Below, piece by piece: positions 1 to 64,000 of a DNA stretch of 64,000 nt. The first letter of the stretch is position 1; every line of letters begins with the position of its first letter. The notes beneath the pieces were generated by a model that worked only from the letters and a program-made list of their open reading frames with translations, did not search any database and had not been told where the DNA came from. The translations under genes and the position numbers were made by a program. The DNA is taken from positions 62,001 to 126,000 of the forward strand of contig CADEGF010000008.1 in the NCBI GenBank assembly GCA_902826815.1, in the 5' to 3' direction. The DNA is from an uncultured Mycobacteriaceae bacterium (GTDB lineage Bacteria; Actinomycetota; Actinomycetes; Mycobacteriales; Mycobacteriaceae).

Positions 1-552
1 GTCAACACGATCGTCAACGACGACGGACATCTGACCGCGTCGAACACCGACTACATCGCGGTGCAGCGGCTCATCGACGAGCACGGGCTCGACGGCTCAA
101 AGTCGGTGCTCATCCACGGCAGCGGGGGAATGGCCAGCGCAGTGGGTGCGGCGTTCCGGGACAACGGTTTCCACAATGGGGTGGTGGTCGCCCGCAATGA
201 AGAGGCGGGCGGGGCGCTGGCGCGTCAACTCGACTACGACTACGCGACCGAGGTCGGGCCGCGGACGGCGGACGTCATCGTCAACGTGACGCCGATCGGA
301 ATGGCAGGCGGTCCCGAGGCACAGTCGAGCCCGTTCGACACGTCGACGATCGCCAAGGCGCACACCGTCTTCGACGTGGTCGCACTGCCGTCGGAGACAA
401 CGCTGATCCTGGCGGCCCGCGACGCAGGGGTGAATGTCATCACCGGAGGCGAGGTGATCGCCCTGCAGGCCGCCGAACAGTTCGAGCGCTATACGGGTGT
501 GCGGCCGACGGCCGAGCAGGTGGCCGACGCGTCGGCGATATCGCGCGCCTGA
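1..552 (+). CDS. Shikimate dehydrogenase-like protein, C-terminal part (5' truncated by window edge)
   Basis: The reading frame is open from base 1 and encodes the C-terminal ~183 residues of a shikimate/quinate dehydrogenase family protein (NAD(P)-dependent reduction of a dehydroshikimate-like substrate, cytoplasmic). The first residues carry the hallmark VNTI...G.L.A.NTDY substrate-binding segment. A Rossmann entry follows (IHGSGGMASAV, with G-x-G-x-x), then the VNVTPIGM motif typical of AroE. The end of the family fold is present (GGEVIALQAAEQFERYTG). The upstream catalytic Lys region is outside the window. It converges on the catabolic block that starts at 565, so it may be an AroE paralogue with a catabolic role rather than the biosynthetic enzyme; this cannot be decided here. 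Confidence 0.85.
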   Translation, partial: VNTIVNDDGHLTASNTDYIAVQRLIDEHGLDGSKSVLIHGSGGMASAVGAAFRDNGFHNGVVVARNEEAGGALARQLDYDYATEVGPRTADVIVNVTPIGMAGGPEAQSSPFDTSTIAKAHTVFDVVALPSETTLILAARDAGVNVITGGEVIALQAAEQFERYTGVRPTAEQVADASAISRA

Positions 553-590
553 CCGCTACCACGGTTACGGCGCAGGCGCCGTGCGGTCAG
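549..590. terminator. Hairpin between convergent genes
   Basis: Perfect 8-bp arms CTGACCGC and GCGGTCAG enclose a GC-rich loop. The hairpin sits exactly between the stop codon of the shikimate dehydrogenase-like gene (550-552) and the converging enoyl-CoA hydratase gene that ends at 565. There is no clear U-tract, which is usual for mycobacterial terminators. A bidirectional terminator role is inferred from position. Confidence 0.5.
552..578. repeat. 27-bp direct repeat, left copy
   Basis: These 27 bases are identical to 9995-10021, in the same orientation. The copy contains the last three codons and stop (PAP*) of the hydratase gene and its 3' flank. A second similarity, gatatcgcgcgYctga, precedes both copies (537-552 and 9943-9958, 15 of 16 bases). 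Together they bracket the catabolic block, which looks like an integration or recombination footprint. Confidence 0.85.
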
Positions 591-1311
591 AGGGGACCGC
601 ACGCCGCAGGGAGCCGACCACCAGACGGGCGCGGGCAAGCTCGGTGGCCTGCACTTCAGGTGCTTGATCGGTAACACGCAGGAAGTCGCGAATCTCCGCC
701 AGCACCCGCGGGTTTCGTCCTCGCAGTCCGCCAATGATCGTCGCGACACGGGCGTCCAGCTCGGCCTCTGGTGCAACCTCGCTGACGATACCGATTTCCA
801 AAGCGCGATGCGCGTCGATGTGCTCGCCGGTCACGGCGAGATGCAACGCCTCACGCCTGCCGACGAGCTGAGGCAGCCACGCCAAAACCAGGAAGGGGGC
901 CAGGTCGATATTGACCTCGGGAAACCAGAACGACGCGTCAGACGAGGCGACCGCGAAATCGCTGAGGGCCGCCAGGCCGACACCGAAGCCGGCCGCATCG
1001 CCGTGTACCCGGGCCACTGACACCAGTCGAGTGCTGCGCAGCGCGGAGTTCACTGCAACGAGGCGATCGACCTCCGACGGAAGCTCTTCCACAGACGCCG
1101 CGGTACGTTCGCGGCCGAGGCAGAACTGCGCACGATCGGACGTCAAAACCACGACGGATGCGGCCTCCGGTGGCGACGAAAGCAGTTGAGCCAGCTCGTC
1201 GCAGGCCCGCAGTGACAACAGTCCGTCGCTGGACAATGGCAGGGTGGCGGTGAGAACCGCACCGTCCAGCGAGTGGCGCAGCGCTTCTTGGTGTGGGGTT
1301 TGAATTGTCAT
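565..1311 (-). CDS. Enoyl-CoA hydratase/isomerase family protein
   Basis: A 248-residue crotonase-fold protein, a usual length for the family. It probably hydrates or isomerises an acyl-CoA intermediate in the cytoplasm. Visible family features are the oxyanion-hole region around residues 105-115 (VHGDAAGFGVGLAALSDFAVAS), FWFPEVNIDLAP, and the A-L-E-I-G-I-V-S-E-V segment following the catalytic loop. The usual Glu pair is not obvious (PEVNIDLAP carries one Glu), so the exact reaction is unknown. It is the last gene of the leftward block, 14 bp after the aldehyde dehydrogenase, with AAAGG upstream of its ATG. Its last codons and stop lie inside the 27-bp direct repeat, so its C-terminus may have been remade during integration. 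Confidence 0.85.
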   Translation of the reverse strand: MTIQTPHQEALRHSLDGAVLTATLPLSSDGLLSLRACDELAQLLSSPPEAASVVVLTSDRAQFCLGRERTAASVEELPSEVDRLVAVNSALRSTRLVSVARVHGDAAGFGVGLAALSDFAVASSDASFWFPEVNIDLAPFLVLAWLPQLVGRREALHLAVTGEHIDAHRALEIGIVSEVAPEAELDARVATIIGGLRGRNPRVLAEIRDFLRVTDQAPEVQATELARARLVVGSLRRAVPSDRTAPAP

Positions 1312-1325
1312 GGATGGCCTTTCTT

Positions 1326-2828
1326 TCAGTTGAGGCGGTCTTGGCCGACTCCGGCGTACCAGTCGACGTCAGATGAACTCGTGCGGATGGTGACGCTGCG
1401 GACCTCGGTGAAGTCGTGGAACGATTCCCAGCCGCCTTCTCGACCCTGGCCGCTTTCGCGGATACCGCCCCAGGGGGAACTGGGATCGAGCCTGTGATGG
1501 TCGTTGACCCACACGATGCCGTGCTCCAGGCGCGACGCCACCCGGTGCGCGCGGGCGACATCTCTTGTCCAGATCGACGATCCCAGACCGTAATCGGAGT
1601 CGTTGGCAATCGCGACGGCTTCGTTCTCGTCGGTGAACGGGATGGCCACCAGCACGGGCCCGAAGATCTCTTCGCGGGCGATCCGCATCGAGTTTTTGAC
1701 CCCGCGCAGGACGGTCGGCTTGACGAAGTAACCGTCCAAGCCCGGCACGTGAGCGGCTTCCCCGCCGGTGGCGACGGTGGCGCCTTCCTGCACGCCGAGC
1801 GCCACGTAGTCCAGGATGCGTTTGCGTGCGCGGTCCGAGATCACCGGTCCAAGCTGGGTGTCGGCTCGGGCTGGATCACCGATGCGGATCGCTTCCGCCT
1901 CGGCCGATAATGCAGCCACGAAGTCGTCGTAGATGGAGGACTGCACGAGCAGTCGGGTGCCGGCGATGCAGGTTTGTCCGGCGCCGATGAAGCCACCGAA
2001 CGCGGCACCGCGCGCCACCACGTCGACGGGCACATCATCGAAAATCAGAACCGGCGTTTTCCCGCCGAGTTCGAGGGTGGCCTTGGCGAACCTGCGTGCG
2101 GTCGCGACCGCGATGGACCTACCCGGTTCGGTGCCGCCGGTGAAGACCGCCTTTTTAACCAGGGGATGTTCGACCAGTCGCACACCGGCATCGGGGCCGA
2201 GCCCCGGCACCACGTTGAGCACCCCGGGCGGAATCCCTGCGTCCAGCGCGAGCCTGCCGACGACCAGGGCGGTCAGCGGCGTCTGCTCCGACGGCTTTAG
2301 GACCACGCTGTTACCGGTCGCCAGCGCCGGCGCCAGGCTCTTGGAAGCGATCATGAGCGGATGGTTGAACGACGACAGGATTCCCACCACACCCATCGGC
2401 ATGCGCGAGGTGTAGGAGTGGTACGGCCCGGTCATCGGAACGACAGAGGTGCGGTCGGCCAGCAGCAGGGCGGCGTTGTAGCGGTAGAACTCGGGAAGCC
2501 GGGTGATCTGCGCCTTGGTCTCGGTGATCGGTCGGCCGTTGTTCAAGGTCTCCAGCCGGTAAAGCTCCTCCATGTTGGCTTCGAGCAGGTCGGCGAACCT
2601 GTTGAGCACCTTGGCGCGGTGGTGGATGGGTGCATCGCGCCAGACTCCGGACTCGAAGGCGGCCGCAGCCGACTCCACGGCGGCGTCGATGTCGGTCGCG
2701 TCGGCGCAATGGCATCGAGCGAAGGGGTCACCGGTTGCCGGATTGATCAGGTTCAGGACGTCGCCGTGTCCCTCAACGTCGCGACCGTCGATGATGAGCT
2801 TCTCGGCTGTGCTGAGTTCAGTAGTCAT
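1326..2828 (-). CDS. NAD(P)-dependent aldehyde dehydrogenase
   Basis: A 500-residue protein of the classical ALDH superfamily, which oxidises an aldehyde to an acid in the cytoplasm. The oxyanion Asn is in SSFNHP (residue ~155), the general-base Glu in LELGGKTP (~253) and the catalytic Cys in GQTCIAG (~287). The EEIFGPV segment is also present. The start ATG has AGGACA just upstream. It lies 33 bp after the RidA-like gene and 14 bp before the hydratase, so all three are probably co-transcribed with the ABC transporter. A RidA plus ALDH pair is known from 2-aminomuconate pathways (semialdehyde dehydrogenase plus deaminase). That is only an analogy here; the substrate is unknown. Confidence 0.92.
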
Positions 2829-2861
2829 GTTGTCCTCTCTTTGATTTGGCGCAAGTCAGTT

Positions 2862-4058
2862 TCAGGCTCGGTAGACAATCTCGAGGCCGATGTGGGTGTC
2901 CCTCACAGACGGTGATGTGGTGATCGCCGCGCGCTTGGCTACACGGTCGGGCAGGCCGCGCCCGAAGGCGTACACGTCCGATGGATGGGAGAGAAAAGCG
3001 TGGACTTTCACCGGTTCGACGTCGGGGCCGATGTGTTGGACGGCGAGTGCGAACGCGTCACGGACGGCGCGCTGCACGGCGAACGGCCGATAGGGATCGG
3101 GTGGCACATCGACCTGCGCGACCGTAATCGTCGTCGACTCCGAACCGGAAGTCGCCATCCGCAGCCACGGACGGGACGTCGTGACCGCAGTGGCCGGCCG
3201 ATGGCTCGACGCCTTGGTGCGTACGGCGATGACGTCGATCTCGATCTGCGCGCCGCCGGTGAGCAGTTCGTCGACGCCGATCACGAGGTAGGGCGGCATG
3301 TTGGAGCCTTCGAACATTTCAGTCCACAACGCGTCGAACAACGGGGCCTGGGCGATGTCTTTGAGGAAAACACTGACCCGCACGGCGTGGTCCCAGTCGC
3401 TGCCCGCGTCCTCCAGCAACGTTTGACAGATCCCGATCGTGAACTTCGCCTGTGCCAGCAGAGATGAAACGTGGTTGGGGAAATGGGGATTCACGATCGC
3501 TTCCGGTGCAAGGCCTGTCGCGCCGAAATTCGTCGGCAACTGGCCCGCGAGGAACAGCCAGTCACCTGCCCCCACGCAGGGCGTGTAGTTCGCCAGCGGC
3601 CTGGGAATCCGTGGGCTATCGATCTGACGAATGTCGACGACCTCCGGTTGCGCGGCGATGACGTCGACCACTACCAGCGAGCCCGGAATCGCCATTGCGT
3701 CAGCGCCAACACCGACGGTGCTCCGCGGAGGCGGGACGTCAAAGAACTTCTTCCAGATCTGGTCGAATGCGTCGAACAGCCGACAGTCGGTCAGAAACAC
3801 CTGCGTCTTGACGACATGCGCGAGCGAGCTACCGTTTGCGTGCAGTATGCCGCCCAGTTTCTCGAGCACGTAGGTCGTTTGCTTCTGGATGTCGGCGCCA
3901 TAGTACGGGTACTCCGGCGACACGCTGGCCTGGTCGGGAATCCCTTCGCCGGGGTCGGCGGCAGACAGCCCGGACACGAACACCAGACCGTCGCTGACGA
4001 CTACCCGCTCGTCGAGAATCCTTTCCACAGAATGGGATCCGATAGATGTGTACGACAA
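2862..4058 (-). CDS. RidA/YjgF-like protein with two RidA domains and a degenerate third segment
   Basis: 398 residues, about three times the usual ~130-residue RidA (enamine/imine deaminase, normally a trimer). Domain 1 (~1-137) has the family end pattern PPPRSTVGV...VVVDVIAA, with the catalytic-type Arg at ~112. Domain 2 (~155-282) has the equivalent MPPYLVIGV...IEIDVIAV, but the Arg is replaced. Segment 3 (~285-398) keeps only a loose RidA-like pattern ending in HIGLEIVYRA. A fused pseudo-trimer with one competent active site is inferred. The start is TTG with AAAAGGA 8 bases upstream; no better in-frame start is seen. It lies 86 bp downstream of the ABC ATPase gene and 33 bp upstream of the ALDH, which points to a nitrogenous substrate. 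Confidence 0.85.
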   Translation of the reverse strand: MSYTSIGSHSVERILDERVVVSDGLVFVSGLSAADPGEGIPDQASVSPEYPYYGADIQKQTTYVLEKLGGILHANGSSLAHVVKTQVFLTDCRLFDAFDQIWKKFFDVPPPRSTVGVGADAMAIPGSLVVVDVIAAQPEVVDIRQIDSPRIPRPLANYTPCVGAGDWLFLAGQLPTNFGATGLAPEAIVNPHFPNHVSSLLAQAKFTIGICQTLLEDAGSDWDHAVRVSVFLKDIAQAPLFDALWTEMFEGSNMPPYLVIGVDELLTGGAQIEIDVIAVRTKASSHRPATAVTTSRPWLRMATSGSESTTITVAQVDVPPDPYRPFAVQRAVRDAFALAVQHIGPDVEPVKVHAFLSHPSDVYAFGRGLPDRVAKRAAITTSPSVRDTHIGLEIVYRA

Positions 4059-4144
4059 CGGAGCATTCCTTTTCCGCGGGTTTCCCCGCTCAGTTAATAG
4101 CGAACTTCGGTGATTGTCGGCCTACGGTCGGCGACGGTGAGAAA

Positions 4145-4876
4145 CTAGTCAGCTCGAGGGCTTTCGTCGATGCCGAAGAACAGATTGCGTAGCGTTTCGT
4201 CGTCGAGGGTGGCCGCGACGTCGTGCTCCGCGCTGATGCGACCACCTTGCATGACGTGGACGCGATCGCAGTGAGGCAGAATCACCGACGGGTTCTCCTC
4301 CACGATCCACAGAACTCCGACACCGTCCTTGGTTGCCTCCGCAAGCTGAGAAATCAACTCCTGCACGATGGTTGGCGCGAGGCCTGTGGTGGGTTCGTCG
4401 AGGGCGAGGAACTTCGGTTCGCTTGCTACCGCCCCTACTACCGCGAGCATCTGGCGTTCACCTCCAGAAAGAGTCGACGCGGTGCTGCCACGCCGCTTGG
4501 CCAATGCCGGGAACCTGTCGAACGCGGCGTCGATTCCCGCGCGGAGTTTGGCCCGCCCCATCGGCATGAGCGCTACCCGAATGTTCTCCTCGACCGTGAG
4601 TGCGGGGAACGTGTTTCCGCCCTGCGGTACGTAGGCCATGCCGCGCCTGACCATGTGGGCCGGCGAAATGGCGGCCACGTCCTCGTCGGCAAACCTAACG
4701 CACCCGGACATCGGAATAACCTGTTGGAAAATGGTTTTCAGCAGTGTCGATTTGCCTGCACCGTTGGGACCGACCAGCGCGACAGTTTCGTTGGCGTGGA
4801 CGGTAAGGGAGACGTCGTGGATGACGGGCAGCTTGCCGTAGCCGGCGGTGACGGTGTCCACGGTCAGCAGTGTCAT
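4145..4876 (-). CDS. livF: Branched-chain amino acid-type ABC transporter ATPase, LivF type
   Basis: A 243-residue ABC ATPase that energises import through the LivH/LivM permeases at the inner face of the membrane. Walker A is GPNGAGKST (~residues 36-44), the signature is LSGGERQM, and Walker B is FLALDEPTTGLAP. The length and the ENIRVAL-type segment fit LivF rather than LivG. The start overlaps the stop of livG by 4 bp (ATGA), a translational-coupling arrangement. The imported compound need not be a branched-chain amino acid, because this transporter family also takes amides, urea and aromatic acids. Confidence 0.93.
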   Translation of the reverse strand: MTLLTVDTVTAGYGKLPVIHDVSLTVHANETVALVGPNGAGKSTLLKTIFQQVIPMSGCVRFADEDVAAISPAHMVRRGMAYVPQGGNTFPALTVEENIRVALMPMGRAKLRAGIDAAFDRFPALAKRRGSTASTLSGGERQMLAVVGAVASEPKFLALDEPTTGLAPTIVQELISQLAEATKDGVGVLWIVEENPSVILPHCDRVHVMQGGRISAEHDVAATLDDETLRNLFFGIDESPRAD

Positions 4877-5649
4877 TGTGCGGTTCCTAGGTAGATCTCG
4901 GCGACCGTCGGGTCTGCGGCGATCTCTTCTGGCGTTCCCGAGACCACAACCCGCCCTTCGGCCATCACGTAGACGTAATCGGACACCTCGAAGACGAACT
5001 GAATGTTGTGGTCGATGATGAGCAGCGTGATACCGCGTTGGCGCAGGCTGCCCACCTGCTCGGCGAGACGCCCAATGCCGTTGGGCGCCACCCCGGCAGC
5101 GGGTTCATCAAGCAACATCATGCGCGGCTCCACCATGAGCAGTCGGGCGAAGTCGACCAATTTGGTCTGTCCCGCTGTTAGGTCTTCGAGCCTCTGGTCC
5201 TTGACTTCGGCGAGCCCGAGTTCGTCGAGCAGGACGTCGGCCCGCTCCGCCGTCTGACGCTCCAGTTCACGCCAGCGGTGGCGCGCGAACAGCGCCTGAA
5301 ACGCAGACTCGGCGGCGTCCGCCCCGGCGGTCATGAGGTTCTCCCACACCGACAGCAGCGGAAAGCCGACCGGCGTCTGAAATGACCTGACAAGGCCCTT
5401 GCGGGCGATCTTCCACGCGGGCTGACCGTCGATGCGATCTCCGAAAAGCGCGACCTGGCCGGTATCCGCCTGATCGAACCCGGTGAGCACGTTGAACAGG
5501 CTGGTCTTACCGGCTCCGTTAGGACCGATGATGGCGGTGATGGTGCCTTTCGGTGCCTCCAACGTCACATCGTCAACGGCGTGCACACCCCCGAAGGACT
5601 TTCTGACATTGACCGCTCGCAACGCGATTGTGGCTGCTGTGCTGCTCAT
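4873..5649 (-). CDS. livG: Branched-chain amino acid-type ABC transporter ATPase, LivG type
   Basis: A 258-residue ABC ATPase. The start chosen is the ATG at 5649 (MSSTAATIALRAVNV), which overlaps the livM stop as ATGA; a longer frame upstream runs antiparallel inside livM and is rejected. Walker A is GPNGAGKTS, and Walker B MMLLDEPAAGVAPNG is followed by a switch His (IIDHN). The signature is LTAGQ instead of the canonical LSGGQ, as in other LivG proteins. It works as a heterodimer with LivF. Confidence 0.93.
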   Translation of the reverse strand: MSSTAATIALRAVNVRKSFGGVHAVDDVTLEAPKGTITAIIGPNGAGKTSLFNVLTGFDQADTGQVALFGDRIDGQPAWKIARKGLVRSFQTPVGFPLLSVWENLMTAGADAAESAFQALFARHRWRELERQTAERADVLLDELGLAEVKDQRLEDLTAGQTKLVDFARLLMVEPRMMLLDEPAAGVAPNGIGRLAEQVGSLRQRGITLLIIDHNIQFVFEVSDYVYVMAEGRVVVSGTPEEIAADPTVAEIYLGTAQ

Positions 5650-6623
5650 TTCGCCGTCACCGCCTTCCGAGCCGGCGCCGAGCCAAGATCTTTTTCGCTG
5701 AAGTGGAATGCTGACCGCTCGCTCATCAACCCCGCAGGCCGGAAACGCAACACCAAGATGAGTAAGAGGCCCAGGATGACGGGCCGGGTGGCGGCTAGCA
5801 CCTGCGCGTACTCCGCCGAGCCCTGCAGGAAGGTGAGCAGTTCGGTGCAGATGATGAGCAGAGCGGCGCCGATCAGCGGGCCCCTGCGGCTGGCGATGCC
5901 TCCGATCACCAGCGCGGTCCACACCACGAACGTCAGTTCTGAGACGAACAGTGACGGCACCACACTGCGGACATGCCACAGATAGAGCGGGGTGATGACG
6001 CCGATCAGAGCGCCGGCGAACACATAGGTGATGAGTCGGTAGCGCACCACGTTCTTACCTAACGACTGCGCCACCGCTTCGTTGTCCCGGCTGGCGCGCA
6101 ACAGCCGCACATAGGGTGTCTTGGAGAGGCGGTTCAGCACCAGATAGATCGCCACCGTGACAACAAGCGCCAGTGCCAGCAGTATCCAGCGGTAGTCGCT
6201 GGCAGGCACCAATCCCTTGAGCGGGCGGTCGATCGAGGAGAATCCGGTGGTGCCGCGGGTCAGCGAACTCTCACTGATCGCAAGCTGGTGAATGACTTCG
6301 GCGAACGCCAGGGTGGTGATGAGGAAGTACTCACCGCGTAGTCGAATCGACGGAAGGGCGATGAGCAACGCGGCCAAGGCTGTGACGACAATCGCGCCGA
6401 GTATTCCCGCAGCCATCGGCCAGCCGGGGACAAACCACAACCCCGTGTCGACGCGGGTCTGGGTCAAGATGATGTAGGTGTAGCCTGCGACGGCCACCAA
6501 GCCGGCTACCCCGAGATCCCACATCCCCGCCCACCCCGCGACAAGGTTGAGCACTAAGGCGAGCGACGCGTAGATGGCGGCCAGGGTGAACACCCCGACC
6601 AGGAATATAATGAGCGATTGCAC
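5646..6623 (-). CDS. livM: Branched-chain amino acid-type ABC transporter permease, LivM type
   Basis: A 325-residue polytopic membrane protein beginning with GTG at 6623 (VQSLIIFLVGVFTLAAIY). This start shares its first base with the livH stop (TAGTG), which decides it over the longer frame. Eight or more hydrophobic segments are visible, among them LVLNLVAGWAGMWDLGVAGL, which carries the Liv permease signature. The tail after ~300 is short and basic. It forms the translocation pore together with LivH. Confidence 0.92.
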   Translation of the reverse strand: MQSLIIFLVGVFTLAAIYASLALVLNLVAGWAGMWDLGVAGLVAVAGYTYIILTQTRVDTGLWFVPGWPMAAGILGAIVVTALAALLIALPSIRLRGEYFLITTLAFAEVIHQLAISESSLTRGTTGFSSIDRPLKGLVPASDYRWILLALALVVTVAIYLVLNRLSKTPYVRLLRASRDNEAVAQSLGKNVVRYRLITYVFAGALIGVITPLYLWHVRSVVPSLFVSELTFVVWTALVIGGIASRRGPLIGAALLIICTELLTFLQGSAEYAQVLAATRPVILGLLLILVLRFRPAGLMSERSAFHFSEKDLGSAPARKAVTAK

Positions 6624-7486
6624 TACGCAGCCTGCTTCCTCTGCCTCACGCTGAACATTCCGCTCGGCCTCACGAGCAGCACGATTATCAGCGCGACGAA
6701 CGCGACGACCGTGCGGTAGGACGTTGGGATGAGGAGGGAGCTGATGTCCATCGCCAACCCAAGGAGCAAGCTGGCCATGATGACGCCGTAGGTGCTTCCC
6801 AGCCCACCGAGCACAGCCGCAGCCAGCACCAGAATGATGTTCTGCCAACCCAATTCCGGACCGACCGACCCGATGGTTCCGATCATGACACCGGCCAGGC
6901 CAGCGAGGAACCCGGCGATGAACCACACCTGGTAGGAGACCAGCCTCGTCGATATCCCCCGTACGGTTGCCAGGCTGGGGTTACTGGCGACGGCACGGAT
7001 CGAGATACCCGCCGGGGTCTTGGTCAAAAACAGATGCAGCGCAAGGATCGCCACCGCGGTGGTGACGATGATCGCGATTTCACCGAAGGAGATTTCGACT
7101 CCGGCGAAGCGGTAGGCACTTCCGAAGGACACCTCGTAGTGCTGCAGGTTGGCACCGAAAAGCATTACCAGCAGTCCGTAGATGACATAGGCCACCCCAA
7201 CCGAGGTAAACAGTTGAACCAGCACGCCCTTATCCCGGATTGGTTCGAAGATCACCACCGACAACACGACGGCTGCCAGACCGGTAGCGGTGGCGGCCAG
7301 CAGCGCTGCCGCCCAGGTGGGCATGCCCATGTCGCGCGATGCCAGCAGACCTAGAAATGCTGCCAGCGCGAGGAATTGCCCATGGGCAATGTTGAGGAAG
7401 CCTTCGGTCTGGCGCACCATCGAGAATCCGACGGTGGCCATTGCCAGGATGCTGCCCGTCACGAGTCCGAAGACCACATACTGCAC
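6623..7486 (-). CDS. livH: Branched-chain amino acid-type ABC transporter permease, LivH type
   Basis: A 287-residue membrane permease with GTG start at 7486 (VQYVVFGLVTGSILAMATVGFSMV). The N-terminal LNIAHGQF segment is the hallmark of LivH proteins, and about eight hydrophobic helices follow. It is separated from the upstream binding-protein gene by a 156-bp gap that holds a stem-loop and a tandem repeat, whereas livH-livM-livG-livF are tightly coupled by 1-4 bp overlaps. Confidence 0.92.
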   Translation of the reverse strand: MQYVVFGLVTGSILAMATVGFSMVRQTEGFLNIAHGQFLALAAFLGLLASRDMGMPTWAAALLAATATGLAAVVLSVVIFEPIRDKGVLVQLFTSVGVAYVIYGLLVMLFGANLQHYEVSFGSAYRFAGVEISFGEIAIIVTTAVAILALHLFLTKTPAGISIRAVASNPSLATVRGISTRLVSYQVWFIAGFLAGLAGVMIGTIGSVGPELGWQNIILVLAAAVLGGLGSTYGVIMASLLLGLAMDISSLLIPTSYRTVVAFVALIIVLLVRPSGMFSVRQRKQAA

Positions 7487-7500
7487 AGGGCACCGCCCTT

Positions 7501-7573
7501 CAATGTCGTAGGAAGCAATGTCGTAGGAAGCAACGTCGTAGGAAGCAATGTCGTAGGAAGCAATGTCGTAGGA
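7501..7573. repeat. Tandem 15-bp repeat, ~4.9 copies, between binding-protein gene and livH
   Basis: Unit caatgtcgtaggaag, repeated at 7501, 7516, 7531 (one base change, caacgtc), 7546 and 7561 (cut after 13 bases). It is in a non-coding gap, 15 bp upstream of the livH start in transcript sense. The unit contains no strong ribosome site. Copy-number change would alter the leader length by 15 nt without touching any frame. Confidence 0.95.
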
Positions 7574-7596
7574 GAACTCAGGAACAACCCGCCTTG

Positions 7597-7636
7597 AGGG
7601 CCGACGGCGTACGTGTCCACGCTTGCCGCCGGCCCT
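7597..7636 (-). promoter_or_regulatory. Stem-loop just 3' of the binding-protein gene
   Basis: Arms agggccgacggc (7597-7608) and gccgccggccct (7625-7636) pair at 11 of 12 positions around a 16-nt loop. It begins 6 bp after the stop codon of the solute-binding protein gene. In known ABC operons, such intercistronic hairpins stabilise the 5' mRNA or partially terminate transcription, so that binding protein exceeds permease. That role is inferred here. Confidence 0.6.
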
Positions 7637-7642
7637 GCAGCG

Positions 7643-8890
7643 TCAGCGGGTCACAAGCTGGCGCAGTGCCGGATCAAGTTCGATGACATCGACCTGTTGC
7701 CACCTGCCATCCACGATGAACTGTTGGCCGAACAGCGGCGCGGCCAAGTTGTTGTTTTCGTTGAGGTCCAGGGTTCCCGAGGCGCCGTGGTAGTTGATTT
7801 CGTTGCCGGCCTCCAGCTCTTTGACACCGTCGGCGTACGAATACACAGCTGTCCCATCGGGATTGACGACATGTGGGATGGCCTCGGCGATCGCGGCCCC
7901 CTCGGTGCTCTGCGCCTTGGTGATCGCCAGCGCCAGCGCGATGTACTCGTCGTATTGGTTGGCGTCGTACACGCCGGCGGCGGGCTCCTGACCGGTCTTC
8001 GCCTTGAACCGCTCAGCGAAACTCTTGTATGCGGGTGATTCGGTGTCGTAGGCCGCAATCGCACCGATCGCGACGCCATTCTCGAGCTCTGGCATCAGCG
8101 AGCCGATGGGAGGAGTGACCAGGTCGGGCGAGACGAAGAACTTCCCGCCGTACCCGCGGCGCTGCCACTCTCGGAAGATGACGGAGGCGGCTTCGTGGCC
8201 CGCAGCCAGGTAGACCGCGTCGGGCTTGGTGTCGAAGGCCTTCGCGAGCTCAGCCTGGTAGGACGACCTGCCTGGGTTGAAACGGACGTCGGTGGTGATT
8301 TCCCCGCCGGAGCCTTCGAATACGGTCTTGAAGATGTCGGCGGGTTCCGACATCCCTTCGGTGTTCTGCGCCATGATGGCTATCCGCTTGATGCCTTGTT
8401 CGCGCGCGAATTGGGCCGCGATCGTCCCCCCGTCGCTGTCGGATCCGGTGATCCGGAACATGTACTCGCCTGCACCCGTGTCCAATTCGGAGGTTCCGCA
8501 GCCAGGACAGAAGACTGGGACCTCCAGCTCGTTGGCGCTGTCGAGGATCGCCATTGCGCCGGTGGACTCCACACCGCCTACCGCTACCACGTTTTCGACG
8601 TCGACGAGTCGGGAGAAGCCCTGCACGGCACCTTCCACCGTGGACAAGTTGTCGGCGCTCCCCAACTCGACCTGCTCGCCGAGGACTCCGCCGTTCTCGT
8701 TGATCTCGTCGATCGCGATGGTGACGGCGGCTTGGGACGGCTCGTAATACGACGAATAGTCGCCAGTGATTCCGTTCAGCCAGCCGAATTTGATGGCGTC
8801 GCCGCCGCTACCTCCGCCGTTGCCGCTGCAGGCGGTCAAAGCCATTGCAGCACTGGCGATAATACCAAGAGCGCATTTACTTCTCAGCAT
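7643..8890 (-). CDS. ABC transporter solute-binding lipoprotein, Leu/Ile/Val-binding family
   Basis: 415 residues with the start set at the ATG at 8890, preceded by AAAGGACA. The N-terminus is a lipoprotein signal with lipobox LTAC (MLRSKCALGIIASAAMALTAC), followed by a Gly/Ser-rich linker. The mature part is a type-1 periplasmic-binding fold (GWLNGITGDYSSYYEPSQAA; AIDEINENGGVLG; VVAVGGVESTGAM). It captures the substrate outside the membrane and delivers it to LivHM. It is first in the transporter gene order, 97 bp downstream of the GntR regulator gene. The ligand cannot be read from the sequence. Confidence 0.92.
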   Translation of the reverse strand: MLRSKCALGIIASAAMALTACSGNGGGSGGDAIKFGWLNGITGDYSSYYEPSQAAVTIAIDEINENGGVLGEQVELGSADNLSTVEGAVQGFSRLVDVENVVAVGGVESTGAMAILDSANELEVPVFCPGCGTSELDTGAGEYMFRITGSDSDGGTIAAQFAREQGIKRIAIMAQNTEGMSEPADIFKTVFEGSGGEITTDVRFNPGRSSYQAELAKAFDTKPDAVYLAAGHEAASVIFREWQRRGYGGKFFVSPDLVTPPIGSLMPELENGVAIGAIAAYDTESPAYKSFAERFKAKTGQEPAAGVYDANQYDEYIALALAITKAQSTEGAAIAEAIPHVVNPDGTAVYSYADGVKELEAGNEINYHGASGTLDLNENNNLAAPLFGQQFIVDGRWQQVDVIELDPALRQLVTR

Positions 8891-8987
8891 CACTTGTCCT
8901 TTCATCCGGGATACGTTCTGCACCCACGATGTCGGTGACTTTGTGCAGAACGGGGGTGGGTGGCCTTGGAACCGGCCGAGTGGTGCC

Positions 8988-9635
8988 TTACGCGCGATCC
9001 TCATCGTTGGCTAGCAGATAGCGGACGATGAACTCATGCGATGTCTCCAGATGGGTGCGGGTGAGTTCGTTGAGCCGTTGTCCGTCGCCGGCTTTGGCTG
9101 CTTCCAGGATCGCTGCGTGCTCAACCTGGAGATGCTCGACATTGCCGATCACCGCTAGATGCAGATATAGGTAGCGATCCGCGAGTTTGCGTAGTTGATC
9201 GATGTGCGCGATCGTCATCGGCCTGCTGGCGCGGTGGTACATCGTCGCGTGGAACTTGGCGTTGGATTCTAGCCATTCAACGACGTCCTTGGTCTCCGAC
9301 ATCGTTTCGAAATAGCCTGTCATCTGGATGATTTCGGCTTTGCCGACATGCGCGAGAGCTACCTGAGTCAGATGGGGCTCCACCGCCATTCGCATCTCGT
9401 AGAGCTCCTGCAACTCCAAGATCGACAGACGTCGCGAATATGGTGTGCCGTCGATTATTTCGACGAGGCCTTCGGCCACCAGTGTCTGCATCGCCTCGCG
9501 TACCGGGATGCGGCTGACGCCGAACTGCTCGGCCAACTTCGACTGTGACAACTTCACGCCTGCGCCGATCGATCCGGTCAGCAGGGCGTGCCGCAGGCCG
9601 TTGACCACCGTGTTGCCGACCGTTGTCACGGCCAT
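8988..9635 (-). CDS. GntR family transcriptional regulator, FCD-type
   Basis: 215 residues. The start at ATG 9635 (MAVTTVGNTVVNGLRHALL) is chosen for GGAGG 7 bases upstream. An N-terminal winged helix-turn-helix (KLSQSKLAEQFGVSRIPVREAMQTLVAEGLVE, ~28-60) is typical of GntR. The all-helical C-terminal domain has the FCD pattern (EMRMAVEPHLTQVAL; FHATMYHRASRP; EHAAILEAAKAGD). It probably senses a small acid linked to the pathway and controls the transporter/catabolic genes downstream. It is oriented with the block; TGTATAC-type half-sites lie just upstream of its start. Confidence 0.9.
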   Translation of the reverse strand: MAVTTVGNTVVNGLRHALLTGSIGAGVKLSQSKLAEQFGVSRIPVREAMQTLVAEGLVEIIDGTPYSRRLSILELQELYEMRMAVEPHLTQVALAHVGKAEIIQMTGYFETMSETKDVVEWLESNAKFHATMYHRASRPMTIAHIDQLRKLADRYLYLHLAVIGNVEHLQVEHAAILEAAKAGDGQRLNELTRTHLETSHEFIVRYLLANDEDRA

Positions 9636-9662
9636 CAGCGCGCCTCCGATGCATTTCGACGA

Positions 9663-9693
9663 ACATGTATACAGCTCGATTGAGATGTATATA
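9663..9693. promoter_or_regulatory. Candidate GntR operator overlapping its own promoter
   Basis: Two similar octamers, atgtatac (9665-9672) and atgtatat (9685-9692), lie 20 bp apart, two helical turns. The first includes the perfect palindrome TGTATACA (9666-9673). FCD-type GntR proteins commonly bind TGTATAC-like palindromes. The AT-rich TATACAT on the minus strand could also serve as a -10 box, so autoregulation is plausible. Confidence 0.5.
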
Positions 9694-9970
9694 AACACCG
9701 ATGTCGGGATATTGCAAGGCGCACATCGAATCCAACGATGAGATTTTGCATCCGCGTCCGGTGCGACGCTCGGCGCGCTCCGGTGCACCCTGCACAAGGG
9801 AGTCTCGCTCTGGCCTGGCAGCCCGAGATGTGCGCTATCTGTTGCTGGACGATCTACGCGTTCAACTATTTTCGCGGTGGGGCGGTGTTGACGGCGATGC
9901 TCGGATTCAATCGCGTCGACAACGAGAGAAGGCGGTTTCGCTGATATCGCGCGTCTGACGGCGCTGCGGC
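9694..9970. other. Gene-poor stretch with possible gene remnants
   Basis: No convincing gene is seen between the GntR promoter and the hairpin at 9971. On the plus strand, one frame ending at 9944 encodes a hydrophobic run (CAICCWTIYAFNYF then AVLTAMLGFN) that resembles the end of a membrane protein. A second frame ends at 9958 with ...LISRV*, and its last 16 bases nearly match the end of the shikimate dehydrogenase-like gene (537-552). Both may be tails of genes cut when the catabolic block entered. Confidence 0.3.
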
Positions 9971-9997
9971 GGTGCCGGCCCGTTCGGAGCCGGCACC
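9971..9997. terminator. GC-rich hairpin after the LpqN-like gene
   Basis: Perfect 9-bp arms GGTGCCGGC (9971-9979) and GCCGGCACC (9989-9997) with a 9-nt loop lie 11 bp beyond the stop codon of the leftward lipoprotein gene. A rho-independent-like terminator without a U-tract is inferred. Confidence 0.6.
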
Positions 9998-10021
9998 GCT
10001 ACCACGGTTACGGCGCAGGCG
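9995..10021. repeat. 27-bp direct repeat, right copy
   Basis: Identical to 552-578. Here the repeat covers the last codons (PAP) and stop of the LpqN-like lipoprotein gene plus 13 bases downstream. A gene 3' end duplicated at the far side of a 9.4-kb block is the arrangement expected of an att-like or recombination duplication. Confidence 0.85.
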
Positions 10022-10697
10022 TGATGGTCGTCTGCTCGTCAATAATGGTGGTGGCGTCCATGAGTGGCCCCATTTGGTCCTCCGTGCCGTCAGCATTGAG
10101 CTGCAAGACGAACACTCCGTCAGGCGCCGGAATCACGACCGTCTTCTGCGCCACCGCATGCTTGACGCCGTCCTTCATATAGGTGCCGCCGATCTGCCAT
10201 GCGTCGAAGCCGCTCAGCTGGGACGCGGAGCCGGTGCCGTCGCCCTCATAACCCGGCAGGTTCTTCATCTCACCGGGCGCGAACTCGAGAATCTTGGCCG
10301 GGTCGACGTTGCCCGTCAGCTTCGAGAGCAAAGCGATGATCGTCGGCGGGTTCTGCGCCATCGCCGGGTCACCGGTGAACTTGATTCCTCCCCAAGCCCA
10401 CTCCGGTGTCTGGGGACCCAGGTCTTCCCAACCAGGTGGGAACGGAAGAATGATGTCGGGGGAGCCGGGATCGCCGCGTTTCACCGGTGTCTCGGTGATG
10501 CCGTTCTGCTTGATGTACTCCGGAATCGTCTGGGCGTACGGGGCCTTCGTGGTGCTCGGCGCTTCGCTTGACGACGAAGAAGCTTTCTCCGAGGTACTGC
10601 TCGCCTCCTCCTTTTTGTCGTTGGATCCGCAGCCGGCCAGCCCGAGGCCGACTACGACGGCGAGAATCGCGATGCCGCCGGCCCTCACTTTTGTCAT
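10008..10697 (-). CDS. LpqN/LpqT-type mycobacterial lipoprotein
   Basis: 229 residues from ATG 10697, preceded by GGGAGACC. A lipoprotein signal with lipobox LAGC (MTKVRAGGIAILAVVVGLGL) and a Ser/Lys/Glu-rich linker precede a globular domain typical of the LpqN family (IPEYIKQNGITETPVKRGD; ILPFPPGWEDLG; VVIPAPDGVFVLQLNADG). These proteins sit on the outer face of the cytoplasmic membrane and are linked to envelope lipid trafficking in M. tuberculosis. A second family member lies at 43723-44379. The C-terminal PAP* is encoded by the 27-bp repeat. Confidence 0.85.
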   Translation of the reverse strand: MTKVRAGGIAILAVVVGLGLAGCGSNDKKEEASSTSEKASSSSSEAPSTTKAPYAQTIPEYIKQNGITETPVKRGDPGSPDIILPFPPGWEDLGPQTPEWAWGGIKFTGDPAMAQNPPTIIALLSKLTGNVDPAKILEFAPGEMKNLPGYEGDGTGSASQLSGFDAWQIGGTYMKDGVKHAVAQKTVVIPAPDGVFVLQLNADGTEDQMGPLMDATTIIDEQTTITPAP

Positions 10698-10959
10698 TGG
10701 GTCTCCCGTGTCAGTTGAAATCTGCGCCATGACTCTACGGACGGCAAACCGACGATGGGGGGAGAATCGCTGTGAAGTTCAGCCGTTCGTTATCAAAGCT
10801 GACGGGCCGTGACAGCGGTTTGCCCAGCTGGATGCCACAACCGCCAGTCGTAGGCCATGTTCAGTCGGTTTCTGTGTACGCGGAAAGCTGACCGATTTCG
10901 CTGTCAAACATTCAAATGTGGTGCAAGATGCTCGTGTGCTGCGAGATGGAGGCTTTGGT

Positions 10960-12489
10960 GTGAAGACAATCGCGCGTTCACTGGTTGTTGTTCTCGTTGC
11001 GCTGATCGCGGTGCCCGCACTCGTGGTCTCGACGGCGCTCACATCGGCCGTTCAGCTATTGGCGGCGACGGCCTTGATCCTCGGCGGGACACAGCACTCG
11101 CTCGGGCCGAACGACGACCCGACCTACATCGACAATTATCTGGACTGGGCGACCAACGACTTCATCGTTCCGGGATACGAGCCACAGCCTGCCCCAGGGA
11201 TCAACAGCGTCGCCGTGGTCTACCCCGCCGAGTTCTTCCCCGCATTCGGCACGACGACGATGGACGGTTCCGTCGCCGCCGGGCGTGACAACGTCCACAA
11301 CTGCCTTGGTGCGTCGTTCACCGATTGCAACTACAACATGACCACAGGTGCGCAGGCGCCTCAGGCGGGCGACACGTTCAGCGTCTACGGCTACTCGCTG
11401 AGCGCCATCGTCGCCTCACTGGTCAAGAACGACGTCATCGATGCGGACGATCCAGGCTTTGACGGGACGCAGTTCTTCCTGATCTCAAACCCGATGCGGC
11501 CCAACGGTGGAATTCTGGCCAGGGACTTCGAGGGCTTCACCATCCCGATCATCGGGATCACGTTCTACGGGCCGACCCAGAACAGCTGTCCGGCCAGTGG
11601 CTGTGTCGAAAGCGACGATCTCGTCACCCCGACCGTCGATGTCGCGCAGGAGTACGACTTCCTCGGCGGCGATGCCCCGGCCCGCCCGCTGAGCGCCCTT
11701 GCGATGACGAACTCGATCATGGCGTACGCGCTGCTGCACGGCAACGTGCAGAACCATCAGCTGGATGAAGCCGGAATGATCGACCAGGGGCAGTACGGCG
11801 ACACCCACTACTACATGATTCCGTCGGCCACGGTTCCGATCCTGCTGCCGCTGGTGAACGCGGGAGTGCCCGCCCCGGCGCTCGCGGTTCCCAACGAGAT
11901 CCTGAAGGTGTGGATCAACGACGCGTACGTCAGGGACAAGGGCCCTGGCGAGCACGTGACGTTCGAGTGGAGCCCGATCGGCAACCCGATCAGCCTGATC
12001 GGCAACACCCTGGGCGCCATCCCCGTCGGCATCGACGACACCGTCGAAGGTTTCACCACCCCCGGCAACCGTCCGCTGGGCACGCAGCCGTCGGGGCCCT
12101 TCGGCGTCGGCGGTCCCGCCGCAGACCAGAACCCCGGTCTTGCCGCTACTGCCCGCGCAGGCGCTCCGGAGCCAGCCGTCGTTCAGGACGAGCAGACCGG
12201 CACGCCTGGTGACAACAAGCTGACCCCGGTGCCCGATGCCGACAAGCTCGGCAACGACACCGACACCCCGAAGGCCGGCCCGCAGGCCATCAAGCCGTCG
12301 TTGCCGTTCGAGAAGTGGCGCGAATCGCTGAAGTTCGATCCGGCCGACCGGCCGTCTGTCTTCCGCCCCAACGGTGACGGTCCGCTGAAGCGGATTGTCA
12401 ACGCGCTGACCGGTCAGCGGCCGAAGCCTGCGGCCGCGGAACCCGAGGCGAAAGATGACGCGCCCGAAAGCAGCGCCCCGGCCGCCTGA
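10960..12489 (+). CDS. Secreted PE-PPE-domain serine hydrolase
   Basis: 509 residues. GTG 10960 is chosen because GGAGG lies 6-10 bases upstream. An N-terminal signal/anchor (VKTIARSLVVVLVALIAVPA) is followed by an alpha/beta-hydrolase of the mycobacterial PE-PPE type (NYLDWATNDFIVPGY; VYPAEFFPAF). The nucleophile elbow is GYSLSA. There is no PE or PPE domain, so this is the stand-alone form. After ~residue 385 the tail is Pro/Ala-rich and probably disordered. A role as an extracellular (thio)esterase acting on wall lipids is inferred from the family. The 262-bp gap upstream holds the divergent starts and the small palindrome acatt-ca-aatgt, with nothing else recognised. Confidence 0.85.
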   Translation: MKTIARSLVVVLVALIAVPALVVSTALTSAVQLLAATALILGGTQHSLGPNDDPTYIDNYLDWATNDFIVPGYEPQPAPGINSVAVVYPAEFFPAFGTTTMDGSVAAGRDNVHNCLGASFTDCNYNMTTGAQAPQAGDTFSVYGYSLSAIVASLVKNDVIDADDPGFDGTQFFLISNPMRPNGGILARDFEGFTIPIIGITFYGPTQNSCPASGCVESDDLVTPTVDVAQEYDFLGGDAPARPLSALAMTNSIMAYALLHGNVQNHQLDEAGMIDQGQYGDTHYYMIPSATVPILLPLVNAGVPAPALAVPNEILKVWINDAYVRDKGPGEHVTFEWSPIGNPISLIGNTLGAIPVGIDDTVEGFTTPGNRPLGTQPSGPFGVGGPAADQNPGLAATARAGAPEPAVVQDEQTGTPGDNKLTPVPDADKLGNDTDTPKAGPQAIKPSLPFEKWRESLKFDPADRPSVFRPNGDGPLKRIVNALTGQRPKPAAAEPEAKDDAPESSAPAA

Positions 12490-12519
12490 CGCGCCGAAGC
12501 CCGCTTAGGTTCGCGCGTC
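12488..12519. terminator. Hairpin between convergent genes
   Basis: Arms GACGCG (12488-12493) and CGCGTC (12514-12519), extendable with one bulge, lie between the end of the PE-PPE hydrolase gene and the end of the leftward small secreted protein gene. Inferred bidirectional terminator. Confidence 0.45.
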
Positions 12520-12837
12520 GCAGTTGAGTGAGACGGTGATCGTGCGGCGGACCACGACTTCGATGTAGTCGAAGTCCCGCTTTTCGCCCTTGCGGCCGTT
12601 GTCCACCCGGATGGTCCTGGTGATGTCCTGCGGATTCCGCACGCTGGTGACGATGCACTGATCGAGCGGGGCGCTGCCCACCCGGTCGATGTTGACGTCG
12701 TAGCCGGACGCCTCGAGCTGCCCGATCGTCGCGTACGCGCCGCCCGGTTGGATCGGCTCAGCCGATGCCGTGATTGCCGGGGCGAGCACCATGCCCGCCA
12801 CCAGGATCCCCCCTGTCATAGCCATTGCTGCGCGCAT
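12505..12837 (-). CDS. Small secreted protein of unknown function
   Basis: 110 residues with a cleavable signal peptide (MRAAMAMTGGILVAGMVLAPA then ITASAEP), leaving a ~84-residue mature domain. The mature part has two Cys (DQCIV and SLNCDART) that could form a disulfide, and a YDVNIDRVGSAPLDQC segment seen in small exported mycobacterial proteins. GGAG lies upstream of the ATG. I recognise the general type but no function. It converges on the PE-PPE hydrolase gene and is divergent from the lipoprotein pair. Confidence 0.75.
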   Translation of the reverse strand: MRAAMAMTGGILVAGMVLAPAITASAEPIQPGGAYATIGQLEASGYDVNIDRVGSAPLDQCIVTSVRNPQDITRTIRVDNGRKGEKRDFDYIEVVVRRTITVSLNCDART

Positions 12838-12928
12838 GACAGTTATCTCCGTGCTTCTAATAGGCCCGACCCACTAGTTCATCGCTCTAGACACGCAAAA
12901 CGTTGCCAGCCGGTTCAATGCGCTCTCT

Positions 12929-13618
12929 GTGGTATCAACGGGCGTGCGCCGGTTCTGGGTCGCGACAGTGTTGGTGGCGACGTGCGTCGTCGCAGGCTGC
13001 GGCCAGCCCGGACCGCCTCCGCAGCCCTCGCCGACCCCGTCGTCGACGGCCGACGCCCAGGTCAACCCGGCGAGGATCAGCCGGGTTCGCGGAGAGCTGC
13101 CCGCGGGCTACGAGGTAGCAGACATCGGCGGTCCGGCGTCCCCGGCGGCCTTGTGGGGTTTCAAGCTCGGCTGGGTCGCCGAACCTCCGCAGTGCGGTGT
13201 GCTGGCCGGTCCGGTAACCGGCGATGCGACGACGAAGGGGTGGTCGGGCTCGGGACCGGGTGGCATCGTGTACGCCGCGGTGACCGGATCGCCGACGTCA
13301 CCGGTCACGCTCGATCCCGTCGTACTGGCCGAATGTGGGCAGTGGACGGTGACGTCGGGGAACACCACCGGCACCGTCAGCCTCATCGATGCCCCCGCAA
13401 TCGGCGGCGCCACCACCGTCGGCATGGACACCCGGGCCGAGACCGTCGTCGAGGGCGGCACCGAGACCGCGTCTGCTGCGTACACGTTCAGCGCGTATTT
13501 CGAGGACTACCTGGCATTCGTCACCGTGGTGACGGATCCGGGGTCGCCGAATCCTGCACTCAGCCAAGAATTCGCCGCCGACCTGTTGGTCAAAACGGTG
13601 TCGGCGTTACGCGGCTGA
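12929..13618 (+). CDS. Putative lipoprotein, first of a tandem pair
   Basis: 229 residues with a lipoprotein signal and lipobox VAGC (RRFWVATVLVATCVVAGC), then a Pro/Ser-rich linker. The globular part starts RISRVRGELPAGYEVADIGG and resembles that of the next gene (RSSFPGPFKVTDIAP), so the two are probably diverged paralogues. I associate this kind of domain with DUF5642-type mycobacterial lipoproteins, without certainty. The start may be GTG 12929 or the in-frame GTG 12944, which is closer to the signal peptide. No function is assigned. Confidence 0.75.
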   Translation: MVSTGVRRFWVATVLVATCVVAGCGQPGPPPQPSPTPSSTADAQVNPARISRVRGELPAGYEVADIGGPASPAALWGFKLGWVAEPPQCGVLAGPVTGDATTKGWSGSGPGGIVYAAVTGSPTSPVTLDPVVLAECGQWTVTSGNTTGTVSLIDAPAIGGATTVGMDTRAETVVEGGTETASAAYTFSAYFEDYLAFVTVVTDPGSPNPALSQEFAADLLVKTVSALRG

Positions 13619-13646
13619 GGCCCCGTCGGCGGGTACATTGGCGGCG

Positions 13647-14315
13647 ATGTTGAACCTGAGGGCGGTGCTCGGCATCGCATGCGTGGGTGCGCTCGCGGCG
13701 TGCAGCTCGGCCGAATCGGCTGAACCCGACCTGTCGCACGCCGACATCGCCAACATCAAGAACCTGCGGTCGAGTTTCCCCGGCCCGTTCAAGGTCACCG
13801 ATATCGCGCCGACGGCAATCGACCCCCGCATCGTCGAACCCCAAAAGCTGCCTGCGCAAATCAAATTCGAGCCTGGAGACTGCGCGAAGTTTGCGAACCA
13901 ACAGGTGTTGCCCGCCGGGGTCAAGGGCAACATGGCGGCGCTCACCGCCGAAGGCGAAGGCAACAGGTTCATCGTGATAGCGGTCGAGACGTCGGAGAAG
14001 GTGCCGGTGAACGGGCCGCCGGAGAACTGCAAGAAGGTCGGCTTCACCGGTCCCGGCATGCGTGGTCTCATCGAGGTTGTCGATGCACCGAAGATCGACG
14101 GCGTCGAGACGCAAGGGTCCCACCGGGTCATCCAGACGGCGGTCGACGGAAAGACCCGCACCGGTGAGCTTTTCAACTATGTCGCCCGATTGGGTCCACT
14201 GCTGGTGATCGTCACCGCCAACCCGCTCGTCATCCCGGACAAACCCGTCGCCCCCGTCGACACCAAACGTGCGGGCGAGCTGCTCACCGCGGGTGTGTCG
14301 GCCGTGAAGGCCTGA
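13647..14315 (+). CDS. Putative lipoprotein, second of a tandem pair
   Basis: 222 residues from ATG 13647 (MLNLRAVLGIACVGALAAC, lipobox LAAC). TACATT at 13634-13639 followed by 7 bases suggests leaderless transcription from this ATG. The mature domain parallels the preceding gene: FKVTDIAP, four conserved-looking Cys, and an ending of the ELLTAGVSAVKA type. It is exported and membrane-anchored, with unknown function. It is 28 bp downstream of its paralogue and converges on alkB with a 3-bp gap. Confidence 0.78.
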   Translation: MLNLRAVLGIACVGALAACSSAESAEPDLSHADIANIKNLRSSFPGPFKVTDIAPTAIDPRIVEPQKLPAQIKFEPGDCAKFANQQVLPAGVKGNMAALTAEGEGNRFIVIAVETSEKVPVNGPPENCKKVGFTGPGMRGLIEVVDAPKIDGVETQGSHRVIQTAVDGKTRTGELFNYVARLGPLLVIVTANPLVIPDKPVAPVDTKRAGELLTAGVSAVKA

Positions 14316-14318
14316 CGC

Positions 14319-14915
14319 TCAACGCACGTCGTGCGGCCGGAACTGGATGCTCATCCGCGGGCCGACCGGTTTCACCGTCTTCGGAATGGCGTGTTCCCAC
14401 GTGCGCTGACACGAACCGCCCATCACCAGAAGGTCACCGTGTCGGTGCTGTAGCCGCAGCGATTTACCGCCGCCGCGCGGGCGTAGCGCGAAAACTCTTG
14501 TGGCGCCCAGGCATACGATCGCTACCATGGTGTCCTCGGTGCTGCTCCTGCCGATGTTGTCGCCGTGCCAGGCCACACTGTCGTCGCCGTTGCGATAGAG
14601 GCAAAGGCCTGCGGTGGTGAAGGGTTCGCCGAGCTCGCCGCCGTAGGTGTCGTTCAGCCGTCTGCGCATCTGTTTGAGCGCGGGATGCGGAACGGGCTCG
14701 TCGATCAGGTGGTGAAAGCTGACAAGGCGGGGCACGTCGAGCACGCGGTCATACATCTGCCTGCGTTCTGCCCGCCACGGGATGGCGTCCTCGAGCTCGT
14801 CGAACAGCGAGTCCGCATCGGCGAGCCACCCCGACCGCACCTCGACCCATGCGCCGCTGCCCAGATGTTGCCGCTCGGCGGGGTCGAACAGTGAGCTCTG
14901 AAGCGCCACCTCCAT
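14319..14915 (-). CDS. alkB: AlkB-like 2-oxoglutarate/Fe(II) dioxygenase
   Basis: 198 residues. The AlkB family removes alkyl groups from nucleic-acid bases by oxidative demethylation in the cytoplasm. The iron triad is visible: His117 and Asp119 in WHGDNIG, and His175 in TWEHAIPK. The 2-oxoglutarate-binding arginines are in PRMSIQFRPH (187 and 193). CLYRNGDDSVAWH matches the family lead-in. The length fits short AlkB proteins. It is transcribed leftward, 34 bp after soxR, so the two may be co-transcribed; an oxidative/alkylation response unit is an inference. Confidence 0.88.
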   Translation of the reverse strand: MEVALQSSLFDPAERQHLGSGAWVEVRSGWLADADSLFDELEDAIPWRAERRQMYDRVLDVPRLVSFHHLIDEPVPHPALKQMRRRLNDTYGGELGEPFTTAGLCLYRNGDDSVAWHGDNIGRSSTEDTMVAIVCLGATRVFALRPRGGGKSLRLQHRHGDLLVMGGSCQRTWEHAIPKTVKPVGPRMSIQFRPHDVR

Positions 14916-14949
14916 GCAAACGAGTTTATCGCACAGGCGTTCGAATTTT

Positions 14950-15381
14950 CTAAAGCCGCACCGCGCCCGGCCCCTGCTCGGCGAGGACGTCGCCGGGGTT
15001 GGAGAGAATGCAGGTCTTCAGGCTGAGGCAGCCGCAGCCGATGCATCCGGTGAGGTTGTCGCGCAGCCGCTGCAGATGCAGGATGCGGTCGTCGAGGTCC
15101 TGGCGCCAGCCTGCCGACAGGCGGGCCCAGTCCTTGCTGGTCGGAACGCGGTCGGTGGGCAGCGTCGCCAGTGCTTCCCGGATCCGGGCGAGCGGGATGC
15201 CGAGCCGCTGCGACATGCGGATGAACGCGACGCGCCGCAGCGATTCGCGCGCGTAGCGGCGCTGGTTGCCGGATGTGCGTCTGCTGGCGATCAGGCCCTG
15301 GCGTTCGTAGAAGTGCAGGGCCGAGACGGCCACCCCACTGCGGTCGGCCATCTCGCCGGGCGTCAGCTCGTGCATGTCCAT
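14950..15381 (-). CDS. soxR: Redox-sensitive MerR-family regulator SoxR
   Basis: 143 residues. The N-terminal MerR winged helix ([25 protein letters not shown], ~7-31) is followed by a dimer helix and the 2Fe-2S ligand set C113-x2-C116-x-C118-x5-C124 ([12 protein letters not shown]), diagnostic of SoxR. The cluster is oxidised by redox-cycling compounds, which activates target promoters. It is divergent from arcA. A SoxR-box-like palindrome (15382-15401) abuts its ATG, and the -10-like TATGGT lies 6 bases upstream, so the mRNA is probably leaderless. Confidence 0.93.
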
Positions 15382-15401
15382 ACCTAAACCATAGTTGAGG
15401 T
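15382..15401. promoter_or_regulatory. SoxR-box-like operator between soxR and arcA
   Basis: The 20-bp sequence acctaaaccatagttgaggt is an imperfect palindrome (ACCT..AAC.AT.GTT..AGGT), with the CCTCAA/TTGAGG character of SoxR boxes. It starts one base upstream of the soxR ATG and contains the soxR -10-like box (minus strand TATGGT, 15388-15393). Its right end is 26 bp upstream of the arcA start. Control of both genes is inferred. Confidence 0.65.
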
Positions 15402-15426
15402 GACATATCGCGATACGGTGCTTGGT

Positions 15427-16632
15427 GTGTCCGGTTCAGCGCTTGGGGTGAACTCTGAGGTCGGGACGCTGCGGGTGGTCATCCTGCACCGTCCAGGCGC
15501 CGAGTTGCAGCGCCTCACGCCGCGCAACAACGACGCGTTGTTGTTCGACGGGCTGCCATGGGTCTCCCGCGCGCAGCAGGAGCACGACGTCTTCGCCGAC
15601 CTTCTGCGCTCACGCGGCGTCGAGGTGCTGCTGGTGTCGGATCTGCTGACGGAGGCGCTGGCCAGCGGTGCGGCCAGGATGCACGGCATTTCGGCCGCCG
15701 TCGACGCGCGTCGGCTCGGCCTACCTCTGGCGCAAGAACTTTCGGCTTACCTACGCACGCTGGACGCGACCGAACTGGGTCACGTCATGACGGCGGGCAT
15801 GACGTTCAACGAATTGCCGTTCGGCGAGAACGGGTTCTCGTTGGTGCGACGCATGCATCACGGCGGAGACTTCGTCATCGATCCGCTGCCCAATCTGTTG
15901 TTCACGCGCGACTCGTCATTCTGGATCGGTCCGCGGGTGGCGATCACGTCGCTGGCGCTGCCTGCGCGGGTGCGCGAGACGTCGCTGACCGACCTGATCT
16001 ACGCGCACCACCCGCGGTTTCTCGGCGTGCGGCGGGCATACGAATCGCGGTCCGCGCCCGTCGAAGGCGGTGACGTGCTGCTGCTGGCGCCAGGGGTGGT
16101 AGCCGTCGGCGTGGGGGAGCGGACGACGCCCGCGGGCGCAGAGGCGCTGGCCCGCAGCCTTTTCGACGATGGTCTTGCGCACACGGTGCTCGCGGTTCCG
16201 ATCGCCCAGGAGCGCGCGCAGATGCACCTCGACACCGTGTGCACGATGGTCGACGCCGATGCCGTCGTGATGTACCCGAACATCGTCGACTCGCTGTCGG
16301 CGTTCACGATCAGCCAGAGGGGCAGCGGCGTGACGATCTCGAGCGCCGCGCCGTTCGTCGACGCCGCGGCCGACGCGATGGGCATCGGCAAGCTGCGGGT
16401 GATCGACACCGGCCTGGATCCCGTCACCGCCGAGCGTGAGCAGTGGGACGACGGCAACAACACGCTGGCGCTGGCGCCAGGCGTCGTCGTCGCCTACGAG
16501 CGCAATGTCGAAACCAACACGCGCCTCGCCGACTCGGGAATCGAAGTGCTGCCGATCGCGGCCAGCGAGCTGGGCACGGGCCGCGGCGGACCGCGTTGTA
16601 TGTCGTGCCCCGCAGCCCGCGACCCGCTGTAG
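15427..16632 (+). CDS. arcA: Arginine deiminase
   Basis: 401 residues. It hydrolyses L-arginine to citrulline and ammonia. Catalytic features are [10 protein letters not shown] (Asp), [11 protein letters not shown] (His/Asp) and the nucleophile Cys in GGPRCMSCP near the C-terminus. [14 protein letters not shown] and [11 protein letters not shown] are typical of ArcA. GTG 15427 is preferred: TACGGT lies 7 bases before it (leaderless pattern), and the product then begins like M. tuberculosis ArcA. The earlier GTG at 15400 lies inside the SoxR box. No arcB, arcC or antiporter is nearby, so it is not the classical ATP-yielding operon. Confidence 0.93.
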
Positions 16633-16675
16633 TTCACTGCTCGTTTTTGCGCTGAGGGCTGCGATCTATCGAGAA

Positions 16676-17232
16676 TCACGACCGTCTGTGCAATTTCGGG
16701 CGGTATCCACGGCGACCGAACGCTTCGTAGACGCGGTGCAGGATGAAGCGCTTGCTGTGCTCGGCAACATCGTATGTTTCTCGCGGTGACTGCGCGCCGC
16801 CGTCCATCAGAGCAAGCTCATTCCTCGCACGCGGTATGCCCCGCAATCGCTGATAGCGCTCGCCGAGCATCAGCGCGTCAGCGGCGTTGATGTCCGTGGC
16901 GTTGGCAAGCGCGTCGAGATGCCTGACCGCGAGATCCCGCGGCAGGTGCCTGGCGATGTCCAACGCCGTCCGCTCGGCTGATGTCACTTTCAATCCCGCG
17001 ATGTCGACGATCTCGTCGTCCTCGATCAGTTCATTTTGAACGATGATCCCGCTGCGGCGCGACCACAGCCATGCCGCCCTCGTTGTGCGCGTTAGTGCTG
17101 TCCGGCTTTGTTGTCCTCGTAGACGTCGGGAAAGACCGCGCGATGGTTCCACCTCAACCGGGCGCGGGTGATCGCACCGCTGGCGATCGCCTCGCTACCG
17201 CTGAACGCATCATCCACACCTGCGATGTTCAC
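16676..17232 (-). pseudogene. Decayed AbiEi/DUF559-type gene
   Basis: Two frames together match the intact gene at 53006-53875. The 5' part (17232 to 17092) encodes SGSEAIASGAITRARL...VFPDVYEDN, matching IGSEAIASGALTPYAL...VYPDVHLSP, then hits a stop. The body continues in another frame (17152 to 16676): TRAAWLWSRRSG, then a gap of roughly 35 residues, then GLKVTSAERTALDIARHLP and YQRLRGIPRARNELALMDGGAQSPRE. The nuclease part (catalytic D...YEG..H) is gone. So it has at least one frameshift, one internal deletion and a lost C-terminus. Confidence 0.8.
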
Positions 17233-17318
17233 GCTGTGCGGCGACAATTCGGCGGCCTCGCGTCGATATTGCGCCGACGGCTGTGGACAACGCGAGACTG
17301 CAGCCCTCATTGCAAAAT

Positions 17319-18863
17319 CTACCGCCAGCTGGGCAGCCAGATCTGCAGGTTCCATGTCGACTGCGAGATCGGGATGCCCGTGAGGATCGGATACATCCAC
17401 GCGAAGTTCGTGATGACAAGGGCCACATAGCAACTGACCGCCAGCAGCCCCATCGTTCTTCGCTCGGCGTTCTGATGCGGTTGATGCAGGATGTCGCCAC
17501 AGATCAGCGCGATCGCCATGACGAGGAACGGCGACATGGTCGCGGCGTAGAAGAAGTACATCTGCCGGTCGATGTCGGCGAACCACGGCAGGAAACCCGC
17601 GCTGTAGCCGACCAGGACGGCGCCGTAACGCCAATCCTTCTTCACGAACGCCCGCCACACTGCCCAGCCGAGTATCGGCACTGCGACGAACCACATTGCG
17701 GGGGTGCCCACCAGCATCACGGCCTTCACGCACGAGTGCACGCCGCATCCGGGAACGTTCTCCTGGTCGATCGCATACAGCACAGGGCGCAACGACATCG
17801 GCCACGTCCACGGCTTGGACTCCCACGGGTGGTGGTTCCCGTCGGCGTTGGTCAGGCCCGCGTGAAACTTGTACGCCGCATGCGTATAATGCCACAGCGA
17901 CCGGATCGCGTCCGGCAGAAAGCCTCCCGGCCCAATCGACTGGCCGACCTCATGCCGGTTCACGCCCGTCTCCGACGCGAACCACGGCGCATACGACGCC
18001 AGGTACACGCCGAACGGGATCAGCCCGAACACATAGGCCGACGGGCCGAGGTCGCGCCGCAGTGTGCCCACCCACGGCCGCGGAACCCGATACTGCCTGC
18101 GGGCGGCGACATCGAATGCCAGCGTCATCAACCCGAAGAACACGATGAAGTACAGCCCCGACCACTTTGTCGCACAGGCCAATCCGAGTAGCACGCCCGC
18201 ACCGAAGCGCCACCACCGGACGCCAAGCCGCGGTCCCCACGGTGTATCGCCGATGCGGCCGTCGAGCAGCGCGACGTGCATGCGTTCCCGCACCTGGTCG
18301 CGGTCGACGATCAACGCGCCGAACGCCGCGATCACGAAGAACGCCAGGAAGCCGTCGAGCAACGCCGTCCGCGACGCGACGAAGTTGACCCCGTCGGCGA
18401 TCAACAGCAGACCCGCGATGGCGCCGACCATCGTCGAGCGGGTCATCCGCCGCACGGTGCGGGCCACCAGCGCGATCCCGATGACGCCGAGCACCGCACC
18501 GGTGAACCGCCAGCCCAGCCCGTTGTAGCCGAAGATCGCCTCGCCCATCGCGATCAGTTGCTTACCGACCGGCGGGTGCACGACCAGCCCGTAGCCGGGG
18601 TTGTCCTCGACGCCGTGGTTGTGCAGCATCTGCCAGGCTTGCGGCGCGTAATGCTTCTCGTCGAAGATCGGCGTGCCCGCATCGGTCGGCGAGCGCAGGT
18701 TCAGGAACCGCGTCATCGCTGCCAGCGCGGCGATGACCGCCGTCATCGCCCACCCGTTGAGGCGGTCGACGGGCCCGAAATCGGCGACGGGCATGAGCGG
18801 CCCTGGACTGATCACCGGGACCGAGCGCGCGGCCGACTGAGATTCGGTGGCGGTGGCGGTCAC
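17319..18863 (-). CDS. pmt: Protein O-mannosyltransferase (PMT family, GT39)
   Basis: 514 residues, polytopic. It transfers mannose from polyprenyl-phosphate-mannose to exported proteins at the outer face of the membrane. PIFDEKHYAPQAWQ (~65-78) carries the essential Asp-Glu of the first loop, and DNPGYGLVVHPPVGK follows as in actinobacterial Pmt. About ten hydrophobic segments are visible, and the C-terminus ends ...WNLQIWLPSWR. The start is GTG 18863; rsmI is divergent 24 bp away. This is the equivalent of M. tuberculosis Rv1002c. Its downstream neighbour is the pseudogene, which may have inserted after it. Confidence 0.93.
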   Translation of the reverse strand: MTATATESQSAARSVPVISPGPLMPVADFGPVDRLNGWAMTAVIAALAAMTRFLNLRSPTDAGTPIFDEKHYAPQAWQMLHNHGVEDNPGYGLVVHPPVGKQLIAMGEAIFGYNGLGWRFTGAVLGVIGIALVARTVRRMTRSTMVGAIAGLLLIADGVNFVASRTALLDGFLAFFVIAAFGALIVDRDQVRERMHVALLDGRIGDTPWGPRLGVRWWRFGAGVLLGLACATKWSGLYFIVFFGLMTLAFDVAARRQYRVPRPWVGTLRRDLGPSAYVFGLIPFGVYLASYAPWFASETGVNRHEVGQSIGPGGFLPDAIRSLWHYTHAAYKFHAGLTNADGNHHPWESKPWTWPMSLRPVLYAIDQENVPGCGVHSCVKAVMLVGTPAMWFVAVPILGWAVWRAFVKKDWRYGAVLVGYSAGFLPWFADIDRQMYFFYAATMSPFLVMAIALICGDILHQPHQNAERRTMGLLAVSCYVALVITNFAWMYPILTGIPISQSTWNLQIWLPSWR

Positions 18864-18887
18864 GGATGCGATCGTAGGCTGTGCGGG

Positions 18888-19724
18888 ATGAACCCCGGTC
18901 GATTGCTGCTGGCGGCCACGCCGCTCGGGTTGCCGGCCGACGCGTCTGCGCGGCTGGTCAGCTGCCTGAGCAGCGCCGACGTGGTCGCCGCCGAGGACAC
19001 CCGCCGGGTCAGGACGCTGGCGACCGCCCTCGACGTCCGGATTTCGGGCAAGGTCGTCAGCCTGTTCGACCAGAACGAGGCGACGCGGGTCCCCGCCCTG
19101 GTCGAAGCGATCAAGGGCGGTGCGACGGTGCTGGTGGTCAGCGACGCAGGCATGCCCGTGATCAACGATCCCGGCTACCGGCTGGTGTCGGCCTGTGTGG
19201 AGGCCGGGCTGACGGTGAGCTGCCTTCCGGGCCCATCGGCGGTGACGACGGCGTTGGCGATCTCCGGGCTACCCGCCGACCGATTCTGCTTCGAGGGCTT
19301 CTCACCGCGTAAGCAATCGGCGCGCAAGACGTGGCTGACGGGCCTGGCTGTCGAGCCGCGTACAGCGGTGTTCTTCGAGTCGCCACGCAGGCTTGCGGCC
19401 TGTCTGCAGGACGCCGTCGAGGTACTCGGGCCGCAGCGCCGCGCGGTGGTGTGCCGCGAGCTGACCAAGACTCACGAGGAGACCGTCCGCGGCTCGTTGG
19501 CCGAACTCGCCGAGTGGGCGGCCGACGGTGTGCTCGGGGAGATCACCGTCGTACTCGCGGGCGCCGAGCCGCATGCGGACCTGGAGACACTCGTGGCGGA
19601 GGTGACCGCGCTCGTCGACGACGGTGCGCGGGTCAAGGACGCGTGCGCACAGGTCGTCGCCGCGAATCCAGGGTCGCCGTCGCGGCGCGAGCTCTACGAT
19701 GCGGTTTTGCGGTCGCGCGACTGA
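18888..19724 (+). CDS. rsmI: 16S rRNA 2'-O-ribose C1402 methyltransferase
   Basis: 278 residues, a tetrapyrrole-methylase-fold SAM enzyme that methylates C1402 in the ribosomal decoding centre. Diagnostic segments are LLLAATPLGLPADASAR, AEDTRRVRTL, VVSDAGMPVINDPGYRLV, GLTVSCLPGPSAVTTALAISGLP and FFESPRRL. ATG 18888 follows TAGGCT (18875-18880) by 7 bases, a leaderless configuration. An alpha/beta-hydrolase gene follows 12 bp downstream. Confidence 0.94.
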   Translation: MNPGRLLLAATPLGLPADASARLVSCLSSADVVAAEDTRRVRTLATALDVRISGKVVSLFDQNEATRVPALVEAIKGGATVLVVSDAGMPVINDPGYRLVSACVEAGLTVSCLPGPSAVTTALAISGLPADRFCFEGFSPRKQSARKTWLTGLAVEPRTAVFFESPRRLAACLQDAVEVLGPQRRAVVCRELTKTHEETVRGSLAELAEWAADGVLGEITVVLAGAEPHADLETLVAEVTALVDDGARVKDACAQVVAANPGSPSRRELYDAVLRSRD

Positions 19725-19736
19725 CACGGAGGCGCC

Positions 19737-20474
19737 ATGGCACTGCCCGGCTTGGTGCTGGTGCACGGCGGCCAGCACGCCGCGGACTGCTGGGATCACA
19801 CCGTCGACGAAATCCGCCGCAAGGCACCGGATCTCGCTGTGCTCGCGCTCGACCTACCCGGGCGGCGCGGTAAATCCGGCGACCTTCTCGATGCCCATAT
19901 CGAGGACTGGGTGGACTCACTGCTCGCCGACATCGAGGACTCGGGTATCGGCGAGTTCGTCATCGTCGGTCATTCGCTTGCGGGGCTCACCGTGCCCGGT
20001 GTCGTGAGCAAGCTCGGCCCGTCGCGCGTCAAAGAGATGGTGCTCGCGGCCGCGTTCGTCCCGCCTCAAGGCTTGTCGGTGGTGGACACCCTGCCCGGCG
20101 TGGTCGGTTGGTATACCCGCCGCAAGGCCGACACCGGTATGTCAGGCACAATGCCGAACTCGTTGGCGGAGTGGGTGTTCTGCAACGGCATGACGCGCGC
20201 GCAGCGTCAGTTCAACCGCGCCCGGTTCCACGCCGAGTCGCCGTCGATCATCTTCGACAAAGTCGACCGATCCGGGCTGCCCGACAACGTGCCGCGTACC
20301 TGGATCCTGACGCTGCGCGACCGCGCGCTTTCTCAGGCGTCCCAGCGCCGGTCCATCGCCGCCCTGGGTGGTGTGCACGCCATGCTGCCGATGGACACCT
20401 GCCACAACCTGATGATCAGCGAGCCGAAACTGCTGGCCGAACTCCTGCTCGAGCGCTGTCGGTGGTATGCCTAG
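19737..20474 (+). CDS. Alpha/beta-hydrolase fold protein
   Basis: 245 residues. The LVLVHGGQHAADCWDH oxyanion loop, nucleophile elbow GHSLAG (~Ser80) and C-terminal MDTCHNLMISEP (probable catalytic His) are visible. It resembles plant-type esterase/methylesterase-like hydrolases. The substrate is unknown. It probably shares a transcript with rsmI (12-bp gap). Its last 59 bp overlap the 3' end of pabB on the other strand. Confidence 0.85.
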   Translation: MALPGLVLVHGGQHAADCWDHTVDEIRRKAPDLAVLALDLPGRRGKSGDLLDAHIEDWVDSLLADIEDSGIGEFVIVGHSLAGLTVPGVVSKLGPSRVKEMVLAAAFVPPQGLSVVDTLPGVVGWYTRRKADTGMSGTMPNSLAEWVFCNGMTRAQRQFNRARFHAESPSIIFDKVDRSGLPDNVPRTWILTLRDRALSQASQRRSIAALGGVHAMLPMDTCHNLMISEPKLLAELLLERCRWYA

Positions 20475-21702
20475 CGCCGATGATCGGTGCCGCCTTGTGC
20501 AGGCATTCGTCCCATTCGCGGTCGGGGTCGGAATCGGCTGTGATGCCACCGCCGACGCCAAGCACCGCCGAGCCCTCGGCGCCGAACTCCACGGTCCTGA
20601 TCGCCACATTGAGCTCACAGCCGGCCAACGGTGACGCCAAACCGACTGTGCCGCAGTAGACCCCGCGCCGGTGGGATTCCCAACCCATCAACAGTTCGCG
20701 GGCCCGCGCCTTCGGCGTACCCGTGACCGACGCGGGTGGGAACGCCGCGTCGAGCAGCGCGGCCATCGGCACCTCGACCGGCACGCGCGCCGACACCGTC
20801 GACACCAGATGCCAGACGCCGGGAGCAGGCCGCACCGCGAGGAGTTCCGGTACGGTCACCGATCCGGTCACCGCGACGCGGCTCAGATCGTTGCGGACCA
20901 GGTCGACGATCATGATGTTCTCCGCGACGTCCTTGACCGACGCCCGCAGCGCCGCGGGATCAGCCGACCGCGGCAGCGTGCCCTTGATCGGGCTCGACGT
21001 CACCGCTTCGCCCGCGCGTCGCAGGAACAACTCCGGGCTCAGCGACGCCACCGCGCCCCAGTCGCCCGCCAGATACGCCGCCCGCGCGGGAGAAGTGCGC
21101 GCAACGGCGTCGACGAAGAAGTCGATCGGTGCGCCGTCGAGCGTGCCCGCGAACTGCGTGCACACGCACGCCTGGTAGATCTCGCCCGCGGCAATGGCCT
21201 CCAGGCACTCGAGCACACCCCGCCGGTGCGAGACACGGTCGGCGTCACCCCATGCGATGCCGAAGTCGCTCGCAGGCAACGGGTTTCGCAGCGCATCGTC
21301 GACCCAACCCGAAAGGGCCGCGCCGGAAAGGCTTTCGTACCACCAGTGCCCGTCGCCGTCCTGCCGCAGCACGCAGTCGGTCCAGCCGCCCGCCGCCTCG
21401 GGGATACGCGCGGGTCGCCCGTCGGCGCCGGCATCGGGGTACGACAGATACCCGAACCAGCCACCGCCGACCGCACTCGGGTGATTTCGGCGCGCTAGCC
21501 CACCCTGAGCGTCGCCTAGCGCGCCGAATTCGCAGGGGGTGACGGGTGCGGTCGGCAGCGACGGCGCGATCACGGCCCCAGAGCCGAACCATTCGCCGAT
21601 CAACGCGGCGGGCGGCGGCAGACCGCGTCGCTGCGCGGCGGCAGCGACGGCCCGCAGCACCTCATGGGCGCTGCCGAGGTCGCCGAGCCGGTCGATCCGC
21701 AT
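20416..21702 (-). CDS. pabB: Aminodeoxychorismate synthase component I
   Basis: 428 residues. The chorismate-utilising enzyme makes 4-amino-4-deoxychorismate for folate synthesis. Family motifs are SPIKGTLPRS, ENIMIVDLVRNDLSRVA, PGVWHLVSTV, FPPASVTGTPKARA and GVYCGTVGLASP. The signature of component I (PIKGT with the reactive Lys) is intact. The glutaminase partner is not in the window. It is transcribed leftward 12 bp after the ECF41 sigma factor gene and overlaps the converging hydrolase gene by 59 bp. Equivalent to M. tuberculosis Rv1005c. Confidence 0.92.
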   Translation of the reverse strand: MRIDRLGDLGSAHEVLRAVAAAAQRRGLPPPAALIGEWFGSGAVIAPSLPTAPVTPCEFGALGDAQGGLARRNHPSAVGGGWFGYLSYPDAGADGRPARIPEAAGGWTDCVLRQDGDGHWWYESLSGAALSGWVDDALRNPLPASDFGIAWGDADRVSHRRGVLECLEAIAAGEIYQACVCTQFAGTLDGAPIDFFVDAVARTSPARAAYLAGDWGAVASLSPELFLRRAGEAVTSSPIKGTLPRSADPAALRASVKDVAENIMIVDLVRNDLSRVAVTGSVTVPELLAVRPAPGVWHLVSTVSARVPVEVPMAALLDAAFPPASVTGTPKARARELLMGWESHRRGVYCGTVGLASPLAGCELNVAIRTVEFGAEGSAVLGVGGGITADSDPDREWDECLHKAAPIIGARHTTDSARAGVRPAVSAR

Positions 21703-21714
21703 CGCCTCAGCTTG

Positions 21715-22620
21715 TCAGACGTCGCGGCTGATCTCCCGCGAGACCTCGATGCCGGACAGTTTCTCCGGGTTGCGCATCGTATAGAAATGGCTGATCAGGC
21801 CGTCGGTGATCTCGACGGTGATAATGCCCTCGAACCGCTCGCCCATGTAGAGCTTCAGCGCGGGGGCGTTGTTGTACATGGCGGGCTCGACGCGGCCCGA
21901 CTCGCCGGCCACCCGGACCAGGCCGACCACTAGCTTCGCGACCTTTTCGGCACCCGTCACAGGCCTGCGCGCCGCGGTGACCTTGCCGTCGCTGTCGGCG
22001 GTCCAGACGACGTCGGACGACAGCATCTCCAGCAGCCCGTCCACGTCGCCGGTGGACGCCGCGGCGAAGAAGCGCGCGGTGATCTCCGTCGACATCTTGG
22101 GGTCGACGGGCTCGTACCGCTTGCGGCGGGCCTGCACATGCTCGCGCGCACGGTGCGCCAGCTGACGCACCGCGCCCGGCGACTTCTCGATCGTCGACGC
22201 GATCTCCTCGTGGCTGAAGCCGAACACCTCGCGCAGCACGAACACCGCACGCTCGTCGGGGCTCAACGTTTCCAGCACCACGAGCATCGCCATCGAAACC
22301 GACTCGGCGAGCACCACATCGGCCGAGGCGTCCTTCGGCTCCAGCAGCAGTGGCTCGGGTAGCCAGGGTCCGATGTAGTCCTCGCGCCGACGGGACTGCG
22401 CCCGCAGCGCGTTGAGCGACTGCCGGGTGACGAGCTGGGCGAGATAGGCCTTGGTGTCGTTGACACCGTCGAGGTCTACAGCGGCCCAGCGCAGATAGCT
22501 CTCCTGCAGCACGTCGTCGGATTCGGTTGCACTGCCCAGGATCTCGTATGCAATCGTGAACAGCAGCGGACGCAGAAGCGTGAACCGTTCGGCGTGTTCG
22601 TCATCCGGCGTTGTATTCAT
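21715..22620 (-). CDS. ECF41-type (SigJ-like) RNA polymerase sigma factor, copy 1
   Basis: 301 residues. Sigma region 2 (LFTIAYEILGSATESDDVLQESYLRW) and region 4 (LSPDERAVFVLREVFGFSHEEIASTI) are linked by the WLPEP motif (86-90) that marks group ECF41. A SnoaL-like C-terminal domain (~175-301) carries DSDGKVTAA, a variant of the DGGGK motif. In this group the fused domain controls sigma activity, replacing an anti-sigma factor. The start overlaps the oxidoreductase stop as ATGA. With 22617-23789 it forms one of two tandem cassettes. Confidence 0.9.
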   Translation of the reverse strand: MNTTPDDEHAERFTLLRPLLFTIAYEILGSATESDDVLQESYLRWAAVDLDGVNDTKAYLAQLVTRQSLNALRAQSRRREDYIGPWLPEPLLLEPKDASADVVLAESVSMAMLVVLETLSPDERAVFVLREVFGFSHEEIASTIEKSPGAVRQLAHRAREHVQARRKRYEPVDPKMSTEITARFFAAASTGDVDGLLEMLSSDVVWTADSDGKVTAARRPVTGAEKVAKLVVGLVRVAGESGRVEPAMYNNAPALKLYMGERFEGIITVEITDGLISHFYTMRNPEKLSGIEVSREISRDV

Positions 22621-23789
22621 CGGATCGACGTAACCTCACCTGTATCCGCAAGCTGTGCCTCGCGGTCGGGACCCTTGAAGAACTTGTAGGAACCCGGCTT
22701 GTTCGCCTCGCCCGCCATCCATTTCAGCGTCTGGCGGCACACCTGCTCCTTGACGAAGGCACCCGCCTTGCCGCCGATGTAGACATTGAGCGGGGTGTCG
22801 TCCTTGCGCTGAATCTGGACCGTGCCCGCGCCGCGGCCGAGGCTGATGCACTGAGCGGACATCGCCACGCCCGCGTTCGCGGGATCGGTACCCGCGATGC
22901 GGCTCAGGATCGTGTTCGCCGCCTGCGCTCCGAGCGGGAGCCCAGCCTGGCAGCTCATCCGGTACGGCAGGCCCGACGGTGAGACGGCGTCGCCTGTCCC
23001 GACGATCCGGGCGTCATCGACGCTGGTGAGGGTCTCGTCGGCGAGAAGGCGCCCAATGGCGTCGGTGGTCAGCCCGCTGGCCGCAGCCAGTCCGGGGACG
23101 CCGAACCCTGCCGTCCAGACGGTTGCGGCACTTGGCAGCGTCTGTCCGTCGGCCAGCACGACCGCGTCGGCGGTCACCGCAGACACCGGCGTCTCGATGA
23201 CCGTGACACCGACCTTGCGCAGCCGCTTGGCCACCGACCGGCGACCCGGGTTGCTCAGCGACGGCGCAAGCCTGTCGCTGACCAGCGTCACGCGGCGGCC
23301 GGCCTCGGCGAATTCGCTCGCGGCCTCGATGCCCGTCAGGCCGCCACCGACGATCACGATCGGCGCCGATATCGGGATGTCCTCAAGGTGCGCCCGCAGC
23401 CGCACCGCCTGCTCGATTTCACTGAGCGGATAGGCGAACTCGCGTGCTCCCGGCACGCCGGCGGGCACCGCGCCTGTGCTGCCGACGGCGTACACCAGGT
23501 AGTCGTAGTCGAGCGTCGCGCCCGACGTCAGCTCGACCCGGCGGGCCGCGGCGTCGATGCGCTCTGCGCCGTCGACGACGAGTCGGACATCGCTGTTGAG
23601 GATCGTGGCGAAGTCCTCGGTGGCGTCGTCGTTGTCGATCGCCAGCTGGTGCAGGCGGATCCGCTCGACGAACTTCGCGCGCGGGTTCACCAGCGTCACG
23701 TCCGTGGCGCCTTTGCAGAGCCGGTTGGCGGCCATCACGCCGGCGTAGCCGCCGCCGATCACCACGACGCGGGCATTGTTCTCGGTCAT
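22617..23789 (-). CDS. FAD/NAD(P)-dependent oxidoreductase, cassette copy 1
   Basis: 390 residues from ATG 23789 (GGAGAC upstream). The N-terminal FAD motif VVVIGGGYAGVMAANRL and a central NAD(P) motif IVIVGGGLTGIEAASEFAE place it in the two-dinucleotide-binding flavoprotein family close to type-II NADH dehydrogenases. VYAVGSTGAVPAGVPG and RIVGTGDAV (C-terminal FAD contact) are present. It has no transmembrane helix. ECF41 genes typically lie next to a redox enzyme gene that they control; here the sigma factor gene overlaps by 4 bp downstream. Substrate and acceptor are unknown. Confidence 0.9.
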   Translation of the reverse strand: MTENNARVVVIGGGYAGVMAANRLCKGATDVTLVNPRAKFVERIRLHQLAIDNDDATEDFATILNSDVRLVVDGAERIDAAARRVELTSGATLDYDYLVYAVGSTGAVPAGVPGAREFAYPLSEIEQAVRLRAHLEDIPISAPIVIVGGGLTGIEAASEFAEAGRRVTLVSDRLAPSLSNPGRRSVAKRLRKVGVTVIETPVSAVTADAVVLADGQTLPSAATVWTAGFGVPGLAAASGLTTDAIGRLLADETLTSVDDARIVGTGDAVSPSGLPYRMSCQAGLPLGAQAANTILSRIAGTDPANAGVAMSAQCISLGRGAGTVQIQRKDDTPLNVYIGGKAGAFVKEQVCRQTLKWMAGEANKPGSYKFFKGPDREAQLADTGEVTSIR

Positions 23790-23840
23790 TTTTGTCTCCA
23801 TCTGGTCATCCAGCTCTCTACTGAGCCGGTCTGACCTCGA

Positions 23841-23867
23841 GACACCGCGCATCACCGGAGTGTGACA
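23841..23867 (-). promoter_or_regulatory. ECF41-type promoter of cassette 1
   Basis: On the minus strand TGTCACA (23867-23861), a 15-base spacer and GTGTC (23845-23841), followed by TCGAGG, lie 52 bp upstream of the oxidoreductase start. ECF41 promoters described in other bacteria have TGTCACA near -35 and CGTC near -10. The same arrangement precedes cassette 2, so autoregulation is likely. Confidence 0.7.
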
Positions 23868-23892
23868 GCTTTCGCCCCCGGTGTGGCGGACG

Positions 23893-24804
23893 TCACGATC
23901 GGCTGATCGTCCGCGGGATCGTGATGCCTGCCAGCTTGTCCGGGTTGCGCATCGCGTAGAGGTTGGTGATCTGGCCGTCGATGATCTCGAAGACGAAGAC
24001 GCCCTCGAGGTGGTCGCCGTCGCTGTAGACGACCATCGCTGGCGCGCTGTTGTAGACCGCCATCTCGAATCGGATCTCCATCCGCTTTGACGCCCGGAAG
24101 AGCGCCATCATCACGATGGCCACCTTCTTCGCGCCCACGAGCGGCTTGGGCAGCGCGCTCGCCTTGCCGCCGTGGTCGGCGATCCAGGTGGCTCCCGGCG
24201 CCAGCAGCGCCATCAGGCCGTCCATGTCGCCGGTGCTCGCCGCGGTCAGGAACTCCTCGGTGATCTCGGCGTTGCGCTTCGAGTCGACCGGCCCGAAGCG
24301 ATTGCGCCGCGCGTGCACGTGCTCCCGCGCGCGGTGCGCCATCTGCCGCGCGGTCGCTGCGGATTTACCGACCGCCCCAGCGATTTCGTCGTAGTCGAAG
24401 CCGAATACCTCGCGCAGCACGAACACGGCCCGCTCATCGGGTGTGAGCGTTTCGAGGAGCACGAGCATGGCCATCGAAACCGACTCCGCGAGAACGACAT
24501 CGGATGAGGCATCGCCGTCGTCGAGCAGCACCGGCTCCGGCAGCCATGGTCCGACGTATTCCTCGCGACGGCGGGCGCGTGCCCGCAGCGTGTTGAGCGC
24601 CTGGCTCGTCACCAGTTGCGCGAGATACGACTTCGTATCGCGCACCGTCGCGAGGTCCACATCGGCCCACCGCAGATAGCTGTCCTGTAGCACGTCGTCG
24701 GATTCCGTTGCCGAACCCAGGATTTCGTAGACGATCGTGAACAGTAGTGGCCGCAGGAGGGTGAACCGCTCGGCGTGTTCGTCGCCGCTGCCCGAGGTGG
24801 TCAC
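23893..24804 (-). CDS. ECF41-type (SigJ-like) RNA polymerase sigma factor, copy 2
   Basis: 303 residues, closely similar to copy 1 along its whole length (AERFTLLRPLLFTIVYEILGS; SDDVLQDSYLRW). Region 4 is LTPDERAVFVLREVFGFDYDEIAGAV. The ECF41 linker WLPEP is at 87-91, and the C-terminal SnoaL-like domain has DHGGKASAL. The GTG start overlaps the stop of the preceding oxidoreductase (GTGA). The 102 bp between its stop and the next oxidoreductase start hold the cassette 1 promoter, so the two cassettes are separate transcription units or one can read through. Confidence 0.9.
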   Translation of the reverse strand: MTTSGSGDEHAERFTLLRPLLFTIVYEILGSATESDDVLQDSYLRWADVDLATVRDTKSYLAQLVTSQALNTLRARARRREEYVGPWLPEPVLLDDGDASSDVVLAESVSMAMLVLLETLTPDERAVFVLREVFGFDYDEIAGAVGKSAATARQMAHRAREHVHARRNRFGPVDSKRNAEITEEFLTAASTGDMDGLMALLAPGATWIADHGGKASALPKPLVGAKKVAIVMMALFRASKRMEIRFEMAVYNSAPAMVVYSDGDHLEGVFVFEIIDGQITNLYAMRNPDKLAGITIPRTISRS

Positions 24805-25985
24805 GTTTCCGTGACCACCTTCGGAGCGAATGCCGGTTGCTCGGGACGGGGTCCGCCCTTGAACCAGAACCCGAAGTCAGGCTTGCGTGCCGAGCGTCGC
24901 ATCGCCCACAGCGTGCCCTTGCAGACCGCTTCCTTCAGCGAGGCGGTCGGGCGACCGCCGAGGAAGAAGTTCACCGCCGTGTCGTCCTTGCGCGTGAGCT
25001 GGAGTGTGGCGGCATGCCTGCCCAGGCTGATGCACGCCCCCGTGAACCCGTAGTCGAAATCCGCGGGCGCCTCGCCCGCGATCCTGCTCAGCACGGTGTT
25101 CGCGGCCTGGGGCGCGAGCTGTGTGGCGGATGCACAGCACATCCGCACTGGTGTGCCCGACGGGGAGGCGCAGTCGCCTGCGGCCACAATGCGGTCGTCG
25201 TCGACGCTGGTCAGCGTTTCGTCGGTGAGCAGCCGGCCGAGGTCGTCGGTCTGCAGGCCGCTGTTGGTCGCGAGTTCAGGCACACCGAACCCGGCGGTCC
25301 AGATGGTTACCGCGCTCGGACGCACGGCACCGTCGGCGAACACCACAGCGTTCTGCCGCACCTCCGCCACGGTGTCGGCCTCGAGCACCTTGACACCCAG
25401 CTTGCGCAGCGCCTTCGCGACCGAGCGGCGCCCGGGCGCGGACAGGTACGGCCCAAGCTGACCGCCGCAGACCAGCGTGACACGGCGGCCCTGCTCGGCG
25501 AGCTCGGACGCGGTCTCGATCCCGGTCAAGCCTGCGCCGACGACGGTTACCGGGGCGTCGGGGTGCAGCTCGTCGATGGCGGCCCGCAGCTGTTGCGCAG
25601 GCTCCAATTCCGCTATCGGATAGGCGAATTCGGCTGCGCCGGGAATGGACGCCGGGATGGCACCTGTGCTGCCGACCGCGTAGATGACGTAGTCGTAGTC
25701 GAGCGCCTTGCGGCCCGACGCGAATTGCACGGTTCGGGATTCGGTGTCGATCTTGGTGGCGCTGTCGACGACGAGCGAGATGCCCTGGCCCAGCAGGTCG
25801 CCGTAGTCCACGGTCGCGTCGTAGTTGCCTGCCACAAGTTGGTGCAGCCGGATCCGCTCGACGAACTTGGGCCGCGGGTTCACCAGGGTGATGTCGACGT
25901 CGTCGCGCTGCCGCAGATGGTTGGCCGCAAGGGTGCCTGCGTATCCGCCGCCGATCACGACGACGCGTGTGCGCTTGCCGGTCAT
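24801..25985 (-). CDS. FAD/NAD(P)-dependent oxidoreductase, cassette copy 2
   Basis: 394 residues. FAD motif VVVIGGGYAGTLAANHL, NAD(P) motif VTVVGAGLTGIETASELAE, the VYAVGSTGAIPASIPG segment and RIVAAGDCA are all shared with copy 1. The C-terminal part AVCKGTLWAMRRSARKPDFG differs more. ATG 25985 is preceded by GAGGAG. It is the first gene of the second tandem cassette and follows the conserved promoter at 26018-26044. The cluster ends at the right with gdhA, which is also leftward. Confidence 0.9.
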   Translation of the reverse strand: MTGKRTRVVVIGGGYAGTLAANHLRQRDDVDITLVNPRPKFVERIRLHQLVAGNYDATVDYGDLLGQGISLVVDSATKIDTESRTVQFASGRKALDYDYVIYAVGSTGAIPASIPGAAEFAYPIAELEPAQQLRAAIDELHPDAPVTVVGAGLTGIETASELAEQGRRVTLVCGGQLGPYLSAPGRRSVAKALRKLGVKVLEADTVAEVRQNAVVFADGAVRPSAVTIWTAGFGVPELATNSGLQTDDLGRLLTDETLTSVDDDRIVAAGDCASPSGTPVRMCCASATQLAPQAANTVLSRIAGEAPADFDYGFTGACISLGRHAATLQLTRKDDTAVNFFLGGRPTASLKEAVCKGTLWAMRRSARKPDFGFWFKGGPRPEQPAFAPKVVTET

Positions 25986-26017
25986 GGTGTCTCCTCTTCT
26001 CTAGGTGATGCCCTCAA

Positions 26018-26044
26018 GACACCGCCGAAGCCCGAGACGTGACA
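26018..26044 (-). promoter_or_regulatory. ECF41-type promoter of cassette 2
   Basis: On the minus strand TGTCACG (26044-26038), a 15-base spacer and GTGTC (26022-26018), followed by TTGAGG, lie 33 bp upstream of the oxidoreductase start. Boxes, spacing and downstream context match the element at 23841-23867, while the spacer sequences differ, as expected for a conserved promoter. Confidence 0.7.
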
Positions 26045-26202
26045 GAACGTGACGTGCGTCACTATCGCGTATGGCCCGAGAAGACGCAAAGGCCCGTGAG
26101 ACCGCATGACGGCGGGAACCTACGCGCTCCCCTACCGGCGGGTGGCCCTGCTCGCGAAGGTAGGTGACCTGAGCGGAAGTCATTCGTTTGGGAAGGAAGC
26201 TA

Positions 26203-29111
<2,909 letters not shown>

Positions 29112-29136
29112 TTCCTCACCACCTTATTGTGTGGCG

Positions 29137-29979
29137 GTGAGCAGTTCCCGTCCGGCGCCACCGCCTCCCGAGCCGTTGGCCCCGCTGGTCGACGCGCACA
29201 CCCACCTCGACGCGTGCGGCGCCGCGAACGCCGAGGACGTGCGCGCGATCCTGGACCGCGCCGGCGGCGTCGGCGTCCAGGCCGTCGTGACCATTGCCGA
29301 CGACCTCGACTCGGCACGGTGGGTCACCGAGGCCGCCGACTGGGATCCGCGCGTCTATGCGGCGGTCGCGCTGCACCCGACGCGCGCCAATGCGCTCACC
29401 GATGAGGCGAAGACGGTCATCGAACGGCTGGCCGGCCATCCCCGCGTGGTGGCGATCGGCGAGACCGGCTTGGACAACTACTGGCCTGGCCGACTCGATG
29501 GCTGCGCGACGGCAGCCGAGCAGCGGGACGCGTTCGCCTGGCATATCGACCTTGCCAAGCGCACCGGCAAGCCGCTGATGATCCACAACCGCGAGGCCGA
29601 CGCCGACGTGCTCGGTGTGCTGCGGGCCGAGGGCGCTCCGCCGACAGTGATCTTCCACTGCTTCTCGTCGGACGCCGAGATGGCGCGGACGTGTGTGGAC
29701 GCGGGATGGGTGCTGAGCCTGTCGGGCACCGTCAGCTTCCGCAACGCCCGCGCCCTTCACGAGGCCGCCAGGCTCATCCCGCCAGGGCAGCTGCTGGTGG
29801 AGACGGACGCGCCGTTCCTCACCCCGCATCCGTATCGCGGCGCGCCGAACGAGCCCTACTGCCTGCCCTACACCGTGCGCGCGCTGGCGAACATCGTGGG
29901 CCGCCCCGCAGGTGACCTCGCGGTGGAGACGTCGGCGACGGCGGGCCGGATCTACGGCTTCGGGGTGAACGGGGGGTGA
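29137..29979 (+). CDS. tatD: TatD family metal-dependent deoxyribonuclease
   Basis: 280 residues. This metal-dependent TIM-barrel hydrolase family includes 3'-5' DNase activity. LVDAHTHLD (metal His pair), IGETGLDNYWPG, HNREADADVLG, IFHCFSSDAEMA and VETDAPFLTPHPYRG are visible in order. GTG 29137 is preferred over GTG 29131 because TATTGT (29125-29130) precedes it by 6 bases, fitting a leaderless mRNA. It precedes rpfB by 51 bp in the conserved mycobacterial order. Confidence 0.93.
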   Translation: MSSSRPAPPPPEPLAPLVDAHTHLDACGAANAEDVRAILDRAGGVGVQAVVTIADDLDSARWVTEAADWDPRVYAAVALHPTRANALTDEAKTVIERLAGHPRVVAIGETGLDNYWPGRLDGCATAAEQRDAFAWHIDLAKRTGKPLMIHNREADADVLGVLRAEGAPPTVIFHCFSSDAEMARTCVDAGWVLSLSGTVSFRNARALHEAARLIPPGQLLVETDAPFLTPHPYRGAPNEPYCLPYTVRALANIVGRPAGDLAVETSATAGRIYGFGVNGG

Positions 29980-30027
29980 ACAGGGTGGAGTTGCCGGTTG
30001 CTAGGTCCGTTCGTTACCGTCTTGTGA

Positions 30028-31209
<1,182 letters not shown>

Positions 31210-31217
31210 CCATCAGA

Positions 31218-32111
31218 TTGCTGGGCCGTACCGAAATTCGGCACCTAGCCAAAGAACTCGATTTCAGGCCGCGTAAGTCCTTCGGCCAGAATTTTGTCCA
31301 CGACGCCAACACGGTGCGCCGTGTGGTTTCGGCATCGGGAATCAACCGTCAAGACCACGTCCTCGAGATCGGACCCGGACTCGGCTCGCTGACACTGGCG
31401 CTGCTGGATCGCGGCTGCCGGGTCACCGCTGTGGAGATCGACCCGGTGCTGGCAGGCCAACTGCCGCACACCGTCGCTGAGCATTCGCACAGCGAGATCA
31501 ACCGGCTTTCGGTGCTGCACCACGACGTGCTCGAGCTTGCCCCGGGTGACCTGCCTGAGCAGCCGACCGCGCTGGTCGCGAACCTGCCCTACAACGTCGC
31601 CGTTCCTGCCCTACTTCACCTGCTCGCCAATTTCCCGACGATCCGCACCATCATGGTGATGGTGCAGGCGGAAGTGGCCGAGCGGCTGGCCGCCGAGCCC
31701 GGCGGCAAGGACTACGGCGTGCCCAGCGCCAAGATCCGGTTCTACGGCAAGGTGCGCAGGCACGGCATGGTGTCGCCGACGGTGTTCTGGCCGATCCCGC
31801 GGGTGTACTCGGGGCTGGTCCGCATCGACCGCTACGAGACGTCGCCGTGGCCGACCGACGCGGGCTTCCGTCAGCAGGTGTTCAACCTGATCGACATCGC
31901 TTTCGCCCAGCGCCGCAAGACATCTCGCAATGCCTTCGCCGAATGGGCGGGCAGCGGCAACGAATCGGCGCAACGGCTGCTGGCCGCCAGCATCGACCCG
32001 TCCCGACGAGGCGAGACGCTGTCCATCGCGGACTTCGTCAGGCTTCTCGAGCGCTCGGGGGTCTGGGACCCTCAGACGAAACGGGTGATCGAACCCGCCG
32101 AATCGTCCTAG
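31218..32111 (+). CDS. ksgA: 16S rRNA dimethyladenosine methyltransferase
   Basis: 297 residues. It dimethylates the adjacent adenines A1518/A1519 of 16S r[15 protein letters not shown] at the N-terminus, SAM motif [15 protein letters not shown] and [15 protein letters not shown] are diagnostic. The only in-frame start is TTG 31218; the reading [12 protein letters not shown] just before it resembles the M. tuberculosis protein start, so an upstream CTG is possible. It follows rpfB by 8 bp, a conserved pair that in M. tuberculosis is reported to share an RNA-switch-controlled leader. Its stop overlaps that of the kinase gene by 4 bp. Confidence 0.93.
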
Positions 32112-32908
32112 CCGGGCGAGTCCAGCGCGCGACCGAGCTGTTCGATCAGCTCCGCGCACGAGTCGTACCGGCGCTCGGGGATCTTCGCCAGCGCCCTGTG
32201 CAGCCACGTGTCGAAAAGGCGTGGCACCCAGGCGATCTTGTTCGAATAGCTCGGTACCGGCCTGCTGAGGTGTGCATCGACCAGTTCCATCCACGTCTCG
32301 GCCGAGAACGGTGGCGTACCGATCACCAGCTCGACGGCCGTGCACGCGAGTGCGTATTGATCGGTCAACGCCGACGGCGGCCTTCCGCGCAGCAGCTCCG
32401 GCGCTGTGTACGGCAGCGAGGTCTCGATTCGCGTCGCATGCCAGCCGACGGTATCGGCGACCGCGAACGCGATGCCGAAGTCGATCAGCACGGCGCGGGA
32501 AAATGTCTGCGTCACAAGAATGTTCGTCGGTTTGACGTCACGGTGCACGACGCCCTGCTGATGGATGTAGTCCAGAGCGCCTGCGATCTGGGCCAGCGCC
32601 CGCAGCCGGTCTGTCTGCGAGGTCATCACGGTCGCGGTGCCGCCTTCCACCAACTCCATGGTGAGCCAGCCGTGGCCCTGCTTGTATACGGTGATGACGT
32701 GTGGATGGTCGAGTTGGTGCGCGAACTCGAATTCTCGGCGAAGCCTGGCGATTTGGTCCTCGCCGCGGTGATGGTCATCGAGAACTTTCAGCGCCACAGC
32801 GTGATTGGGGTCGCCTGCGGTGTGCACGCGGAAAACGGCGGCATACCCACCACGCCCAAGGGTGGTGTCGACGACATAGCCTTCGAACTCCGCGCCGACG
32901 GCAAGCAC
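32108..32908 (-). CDS. Soluble serine/threonine protein kinase
   Basis: 266 residues, essentially a bare Hanks-type kinase domain. The Gly-rich loop is [10 protein letters not shown] (~17-26), the ATP Lys is in VALKVLDD (41), the catalytic loop is [10 protein letters not shown] (122-131), DFG is at 143-145 and APE at 169-171. There is no transmembrane helix or sensor domain, unlike most mycobacterial Pkn receptors. It starts with GTG. It lies antisense between ksgA and ispE, which I recall as adjacent in M. tuberculosis, so the kinase looks inserted here. Its substrates are unknown. Confidence 0.9.
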
Positions 32909-32993
32909 GTTTCCAGCCTAGGACGACCGATCCGGTCTGCCTTTCTGCCCGCATGACTACTTGTGTGCCGCGTCGCGGCGCTAGTGTCGTGCC

Positions 32994-33953
32994 GTGTCCA
33001 ACGGCAGTACCGCCTCTGAGTGGGTTCCCACCGGGTCGGTCACCGTGCGGGTGCCGGGCAAGGTCAACCTCTACCTGGAGGTTGGTGACCGCCGCGACGA
33101 CGGATACCACGAGCTGACGACAGTTTTTCATGCGGTTTCCCTGCTCGACGAGGTGACCGTGCGCAACGCAGACATGCTGTCGGTCGAAATGGTGGGGGAG
33201 GGCGCTGACACGCTGCCCACCGACGACCGCAACCTGGCGTGGCGGGCCGCTGAGCTGATGGCCGACCACGTCGGCCGCGCTCCCGACGTGGCGATCACCG
33301 TCGAGAAGACGATCCCCGTCGCAGGTGGCATGGCGGGCGGCAGCGCCGATGCCGCGGCGGTGCTTGTCGCGATCAACTCGCTGTGGGAGCTCGGCGTGCC
33401 TCGCCGCGACCTGCACACGTTGGCCGCCCGACTGGGCAGCGACGTGCCATTCGCCCTGCACGGCGGCACGGCGCTGGGTACCGGCCGCGGCGAGGAACTG
33501 GCCACCGTGCTGGCCAGGAGCACCTTCCACTGGGTGCTGGCGTTCGCCGACGGCGGTATGTCCACCCCGGCGGTGTTCGCCGAGATCGACCGGCTGCGCG
33601 ATTCGAAGGACCGCAACGTGCCGCCCGCTCTCGAGGATGCCGAGCCGGTGCTGGCCGCGCTGGCCTCCGGAGATCCGGCGGCCCTCGCCCCGCTGCTCGG
33701 CAATGACCTGCAGCCGGCCTCGTTGAGCCTGAACCCGGGCCTGCGCCGGACGCTGCGGGCCGGGGTCGAGGCGGGCGCCCTGGCCGGCGTCGTGTCCGGA
33801 TCGGGTCCGACCTGCGCTTTCCTGTGCCCCTCGTCGACCGCCGCCGTCGACGTCGGGGCCGAACTGGCCGGTGCCGGGGTGTGCCGCACGGTGCGGGTGG
33901 CCAGCGGCCCCGTTCAGGGTGCGCGGGTGGTTCCCGCGCCGGCCACGTCGTAG
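32994..33953 (+). CDS. ispE: 4-diphosphocytidyl-2-C-methyl-D-erythritol kinase
   Basis: 319 residues. This GHMP kinase is the fourth step of the MEP isoprenoid pathway. [24 protein letters not shown] and the ATP loop [17 protein letters not shown] are diagnostic, and [13 protein letters not shown] is the third GHMP motif. GTG 32994 follows TAGTGT (32982-32987) by 6 bases, so the gene has its own leaderless-type promoter. That fits its separation from rpfB-ksgA by the antisense kinase. Confidence 0.94.
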
Positions 33954-34015
33954 ACGTGAGTCAGACGTCAGCCGCAGATGTGACACGAACCTCAATTACT
34001 GCATAAGTTTGGCGG

Positions 34016-34036
34016 TTACTTAAGAGTTGCTTAAGA
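34016..34036. promoter_or_regulatory. Paired ttRcttaaga repeats in the leader of the acyl-AMP ligase gene
   Basis: Two near-identical decamers, ttacttaaga (34016-34025) and ttgcttaaga (34027-34036), are spaced 11 bp centre to centre, one helical turn, in an AT-rich island within a GC-rich genome. They lie about 205 bp upstream of the ligase start in the 286-bp gap after ispE. A tandem regulator site or promoter region is inferred. Confidence 0.4.
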
Positions 34037-34045
34037 TGATGAACG

Positions 34046-34243
34046 GTGAAAAATAGCGGTCAAGCAACGGAGGCGAATACCGCCGCCGCCGGCCGATCCG
34101 GCGGGCGGGCGTGCCGCCCTATCGCATCACCGAATCGAGACATAACCGCGCTCCAAATGTGTGCGCGCCTTCGTGAAAGCGACGTCTACCAGGCGGAGCA
34201 TTACACCTTGGCATTTGCGGGGACCCCGAGGAGGCTGTCGTGA
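34046..34243 (+). CDS. Possible 65-codon leader ORF coupled to the acyl-AMP ligase gene
   Basis: A GTG-initiated frame ([16 protein letters not shown]...) fills most of the 33954-34239 gap and stops at 34243, overlapping the GTG of the next gene as GTGA. The product has no recognisable motif, and its composition could be chance in GC-rich DNA. The overlap and the AT-rich element just before it are the only support. It may simply be a long 5' leader. Confidence 0.2.
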
Positions 34244-35874
34244 GCAGATTCACCGAGAAGATGTACCGCAGTGCGCAAAACGCGACTACGGGCATGGTCA
34301 CCGGTGAACCGTACGAGCCCGTCCGTCACACCTGGGGTGAGGTGCACGAGCGCGCCCGCCGCGTCGCGGGTGGCCTCGCTGCAGCGGGCATCGGTCATGG
34401 AGATGCCGTCGGCGTGCTCGCCGGACTCCCCGTCGAGATCGCCCCGACCGCGCAGGGCCTCTGGATGCGCGGCGCCAGCCTGACCATGCTCCACCAGCCC
34501 ACCCCGCGCACCGATCTCGTGGTCTGGGCCGAAGACACCATGAACGTCATCAGCATGATCGAGGCCAAGGCCGTCATCGTCTCCGAGCCGTTCATGGTTG
34601 CGATTCCGGTGCTCGAGGAACAAGGCATCCACGTCTTGACCGTGACGGATCTGCTCGCCGCGGAGCCGGTCGACCCCGTCGAGGTCGGCGAGGACGACCT
34701 GGCCCTGATGCAGCTGACCTCCGGCTCGACGGGCTCGCCGAAGGCCGTGCAGATCACCCACCGCAACATCCACTCCAACGCCGAGGCCATGTTCATCGGC
34801 GCCGAATACGACGTCGAAAAGGACGTCATGGTCAGCTGGCTGCCCTGCTTCCACGACATGGGCATGGTCGGCTTCCTGACCATCCCGATGTACTTCGGCG
34901 CCGAGCTGGTCAAGGTCACCCCGATGGACTTCCTGCGCGACACCCTGCTGTGGGCCAAGCTCATCCACAAATACAAGGGCACCATGACCGCGGCGCCCAA
35001 CTTCGCGTACGCACTGTTCGCCAAGCGGTTGCGCAATCAGGCGGAGCCGGGCCAGTTCGACCTGTCCACGCTGCGGTTCGCGCTGTCGGGCGCCGAGCCG
35101 GTCGAGCCCGCCGACGTGGAAGACCTTCTCGATGCAGGCAGACCGTTCGACCTCAAGCCCGAGGCGATCCTGCCCGCCTACGGCATGGCCGAGACGACGC
35201 TGGCGGTGTCGTTCTCCGAGTGCAACGCCGGTTTGGTGGTCGACGAGGTCGATGCGGACCTGATGGCCGCGCTGCGGCGGGCGGTGCCCGCCACGAAGGG
35301 CAACACCCGCAGGCTGGCGTCCCTCGGACCGCTGCTGCAGGACCTCGAGGCTCGCGTCATCGACGAGCACGGCAACGTCATGCCTGCCCGCGGTGTCGGC
35401 ATCATCGAGCTGCGGGGCGAATGCGTGACCCCGGGCTACGTGACGATGGGCGGTTTCATTCCGGCTCAGGACGAGCACGGCTGGTATGACACCGGCGACC
35501 TCGGCTACCAGATGGAGAACGGCCACGTGGTCGTCTGCGGTCGCGTCAAGGACGTCATCATCATGGCGGGCCGCAATATCTACCCGACCGATATCGAACG
35601 GGCCGCGGGCCGCGTCGAGGGCGTGCGCACCGGGTGTGCCGTGGCGGTACGTCTGGACGCCGGACATTCCCGGGAGACCTTCGCCGTCGCCGTCGAGTCC
35701 AACAACTGGGAGGACCCGGCCGAGGTGCGCCGTATCGAGCACCAGGTCGCGCACGAGGTTGTCACCGAAGTGGACGTGCGACCGCGCAACGTCGTCGTGC
35801 TCGGACCGGGCAGTATCCCCAAGACGTCGTCGGGCAAGCTGCGCCGCGCCAACTCCGTCTCGCTGGTCACCTAG
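34240..35874 (+). CDS. Fatty-acyl-AMP ligase / acyl-CoA synthetase-like protein (Pks16-type)
   Basis: 544 residues of the adenylate-forming superfamily, probably activating a fatty acid as acyl-AMP in the cytoplasm. [20 protein letters not shown] is the AMP-binding P-loop, [12 protein letters not shown] and WYDTGDLGY are core motifs, and [12 protein letters not shown] contains the terminal catalytic Lys. [13 protein letters not shown] is typical of fatty-acyl-AMP ligases. The start GTG has GAGGAGG 5-11 bases upstream. It resembles M. tuberculosis Pks16 (Rv1013), which sits at the same place. No polyketide synthase partner is adjacent. Confidence 0.88.
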
Positions 35875-36413
35875 ACCGTGGACGCGAGCGGCTGGCCCAG
35901 CTGCTCGTAGACCGACCACCAGAGCGCCTCGTGGTCGAGCGGAGACATCTGCCCCTCGTCGACGCGTTCCTCGGCGTCGGTCAGCGTCATCGCCATCCTC
36001 AGAAGCCTGTCTCGGGCGGCGAGCATGGCCGTATCGGGGTGTCCCGCCATGGTTACTGCGGTCATGGCCTTGACCTTCGTCCACGTATCGTCGGTCTTTG
36101 CCAACGCAACAACAGCCAATGCCAATACGGTTCCCGTCGAGACCGCGAGCGCGGACCAGGGGCCCGTCAACTGCTGCAGGAAGATCTCCAACACGATCCA
36201 CAGCGCCGCTCCCCAGATCGGCGCGCCGCGCCAGATGCGGAGCCGACGGCGTTCGGCGTGGCTGATACCCGGTGGGTAGACCACAAGGCGGTAGCGCGTC
36301 ACGCCGAAGCGGTCGGCCTGGACGTGAACGAATCCCCATCGGTTCTCGCCGTCGAGCAGTTCGGTGCACCAGCGGTGCAGCCGACCGGGGCGGATCTGTG
36401 TCGTCTCGTACAT
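35871..36413 (-). CDS. Small two-helix membrane protein of unknown function
   Basis: 180 residues from ATG 36413. The soluble N-terminal ~60 residues contain [31 protein letters not shown]. Two hydrophobic helices follow (~64-82 and ~86-106), then a soluble tail with [30 protein letters not shown]. The layout matches a mycobacterium-specific hypothetical family whose function I do not know. Its stop overlaps the stop of the converging ligase gene by 4 bp. Confidence 0.75.
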
Positions 36414-36486
36414 ACCTTCGGGTGTACCCGCGCCACCGGCCGTGATGCGTTTTCCAAATGAATTTTTTACGCTCCGCGGCGGGTTC

Positions 36487-37536
36487 TTAACCCTGCACAG
36501 CCGAGACGGTCCACGCAGGCAGGATCGGCGCCCGGGTGAGGAAGTGGTCGCCCTGGCCGATGCTGCGCAGGAGTTCCTGCGTGCGCAGGATGCAGCAGCC
36601 CATCCGGACCATCGCGAACACCTCGTACCAGTGCAGGTCGACGAGCGGCCGCCCGATCATCTCCTGATAGCGCCGGATCACCTGCTCGCGGCTGTCGAAC
36701 CCAGGCAGCTCCGGATCCAGGTCGAGCCCGTTGACCTCCAGCATCTGCCTGCGGGTCGCGAGCCACCACGCGAAGTCGGTCTCCGCCGGGCACAGGCAGG
36801 CCTGCTCCCAGTCCAGGGCGCCGACGATCTGGCCCGAATCGTCGAAGATCGCGTTGGACAGCCTGGCGTCGTTCCAGCAGATGCTCAACTCACCGGATTG
36901 GTCGGGCATCCGGCGGGACAGCCAGTCGAAGGCCTGGGTCATCACGTCGGGGACCTTGTTGTCGGTACCCCACTTCGCGTACTCGCGCCACCATTTCAGC
37001 TCCGCGACGACGCCGACACCCGCCGGCCGCTCCAGCCAACTCGCCTCGCCGACGGGGGCGCGGTGAAGCTGCGCGAGCGTCTCGAGAAACGAATCATGCA
37101 CGCGGCGCTGCACTTCGGGCCCCGCGTCATGCAGCCAACCGCGGGTCGCGTAACTGGTATCACCCGGTGTGTGACCGATAATCCTCGGCATCACAAGGAA
37201 TTTCGAGCCGATCCACTCGCGGTCGGGTTCATACAGGATCGGTGACGGAGTGGGGATTCCGTGCTCGTGCAACAGCTCCTGGGTCAACGTCTGGGTGCCG
37301 AGGTCGTAGTGCGGAAAGATGCCGCCGCCCGCGGGCGGAATGCGGATGACGTACTCGTCCGTGTTTCCGCTCACCTCGGCGGTGAAGACGAGGCTCTCGC
37401 TCGACCACCCTGCGGCCTTGTTGGCCGCACGCAGCTCCGATACGACCGATCGGCCTGCGAACCTGTGCGCGAACCACGCCTGGAGTTGCGTGCGGGTGAC
37501 GGCCAGGTCGCGTTGCGTCAGCGCAATGCCTGCCAT
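36487..37536 (-). CDS. APH-type phosphotransferase family protein
   Basis: 349 residues from ATG 37536 (MAGIALTQRDLAVTRTQLQAW); the longer frame upstream runs through a palindromic regulatory site and is rejected. It is a kinase-like aminoglycoside/choline phosphotransferase fold. YVIRIPPAGG is the nucleotide Lys region, SICWNDARLSNAIFDD carries the catalytic Asp-Asn pair (with WND where HGD is usual) and GALDWEQACLCP has the metal Asp. In mycobacteria such proteins are often acyl-CoA-dehydrogenase-associated kinases of unknown substrate. It is divergent from the hydrolase gene with a shared operator. Confidence 0.82.
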   Translation of the reverse strand: MAGIALTQRDLAVTRTQLQAWFAHRFAGRSVVSELRAANKAAGWSSESLVFTAEVSGNTDEYVIRIPPAGGGIFPHYDLGTQTLTQELLHEHGIPTPSPILYEPDREWIGSKFLVMPRIIGHTPGDTSYATRGWLHDAGPEVQRRVHDSFLETLAQLHRAPVGEASWLERPAGVGVVAELKWWREYAKWGTDNKVPDVMTQAFDWLSRRMPDQSGELSICWNDARLSNAIFDDSGQIVGALDWEQACLCPAETDFAWWLATRRQMLEVNGLDLDPELPGFDSREQVIRRYQEMIGRPLVDLHWYEVFAMVRMGCCILRTQELLRSIGQGDHFLTRAPILPAWTVSAVQG

Positions 37537-37546
37537 GCCGACAACA

Positions 37547-37572
37547 TTTACATATGCGTCATCAGATGTAAA
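37547..37572. promoter_or_regulatory. Perfect inverted repeat TTTACAT-N12-ATGTAAA
   Basis: The arms are 37547-37553 and 37566-37572 with a 12-bp spacer, in the divergent gap between the phosphotransferase and hydrolase genes. A related site with the same ACAT-N12-ATGT core lies upstream of the TetR gene at 39039. For the hydrolase, TTGTTA (37581-37586), an 18-base spacer and TAATAC (37605-37610) make a good promoter just downstream of the operator. Confidence 0.65.
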
Positions 37573-37619
37573 GTCGTTGATTGTTACGTCAAGCTCCGGC
37601 TTTGTAATACGCTCGCGAG

Positions 37620-38459
37620 GTGACAAGACCCGAACCGCGCACCTTCGGAGACGTCGCGGACACGTCGCTGCCGTTGGCTGTCCTCGTCCACGGCTTCCCC
37701 GACACGCCCCACACGTGGCGCCACCTCGGCCCCGATCTCGCGGATCGCGGGTATCGCGCGGTGGCCCCGTGGCTACCGGGTTACGACGCGCCCGTCGGCA
37801 AGCCGATCAGCGTCGGAACCTATGCGCGCGCCGTCCTCGACACGCGGCGCGAGTACCGAGGCGACGATCGCGCGGTCCTCATCGGACACGACTGGGGTGC
37901 GATCGCCGGCTACGGTGCGGTGGCCTTCGACCCCGCGGCGTTCAGCCGGTTCGTCGCGCTTGCGGTGCCGCCGACCGCCGCGCTCGCCGCTGGGATCTTC
38001 GGCTACGCCCAACTCAAGCGGTCGTTCTACATCTGGTTGATCCAGCAGGTCGGCCTCGCAGAGGGCGTGGTCGTCGGGCCTGGCTTCTTCGAGTCGCTGT
38101 GGGCGGACTGGTCGCCCGGCTACGACGCCGGCGACGACGTCGCTGAACTGCGGCGATACGTGACCTCGGAGAATATCGCCGACGTCGTCGGGCCGTATCG
38201 GGCGTCGTTCAACCCGGCGTTCGCCGACCCCGCCGCCGACGCCGAGGCGGCCGCGTCCATCCAGCCGCCGCCGGTGCCGACGCTGTATCTGCACGGCAAC
38301 ACCGACGGGGCGCTCGGTGTCGACATTCTGACCGACGTCGAAACACACCTGCCCATTGAAGGCTCTGACTTCGAAATCGTCGACGGCGTAGGCCATTTCC
38401 TGCATCTCGAGCAGCCCGAGCTGATCTCGCGGAAGATCCGCGACTGGTTGGGCAGCTAG
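37620..38459 (+). CDS. Alpha/beta-hydrolase, epoxide-hydrolase-like
   Basis: 279 residues. VLVHGFPDTPHTWRHL is the oxyanion loop, IGHDWGAIAGYGAV holds the nucleophile Asp of epoxide hydrolase/haloalkane dehalogenase-type proteins, and GVGHFLHLEQPE carries the catalytic His. A lid region with aromatic residues (SFYIWLIQQVG) may bind a hydrophobic epoxide. GTG 37620 lies 9 bases after the -10-like TAATAC. Its stop overlaps the TetR stop by 4 bp on the opposite strand. TetR control is inferred from the shared inverted repeat. Confidence 0.87.
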   Translation: MTRPEPRTFGDVADTSLPLAVLVHGFPDTPHTWRHLGPDLADRGYRAVAPWLPGYDAPVGKPISVGTYARAVLDTRREYRGDDRAVLIGHDWGAIAGYGAVAFDPAAFSRFVALAVPPTAALAAGIFGYAQLKRSFYIWLIQQVGLAEGVVVGPGFFESLWADWSPGYDAGDDVAELRRYVTSENIADVVGPYRASFNPAFADPAADAEAAASIQPPPVPTLYLHGNTDGALGVDILTDVETHLPIEGSDFEIVDGVGHFLHLEQPELISRKIRDWLGS

Positions 38460-39034
38460 CCGACGACAGCGCGTCGCAGCCGTCGTCGCGATGTTCCTAG
38501 GCCTGCGGCGTGGCGCAGCTCGGCGAGGAACTGATCGGGGCTGCCGCCGGCAACGACGTAGTGGCACACCGCAATACGCACGACAGCGGAGGCGGCGATG
38601 TCGCTGTCGTCACCGGGGATGATGCGGGCGATCCGGTCGTGCATGATCGGCAATGCCCGCTTCATCTGGTGCAGCACGTGTTCGGGTTCGATCTCGGCGA
38701 GTGAACCCAGCGAGTAGGTGCTCTGGAATTCGACGATGAACCGCAGGGCGGCGTCGAGTCGGTCGGCTCCGGTCAACCCGACCATCGCTGCGGCGATCCC
38801 CGAGTCGAAGTTGTCTTGTTCGTAGAGACCGAACGCCTCGAGCAGACCCTCCTTCGAGCCGAAGTACCGGTACAGCGTGGGGCGGGACACCTTGGCCTCC
38901 GCCGCGACATCGGACAGTTGCAGCCTGCGTCGACCGTCGCGCGCCAGGACGACGAACGTGGCCGCGAGGATCCGGCGCCGCGTCGACTGTTCGGCGTCGG
39001 GTGACGACAGTGACGACTTTGTTGCCACAGTCAC
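38456..39034 (-). CDS. TetR family regulator
   Basis: 192 residues from GTG 39034 (VTVATKSSLSS); GTG 39028 is an equally plausible start. The N-terminal helix-turn-helix is RILAATFVVLARDGRRRLQLSDVAAEAKVSRPTLYRYFGSKEGLLEAF. The ligand domain is not assignable. It converges on the epoxide-hydrolase-like gene and is divergent from the PF10118-like gene. An ACAT-N12-ATGT element adjoins its own start, and the same pattern precedes the hydrolase/phosphotransferase pair, so it probably represses both and itself. Confidence 0.88.
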   Translation of the reverse strand: MTVATKSSLSSPDAEQSTRRRILAATFVVLARDGRRRLQLSDVAAEAKVSRPTLYRYFGSKEGLLEAFGLYEQDNFDSGIAAAMVGLTGADRLDAALRFIVEFQSTYSLGSLAEIEPEHVLHQMKRALPIMHDRIARIIPGDDSDIAASAVVRIAVCHYVVAGGSPDQFLAELRHAAGLGTSRRRLRRAVVG

Positions 39035-39038
39035 GCCC

Positions 39039-39064
39039 TTTACATCTAGAGGTCCAAATGTCAC
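39039..39064. promoter_or_regulatory. Second TTTACAT-N12-ATGT operator, at the TetR gene
   Basis: TTTACAT (39039-39045), 12 bases, then ATGTCAC (39058-39064). The left arm and spacing match the perfect site at 37547-37572; only the outer three bases of the right arm differ. It lies 4 bp upstream of the TetR start, where binding would block transcription. Confidence 0.6.
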
Positions 39065-39166
39065 ACTAGCGACTGTCCGGTGGCTGTGTGTCCGCACCGC
39101 AATGCGTGACATCGACACACACCAATGTTAAGCCCGCGATGTCCGTCAGTGGGGAGGTGGCGACCG

Positions 39167-40111
39167 GTGACGAAGCTCGTGGTCCGCAAGATCCCGTGGG
39201 AGTTCGACGCGTCGGTGCCGTTCATGTGGCAGCCGGCCAACCCCGACTTCGGGCTGTTCTGCAATGCCTTCACGTTCATCGCGGTGCCGTTCGAGCGCTA
39301 CATCGTCAGCGTCGTACGGATGGCCGCGGACAGGCTGAACGAAGATCCCGACGTCGCGTCTGAGGCCGACGCCTTCCTGCGGCAGGAGGCCCAACACGCG
39401 TCGGCTCACCGCAAGCACATGCTTGCGCTCGTTGCGCGCTACCCGGAACTCGAACGCTGCTATGAGGATGCCTGCGCCGCCTACGACAGGCTGCTCGAAG
39501 AACAGCCCATCGAGTTCCATGCCGCCTACATCGCCAACTTGGAAGCGACGTTCACGCCTCTGTTCAAAGTCATTCTCGACAACCGTGATTCGCTCTTCGA
39601 CGGTGGCGATGCGCGTGTCGCATCGCTGATGACGTGGCACTTCGTCGAGGAGATCGAGCACCGGAGCTCGGGGCTGGTGCTTTGCAGGCACCTCAACCCG
39701 CGCCCGTGGTACCGCGTGCGCAAGATCCGCGCCACCTTCGCGCACGTCGGTGCGATGGCAGAGAAGGTCGCCAAGACCTTCGACGAGGTCGTGCCGTTGG
39801 CGGACCGCGGCGCATCGACGCAAGAGGTGCTGTCGAATCTGCTGTACGACGAGTTCAAGTACCGCACGCCCGGCGGACGCAGGCGGCGCGCACGCCGCAA
39901 CGGGCCGCCGACGCTGTTTCACGCCGTGCCGACCAGCCAACTGGTCAAAATGGTGTGGCGACTGTGGTTGTCGCAGACGCCCTACCATGACCCCGCCGAC
40001 CAACCGCTGCCCGCCTGGGCGGATACCTGGATGCGTGAGTATGACCGCGGTACGGATATGACGAGTTTCGCCGGGGCCGCCCCGGCGGCCCATCCTGAAG
40101 CAGAAAGCTGA
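39167..40111 (+). CDS. Predicted metal-dependent hydrolase (PF10118-like)
   Basis: 314 residues from GTG 39167, with GGAGG upstream. An all-helical protein with ferritin-like metal ligands: FLRQEAQHASAHRKHM and WHFVEEIEHRSSGLVLCRHL contain spaced E/H pairs. I recognise the family as the uncharacterised 'metal-dependent hydrolase' group. A di-iron or similar centre is inferred. It lies 5 bp before the next gene, which probably works with it. Confidence 0.82.
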   Translation: MTKLVVRKIPWEFDASVPFMWQPANPDFGLFCNAFTFIAVPFERYIVSVVRMAADRLNEDPDVASEADAFLRQEAQHASAHRKHMLALVARYPELERCYEDACAAYDRLLEEQPIEFHAAYIANLEATFTPLFKVILDNRDSLFDGGDARVASLMTWHFVEEIEHRSSGLVLCRHLNPRPWYRVRKIRATFAHVGAMAEKVAKTFDEVVPLADRGASTQEVLSNLLYDEFKYRTPGGRRRRARRNGPPTLFHAVPTSQLVKMVWRLWLSQTPYHDPADQPLPAWADTWMREYDRGTDMTSFAGAAPAAHPEAES

Positions 40112-40116
40112 TCGCC

Positions 40117-41280
40117 TTGCTGTCGACGAACTACGGCGCGCTCGTGCCGCAGGACGAACTGCTCACCCACCAGATCGTCGACACCTTCGCGTCGGTGAGC
40201 CAGTCGGATCCGTCTTGGACGGAGAAGATCTGGACGATCGCGCATGCCCGCGACAACTCGTTACAGGTCGTGCTCGGCATCGGCAAGTACACCAACCGCG
40301 GGGTCTTCGACGGGGCGGCCGGCGTCTGCCGCGGCACCGAGCAGTGGACGGTGCGGGCCGGCCGCCGTCTTTCGTCGGATCCCGCAGGTACCGATGTCGG
40401 TCCCATCCACTACCGGGTGGTCGAACCGCTGCGGGCCATCCGGGTGACGCTCGATGCAAGCGAGCATGCTCCGATCGCCTTCGACGTCGAACTGCGCGGC
40501 AGCTTCGGCGCCGCACTCGAGGACCCGTGGCCGGACCGCAGTCCCGACGGCTACCGGGTAACCCACAATGTGTTGCGCTACCACCAGATCGGCGTCGCAT
40601 CGGGCTGGGTGGAACTCGACGGCACGCGCACCGAGATCGAGGCCGACAAGTGGATTTCGATACGGGACCATTCATGGGGTTTGCGACCGGGCGTCGGCAA
40701 GCCGATCCCCGGGTTGCCGCGCGGCGGGCGCAGGATCAAGCAGATGTTCATGACGTGGCTGCCGATGACGATGACGCGCCCCGACGGGTCGAGCTACTCG
40801 CTGTTCGTGATGTATCAGGAAGAGCGCGGTGACGGGTTCCTCGAGATCCGTTGTCAGGCAGAGCAACAGAACGACGACGGCACCTCGCACCGGTTCGTGT
40901 CCGTCGAACAGGATATGCATTTCCAGGACGACAACCGCCGCTTCACGCACGGCACCGTCACCTTGATCGACTCCGACGGCTCCAAGCGGCCGCTGACGAT
41001 CACCGCCGCGGGCCCGACAGGTTTTCATCTGGGCACCGCGGGCTACTACGGCTGGAACGACTGGGTCTACGGCGAATGGGTCGGCGACGAGAGGATCGAG
41101 GGTAACCACGTCACCGACGCGGACAAGCCCGAAAACGCGCGCCAACTGCACCAGCTGCGGGATCTACTCGTACGCGTCGACGATCCCGTCGGCGGCGGCA
41201 CCGGCCTCGGCAACGCCGAGACGTTCGCGCTCGGCGCCTTCCCCGAGCGCGGGCTGACCGCGGAGAACTCATTCCTGTGA
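40117..41280 (+). CDS. Hypothetical beta-rich protein co-transcribed with the PF10118-like gene
   Basis: 387 residues with no signal peptide. It is rich in short beta-type segments and aromatic motifs (SIRDHSWGLRPGVGKP; YSLFVMYQEERGDGFLEI; GFHLGTAGYYGWNDWVYGEW). The DHSWGxR signature resembles hydroxyneurosporene synthase/tocopherol cyclase-like beta-barrels, but the match is loose and I do not assign a function. It starts TTG 6 bp after the preceding stop, a clear two-gene operon. A role on a hydrophobic substrate is only a guess. Confidence 0.75.
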   Translation: MLSTNYGALVPQDELLTHQIVDTFASVSQSDPSWTEKIWTIAHARDNSLQVVLGIGKYTNRGVFDGAAGVCRGTEQWTVRAGRRLSSDPAGTDVGPIHYRVVEPLRAIRVTLDASEHAPIAFDVELRGSFGAALEDPWPDRSPDGYRVTHNVLRYHQIGVASGWVELDGTRTEIEADKWISIRDHSWGLRPGVGKPIPGLPRGGRRIKQMFMTWLPMTMTRPDGSSYSLFVMYQEERGDGFLEIRCQAEQQNDDGTSHRFVSVEQDMHFQDDNRRFTHGTVTLIDSDGSKRPLTITAAGPTGFHLGTAGYYGWNDWVYGEWVGDERIEGNHVTDADKPENARQLHQLRDLLVRVDDPVGGGTGLGNAETFALGAFPERGLTAENSFL

Positions 41281-41310
41281 CCGGCTCGCGCGCCGCATGA
41301 AGGACTAGTT

Positions 41311-41375
41311 CCCGCGAGATTGCATCCCCGCAGGCGCTCTCTCGTGATTCCTCTGCTGGAATGCCATTTCGCGGG
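41311..41375. repeat. Large imperfect hairpin between convergent genes
   Basis: Arms cccgcgagattgcatccc (41311-41328) and ggaatgccatttcgcggg (41358-41375) pair at 14 of 18 positions around a 29-nt loop. It occupies most of the 121-bp gap between the beta-rich protein gene and pth. It may act as a terminator, but its size and symmetry also suit a dispersed palindromic repeat element. Confidence 0.55.
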
Positions 41376-41401
41376 CACTGAGCCGCAATGCTGAGCGTCA
41401 A

Positions 41402-41980
41402 CTAATCCCAGGCGTGCACAGTGTTCTGGGCCGGTTCGATGCCGTGTGCGATCAACAGCTCGGTCGCATCGGCGGCCTGTTCGCAGATCACCGGCACCTC
41501 GGGCCGTTCGGCCGACGCGAAGTTCTCCAGCACGAACGACGCACCCGACTTACGGCCGGGCGGGCGACCGATGCCGATGCGCACCCGCTGGAAGTCGTTG
41601 GTGCCCAACGCAGAAGCCACCGACCGCAGGCCGTTGTGGCCCGCGACGCCGCCACCGAACTTCAGCCGGATCTTGCCGAAGTCGATGTCGAGCTCGTCGT
41701 GCACGATCACCACGTCGGCGGCTGGCACCGAGTAGAACTTGGCCAGCGGCCCGACCTGGCGGCCCGACTCGTTCATGTACACCCGCGGTTTGGCCAGCAC
41801 GATCGACCGGCCTGCGAGTCTGCCGGTGACAACCTCCGCACCGGAGCGCTTGTGCACCTTGAACTTCTCGCCCATCCGGTCGGCCAGCAAGTCGGCAACC
41901 ATGAAGCCGAGATTGTGCCGCGTCGTGGCGTATTTGGGCCCGGGGTTGCCCAGGCCCACCACCAGAAGTGGCTCGGCCAT
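41402..41980 (-). CDS. pth: Peptidyl-tRNA hydrolase
   Basis: 192 residues. It recycles peptidyl-tRNA. The N-terminal [24 protein letters not shown] contains the substrate Asn and catalytic His, [17 protein letters not shown] and [19 protein letters not shown]...GHNGLRS are further family motifs. It lies 20 bp after rplY on the same strand, a conserved pair in actinobacteria. Confidence 0.96.
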
Positions 41981-42000
41981 ATCGGGAGAAGGCTCCGGGG

Positions 42001-42702
42001 TTACTCGGAGGAATCGTCGGAGGCGGATGATTCCTCGCCACCGCCCTCTTCGCCCTCGGTGGCTTCGCCGCCCGCTTCTGCCGCGGCAGCCTCGCCCTCG
42101 GCGCCCTCTTCGCCGGCACCTTCGGCCTCGAGTTCCTCTTCGGTCGGGGCGGCGACGACGTTGACGACGAGCATCTCGGGATCAGACACCAGCGAGACGC
42201 CATCGGGCAGCGTGATCGCGCCCGCGGTGAACTGGGTGCCGATGTCGGCGCCCTCCACGGAGACGGTGAGCTGCTGCGGGATCGACATCGCATCGGCTTC
42301 GATCTCGATGGTGTTGGTTTCCTGGGTGACCAGGGTGCCAGGCACGGCGTCGCCCTCGATGATGACGTTGACCTCGACGGTCACCTTCTCGCCGCGGCGG
42401 ATCACCAGCAGGTCGAGATGCTGGACGCTGCGCCGGATCGGATGGATGTCCAGCGCCTTGGTCAGCGCGAGCTGTTCTTTGCCCTCGATGTCGAGGGTCA
42501 ACACGGCATTCGTGCCCGCGTTACGGAGCACCGCGGCCAGTTCATGGCCGGGCAGCAGCAGGTGCTGCGGATCGGCGCCGTGCCCGTAGAGCACGGCGGG
42601 AACCTGGCCGGCACGACGGGCGCGACGCGACGCGCCCTTGCCCGTTTCGGTGCGCACGGCAGCGGTCAGGTTGTGTTCTTTGCGGGCCGCAGTCTTGGCC
42701 AT
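42001..42702 (-). CDS. rplY: 50S ribosomal protein L25 (CTC type)
   Basis: 233 residues. The N-terminal ~95 residues are the 5S rRNA-binding L25 domain ([41 protein letters not shown]). The TL5/CTC beta domain follows (to ~190), and then a long acidic tail (residues ~190-233, mostly E, A and G, ending SSASDDSSE). The tail is longer and more acidic than in the textbook protein. It is the first gene of the rplY-pth pair, with a candidate promoter at 42765-42794. Confidence 0.95.
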
Positions 42703-42764
42703 GGGTGTTGCTCCTCTAATGCCGGTGATCCATCAGCACGGCCAGGGTCGCAACTACTAGAGAG

Positions 42765-42794
42765 CGTGTACCCGTCGATAACGGTGACCAACAA
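42765..42794 (-). promoter_or_regulatory. Candidate sigma-A-type promoter of rplY-pth
   Basis: On the minus strand TTGTTG (42794-42789), an 18-base spacer and TACACG (42770-42765), predicting a start near 42758, about 56 bases before the rplY ATG. Box matches are moderate, so this is tentative. Confidence 0.35.
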
Positions 42795-42842
42795 GTCAGC
42801 CACCCTCGCCGTGACGCCAGCACAGATTATCCGATCAGGGCC

Positions 42843-43694
42843 TCAAAGTGCGAATTTGGTGCCCGTGAGCTGCTCGGACAGCTCCCAGAGGGCGGCGGCC
42901 TTCTTCGGGTCGCGGGCCAGCGGGCTGCGGAAACTCGGTCCGGTCGGTCCTCGCATCCCGAAGCGCGGACCGACGAAGCTGTCGCCGGGCAGATCCTTGG
43001 TCGCCGCATACAGCGTCTGCCGTGCACCGAAGCTGGCGTCGGTCGCCAGCCGGTTGCCCAGCTTCACCAGTCGAGAGCCGATGGGGTTGCCGGTCTGGCC
43101 CTGCAAGTTGGTGGCCGAGTAGCCGGGATGGGCCGCGTGCGCCTTCAACGGGGACCCGGCGGCGGTCAACCGGCGTTGCAGCTCGCTGGTGAAGAGCAGG
43201 TTGGCCAGCTTGCTCTGGCCGTATGCGGGCCACGCCAAATAGGGGCGCGACTTCCAGTTCAGATCCTTGAGGCTGATGTAGCCGATCAGATGCACGCCCG
43301 ACGACACCGTGACCACCCGATCGGTGATCTTTCCCAGCAGCAGGTTGGTCAGCGCGAAGTGGCCGAGGTGGTTGGTGCCGATCTGGCTCTCGAAACCGTC
43401 GACGGTCTGCGCGTACGGCACGGCCATGATGCCCGCGTTGTTGATGAGCACATCGACGGAGTCGACACCGTCGGCGAACGCCCGCACCGAGGCGAGATCC
43501 TGCAGGTCGAGCTTGCGCACCTCGACGTCGCCGGTCATACCCGAGGCGGCCGCGTCGCCCTTGTCGGTGTTGCGGACGGCCAGGATCACCTTGGCGCCGA
43601 CCCGGGCCAGTTCGCGCGCGGTTACCTCGCCGAGGCCACTGTTGGCGCCCGTGACGATGACGGTGCGTCCGCTGAAGGACGGCAGGTCGCTCAT
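42843..43694 (-). CDS. Short-chain dehydrogenase/reductase
   Basis: 283 residues from ATG 43694; GTG 43703 is also possible. The NAD(P) motif VTGANSGLGEVTARELA, LINNAGIMAVP and the catalytic YGQSK (Tyr-x3-Lys) with an upstream Ser (VTVSSGVH) are all present. The size and the RPYLAWPAYGQSKLANLLF segment resemble retinol-dehydrogenase-like mycobacterial SDRs. The substrate is unknown. It lies between lpqT and rplY, where I recall no gene in M. tuberculosis. Confidence 0.88.
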   Translation of the reverse strand: MSDLPSFSGRTVIVTGANSGLGEVTARELARVGAKVILAVRNTDKGDAAASGMTGDVEVRKLDLQDLASVRAFADGVDSVDVLINNAGIMAVPYAQTVDGFESQIGTNHLGHFALTNLLLGKITDRVVTVSSGVHLIGYISLKDLNWKSRPYLAWPAYGQSKLANLLFTSELQRRLTAAGSPLKAHAAHPGYSATNLQGQTGNPIGSRLVKLGNRLATDASFGARQTLYAATKDLPGDSFVGPRFGMRGPTGPSFRSPLARDPKKAAALWELSEQLTGTKFAL

Positions 43695-43722
43695 GGCTGC
43701 CACCCTAACCGCAGCGTGGGAG

Positions 43723-44379
43723 CTACTTCTTGGCGGCGACGTTGAACCCGGCGATGACGGACTCGATGTCGGGCCCCTCGGCCTGCGCCTTGTCCGCGTA
43801 CCCGGTCACGGTGAACTGGATCAGGTAGCGCTGGTTGGCAGGCGGCGGCCCTTTCGCGATGACGACCCGGTTGTAGGAGTGCATCCGCTTGCCGTTGAGG
43901 TCGTAGCTGCCCTCGATCATCGACGACGGGAAGCCCTTGAAGTCGTTGAGCGACGCGTTGAGCTCCTTGAAGTTCTCCGACAGCTTGGCGTCGGCGTTGC
44001 CGTGTTCGATGGCCTTCTTCGCGTCGAAATCTCCGCCGCTGAGCTGGAACACCATCAACATGGCGGTGGGGTAGGTGTCGCCCTTGGCGATGACGCGGGT
44101 GCCCGGCGCGAACCTCGGATTGCTGTACTGCGACCAGCCTTTCGGCGTCGGCATGCTCACCGTGAGGTCGGTCAACTTATCGGGGGCGACGGGCTGTCCG
44201 ACGACGCCCGCGGTCTCCAGGTACTGCGAGATCGGCACCGGCTTGGTGGTTTCGGTCGGCTTGGCGCTCGTCGTCGCGGTCAACACCGAGGTGTAGTCGG
44301 GGGACTGGGCGCCGCAGCCCGCCGCGCTGACGGCGATCGCCAGCAACGCGACCGTCGCTGCAGTGCGGCGACGGGTCAC
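43723..44379 (-). CDS. lpqT: Lipoprotein LpqT
   Basis: 218 residues with a lipoprotein signal (VTRRRTAATVALLAIAVSAAGC, lipobox SAAGC). The mature domain is LpqN/LpqT-type (PISQYLETAGVVGQPVAPDKLTDL; MPTPKGWSQY; RFAPGTRVIAKGD; YLIQFTVTGYADKA). It is related to the protein at 10008-10697. The GTG start overlaps the stop of the arsC-like gene (GTGA). It is anchored on the outer face of the membrane; the position beside prsA and rplY matches Rv1016c. Confidence 0.9.
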   Translation of the reverse strand: MTRRRTAATVALLAIAVSAAGCGAQSPDYTSVLTATTSAKPTETTKPVPISQYLETAGVVGQPVAPDKLTDLTVSMPTPKGWSQYSNPRFAPGTRVIAKGDTYPTAMLMVFQLSGGDFDAKKAIEHGNADAKLSENFKELNASLNDFKGFPSSMIEGSYDLNGKRMHSYNRVVIAKGPPPANQRYLIQFTVTGYADKAQAEGPDIESVIAGFNVAAKK

Positions 44380-44720
44380 AGAATCTCGCGGACGGAGTCG
44401 AGTGGCCTGGCCAGCCGGGTGCCTCGCGGGGTGACGACGAACGGCCGCTCGATCAGGATCGGGTGCTCGGCCATCGCGTCGAGCAGTGCGTCGTCGTCGG
44501 CGTCGTCGAGGTTCAGCTCGGCGTAGAGCGGTTCACGTTTGCGCACGGCGGTCCGCACGTCGATCCCGGCGTCGTCGATCAGCTTGACGAGCTCGGCCCG
44601 CGTCGGCGGAGTCTTCAGATACTGGATGATGTTCGGCTCGATGCCGTTGTCCCGCAACAACTCCAGCGCCTTGCGTGAGGTCGTGCAGCGAGGGTTGTGA
44701 TAGATGACGGAGTCGGTCAA
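44376..44720 (-). CDS. ArsC/Spx-family reductase (arsenate reductase-like)
   Basis: 114 residues with a thioredoxin-like fold. The N-terminal YHNPRCTTSRKALELL contains the catalytic Cys followed by Thr-Ser-Arg, as in glutaredoxin-dependent ArsC. TRAELVKLIDDAGIDVRTAVRKREPLY and IERPFVVTPRGTRLARP (substrate Arg) match the family. The start is TTG 44720, 1 bp after the prsA stop. No other arsenic genes are near, so arsenate may not be its natural substrate. Confidence 0.87.
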   Translation of the reverse strand: MTDSVIYHNPRCTTSRKALELLRDNGIEPNIIQYLKTPPTRAELVKLIDDAGIDVRTAVRKREPLYAELNLDDADDDALLDAMAEHPILIERPFVVTPRGTRLARPLDSVREIL

Positions 44721-44721
44721 C

Positions 44722-45702
44722 TTATGCTGACCCGTCGAAAAGCCCTGTCACCGAGCCGTTCTCGAAGACCGCACGAATGGTGTCGGCCAGCAGCGGCGCG
44801 ATGGACAGCACCGTCAGCTGCGGGAACTGCTTCTCCTCGCTGATCGGCAGGGTGTTGGTGACGATCACCTCGCGGGCACCGCATTCGGCCAGCCGCTGCG
44901 GCGCGGGATCGGACAGCACACCGTGCGTGGCGGCGATGATGACGTCCTTGGCGCCGTCCTCGCGCAGCAGGTTGACCGCTCCGGCAATGGTGCCGCCGGT
45001 GTCGATCATATCGTCGGTCAGGATGCAGGTCTTGCCCCGGACATCGCCGACCACACGGTTGCTCTTCACCTGGTTGGGCACCAGCGGGTCGCGGGTCTTG
45101 TGGATGAAGGCCAGCGGTACGCCGCCGAGGGCGTCGGCCCACTTCTCGGCGACGCGCACACGGCCGGAGTCCGGCGACACCACGACCATGTCGTGGTCGG
45201 CGTAGTTCGCGGCGATGTGACCGGTCAGCAGGTTCTGCGCCCGCATGTGATCCACCGGGCCGTCGAAGAAGCCCTGGATCTGGTCGGTGTGCAGATCGAC
45301 GGTGAGGATCCGGTTGGCGCCTGCCGTCTTGAGCAGGTCGGCTACCAGCCGCGCCGAGATCGGCTCGCGGCCGCGGTGCTTCTTGTCCTGACGCGCGTAG
45401 GGATAGAACGGCAGGACGGCGGTGATCCGCTTGGCGCTGCCGCGCTTGAGCGCGTCGATCATGATCAGCTGTTCCATCAGCCAGTGGTTCAGCGGCGTCG
45501 GGTTGCTCTGCAGCACGAACGCGTCGCAGCCGCGGACCGACTCGTCGAACCGGACGAAGATCTCGCCGTTGGCGAAGTCGCGGGCGGTCTGCGCGGTGAC
45601 CGGAGTGTCGAGCTCCTTGGCGACCTGTTCAGCGAGTTCCGGGTGCGCGCGGCCGGAGAACAGCATCAAATTCTTGCGGTTGTCGGTCCACTCGGTGCCC
45701 AC
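44722..45702 (-). CDS. prsA: Ribose-phosphate pyrophosphokinase
   Basis: 326 residues from GTG 45702 (VGTEWTDNRKNLMLFSGRAHPEL). It makes PRPP from ribose-5-phosphate and ATP. FPYARQDKKHRGREPISARLVADLL (ATP/flexible loop), TVDLHTDQIQGFF, the PRPP loop ILTDDMIDTGGTI and VSPDSGRVRVAEKWA are diagnostic. It lies 102 bp downstream of glmU on the same strand. Confidence 0.96.
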   Translation of the reverse strand: MGTEWTDNRKNLMLFSGRAHPELAEQVAKELDTPVTAQTARDFANGEIFVRFDESVRGCDAFVLQSNPTPLNHWLMEQLIMIDALKRGSAKRITAVLPFYPYARQDKKHRGREPISARLVADLLKTAGANRILTVDLHTDQIQGFFDGPVDHMRAQNLLTGHIAANYADHDMVVVSPDSGRVRVAEKWADALGGVPLAFIHKTRDPLVPNQVKSNRVVGDVRGKTCILTDDMIDTGGTIAGAVNLLREDGAKDVIIAATHGVLSDPAPQRLAECGAREVIVTNTLPISEEKQFPQLTVLSIAPLLADTIRAVFENGSVTGLFDGSA

Positions 45703-45804
45703 TGTGTGCCCTCGCCGGTCGGGTATCGATGTCGGCCTCATCGTACGTATCACAGCTGGACGCGCGTGGCCGGGTTGCCAGAACGAGAACGGAAACCTAC
45801 CGGT

Positions 45805-47280
45805 TCACGTCGTCGGGTCGTCGCCTGCGTGCGCGCCGTCGCCGGCCTGCCGGGCCGCCTCCGCGGCGGCCGCCGCCGCCGAACCCGGCCGCTTGCGCTC
45901 GACCCAGCCCTCGATATTGCGCTGCGGGCCCGCCGAGACTGCCAGCGCGCCGGGCGGCACGTCGTCACGCACCACGGTGCCCGCTCCGGTGTAGGCGCCG
46001 TCGCCGATGTTCACCGGCGCGACGAACATGGTGTCCGAGCCGGTCCGTACATGCGACCCGATCGTGGTGCGGCGTTTGGTCTCGCCGTCGTAGTTGACGA
46101 ACACGCTCGACGCGCCGATATTGGTGTGCTCGCCGATGTCGGCGTCGCCCACGTAGGTCAGATGCGGCACCTTGGTGCCGGTGCCGAGCGTGGAGTTCTT
46201 CGTCTCGACGAAGGCGCCGAGCTTGCCGACGTCACCCAGCTTCGTCCCGGGCCGCAGATAGGTGAACGGGCCGACGGTGGCGCCGTCGCCGATCGCCGAC
46301 ACCGAGCCGTGGGTGCGGACCACCGTTGCACCGTCGCCGACGGCGACATCGGTCAGCGTGGTGTCGGGGCCGATCTCGCAGCGCCCGCCGATGCGGGTGG
46401 CGCCGAGCAGTTGGGTGCCGGGCTGGATGACGGTGTCGCGGCCGACGCTCACGTCGACGTCGATCCAGGTGCTGGCCGGGTCGACGACCGTGACGCCCGC
46501 CCGCTGGTGGGCGGCCACGATGCGCCGGTTCAGCTCGGCGGCCAGTTCGGACAGTTGGACGCGGTCGTTGATCCCCGCCACCAGCGCGGCGTCGTCGACA
46601 TGCTTGGCGCGCACGATCCGGCCGTCCTGCCTGATGATCGAGATGACATCGGTGAGGTACAGCTCTTGCTGGGCGTTGTGGGGCTGCAGCCGGTCCAGCG
46701 CCGAGCGCAGCACCTCGATGTCGAAGGCGTAGACGCCCGCGTTGACCTCGCTGATGGCCTGCTGCGAGCGGCTGGCGTCGACCTCCTCGACGATGCCGAT
46801 GACCTCGCGGTCCTGGGTGCGCAGGATGCGGCCGTAGCCCGTCGGGTCGGTCAGCGTCGTCGTCACCAGCGTCGCCGCCGTGGTTTCGGAGCTGTGGGCG
46901 GCGATCAGGTCGGCCAGCGTGTCCGCGTCCATAAGGGGAACGTCGCCCGACGTCACCACGACGGTGCCTGCGAAATCGGCAGGCAGGGCGGTCAGCCCGC
47001 AGCCGACGGCGTGCCCGGTGCCGTGCTGCTCCTCTTGCACGACGATGTCGATCGTGCGGCCGAGCGCGTCGGCCAGGTCGGCGACGGCCGGGGTGATGAG
47101 CTCGCGCTCGTGACCGAGTACGACGACGAGGTGTTGCGGGGCGACCTTGGCGACCGAATGCAGGACGTGGGCCAGCATGCTGCGGCCTGCCAGCGTGTGC
47201 AGCACCTTCGGGATGTCCGACCGCATCCGGGTGCCTGCTCCTGCGGCCATCACCAGGACCGCGGATTCGTGGGAAGTCAT
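45805..47280 (-). CDS. glmU: Bifunctional UDP-GlcNAc pyrophosphorylase / GlcN-1-P acetyltransferase
   Basis: 491 residues from ATG 47280. The N-terminal uridyltransferase domain ([38 protein letters not shown]) is followed by the left-handed beta-helix of hexapeptide repeats (~265-450). [21 protein letters not shown] is the acetyltransferase active-site region. The Ala-rich tail (~460-491) is typical of mycobacterial GlmU. It supplies UDP-GlcNAc for peptidoglycan. Its upstream neighbour on the same strand is tRNA-Gln. Confidence 0.96.
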
Positions 47281-47364
47281 CTGTATGTCCTCATTGGAAG
47301 CTCCGTGCTGAAGGTCGCGCGGCGAGCCTAGGTTGTCTGCTCGCTCGGCAAGCCTCACTCGCCG

Positions 47365-47436
47365 CTCCGTCGCCAGGACTCGAACCTGAACTATCTGAAC
47401 CAAAATCAGAGGTGCTGCCGATTACACCACGACGGA
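47365..47436 (-). tRNA. tRNA-Gln (TTG anticodon)
   Basis: 72 nt. Acceptor strands TCCGTCG and CGACGGA pair fully with discriminator G. The anticodon stem TCTGA/TCAGA encloses loop TTTTGGT, giving anticodon TTG. The T arm CAGG-TTCGAGT-CCTG is standard. CCA is not encoded. It sits between glmU and the divergent TetR gene, as in other mycobacteria. Confidence 0.97.
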
Positions 47437-47480
47437 CTGATCAACCCGTGATGTTAGTCCAAACAACTAGGCTGACAGGT

Positions 47481-48125
47481 GTGGCAGTACCGGATAAGGA
47501 ACTGCGTGCACCCCGCGCCCGGATGACCGGTGCCGAGCGGCGTCACCAGCTCATCGACATCGCGAGATCGCTGTTTGCCGAACGCGGTTACGAGGGCACC
47601 TCGATCGAGGAGATCGCGCTGCGGGCCAACGTCTCCAAGCCCGTCGTCTACGAGCATTTCGGCGGCAAGGAAGGCCTCTACGCCGTCGTCGTCGACCGGG
47701 AGATGTCGGCGCTATTGGATGGCATCACGTCGTCGCTGACGAGGACGACCAACAACCGCTCGCGGCTGCGCATCGAGCGGGTCACCCTTGCGCTGCTGAC
47801 ATACGTCGACGAGCGGACCGACGGCTTCCGAATCCTGATCCGCGACTCACCGGCGGCCATCACCTCGGGTACCTACTCGACGTTGTTGAACGACGCCGTC
47901 AACCAGGTGTCGTCGATCCTGGCTGGCGATTTCTCCCGGCGCGGGCTCGACCCCGATATGGCGCCGCTCTATGCCCAGGCACTCGTCGGATCGGTGTCGA
48001 TGACGGCGCAGTGGTGGCTCGATGTGCGCGAGCCGAAGAAAGAAGTCGTGGCCGCGCATCTGGTCAATCTGTGCTGGAACGGGCTGATGCACCTCGAGGA
48101 CGATCCGCCGCTGCTCGAGGAGTGA
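47481..48125 (+). CDS. TetR family regulator upstream of mfd
   Basis: 214 residues from GTG 47481 ([17 protein letters not shown]). TAGGCT (47468-47473) precedes it by 7 bases, a leaderless pattern that also rules out the longer frame running into the tRNA. The DNA-binding helices are [49 protein letters not shown]. The C-terminal domain matches the Rv1019-type regulator at this locus. The target is unknown; autoregulation is likely. Confidence 0.9.
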
Positions 48126-48225
48126 CCCACGTCTCTTCGCGCCGAGATCGACGAAATGGCGCAATGCACTCGCACTTTCGCGCCCAAACGTTGGTTTGGG
48201 CGGTCCGATTAGGATGGATTGCATC

Positions 48226-51875
<3,650 letters not shown>

Positions 51876-51879
<4 letters not shown>

Positions 51880-52955
51880 CTGTCGTTCTGGTCGACCCGC
51901 GCCGCCCCTCGTTGATCCCGGTCGAGGCGATCGAATTCCTCGCCGGTGACGTCCAGTACACCGAAGAGATGCCGGTCAAGGTGCCGTGGTCGCTGCCGTC
52001 GGCCCGGCCCGCCTATGAGGGTGACGACGCGCCGGTGCTGTTGTCGTCGGACCGCGAGCACCCGGCGGTACAGGCGCGACTGGCCGCCGGCGACAAGCTG
52101 ATCGCCGCGCCGGACTCGCAGGCAGGGGAGCGGCTTGTCGATGCGGTCGCGATGATGGACAAGCTGCGCACCGCGGGCCCGTGGGAGAGCGAGCAGACGC
52201 ACGATTCGCTGCGTCGTTTCCTGTTGGAGGAGACCTACGAATTGTTCGACGCGGTGCGAAGCGGCAACGCGGATGAACTTCGCGAGGAACTCGGCGATGT
52301 GCTGCTGCAGGTGTTGTTCCAGGCCCGCATCGCCGAGGACGCGCCGCAGCATCCGTTCACCATCGACGACGTCGCGGACACGCTGCAACGCAAGCTCGCC
52401 AACCGGGTGCCCGCGGTGCTCGCGGGCGAGCCGATCTCGCTGGCTGATCAGCTGGCGCAATGGGAAGAGCGCAAGGCCATGGAGAAGAGGGCGAAGTCGC
52501 GCGATTCACTTCTCGATGGCGTGCCGACGGGCCAGCCCGCATTGGCGTTGGCGCAGAAGGTGATTGACCGGGTAAACCAGGCGGGCCTGCCCGCGGACCT
52601 GATCCCGGTATCGATCACTGGCGTGACGGTGTCGCCGGAAGGCGATGCGGAGAACGAGCTGCGGGCCGAGGTGTTGGAGCTGATGGACACCGTGCGCACG
52701 GTGGAGAAGGCGATCGCCGCCGACCGTCGTGGTGAAGACGTCCCAGAGGAGCTCGATATCGCCTCGCTCGGGGGGATCACCGAGGAGGAGTGGCGGGCGT
52801 TCTGGCCGTCCGCCGAGGTCGACGCGGTGGTAGAGCCCGTCGCGGATGAAGAGCCCGTCGCGGATGAAGAGCCCGTCGCGGATGAAGAGCCCGCGGATGA
52901 ACCCGTCGATGAAGATCCCGTCGACGAAGACGAGCCCGTCGACGCTAACTCCTAA
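51876..52955 (+). CDS. mazG: Nucleoside triphosphate pyrophosphohydrolase MazG with an acidic repeat tail
   Basis: 359 residues. It hydrolyses NTPs/dNTPs to NMPs as housecleaning. The MazG catalytic region [15 protein letters not shown]...[15 protein letters not shown] (~110-145) holds the ExxE...ExxD magnesium ligands. An N-terminal ~90-residue extension is mycobacterial. The last ~40 residues are an acidic low-complexity tail of EPVADE units encoded by an 18-bp tandem repeat, longer than I expect for the family. ATGA overlap with mfd. It is followed by the nuclease cassette, not directly by lpqU. Confidence 0.94.
52833..52901 (+). repeat. In-frame 18-bp tandem repeat in the mazG tail
   Basis: Unit gagcccgtcgcggatgaa occurs at 52833, 52851 and 52869 without change, then a shortened copy follows (52887-52901). 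Each full copy adds EPVADE. Degenerate P-V-D-E units continue to the stop. The identity of the copies suggests recent slippage. Confidence 0.95.
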
Positions 52956-53017
52956 CGCCGAACGTGCGTCCACTGCGAAAAATCGCGCGAAATCTCGCAG
53001 TGGTTTCACGTTCGGCG
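52956..53017. repeat. Palindromic hairpin element, left of the DUF559-type gene
   Basis: Left arm 52956-52980 (begins cgccgaacgtgcgtccactg) and right arm 52993-53017 pair at 21 of 25 positions around a 12-nt loop. The 22-base core of the left arm (52959-52980) is identical to the reverse complement of the right arm of the element at 53881-53936. The element starts right after the mazG stop. Its right arm contains the last codons and stop of the nuclease gene. Confidence 0.9.
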
Positions 53018-53875
53018 TCGCCACGCCTCCGTTAGCCGTCCCACCACTACGGCCTCGCCGTCCTCCGCGGTGACGCGGATGTCCGTCCAGCCCAGTTGGG
53101 CGACCGTCTCCGCTTTGCGGATGTCGTGATTGAACACTCTGCGATTGGTCCGATGATGCTCGCCCTCGTAGTCCATGGCGATCTTCATGTCTTCCCAGCC
53201 GAGATCGAAAACACCTACCAGCACGCCGAACTCGTCGTACACCGGAATCTGCGTTTTCGGCCGCGGGAAGTGGTTCCTGATAACGACAAGCCGCAACCAG
53301 CTCTCTTGCGGCGATTCTGCTCCTGGGTCGACGAGGTCGAGAATCTGCCGTGCCTTCCTGATGCCGCGCCGCCCGCGATACCTGTCGACGAGGAGTTCAG
53401 CATCAGCGATCTTGAGTTGTGTCGCCCGGGCCAAGGCATCGATGGCAGCGACCGCGCGGACGAGGGGATACCGACAGGCGATATCGAGTGCCGTGCGGGC
53501 GGGCGTCGTCACCCGAACGCCGCCGATCAGCTCGACCTCGTCATCGGCAAGGGTGTCCGACCAAGTTCGAATACCTTTGGGCGGCCGCCGATTCGACCAG
53601 AGCAATTCGGCCGGCTTACGCGCATCGACCCACTTGGCCCCATGTAGCGCGGCCGCCGATCGGCCAGCGACTACCCCTCGGCGGCCCGACCACAGCCACG
53701 CCGCCCCAGCACGGATGATCGCGGTCATCGTCGTATCTGGCGAGAGGTGGACATCCGGATAGACCGCGACGAAACGACTGCGTAGCGCATACGGCGTCAA
53801 GGCGCCTGATGCGATGGCCTCGCTGCCGATGAATGGTTCCCCCATGCGACGGAGTGTGCGCAACACCACCGACAC
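53006..53875 (-). CDS. AbiEi-like N-domain plus DUF559/Vsr-type nuclease domain protein
   Basis: 289 residues (279 if the start is ATG 53845, MGEPFIGSEAIASG). The N-terminal part resembles AbiEi-type regulators: a winged-helix-like start, SAAALHGAKW (~73-82) and TTPARTALDIA (~123-133). The C-terminal part is a PD-(D/E)xK-like DUF559 fold: ESWLRLVVIRNHFPRP (~191-206), VGVFDLGWEDMKIAMDYEGEHHR (~220-242; candidate catalytic D224 and E237) and LGWTDIRVTAED. It could cut mismatched or modified DNA, as Vsr does; no activity is proven. It is bracketed by two hairpin elements, and a decayed relative lies at 16676-17232. Confidence 0.82.
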   Translation of the reverse strand: MSVVLRTLRRMGEPFIGSEAIASGALTPYALRSRFVAVYPDVHLSPDTTMTAIIRAGAAWLWSGRRGVVAGRSAAALHGAKWVDARKPAELLWSNRRPPKGIRTWSDTLADDEVELIGGVRVTTPARTALDIACRYPLVRAVAAIDALARATQLKIADAELLVDRYRGRRGIRKARQILDLVDPGAESPQESWLRLVVIRNHFPRPKTQIPVYDEFGVLVGVFDLGWEDMKIAMDYEGEHHRTNRRVFNHDIRKAETVAQLGWTDIRVTAEDGEAVVVGRLTEAWRRRT

Positions 53876-53880
53876 CTCCG

Positions 53881-53936
53881 CGAACGTGCGTCTACTGCGA
53901 AAATTCGGCAGTTATTTCGCAGTGGACGCACGTTCG
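53881..53936. repeat. Palindromic hairpin element, right of the DUF559-type gene
   Basis: Arms 53881-53902 (begins cgaacgtgcgtctactgcga) and 53915-53936 pair at 21 of 22 positions around a 12-nt loop. It shares arm sequence and loop length with the element at 52956-53017. It lies 5 bp upstream of the nuclease gene start and 18 bp from the efeB stop. Confidence 0.92.
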
Positions 53937-53954
53937 GCGCGAAGCACTGCAGGG

Positions 53955-55217
53955 TCAGTCGACGAGTTGGTCGCCGAGGAAGCGGTCCGCGCCGGTAACC
54001 CCGGGCAGCGCGAAGAAAAAGCCACCGCCCACCGGCATGATGTACTCCTCGAGCGGCTCGCCCTTGAGCCGGTTCTGCACGGTGAGGAAACCCTTCTCCA
54101 GGCTGCGCTGGTACGCGATGAACGCCAGCCCCTGGTCGAGTCGGCCCGCGCCGTCGAAACCGCGCGAATAGTTGAATCCCCTTCGCAGGATGCGGTTCTG
54201 CTCGGTTTCGGTGGTGCGCGGGTTGGCCAACCGGATGTGGGCGTCCAGCGGGATCCGCTTGCCGTCGGGGTCCTCGGCGTAGTCGGGGTCGGCGAACTCG
54301 TCGGTCATGCCGAGCGGCGCGCCGCTGACCTTCTTGCGGCCGATGAGCGTCTCCTGCTCGCCGAGGCGGGTGCGATCCCAGAACTCGACGAACATGCGGA
54401 TGATGCGGACCGCTTGATACGAGCCGCCGACCGTCCACTCGGGCTCGTCGTCGCCGGGCTGCACCCAGACGTGCTCGTCCATCAGCTTCCCGTCGTCGAC
54501 GTCGAGGTTCGCCGTTCCGTCCTTGAACCCCAACAGGTTCCGCGGGGTCGCTGCCTCCGACGTCGCACCCGCTCCGATGCCGCGGGCGTACCCGTCGATC
54601 ATCCATCGCAGCGTCAGCTCGCTTCGGGTGCACCGCATCAACTGTCGCAACGCGAACTGCACGGTGTCGTTGTGCCCTGCCTCGAGGATGATCGAGACGT
54701 CGCCGTGCGACAGCTTCGGGTCGAGGCGGTCGTTGGCAAGGAACGGCATGGTCTCCAGTTCCTTGGGCTTGCGATCGGCCAGGCCGAACCGGTTGTCGAA
54801 CATCGACGCCCCGACGCCGACCAGAATCGACAGGTTGTCGGCGGGCGGCTTATCGCCGAGGATCCCCGAGTCGACCGGCGGATAGGCCGGGTCGCGCGTC
54901 TCGGGCGGTTGTCCCGCCATCAGCGCACGGATCTCCTCCGTGAGCTCCTGAAGGGTCTTCTTCAGTCCCGCGCGATCGGTGACGTGAAGGTTGAACGACG
55001 CCACCAGACCCTGTTCGGGGATCGGCAGTGTGGTGATCCCCGATTGATGGGCGCCCTCGAACGGGACGAGAGCGGGCTGCGGTACCGCAGGCGCGGCAGG
55101 TTCGGGTGAGGAACACCCGCCCAGCATCGCGCCTGCGCCAACGGCTGCACCGGTGCCCAACGCCCCGGTGACGAAGCCGCGGCGCGAGATGCCAGTGCGT
55201 GGTGGCCGCTCGGTCAC
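53955..55217 (-). CDS. efeB: EfeB-type Dyp peroxidase / deferrochelatase, Tat-exported
   Basis: 420 residues from GTG 55217 (GTGA overlap with efeO stop). A twin-arginine signal (ISRRGFVTGALG) is followed by a Cys in GGCSS, and then a DyP-type heme peroxidase domain with the hallmark GFKDGTAN (~230-237), GGSYQAVRIIRMFVEFWDR, and RRGFNYSRGFD near the C-terminus. EfeB proteins work with EfeO in acquiring iron, or iron from heme, outside the membrane. An iron box lies upstream of the operon. Confidence 0.92.
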   Translation of the reverse strand: MTERPPRTGISRRGFVTGALGTGAAVGAGAMLGGCSSPEPAAPAVPQPALVPFEGAHQSGITTLPIPEQGLVASFNLHVTDRAGLKKTLQELTEEIRALMAGQPPETRDPAYPPVDSGILGDKPPADNLSILVGVGASMFDNRFGLADRKPKELETMPFLANDRLDPKLSHGDVSIILEAGHNDTVQFALRQLMRCTRSELTLRWMIDGYARGIGAGATSEAATPRNLLGFKDGTANLDVDDGKLMDEHVWVQPGDDEPEWTVGGSYQAVRIIRMFVEFWDRTRLGEQETLIGRKKVSGAPLGMTDEFADPDYAEDPDGKRIPLDAHIRLANPRTTETEQNRILRRGFNYSRGFDGAGRLDQGLAFIAYQRSLEKGFLTVQNRLKGEPLEEYIMPVGGGFFFALPGVTGADRFLGDQLVD

Positions 55218-56143
55218 TGCAGTTTCAGGACTCCCGCAACCTGGGACAGGTTCTCCGAGAGCCCGGCAAGCTGCGCCTTCAGCGTGTCGACCACCTGCGG
55301 TGTCACGGTCACGGCCGGGCACCACGGCGACGGGTACTGGTCGTTCTCGGGGCAGAACAGCACCCAGCCGTCACCCTTACGCAGCGGCGCCAGGGTGTCG
55401 TAGACCTGCGTGATGCCGCCGTCGATCTTGCCGAGCAGCGCTGGATCGGCCGCCTCCAGGGCGGGTGTCAGCTTGTCGATCGCGGCCTGCGAGCCCTGCA
55501 GGTTGGCGTCGAAGTCCCACAGGTCGGTCTTGGAGTACCTGTCCTCTTCGCCGGTGATCTTGCCCTCGGAGACCTCTTCGATCAGCTCGGCAGCGCCGTT
55601 GGCCACATCGAGCGGCGTCACCTCGACCTTGGCGAACTCCGTCTTCAGGTCCGCGATGTCCTTGTCGAGCTGGTCGGCGAACGGCGCGCCGCCCTCGGTG
55701 GTGTTCTTGTTGAAGAGCAGGAATTCGAGGCGGTGCCAGCCGGTGAAGGCGGGATCGTCCTCACCCGCGAAGTCGTCGACGCGGGCGTCGACCTTGCCGT
55801 CGATGTCCTCGACCAGGCCCGCCAGCGGCTCGATGCGCTCCCACGGCATGCGCGACGGCGCGTAGGCGTCCTGTGCAGCCTGCAGATTGTTGGCGCGCAC
55901 CGCGTCGGTGAGCACCTTGACGGCAGCGGCGAGCTCATCGATCTGGGCGACGGCGTACGCCTTGTACTCGGTGGCGGCCTTCTCGGCCTCCGGGCTCGGA
56001 GCTGCGGCCGCGGACGTCGACGTCTCGCTGGCCGAACTCGAGGCACTGCTCTCTTCGGCGCTGCCCGAATCGCTGCTGGAGCATCCGGCAAGAACCAAGG
56101 CCGCGGCCGCAACCGACACGGGCCAGGCGAGATGCAGTTTCAT
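55214..56143 (-). CDS. efeO: EfeO-type iron-uptake lipoprotein (M75/imelysin-like)
   Basis: 309 residues from ATG 56143, with GAGGAGG upstream. Lipoprotein signal ending LVLAGC (Cys21), a Ser/Ala/Glu-rich linker, then an all-helical M75 domain with the GxHxxE metal motif as GWHRLEFLLF, MPWERIEPLAG and WCPAVTVTPQVVDTLK near the C-terminus. It lacks the N-terminal cupredoxin domain of the long EfeO, so it is the short EfeM-like form. Followed by efeB with a 4-bp overlap. No efeU permease gene is present on either side. Confidence 0.9.
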   Translation of the reverse strand: MKLHLAWPVSVAAAALVLAGCSSSDSGSAEESSASSSASETSTSAAAAPSPEAEKAATEYKAYAVAQIDELAAAVKVLTDAVRANNLQAAQDAYAPSRMPWERIEPLAGLVEDIDGKVDARVDDFAGEDDPAFTGWHRLEFLLFNKNTTEGGAPFADQLDKDIADLKTEFAKVEVTPLDVANGAAELIEEVSEGKITGEEDRYSKTDLWDFDANLQGSQAAIDKLTPALEAADPALLGKIDGGITQVYDTLAPLRKGDGWVLFCPENDQYPSPWCPAVTVTPQVVDTLKAQLAGLSENLSQVAGVLKLQ

Positions 56144-56191
56144 TGAGCCTCCTCGTAGTAGACGCGTGAACATTACAACGTTTTGCTCGCA

Positions 56192-56210
56192 CCAGGGTAG
56201 GCACACCTAA
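56192..56210. promoter_or_regulatory. IdeR/DtxR iron box upstream of efeO-efeB
   Basis: The 19-bp sequence ccagggtaggcacacctaa matches the IdeR consensus TTAGGTTAGGCTAACCTAA at about 14 of 19 positions, including AGG.TAGGC and ACCTAA. It is 49 bp upstream of the efeO ATG. Repression of efeOB by iron-loaded IdeR is inferred. Confidence 0.75.
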
Positions 56211-56315
56211 ATATCGATTGCCTGGCCTAAGTTCGGAGCGATTTGTGCCGTGGCCCAGAGCACTCCCAAACCCATGGGACGATGGATTTCAACTAGAGGG
56301 GTTTGAGGGAGTCCG

Positions 56316-57047
56316 GTGTCGCCAGTGCGTTGGCTGCGGGCTGTCGCGGTGATCGGCGCGACAGCGCTGCTGTTGGCTTCCAGCTGCTCGTGGCAGCTCG
56401 GCATCCCGATTCCCGAGGGCGTGCCGCCGCCGGCGGGCGATCCTGTGCCGCCGATCGACACCCACGCCAAGGGCAGGCCCGCCGACCAGCTGCGCGATTG
56501 GGCCGCCGAACGGGCCCCTCAGCTGGGGATACCCGCGGGCGCACTGGAGGCCTATGCATACGCGGCCAGGGTCGCCGAGGTGGAGAACCCCAACTGCCAT
56601 CTGAGCTGGCCGACGCTCGCAGGCATCGGGATGGTGGAAAGCCATCACGGCACCTATCGCGGTGCCAGCATCGCGCCGAATGGCGACGTCACCCCGTTCA
56701 TCCGGGGGGTGCGGCTGGACGGCACGATGGGCAACCTGGAGATCATCGACAGCGATGCGGGTCTGCTCGACGGCGATCCGCACCTCGACCGGGCGATGGG
56801 CCCCATGCAGTTCATCCCGGAGACGTGGCGGCTCTACGGGGTCGACGCGAACAACGACGGCAAGGTCAGCCCGGACAATTTCGACGATGCGGCGCTGTCG
56901 GCGGCGGGCTATCTGTGCTGGCGCGGCAAGGATCTGTCCACCCCGCGGGGCTGGATGAACGCGCTGCGCGCTTACAACCTGTCCGACCAGTACGCCCGCA
57001 CTGTCCGCGACTGGGCGACCGCCTACACCGAGGGTCACCCGCTTTAA
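56316..57047 (+). CDS. lpqU: Lipoprotein LpqU, lytic transglycosylase-like
   Basis: 243 residues from GTG 56316 (GGGAG upstream). Signal sequence ending LLLASSCSW (lipobox-like, Cys ~24). The catalytic domain is of the MltB/SLT type: LSWPTLAGIGMVESHHGTY (catalytic Glu in VES), GAMGPMQFIPETW-like RAMGPMQFIPETWRLYG, NDGKVSPDNFDDAALSAAGYLC and AYNLSDQYARTV. It cleaves peptidoglycan glycan strands outside the membrane. The mazG-lpqU-eno order is conserved except for the inserted nuclease-efeBO segment. Confidence 0.92.
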   Translation: MSPVRWLRAVAVIGATALLLASSCSWQLGIPIPEGVPPPAGDPVPPIDTHAKGRPADQLRDWAAERAPQLGIPAGALEAYAYAARVAEVENPNCHLSWPTLAGIGMVESHHGTYRGASIAPNGDVTPFIRGVRLDGTMGNLEIIDSDAGLLDGDPHLDRAMGPMQFIPETWRLYGVDANNDGKVSPDNFDDAALSAAGYLCWRGKDLSTPRGWMNALRAYNLSDQYARTVRDWATAYTEGHPL

Positions 57048-58412
<1,365 letters not shown>

Positions 58413-58415
58413 CCC

Positions 58416-59090
58416 GTGCCAGAAGCGAAACGGCCCGACCCGAAGCGGCGGTCCCCGGCATCCCGACCGGCGAAGTCAGCCAAGTCGGGTAAGCCGGGTG
58501 CCTCGGCCCGTGGCCGTCCGCAGACCGGGTCACCGGTGCGACGCGAGCCGCGCAAGGCGGAGTCGCGACCCAAGCCCGAGCCCGAGGAGCAGACGAAGGC
58601 CGAGTCGATTCGGCAGTCGATCGCCGAGGCCGCCGAGCAGCAGTCCGAACAGCGATTGGGTTCGGCGGCGCGGCGGGCGGCGATCCTCGCGGCGGTGGTC
58701 TGTGTGCTGACGCTGACGATCGCGGGTCCGGTTCGCACATACTTCGGACAGCGGACCGAGATGCGTCAGTTGGCGGCCAGCGAGGAGAAACTGCGCGCGG
58801 AGATCGCCGACCTGGAACAGCAGAAGGTGAAACTTGGTGACCCCGCCTACATTGCGGCTCAGGCCCGTGAGCGTCTCGGCTTCGTGAAGCCCGGTGACAT
58901 TCCGTATCAGGTGCAGTTGCCGCCGGGTGCCGTGGTGCCGGGCGAGCCGAGTGAGCAGGCTGTGGCCGCGCGGGCAGGCCAGCCGTGGTACACGTCGCTG
59001 TGGCACACGATCGCCGATGATCCACACAACATTCCGAGCGCCGTTCCGCCGGCTCCGCCCGTACCTCCGCCGCCGCCTCCCGGTGGCTGA
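58416..59090 (+). CDS. FtsB/DivIC-like septum formation protein
   Basis: 224 residues. The long basic, disordered N-terminus (~1-85, rich in K, R, P, S) is followed by one transmembrane helix (~87-106, AAILAAVVCVLTLTIAGPV), a short coiled coil (MRQLAASEEKLRAEIADLEQQKVKL) and a proline-rich tail. LGFVKPGDIPY ends the DivIC domain. It probably joins the FtsQ/FtsL complex at the divisome. It starts GTG 3 bp after eno and overlaps the DUF501 gene by 8 bp. Confidence 0.9.
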   Translation: MPEAKRPDPKRRSPASRPAKSAKSGKPGASARGRPQTGSPVRREPRKAESRPKPEPEEQTKAESIRQSIAEAAEQQSEQRLGSAARRAAILAAVVCVLTLTIAGPVRTYFGQRTEMRQLAASEEKLRAEIADLEQQKVKLGDPAYIAAQARERLGFVKPGDIPYQVQLPPGAVVPGEPSEQAVAARAGQPWYTSLWHTIADDPHNIPSAVPPAPPVPPPPPPGG

Positions 59091-59574
59091 GCAGTCGGAT
59101 CTCGACGCCGTCGAGCGGCAGTTGGGTCGTGAGCCCCGCGGTGTTCTCGAGATCGCCTACCGATGCCCCAACGGCGAGCCCGGCGTCGTCAAGACAGCCC
59201 CGAGATTGCCTGACGGAACACCGTTTCCGACGCTGTATTACCTGACGCATCCGGCGTTGACGGCGGCAGCGAGCAGGCTCGAATCGTCGGGTTTGATGCG
59301 CGAGATGACCGAAAGACTCGGCGATGACGCACAACTGGCCGCCGCGTACCGGCGTGCGCACGAGTCGTATCTGGCCGAGCGCGATGCGATCGAATCGCTT
59401 GGCACCACGTTCTCCGGCGGCGGCATGCCGGACCGGGTGAAGTGCCTGCATGTGGTGATCGCGCACTCGCTGGCAAAGGGGCCGGGCGTCAATCCCTTTG
59501 GCGACGAGGCGCTTGCGGTGCTGGCCGTCGAACCGGGTATGGCCGGAATACTGGACAGGGGAGTGTGGACGTGA
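59083..59574 (+). CDS. DUF501 protein
   Basis: 163 residues from GTG 59083 (VAEQSDLDAVERQLGREPRGV), overlapping the preceding gene. Family features are GVLEIAYRCPNGEPGVVKTAPRLPDGTPFPTLYYLTHP, GGMPDRVKCLHVVIAHSLAKGPGVNPFGDEAL. The conserved CLHxxxAHxLA pattern suggests a metal or nucleotide site, but the function is unknown. It is always found between ftsB and ppx in actinobacteria, and overlaps ppx by 4 bp (GTGA). Confidence 0.9.
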   Translation: MAEQSDLDAVERQLGREPRGVLEIAYRCPNGEPGVVKTAPRLPDGTPFPTLYYLTHPALTAAASRLESSGLMREMTERLGDDAQLAAAYRRAHESYLAERDAIESLGTTFSGGGMPDRVKCLHVVIAHSLAKGPGVNPFGDEALAVLAVEPGMAGILDRGVWT

Positions 59575-60509
59575 CGAGGGTTGCGGCAGTGGACTGTGGC
59601 ACCAACTCGATCAGGCTGCTGATCGCCGACGCCGCTGGAGGCCAACTTCGCGACGTGCACCGTGAGATGCGCATCGTGCGGCTGGGCCAGGGGGTGGACG
59701 CGACGGGCCGGTTCGCACCCGAAGCGATCGAGCGAACGAAGGTCGCGCTCACCGATTACGCCGAACTGCTTCGGCACCACGATGTTTCGAATGTGCGGAT
59801 GGTGGCGACTTCGGCGACCCGCGACGCGGCCAACCGAGATGTGTTCTTCGCAATGACATCCGAGGTGCTCGGCGCCGTCGTACCCGGCGCGGTCGCCGAG
59901 GTGATCAGCGGCGACGACGAAGCCAGGCTGTCGTTCAACGGCGCCGTCTACGAATTGGACACCGCCGCCGCACCTTTCGTCGTGGTGGATCTAGGAGGTG
60001 GATCGACCGAGGTGGTGCTGGGGGAGCGTGAGGTGCAGGCCGGCTTCTCGGCCGACATCGGCTGCGTCCGGCTGACCGAACGTTGCCTGCACTCCGACCC
60101 GCCGACGGCAACGGAGGTGGCGGCTGCGCGCGATGTCGTGCGGGAACGCCTCGGCGAGGCGATGCGGGTGGTGCCGGTCGATGGTGCACGCACGTGGGTC
60201 GGCGTAGCGGGGACCATGACGACCCTTGCCGCGCTGGCGCAAGGGATGACGACCTACGACCCGGAGGCGATCCACTTGTCCCGCGTCGGATTCGACGCGT
60301 TGCTGCGTGTGTGCGACGACATCATCGGCATGTCCCATGACCAGCGCGCGGCCCTTGGCCCGATGCACGAGGGCAGGGTCGACGTGATCGGCGGCGGCGC
60401 GATCATCGTCGAGGAACTGGCCGATGCCCTTGGCAGCCGCGCCGGAATCGACGAGTTGGTGGTCAGTGAGCACGACATCCTCGACGGCATCGCGCTGTCG
60501 ATCGTCTAG
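59571..60509 (+). CDS. ppx: Exopolyphosphatase / Ppx-GppA family
   Basis: 312 residues from GTG 59571. It hydrolyses polyphosphate or (p)ppGpp-type substrates. VAAVDCGTNSIRLLIAD (phosphate-1 motif), VVVDLGGGSTEVVLGE (phosphate-2), EVISGDDEARLSF (catalytic Glu region) and VIGGGAIIVEEL are present. It lacks the C-terminal HD-type extension, as in the short mycobacterial Ppx (Rv1026). Its end overlaps the converging DUF4383 gene by 4 bp. Confidence 0.93.
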   Translation: MTRVAAVDCGTNSIRLLIADAAGGQLRDVHREMRIVRLGQGVDATGRFAPEAIERTKVALTDYAELLRHHDVSNVRMVATSATRDAANRDVFFAMTSEVLGAVVPGAVAEVISGDDEARLSFNGAVYELDTAAAPFVVVDLGGGSTEVVLGEREVQAGFSADIGCVRLTERCLHSDPPTATEVAAARDVVRERLGEAMRVVPVDGARTWVGVAGTMTTLAALAQGMTTYDPEAIHLSRVGFDALLRVCDDIIGMSHDQRAALGPMHEGRVDVIGGGAIIVEELADALGSRAGIDELVVSEHDILDGIALSIV

Positions 60510-60970
60510 GCGCGTACCTTCGTCCACCGTTTGGGTCGTTTCGTCGGATCGTGCTGGCCCCCGAGCGTCAACGCCAGCAGCACCATTCCCACGCCGACGC
60601 CGAAGTGCAGCCAGTTGTCGGCACCGTTCACCGGTAAGATGTTCAGCGCGCTGGCGTGATCCATCGCCAGCCCGTACGCCCAAAGCGCGAGATAGCCCAG
60701 CCCACCCGCGAGCAGGTAAGCCCGCGAGGCCGCATAGGTACGCGCGAACATGAAGCCGACGATGCCGAACGCCACGTGCACGACGTTGTGCAACACCGAC
60801 ACCGCGAACATCCCGAACAACATCGCGCCGGAGTGATGACCTGCCCACTGGAGCTGGTCGAGATGGCTTGTCGCACCGGGGACGAACCCCAGCACACCGA
60901 TGATCAAGAATGCGGCGGCTACCAGCACGGCGGCGCCTTGCACCGCCATGACCTTGGGGCGCTGCGCCAT
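60506..60970 (-). CDS. DUF4383 membrane protein
   Basis: 154 residues with four hydrophobic helices (~10-32, ~47-76, ~82-102, ~122-138). HHSGAMLFGMFAVSVLHNVVHVAFGIVGF and LGYLALWAYG are typical of DUF4383, an uncharacterised actinobacterial inner-membrane family. The C-terminal tail is basic. It is downstream of the metallothionein-like gene on the same strand (83-bp gap), so co-transcription is possible. Confidence 0.87.
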   Translation of the reverse strand: MAQRPKVMAVQGAAVLVAAAFLIIGVLGFVPGATSHLDQLQWAGHHSGAMLFGMFAVSVLHNVVHVAFGIVGFMFARTYAASRAYLLAGGLGYLALWAYGLAMDHASALNILPVNGADNWLHFGVGVGMVLLALTLGGQHDPTKRPKRWTKVRA

Positions 60971-61053
60971 GGCTCCACCTCCCTCCGACCCGGTAATTGA
61001 CGGGCCGGCAGGTTAGAGAAGTACCCCGGCGCAGAGCCGGTTAATCGCCTAGA

Positions 61054-61158
61054 TCAGCGCCTGACGTTGCAGTTGGGCGGGTTGCCGCAGTGATGGCCGC
61101 CGTCGCACGCGTTGCAATGGCAACTGCAGCCGCCGGCCTTGATTTCTGAGACTCGCAT
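61054..61158 (-). CDS. 34-residue Cys/His-rich metallothionein-like peptide
   Basis: ATG 61158 to TGA 61054, with the strong ribosome site AAAGGAG 9 bases upstream. The product begins MRVSEIKAGG and then has C11-S-C13-H14-C15-N-A-C18, H22-H23-C24 and C30: six Cys and three His in 20 residues. This spacing fits a small Zn/Cu-binding metallothionein of the kind known in mycobacteria and streptomycetes. Cytoplasmic metal buffering is inferred. It would be missed by usual length cut-offs. An AT-rich stretch upstream (61211-61263) may hold its promoter and a metal-sensor site. Confidence 0.8.
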   Translation of the reverse strand: MRVSEIKAGGCSCHCNACDGGHHCGNPPNCNVRR

Positions 61159-61278
61159 GCTGTTTCACTCCTTTGCCGCTCTGACCGCCTTCGCAGGTGG
61201 GAGCAGAGTTCGTATCAACATATGCCGATTTCACAATAGTTCCTGTCAGCGTGGAAATAAAGGAAAGTCACCGCGTCG

Positions 61279-62295
61279 TTACGCAGCCGTGCCGCTTTCC
61301 GGCAGCAAACGCTGCAGCACGTCGGACAGGGTGATGAGGCCGACGAACTCATCGGCGTCGACGACGATCGCCAGATGGTTGCGCGTCTGGCGCATCAGGT
61401 GCAGCGCACGGTAGACCGGCAAATCAGGCGCCAGTCGCAACACCGGCCGCATCAGGTCGTTAGCCCGGATTTCGGGATCGGCGCGCAGGCTGTCACGCAC
61501 ATGCACCACGCCCGTCACGGCCTGATCCTCACCCTGGACGAGGATCCGCTGGTGGCCCGTCAGCCGGGACATCGCTTGTATTGCCGCCGGATCGGCTTCG
61601 GCCGTGACCGTGCTCAATGACGAAGTGCGCGAGACGATATCGCCGACGACGAGCTTCTCGAGGTCCAGCGCGGTGGCGAGATTGCGGTAGTACCGCGGAT
61701 CGAGCGCGCCAGCGGCCGCCGAGTGCTCCACCAGTTGGCGAAGCGTCTCTGGATCCTGTCCCTCGCCGAGTTCGTTGATGGGCGTGACGCCGACCTTGCG
61801 CACACACCAGTTGGCCGCGCGGTTCAGCGCGATCAGCACCGGCCGGGTGAGCGCCATGAATGTGCGCATCGGTATCGCCAGAATCGTCGCCGCGCGTTCG
61901 GGATGCGCGATGGCCCACGACTTCGGCGCCATCTCGCCGATCACGAGGTGCAGAAACGTCACGATCGCCAGCGCCAGCACGAAACCGCCCGCGTCGGCAA
62001 CCCACATGGGTGCGCCTGTGGCGTGCAGCAGTGGGGTGAGCCAGTGGTGCACAGCAGGTTTCGTCGTCGCACCCAACGCCAGCGTGCACACGGTGATACC
62101 CAGCTGCGAACCCGCAAGCAGCAGCGAAAGCTCGCTGGTGCTTCGCAGCGCGGCCCTGGCCGAACGACTCTTTGCCGCGGCGTCCTCGAGCCGGTGCCGA
62201 CGCGCGGTCAGCAGCGCGAACTCGACGGCGACGAACAGGGCGCTCAACGCGATCAGGCCGAAGGTGACCGCGAGCACCACCCACGGGTTACTCAA
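61279..62295 (-). CDS. CNNM/CBS-domain membrane protein, second gene of pair
   Basis: 338 residues from TTG 62295, with GGAGG 7 bases upstream; the longer frame overlaps the upstream gene and is rejected. The DUF21 membrane domain (three helices in ~1-140; LLAGSQLGITVCTLALG; HLVIGEMAPKSWAIAHPE) is followed by two CBS motifs (~200-335; TGHQRILVQGEDQAVTGVVHVRDSL and RNHLAIVVDADEFVGLITLSDVLQ). Such proteins are Mg2+/metal-ion transporters or sensors. It lacks the C-terminal CorC domain that its partner has. The overlap with the upstream gene is 8 bp. Confidence 0.9.
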   Translation of the reverse strand: MSNPWVVLAVTFGLIALSALFVAVEFALLTARRHRLEDAAAKSRSARAALRSTSELSLLLAGSQLGITVCTLALGATTKPAVHHWLTPLLHATGAPMWVADAGGFVLALAIVTFLHLVIGEMAPKSWAIAHPERAATILAIPMRTFMALTRPVLIALNRAANWCVRKVGVTPINELGEGQDPETLRQLVEHSAAAGALDPRYYRNLATALDLEKLVVGDIVSRTSSLSTVTAEADPAAIQAMSRLTGHQRILVQGEDQAVTGVVHVRDSLRADPEIRANDLMRPVLRLAPDLPVYRALHLMRQTRNHLAIVVDADEFVGLITLSDVLQRLLPESGTAA

Positions 62296-63634
62296 CGCCG
62301 TCCTCCTTGTCGCGCACCGCGACGAACACCTCGGCGGGCACCCGACGCTCGATGGATTCAACCTTGGCGGACAACACCTTCGGCTTCGCGGGCCAACCGG
62401 CGGGGTTGTCCGGCAGCGGGATGTCGACACTGTCTCCGACCGCGGGCATCCGACCCAACTGGTGCATCAGCAGCCCCGCGATGGTCTCGTAGTCGCCGTC
62501 GGGCAGTCGTTCGTCGAGCAGTCGCTGGGCCTCGTCGAGGTGGATGTCGCCGGGCAGCAGCCAGCCGCCGTCACGTCGCGTGACCCGCCCGTCGGCCCCA
62601 TCGTGTTCGTCGGCGATTTCGCCGACCAGTTCCTCGGCGATGTCCTCGACGGTGACGATGCCTGCCAGGCCGCCGTACTCGTCGATCACCACCGCGAGCT
62701 CGTCGCCCGCCTCGGTCAGCCGGGTGAGCGTCTCGGGCAGCGGCAGCGACGTCGGCACCTGAACGGCAGGCCTGCACCGCGACCGCGCGCTATCGGTCGG
62801 TTCGGCGTCCAGGACGGCGTCGAGGTCGATGACCCCAAGCACCTCGTCGGTGGTCTCGCCGACGACGGGGTAGCGGGTGTGGCCGCCGGCCATCCGGGTG
62901 AGCACCGCGTCGATGGTCTCGTCGAAGCGGACGGTGTCGACCCGGGTGCGCGGGATCATCGCATGCTCGGCGGTGCTCGTCGGGAAGTCCAGTATTCGGC
63001 CGAGCAGGGTGGACAGATCCCGCCGCATTTCGCCCGAGGCGGACGATGCGGCGACGATGTGCTCGAGATCGCGTGCGGTAGCTGCCTGTTCGACGTCGTG
63101 CACCGGTTCGATCTTCACCGCGCGAAGCAACACATTCGACGACTGGTCCATGAACCAGATCAACCAGCCGAACAGCCGCAGATACCACCGGGTGGACACC
63201 GCGAGCCTTCGGGCCAGCGACTCCGGTATGGCGATCGCGAGGTTCTTCGGGAACAGCTCACCGAACAGCATCTGGACGACGGTGCAGAAGATCAGCGACA
63301 CGGCAGTGCCGACCGCGACCCCGACGCCGGTGGGCACACTGGCCATCCCGAGCAGCTCGGCAAGGCCCGACCCGATCAGCGGCTCGGCGACGTAGCCCGC
63401 CAGCAGGCCGGTGACGGTGATGCCCAGCTGCGCGCCGGACAGCATGAACGATGTCCGCCTGGTGACGTCGAGCGCGCGGGCCGCCGACGAATCGCCCGCT
63501 TCGGCGTGGGCCTTCAGGCTGGCGCGGCTGACCGCCGTGTAGGCGAACTCCTGAGCGACGAAATACGCGGTGAACGCCGTGATCAACACGACCACCAGGA
63601 CGCCGAGGCCGATATTGGCCAGCGCGACTAACAC
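62288..63634 (-). CDS. CNNM/CBS-domain membrane protein with CorC-type C-terminus, first gene of pair
   Basis: 448 residues from GTG 63634. The DUF21 domain (FVAQEFAYTAVSRASLKAHAE; LSGAQLGITVTGLLAGYV; FGELFPKNLAIAIPE) is followed by a CBS pair (HTRYPVVGETTDEVLGVIDLDAVL; ELAVVIDEYGGLAGIVTVEDIAEELVGEI) and a transporter-associated CorC/HlyC domain (~350-440). It probably forms a heteromer with the second gene's product in the cytoplasmic membrane. As I recall, M. tuberculosis Rv1842c-Rv1841c is the equivalent pair, near gnd1. Confidence 0.92.
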   Translation of the reverse strand: MLVALANIGLGVLVVVLITAFTAYFVAQEFAYTAVSRASLKAHAEAGDSSAARALDVTRRTSFMLSGAQLGITVTGLLAGYVAEPLIGSGLAELLGMASVPTGVGVAVGTAVSLIFCTVVQMLFGELFPKNLAIAIPESLARRLAVSTRWYLRLFGWLIWFMDQSSNVLLRAVKIEPVHDVEQAATARDLEHIVAASSASGEMRRDLSTLLGRILDFPTSTAEHAMIPRTRVDTVRFDETIDAVLTRMAGGHTRYPVVGETTDEVLGVIDLDAVLDAEPTDSARSRCRPAVQVPTSLPLPETLTRLTEAGDELAVVIDEYGGLAGIVTVEDIAEELVGEIADEHDGADGRVTRRDGGWLLPGDIHLDEAQRLLDERLPDGDYETIAGLLMHQLGRMPAVGDSVDIPLPDNPAGWPAKPKVLSAKVESIERRVPAEVFVAVRDKEDGVE

Positions 63635-63826
63635 GTCCCCACCGCCGGAGACATCGTGGCTTGGTCAACCCGGGGTGGGGCAGGTCTTCGGGGTGCGCGC
63701 GAGGCGCTACTCATTGCTCCCTTTTGGTCGTCGACGCAGGTCGTGTGTTCCATCGACGATACCTGGACGACCCCTGTGACCCGCATTCTCATGGCTCGCC
63801 AAGGCAAGGCAAGTTAAATGGGGGGC

Positions 63827-64000
63827 ATGACAACCGACACACCACTGCAGTTGGGAATGGTTGGACTCGGCCGAATGGGTGCGAACCTGGTGCGGCGGCT
63901 GATGCGAGACGGGCACAGCTGTGTCGTCTTCGACATGAACGCCGACGCGGTGAGCACTCTTGCGAAGGAGGGTGCGACGGGTTCGTCGTCGTTGGCCGAC
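63827..64000 (+). CDS. gnd: 6-phosphogluconate dehydrogenase, N-terminal part (3' truncated by window edge)
   Basis: 58 codons from ATG 63827 (the in-frame ATG 63818 is also possible). LGMVGLGRMGANLVRRLMRDGHSCVVFDMN is the NADP-binding start of the 6-phosphogluconate dehydrogenase/3-hydroxyisobutyrate dehydrogenase superfamily. The R-R-L-M-R-D-G-H pattern points to the short YqeC/GndA-type 6-phosphogluconate dehydrogenase. It is divergent from the CNNM pair; the 192-bp gap holds no other gene I can support. Confidence 0.82.
   Translation, partial: MTTDTPLQLGMVGLGRMGANLVRRLMRDGHSCVVFDMNADAVSTLAKEGATGSSSLAD

Follow-up and report, generated by a model that had tools for sequence, protein, structure and literature searches.

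Dispersed REP palindromes in bacteria are commonly attributed to HUH (RAYT) transposases. A homing insertion normally destroys its own target site, and Tn7 works with partner proteins and is associated with a 5-bp duplication. In the REP/RAYT systems (REPtrons), a chromosomal gene encoding a DNA enzyme stands between palindromes, solo copies cognate to the flanked gene are dispersed, and the system is inherited with the host lineage and occasionally occupies a new locus (PMC3733652, PMC3686654). The EDxHD homing endonuclease I-Bth0305I is described as phage-derived and as forming a dimer on a target of almost 60 bp (PMC3943268). AbiEi proteins regulate their own expression through inverted repeats bound in the promoter, and one of them, Rv2827c (1ZEL), reportedly binds paired 23-bp inverted repeats with a spacing of 13 bp (PMC7319586).

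Here we analysed a window (the whole stretch of 64,000 nucleotides, from an uncultured Mycobacteriaceae bacterium) in which a nuclease gene stands between two palindromes. This unit shares with REP/RAYT the flanked chromosomal enzyme gene, the cognate solo copies, and inheritance with the host lineage with an occasional new locus. In contrast to the HUH Y1 (tyrosine) transposase of REP/RAYT, its enzyme combines an AbiEi-like and a Vsr-like nuclease part; the GTAG/CGTC foot tag, a criterion given in PMC3733652, is absent from the 62-bp palindrome family of the window; and the present system belongs to actinobacteria. With EDxHD homing endonucleases such as I-Bth0305I it shares a long two-fold site and perhaps a C-terminal nuclease fold (a weak match), and with free-standing homing endonucleases the occurrence of both occupied and unoccupied sites. 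Unlike in homing, however, both putative sites stay intact around the insert, which keeps palindromes at both ends in 31 of 40 loci of the clade described below, if the palindrome is the site; and unlike I-Bth0305I, the present gene is chromosomal and has a different DNA-binding module. Since the HUH enzyme and the GTAG/CGTC tag are absent and the homing sites are kept, we filed the unit in neither the REP/RAYT nor the homing family. Among AbiEi antitoxins, Rv2827c gives the best full-length structural match, a weak one, and has inverted repeats as binding sites, as the palindromes may be here, but the present protein adds a Vsr-like nuclease part whose acidic and His residues are conserved, and no AbiEii nucleotidyltransferase toxin gene adjoins the gene at the window locus. 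TnsA of Tn7 has a restriction-type nuclease fold and matches weakly in Foldseek (E 0.23); the unit differs from Tn7 in its palindromic ends, and no target duplication was seen. We found no description of a nuclease–palindrome association in open-licence papers, and earlier work elsewhere is possible.

Structure of the window locus

The window unit has the order palindrome–nuclease gene–palindrome and is about 0.98 kb long (Table 1). The first-pass annotation had described a nuclease gene bracketed by two palindromes of the same design, and both copies indeed fit one 62-bp model. Their 22-base core is identical as claimed, the core in the 5′ arm of the left copy being the reverse complement of that in the 3′ arm of the right copy. 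Loops of 12 nt had been given for both; this is correct for the right palindrome, whose 22-bp arms have one mismatch between them (53881–53936) and whose DNA fold has −28 kcal/mol (z −8.3), whereas the left palindrome, read directly as a hairpin (52955–53018), has arms of about 24 bp with mismatches and a 16-nt centre. As first noticed, the left element follows the mazG stop directly and includes the nuclease stop codon TGA. The right element stops a few bases short of the annotated GTG at 53875, but the family alignment favours the ATG of residue 11, at about 53845, as the likely start. The unit had also been said to interrupt mazG–lpqU; the actual junction is mazG–efeB, with the gene for a Dyp-type peroxidase adjoining and an imelysin (M75) gene behind it. 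A simple toxin–antitoxin arrangement was rejected for the window gene, its neighbours being mazG and the Dyp peroxidase gene.

Table 1 Features of the unit and its neighbours, in window coordinates.
Feature	Position	Strand	Remarks
mazG, left neighbour	51876–52955	(+)	convergent with efeB
Left palindrome (3′ end of the unit)	52956–53017, 62 bp; arms 52956–52978 and 52995–53017; 16-nt centre	.	62-bp R1 model, 77.8 bits; among the 30 training sequences
Nuclease gene, AbiEi-like and Vsr-like (DUF559/MTES_1575)	53006–53875	(−)	likely true start is the ATG at about 53845
Nuclease stop codon TGA, inside the left palindrome	53006–53008	(−)	sequence
Vsr/EDxHD-like C-terminal nuclease domain	53012–53311, about residues 189–288	(−)	
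AbiEi-like N-terminal and middle module	53330–53839, about residues 13–182	(−)	
Right palindrome (5′ end of the unit)	53878–53939, 62 bp; best arms 53881–53902 and 53915–53936; 12-nt centre	.	62-bp R1 model, 74.3 bits; training sequence
Dyp-type peroxidase gene (efeB-like), right neighbour	53955–55217	(−)	

At three or fewer mismatches, the 22-base core has 4 matches in the window against 0.06 expected. Strong hairpins (score at least 15) number 6 in 464 kb of the host genome, the window pair making up 2 of them, compared with 0 in one shuffle per source. The remaining 4 were assigned by eye to families that flank other relatives of the gene, namely GAGCAGACGC-like (as at L027 and L029) and TTGGTGAATCTGACGAC (as at L025). 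Chance hairpins are ruled out by the over-representation of the core, the shuffles, and the control genes described below.

Two further observations were made in the window. An 18-bp repeat in several imperfect copies (52827–52941) gives rise to the acidic, repetitive C-terminal tail of mazG. At 16772–17077 on the (−) strand lies a fragmentary nuclease relative with 48% identity over residues 89–193 and an open frame of 172 aa, which is apparently decayed and keeps remnants of a GCGCTGAGGGCTGCG-type flank.

Domains and predicted fold of the nuclease

The window protein alone stayed under every Pfam cut-off. At E 0.01, 59 aligned sequences of the family contained MTES_1575 in 57, DUF559 in 43, and AbiEi_1 in 22 cases, and one PADLOC AbiEi model matched all 59. 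The invariant columns of this alignment include E191, D224, G238, and H241. The nearest named relatives of the gene belong to Mycobacterium, Mycolicibacterium and their kin.

An AlphaFold model of the nuclease had a mean pLDDT of 95.7. Foldseek searches with this model gave no match at E 0.001 or better. The best full-length match was Rv2827c (E 4.8e-3, TM 0.41, poor superposition), and the next matches included the catalytic domain of I-Bth0305I, which is weak (E 0.026–0.081, TM 0.65–0.67 by target length). Two arms of about 23 bp around a 12–16-bp centre fit the site geometries reported for both Rv2827c and I-Bth0305I.

Recurrence of palindromes around the gene family

In the host genome (6.87 Mb in 141 contigs), 18 places match the nuclease family, the window gene included; L025 and L030 appear to be fragments of a single broken gene. 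Many of these members have their own palindrome, differing in sequence, beside the start or stop. We collected 129 loci with a family match, which left 126 after removal of identical proteins (17 from the host genome and 109 from relatives). The flank thresholds (32 and 40) and hairpin thresholds (12 and 15) were our own choice, the hairpin finder was ungapped, start codons and gene calls in the scripts were our own approximations, and names of palindrome families were assigned by eye.

The 5′ and 3′ flanks matched each other (score at least 40) in 76/126 family genes, compared with 21/630 mismatched pairs and 1/248 control genes of the host genome, so that paired palindromes recur around the family far more often than around controls. 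Hairpins with a score of at least 12, some of them ordinary and terminator-like, were present at either end of 63/126 genes and at both ends of 28/126, compared with 1/756 for shuffled flanks; the 248 control genes had a hairpin at either end in 15 cases (some adjoining nuclease-family elements) and at both ends in 1. The paralogs L020 and L023 are without a clear palindrome pair. On these comparisons, nuclease lineages evidently tend toward their own palindrome of about 55–65 bp at both gene ends.

Palindrome and nuclease also vary together in sequence between unrelated loci. Among pairs without shared neighbours, a flank similarity of at least 40 was reached by 0/607 pairs below 35% protein identity, 0/94 at 35–40%, 1/1096 at 40–45%, 2/2704 at 45–50%, 22/2057 at 50–55%, 45/753 at 55–60%, 43/165 at 60–70%, and 16/18 at 70% or above. 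This co-divergence shows that the gene stays together with its palindromes or moves with them, and common descent of the whole unit explains it as well as recognition does. No near-identical units were found at two loci of one genome among the loci compared, where the closest pair of the host genome (L018/L019) has 82% protein identity, so that any present activity is only putative.

By eye, the centres of otherwise different palindromes often hold a CTCGCACTTT-like motif (L056, L088, L106, L151, L156, and others), and this central sequence may be conserved between several palindrome families.

The palindrome family of the window and its orthologous sites

The palindrome family of the window was modelled from 30 copies, both window copies included. 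The 62-bp model reads CGCCGAACGTG-NNN-CCACTGCGA, followed by some 16 nt of centre and then the mirrored half, and the family consensus runs CGCCGAACGTG...CACGTTCGGCG. In the alignment, pairing holds for 88% of cells, and a change on both sides affects 22 cells compared with 12.4 in shuffles; pairs with a change on both sides number 8, which is no clear excess (108/500 shuffles reach 8).

The nearest relatives of the nuclease have both palindromes, 918–945 bp apart, in 31/40 loci. Among the remaining loci, the second copy of one is truncated where the contig ends, 7 are one-sided (including L216 and L245, whose genes are no more than 150 bp away from a contig end), and L230 has none. By neighbour genes, 43 clade units stand at 7 genomic locations, with L245 of the 40 clade loci left out of this count. 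The main site, P450–unit–enoyl-CoA hydratase (P450–ECH), holds 28/43 loci, plus 2 with an inverted unit; the other locations are five further ones and mazG–efeB, the latter in the window only. Three palindromes of the window family stand in a row beside one unit (L216:966–1190). The neighbouring P450 gene in three loci takes its in-frame TGA stop from the palindrome (L219 at about 2960–2975, L269, and L279).

Loci for detailed comparison were picked by hand from the result tables for a high score or an informative gap and are not a random sample. Eighteen further genomes were chosen by hand for the P450–ECH site, and in 14 of them the gap was <400 bp. Their contents were a solo palindrome of the R1 type (L269 and L271, with a degenerate one in L265), a shrunken unit with a gene remnant (L270), palindromes of other families (L262, L263, L264, L268, and L275), double palindromes whose outer stems are related (L274, L278, and L279), or no clear palindrome (L266 and L267). 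The other four had a unit (L277) or a distant pair (L273) or were incomplete (L272 and L276). In a tree of two flanking genes (44 loci, 4/48 dropped; no support values), these variant states were nested among unit-bearing species, an inverted unit (G017) being sister to a non-inverted one and a shrunken unit (G079) to a full one. Therefore, collapse, decay, and in-place inversion probably occurred repeatedly at this site.

At mazG–efeB, ten other genomes had both genes readable. L052 contains an oppositely oriented unit of another nuclease (47% identity), five have single palindromes of other sequence, some degenerate (L033, L042, L056, L058, and L060), and four are without any palindrome (L039, L045, L053, and L059), all these states being judged by eye. 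Empty sites in relatives, whose existence had been raised as a question at the outset, are thus found in 4 of the 10 readable genomes. Different palindrome families may also replace one another at junctions, a new one inserting into a palindrome already there. By sequence comparison, the unit has been inherited at one site for long periods; it is also found elsewhere, inverted in place, in shrunken form, or with single palindromes in its stead.

Concerted ends and solo palindromes

Ends and solos were compared for 34 units with both ends located, 24 of them at the main site; single-ended loci and L194 were left out. In the 24 main-site units, the two ends of one unit are 0.505 alike, compared with 0.380 for the same ends of orthologous units and with a maximum of 0.446 in 1000 re-pairings. 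The comparison was gapped; an ungapped version mis-registered some ends yet agrees. Since vertically inherited ends should resemble their orthologues more, the two ends seem to exchange sequence or to obey one recogniser, and the two palindrome copies of a unit evidently evolve in concert.

Among 57 solo palindromes, 50 resemble the unit resident in their genome more than they do, on average, the units of other genomes (mean percentile 0.729; Wilcoxon p 3.7e-7, uncorrected for phylogeny). Counter-cases include the solos of G028 (3/3), G001, and G072, which are unlike their unit. Matches to the model, counted on both strands among the best 36 candidates per genome, had a median of 26 in genomes with a cognate unit (pair subtracted, n = 63) and 12 in those without (n = 85); G045, G061, G075, G099, G117, and G119 were counted as unit-bearing though their window-protein match is below the cut. 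The hairpin is thus not scattered without a link to the gene family. Three solos of the host genome (L004, L005, and L008) are alike beyond the 62 bp, with pairwise matches of 78–126 bp, which suggests a duplication of a longer stretch.

The positions of the solos were classified with our own gene caller. Of the 57, 27 lie in convergent, 26 in tandem, and 2 in divergent gaps, 1 in a gene, and 1 at an edge, whereas 213 background gaps comprise 38 convergent, 112 tandem, and 63 divergent ones. Cognate solos thus lie mostly at gene tails. T-tracts (at least 5 T of 8) occur at 3/114 solo edges and 0/114 background edges. An intrinsic terminator was rejected on this ground, so that the palindrome is not, as the first-pass annotation had allowed, only a terminator. 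In 29 of the 34 units, the longest word shared by the 12-bp outer flanks had a mean of 2.93, compared with 2.92 after permutation; an IS-type (DDE) element with target duplication was rejected accordingly, and old target duplications could have decayed. A promoter–operator regulon was rejected from the 2/57 solos in divergent gaps.

The preference of the solos for convergent junctions (27/57 vs 38 of 213) would also be expected if the palindromes were kept for the benefit of the host, for example as bidirectional transcription ends at convergent genes or in chromosome organisation, with the nuclease as a domesticated caretaker that maintains their uniformity and no selfish spread. The concentration of clade units at one locus (28/43) and the presence of other palindrome families at the same junctions point in this direction too. 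However, T-tracts are absent, mazG–efeB junctions without a palindrome exist, and the avoidance of promoters is also expected from selection against harmful insertions. We regard adoption by the host as unlikely, and a selfish unit of nuclease gene and palindromes as the probable reading.

Distribution

All of 60 genomes of the genus carry family matches (2–21 each), and so do 125/197 genomes of the class at E 1e-20, among the best 12 candidates per genome. Outside the genus, matching ends (score at least 32) were found in 15/18 genes compared with 6/306 mismatched pairs, 2/20 loci having been dropped for short flanks. Outside the class, among loci picked by hand from many-copy genomes, 7/17 genes had matching ends compared with 0/272, ten of the 17 were without them, and 3/20 had been dropped for short flanks. 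One tblastn search of 50,697 phage records gave no match, and 2 of 72,556 plasmid records matched, neither covering 80% of the query and one being a record of 11.9 Mb. A phage or plasmid gene was rejected on these counts.

The same counts bear on the idea that the protein is a relative of defence or toxin–antitoxin systems, an AbiEi-type regulator with a nuclease directed against invaders, for which the 5′ palindrome would be the operator. This would account for the PADLOC AbiEi matches (59/59), for a palindrome directly before the gene start, and for the autoregulation of AbiEi proteins through inverted repeats in the promoter (PMC7319586). It does not account for the 3′ copy and the solos, which are not promoter sites; the 43 clade loci in 7 neighbourhoods have no constant companion gene, and the tblastn searches gave no match among the phage records and two partial ones among the plasmid records. 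We consider a defence or toxin–antitoxin role quite unlikely.

Discussion

The locus probably represents a single copy of a selfish unit in which two palindromes enclose a nuclease gene; the unit is REP/RAYT- or homing-like in organisation and has a different enzyme. Recurrent pairs, the tracking of palindrome and protein, solos, and variant states at orthologous sites all point to the REP-like palindrome-plus-nuclease unit that had been proposed as a possibility. Passive hitch-hiking, in which some other enzyme moves the palindromes as independent repeats and the nuclease gene was trapped between two of them, agrees with the solos beside units and in genomes without a cognate unit, but is very improbable, as the co-divergence of palindrome and protein, the near-constant spacing of 918–945 bp, and the matching pairs outside the genus (15/18) would all be coincidence.

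For the selfish unit, we infer cutting and mobility by the nuclease from sequence comparison. Given that AbiEi proteins reportedly bind inverted repeats of 23 bp in pairs, two protein molecules may bind the two arms through the AbiEi-like module. The Vsr/EDxHD-like domain would then cut the DNA in or near the centre of the palindrome. Repair of the break from a unit could copy the gene into a solo palindrome in a homing-like manner, and repair could also convert the two ends of a unit to one sequence, while repair between the two ends of one unit could lead to inversion or to collapse to a solo. The palindromes would thus serve as recognition site and recombination arm and remain as debris. 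Of the two directions, unit to solo appears better supported by the compared loci than solo to unit, the homing-like gain.

A more far-reaching form of this proposal, to which we give slightly less than an even chance, is that of phylum-wide actinobacterial selfish palindromes mobilised by AbiEi–EDxHD nucleases. A dimer would read the two 23-bp arms of a palindrome of about 60 bp and cut its centre, and repair would copy, invert, or collapse gene and palindrome. This would be a third route to REP-like repeats beside HUH transposases and classical homing, with one inverted-repeat-reading module common to AbiEi antitoxins and this nuclease.

The arrangement recurs across many actinobacteria like a previously unrecognised selfish element. 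An enzyme class unrelated to HUH transposases would thereby fill the place of REP/RAYT across actinobacteria, in a gene family known to Pfam and PADLOC only as DUF559, MTES_1575, or 'AbiEi'. If the nuclease acts on its palindrome, the multi-copy state of the family in the genus would be explained, a new family of site-specific nucleases would be at hand whose specificity can be read from the gene flanks, and the binding of inverted repeats by AbiEi proteins would be tied to a mobile-element origin or fate.
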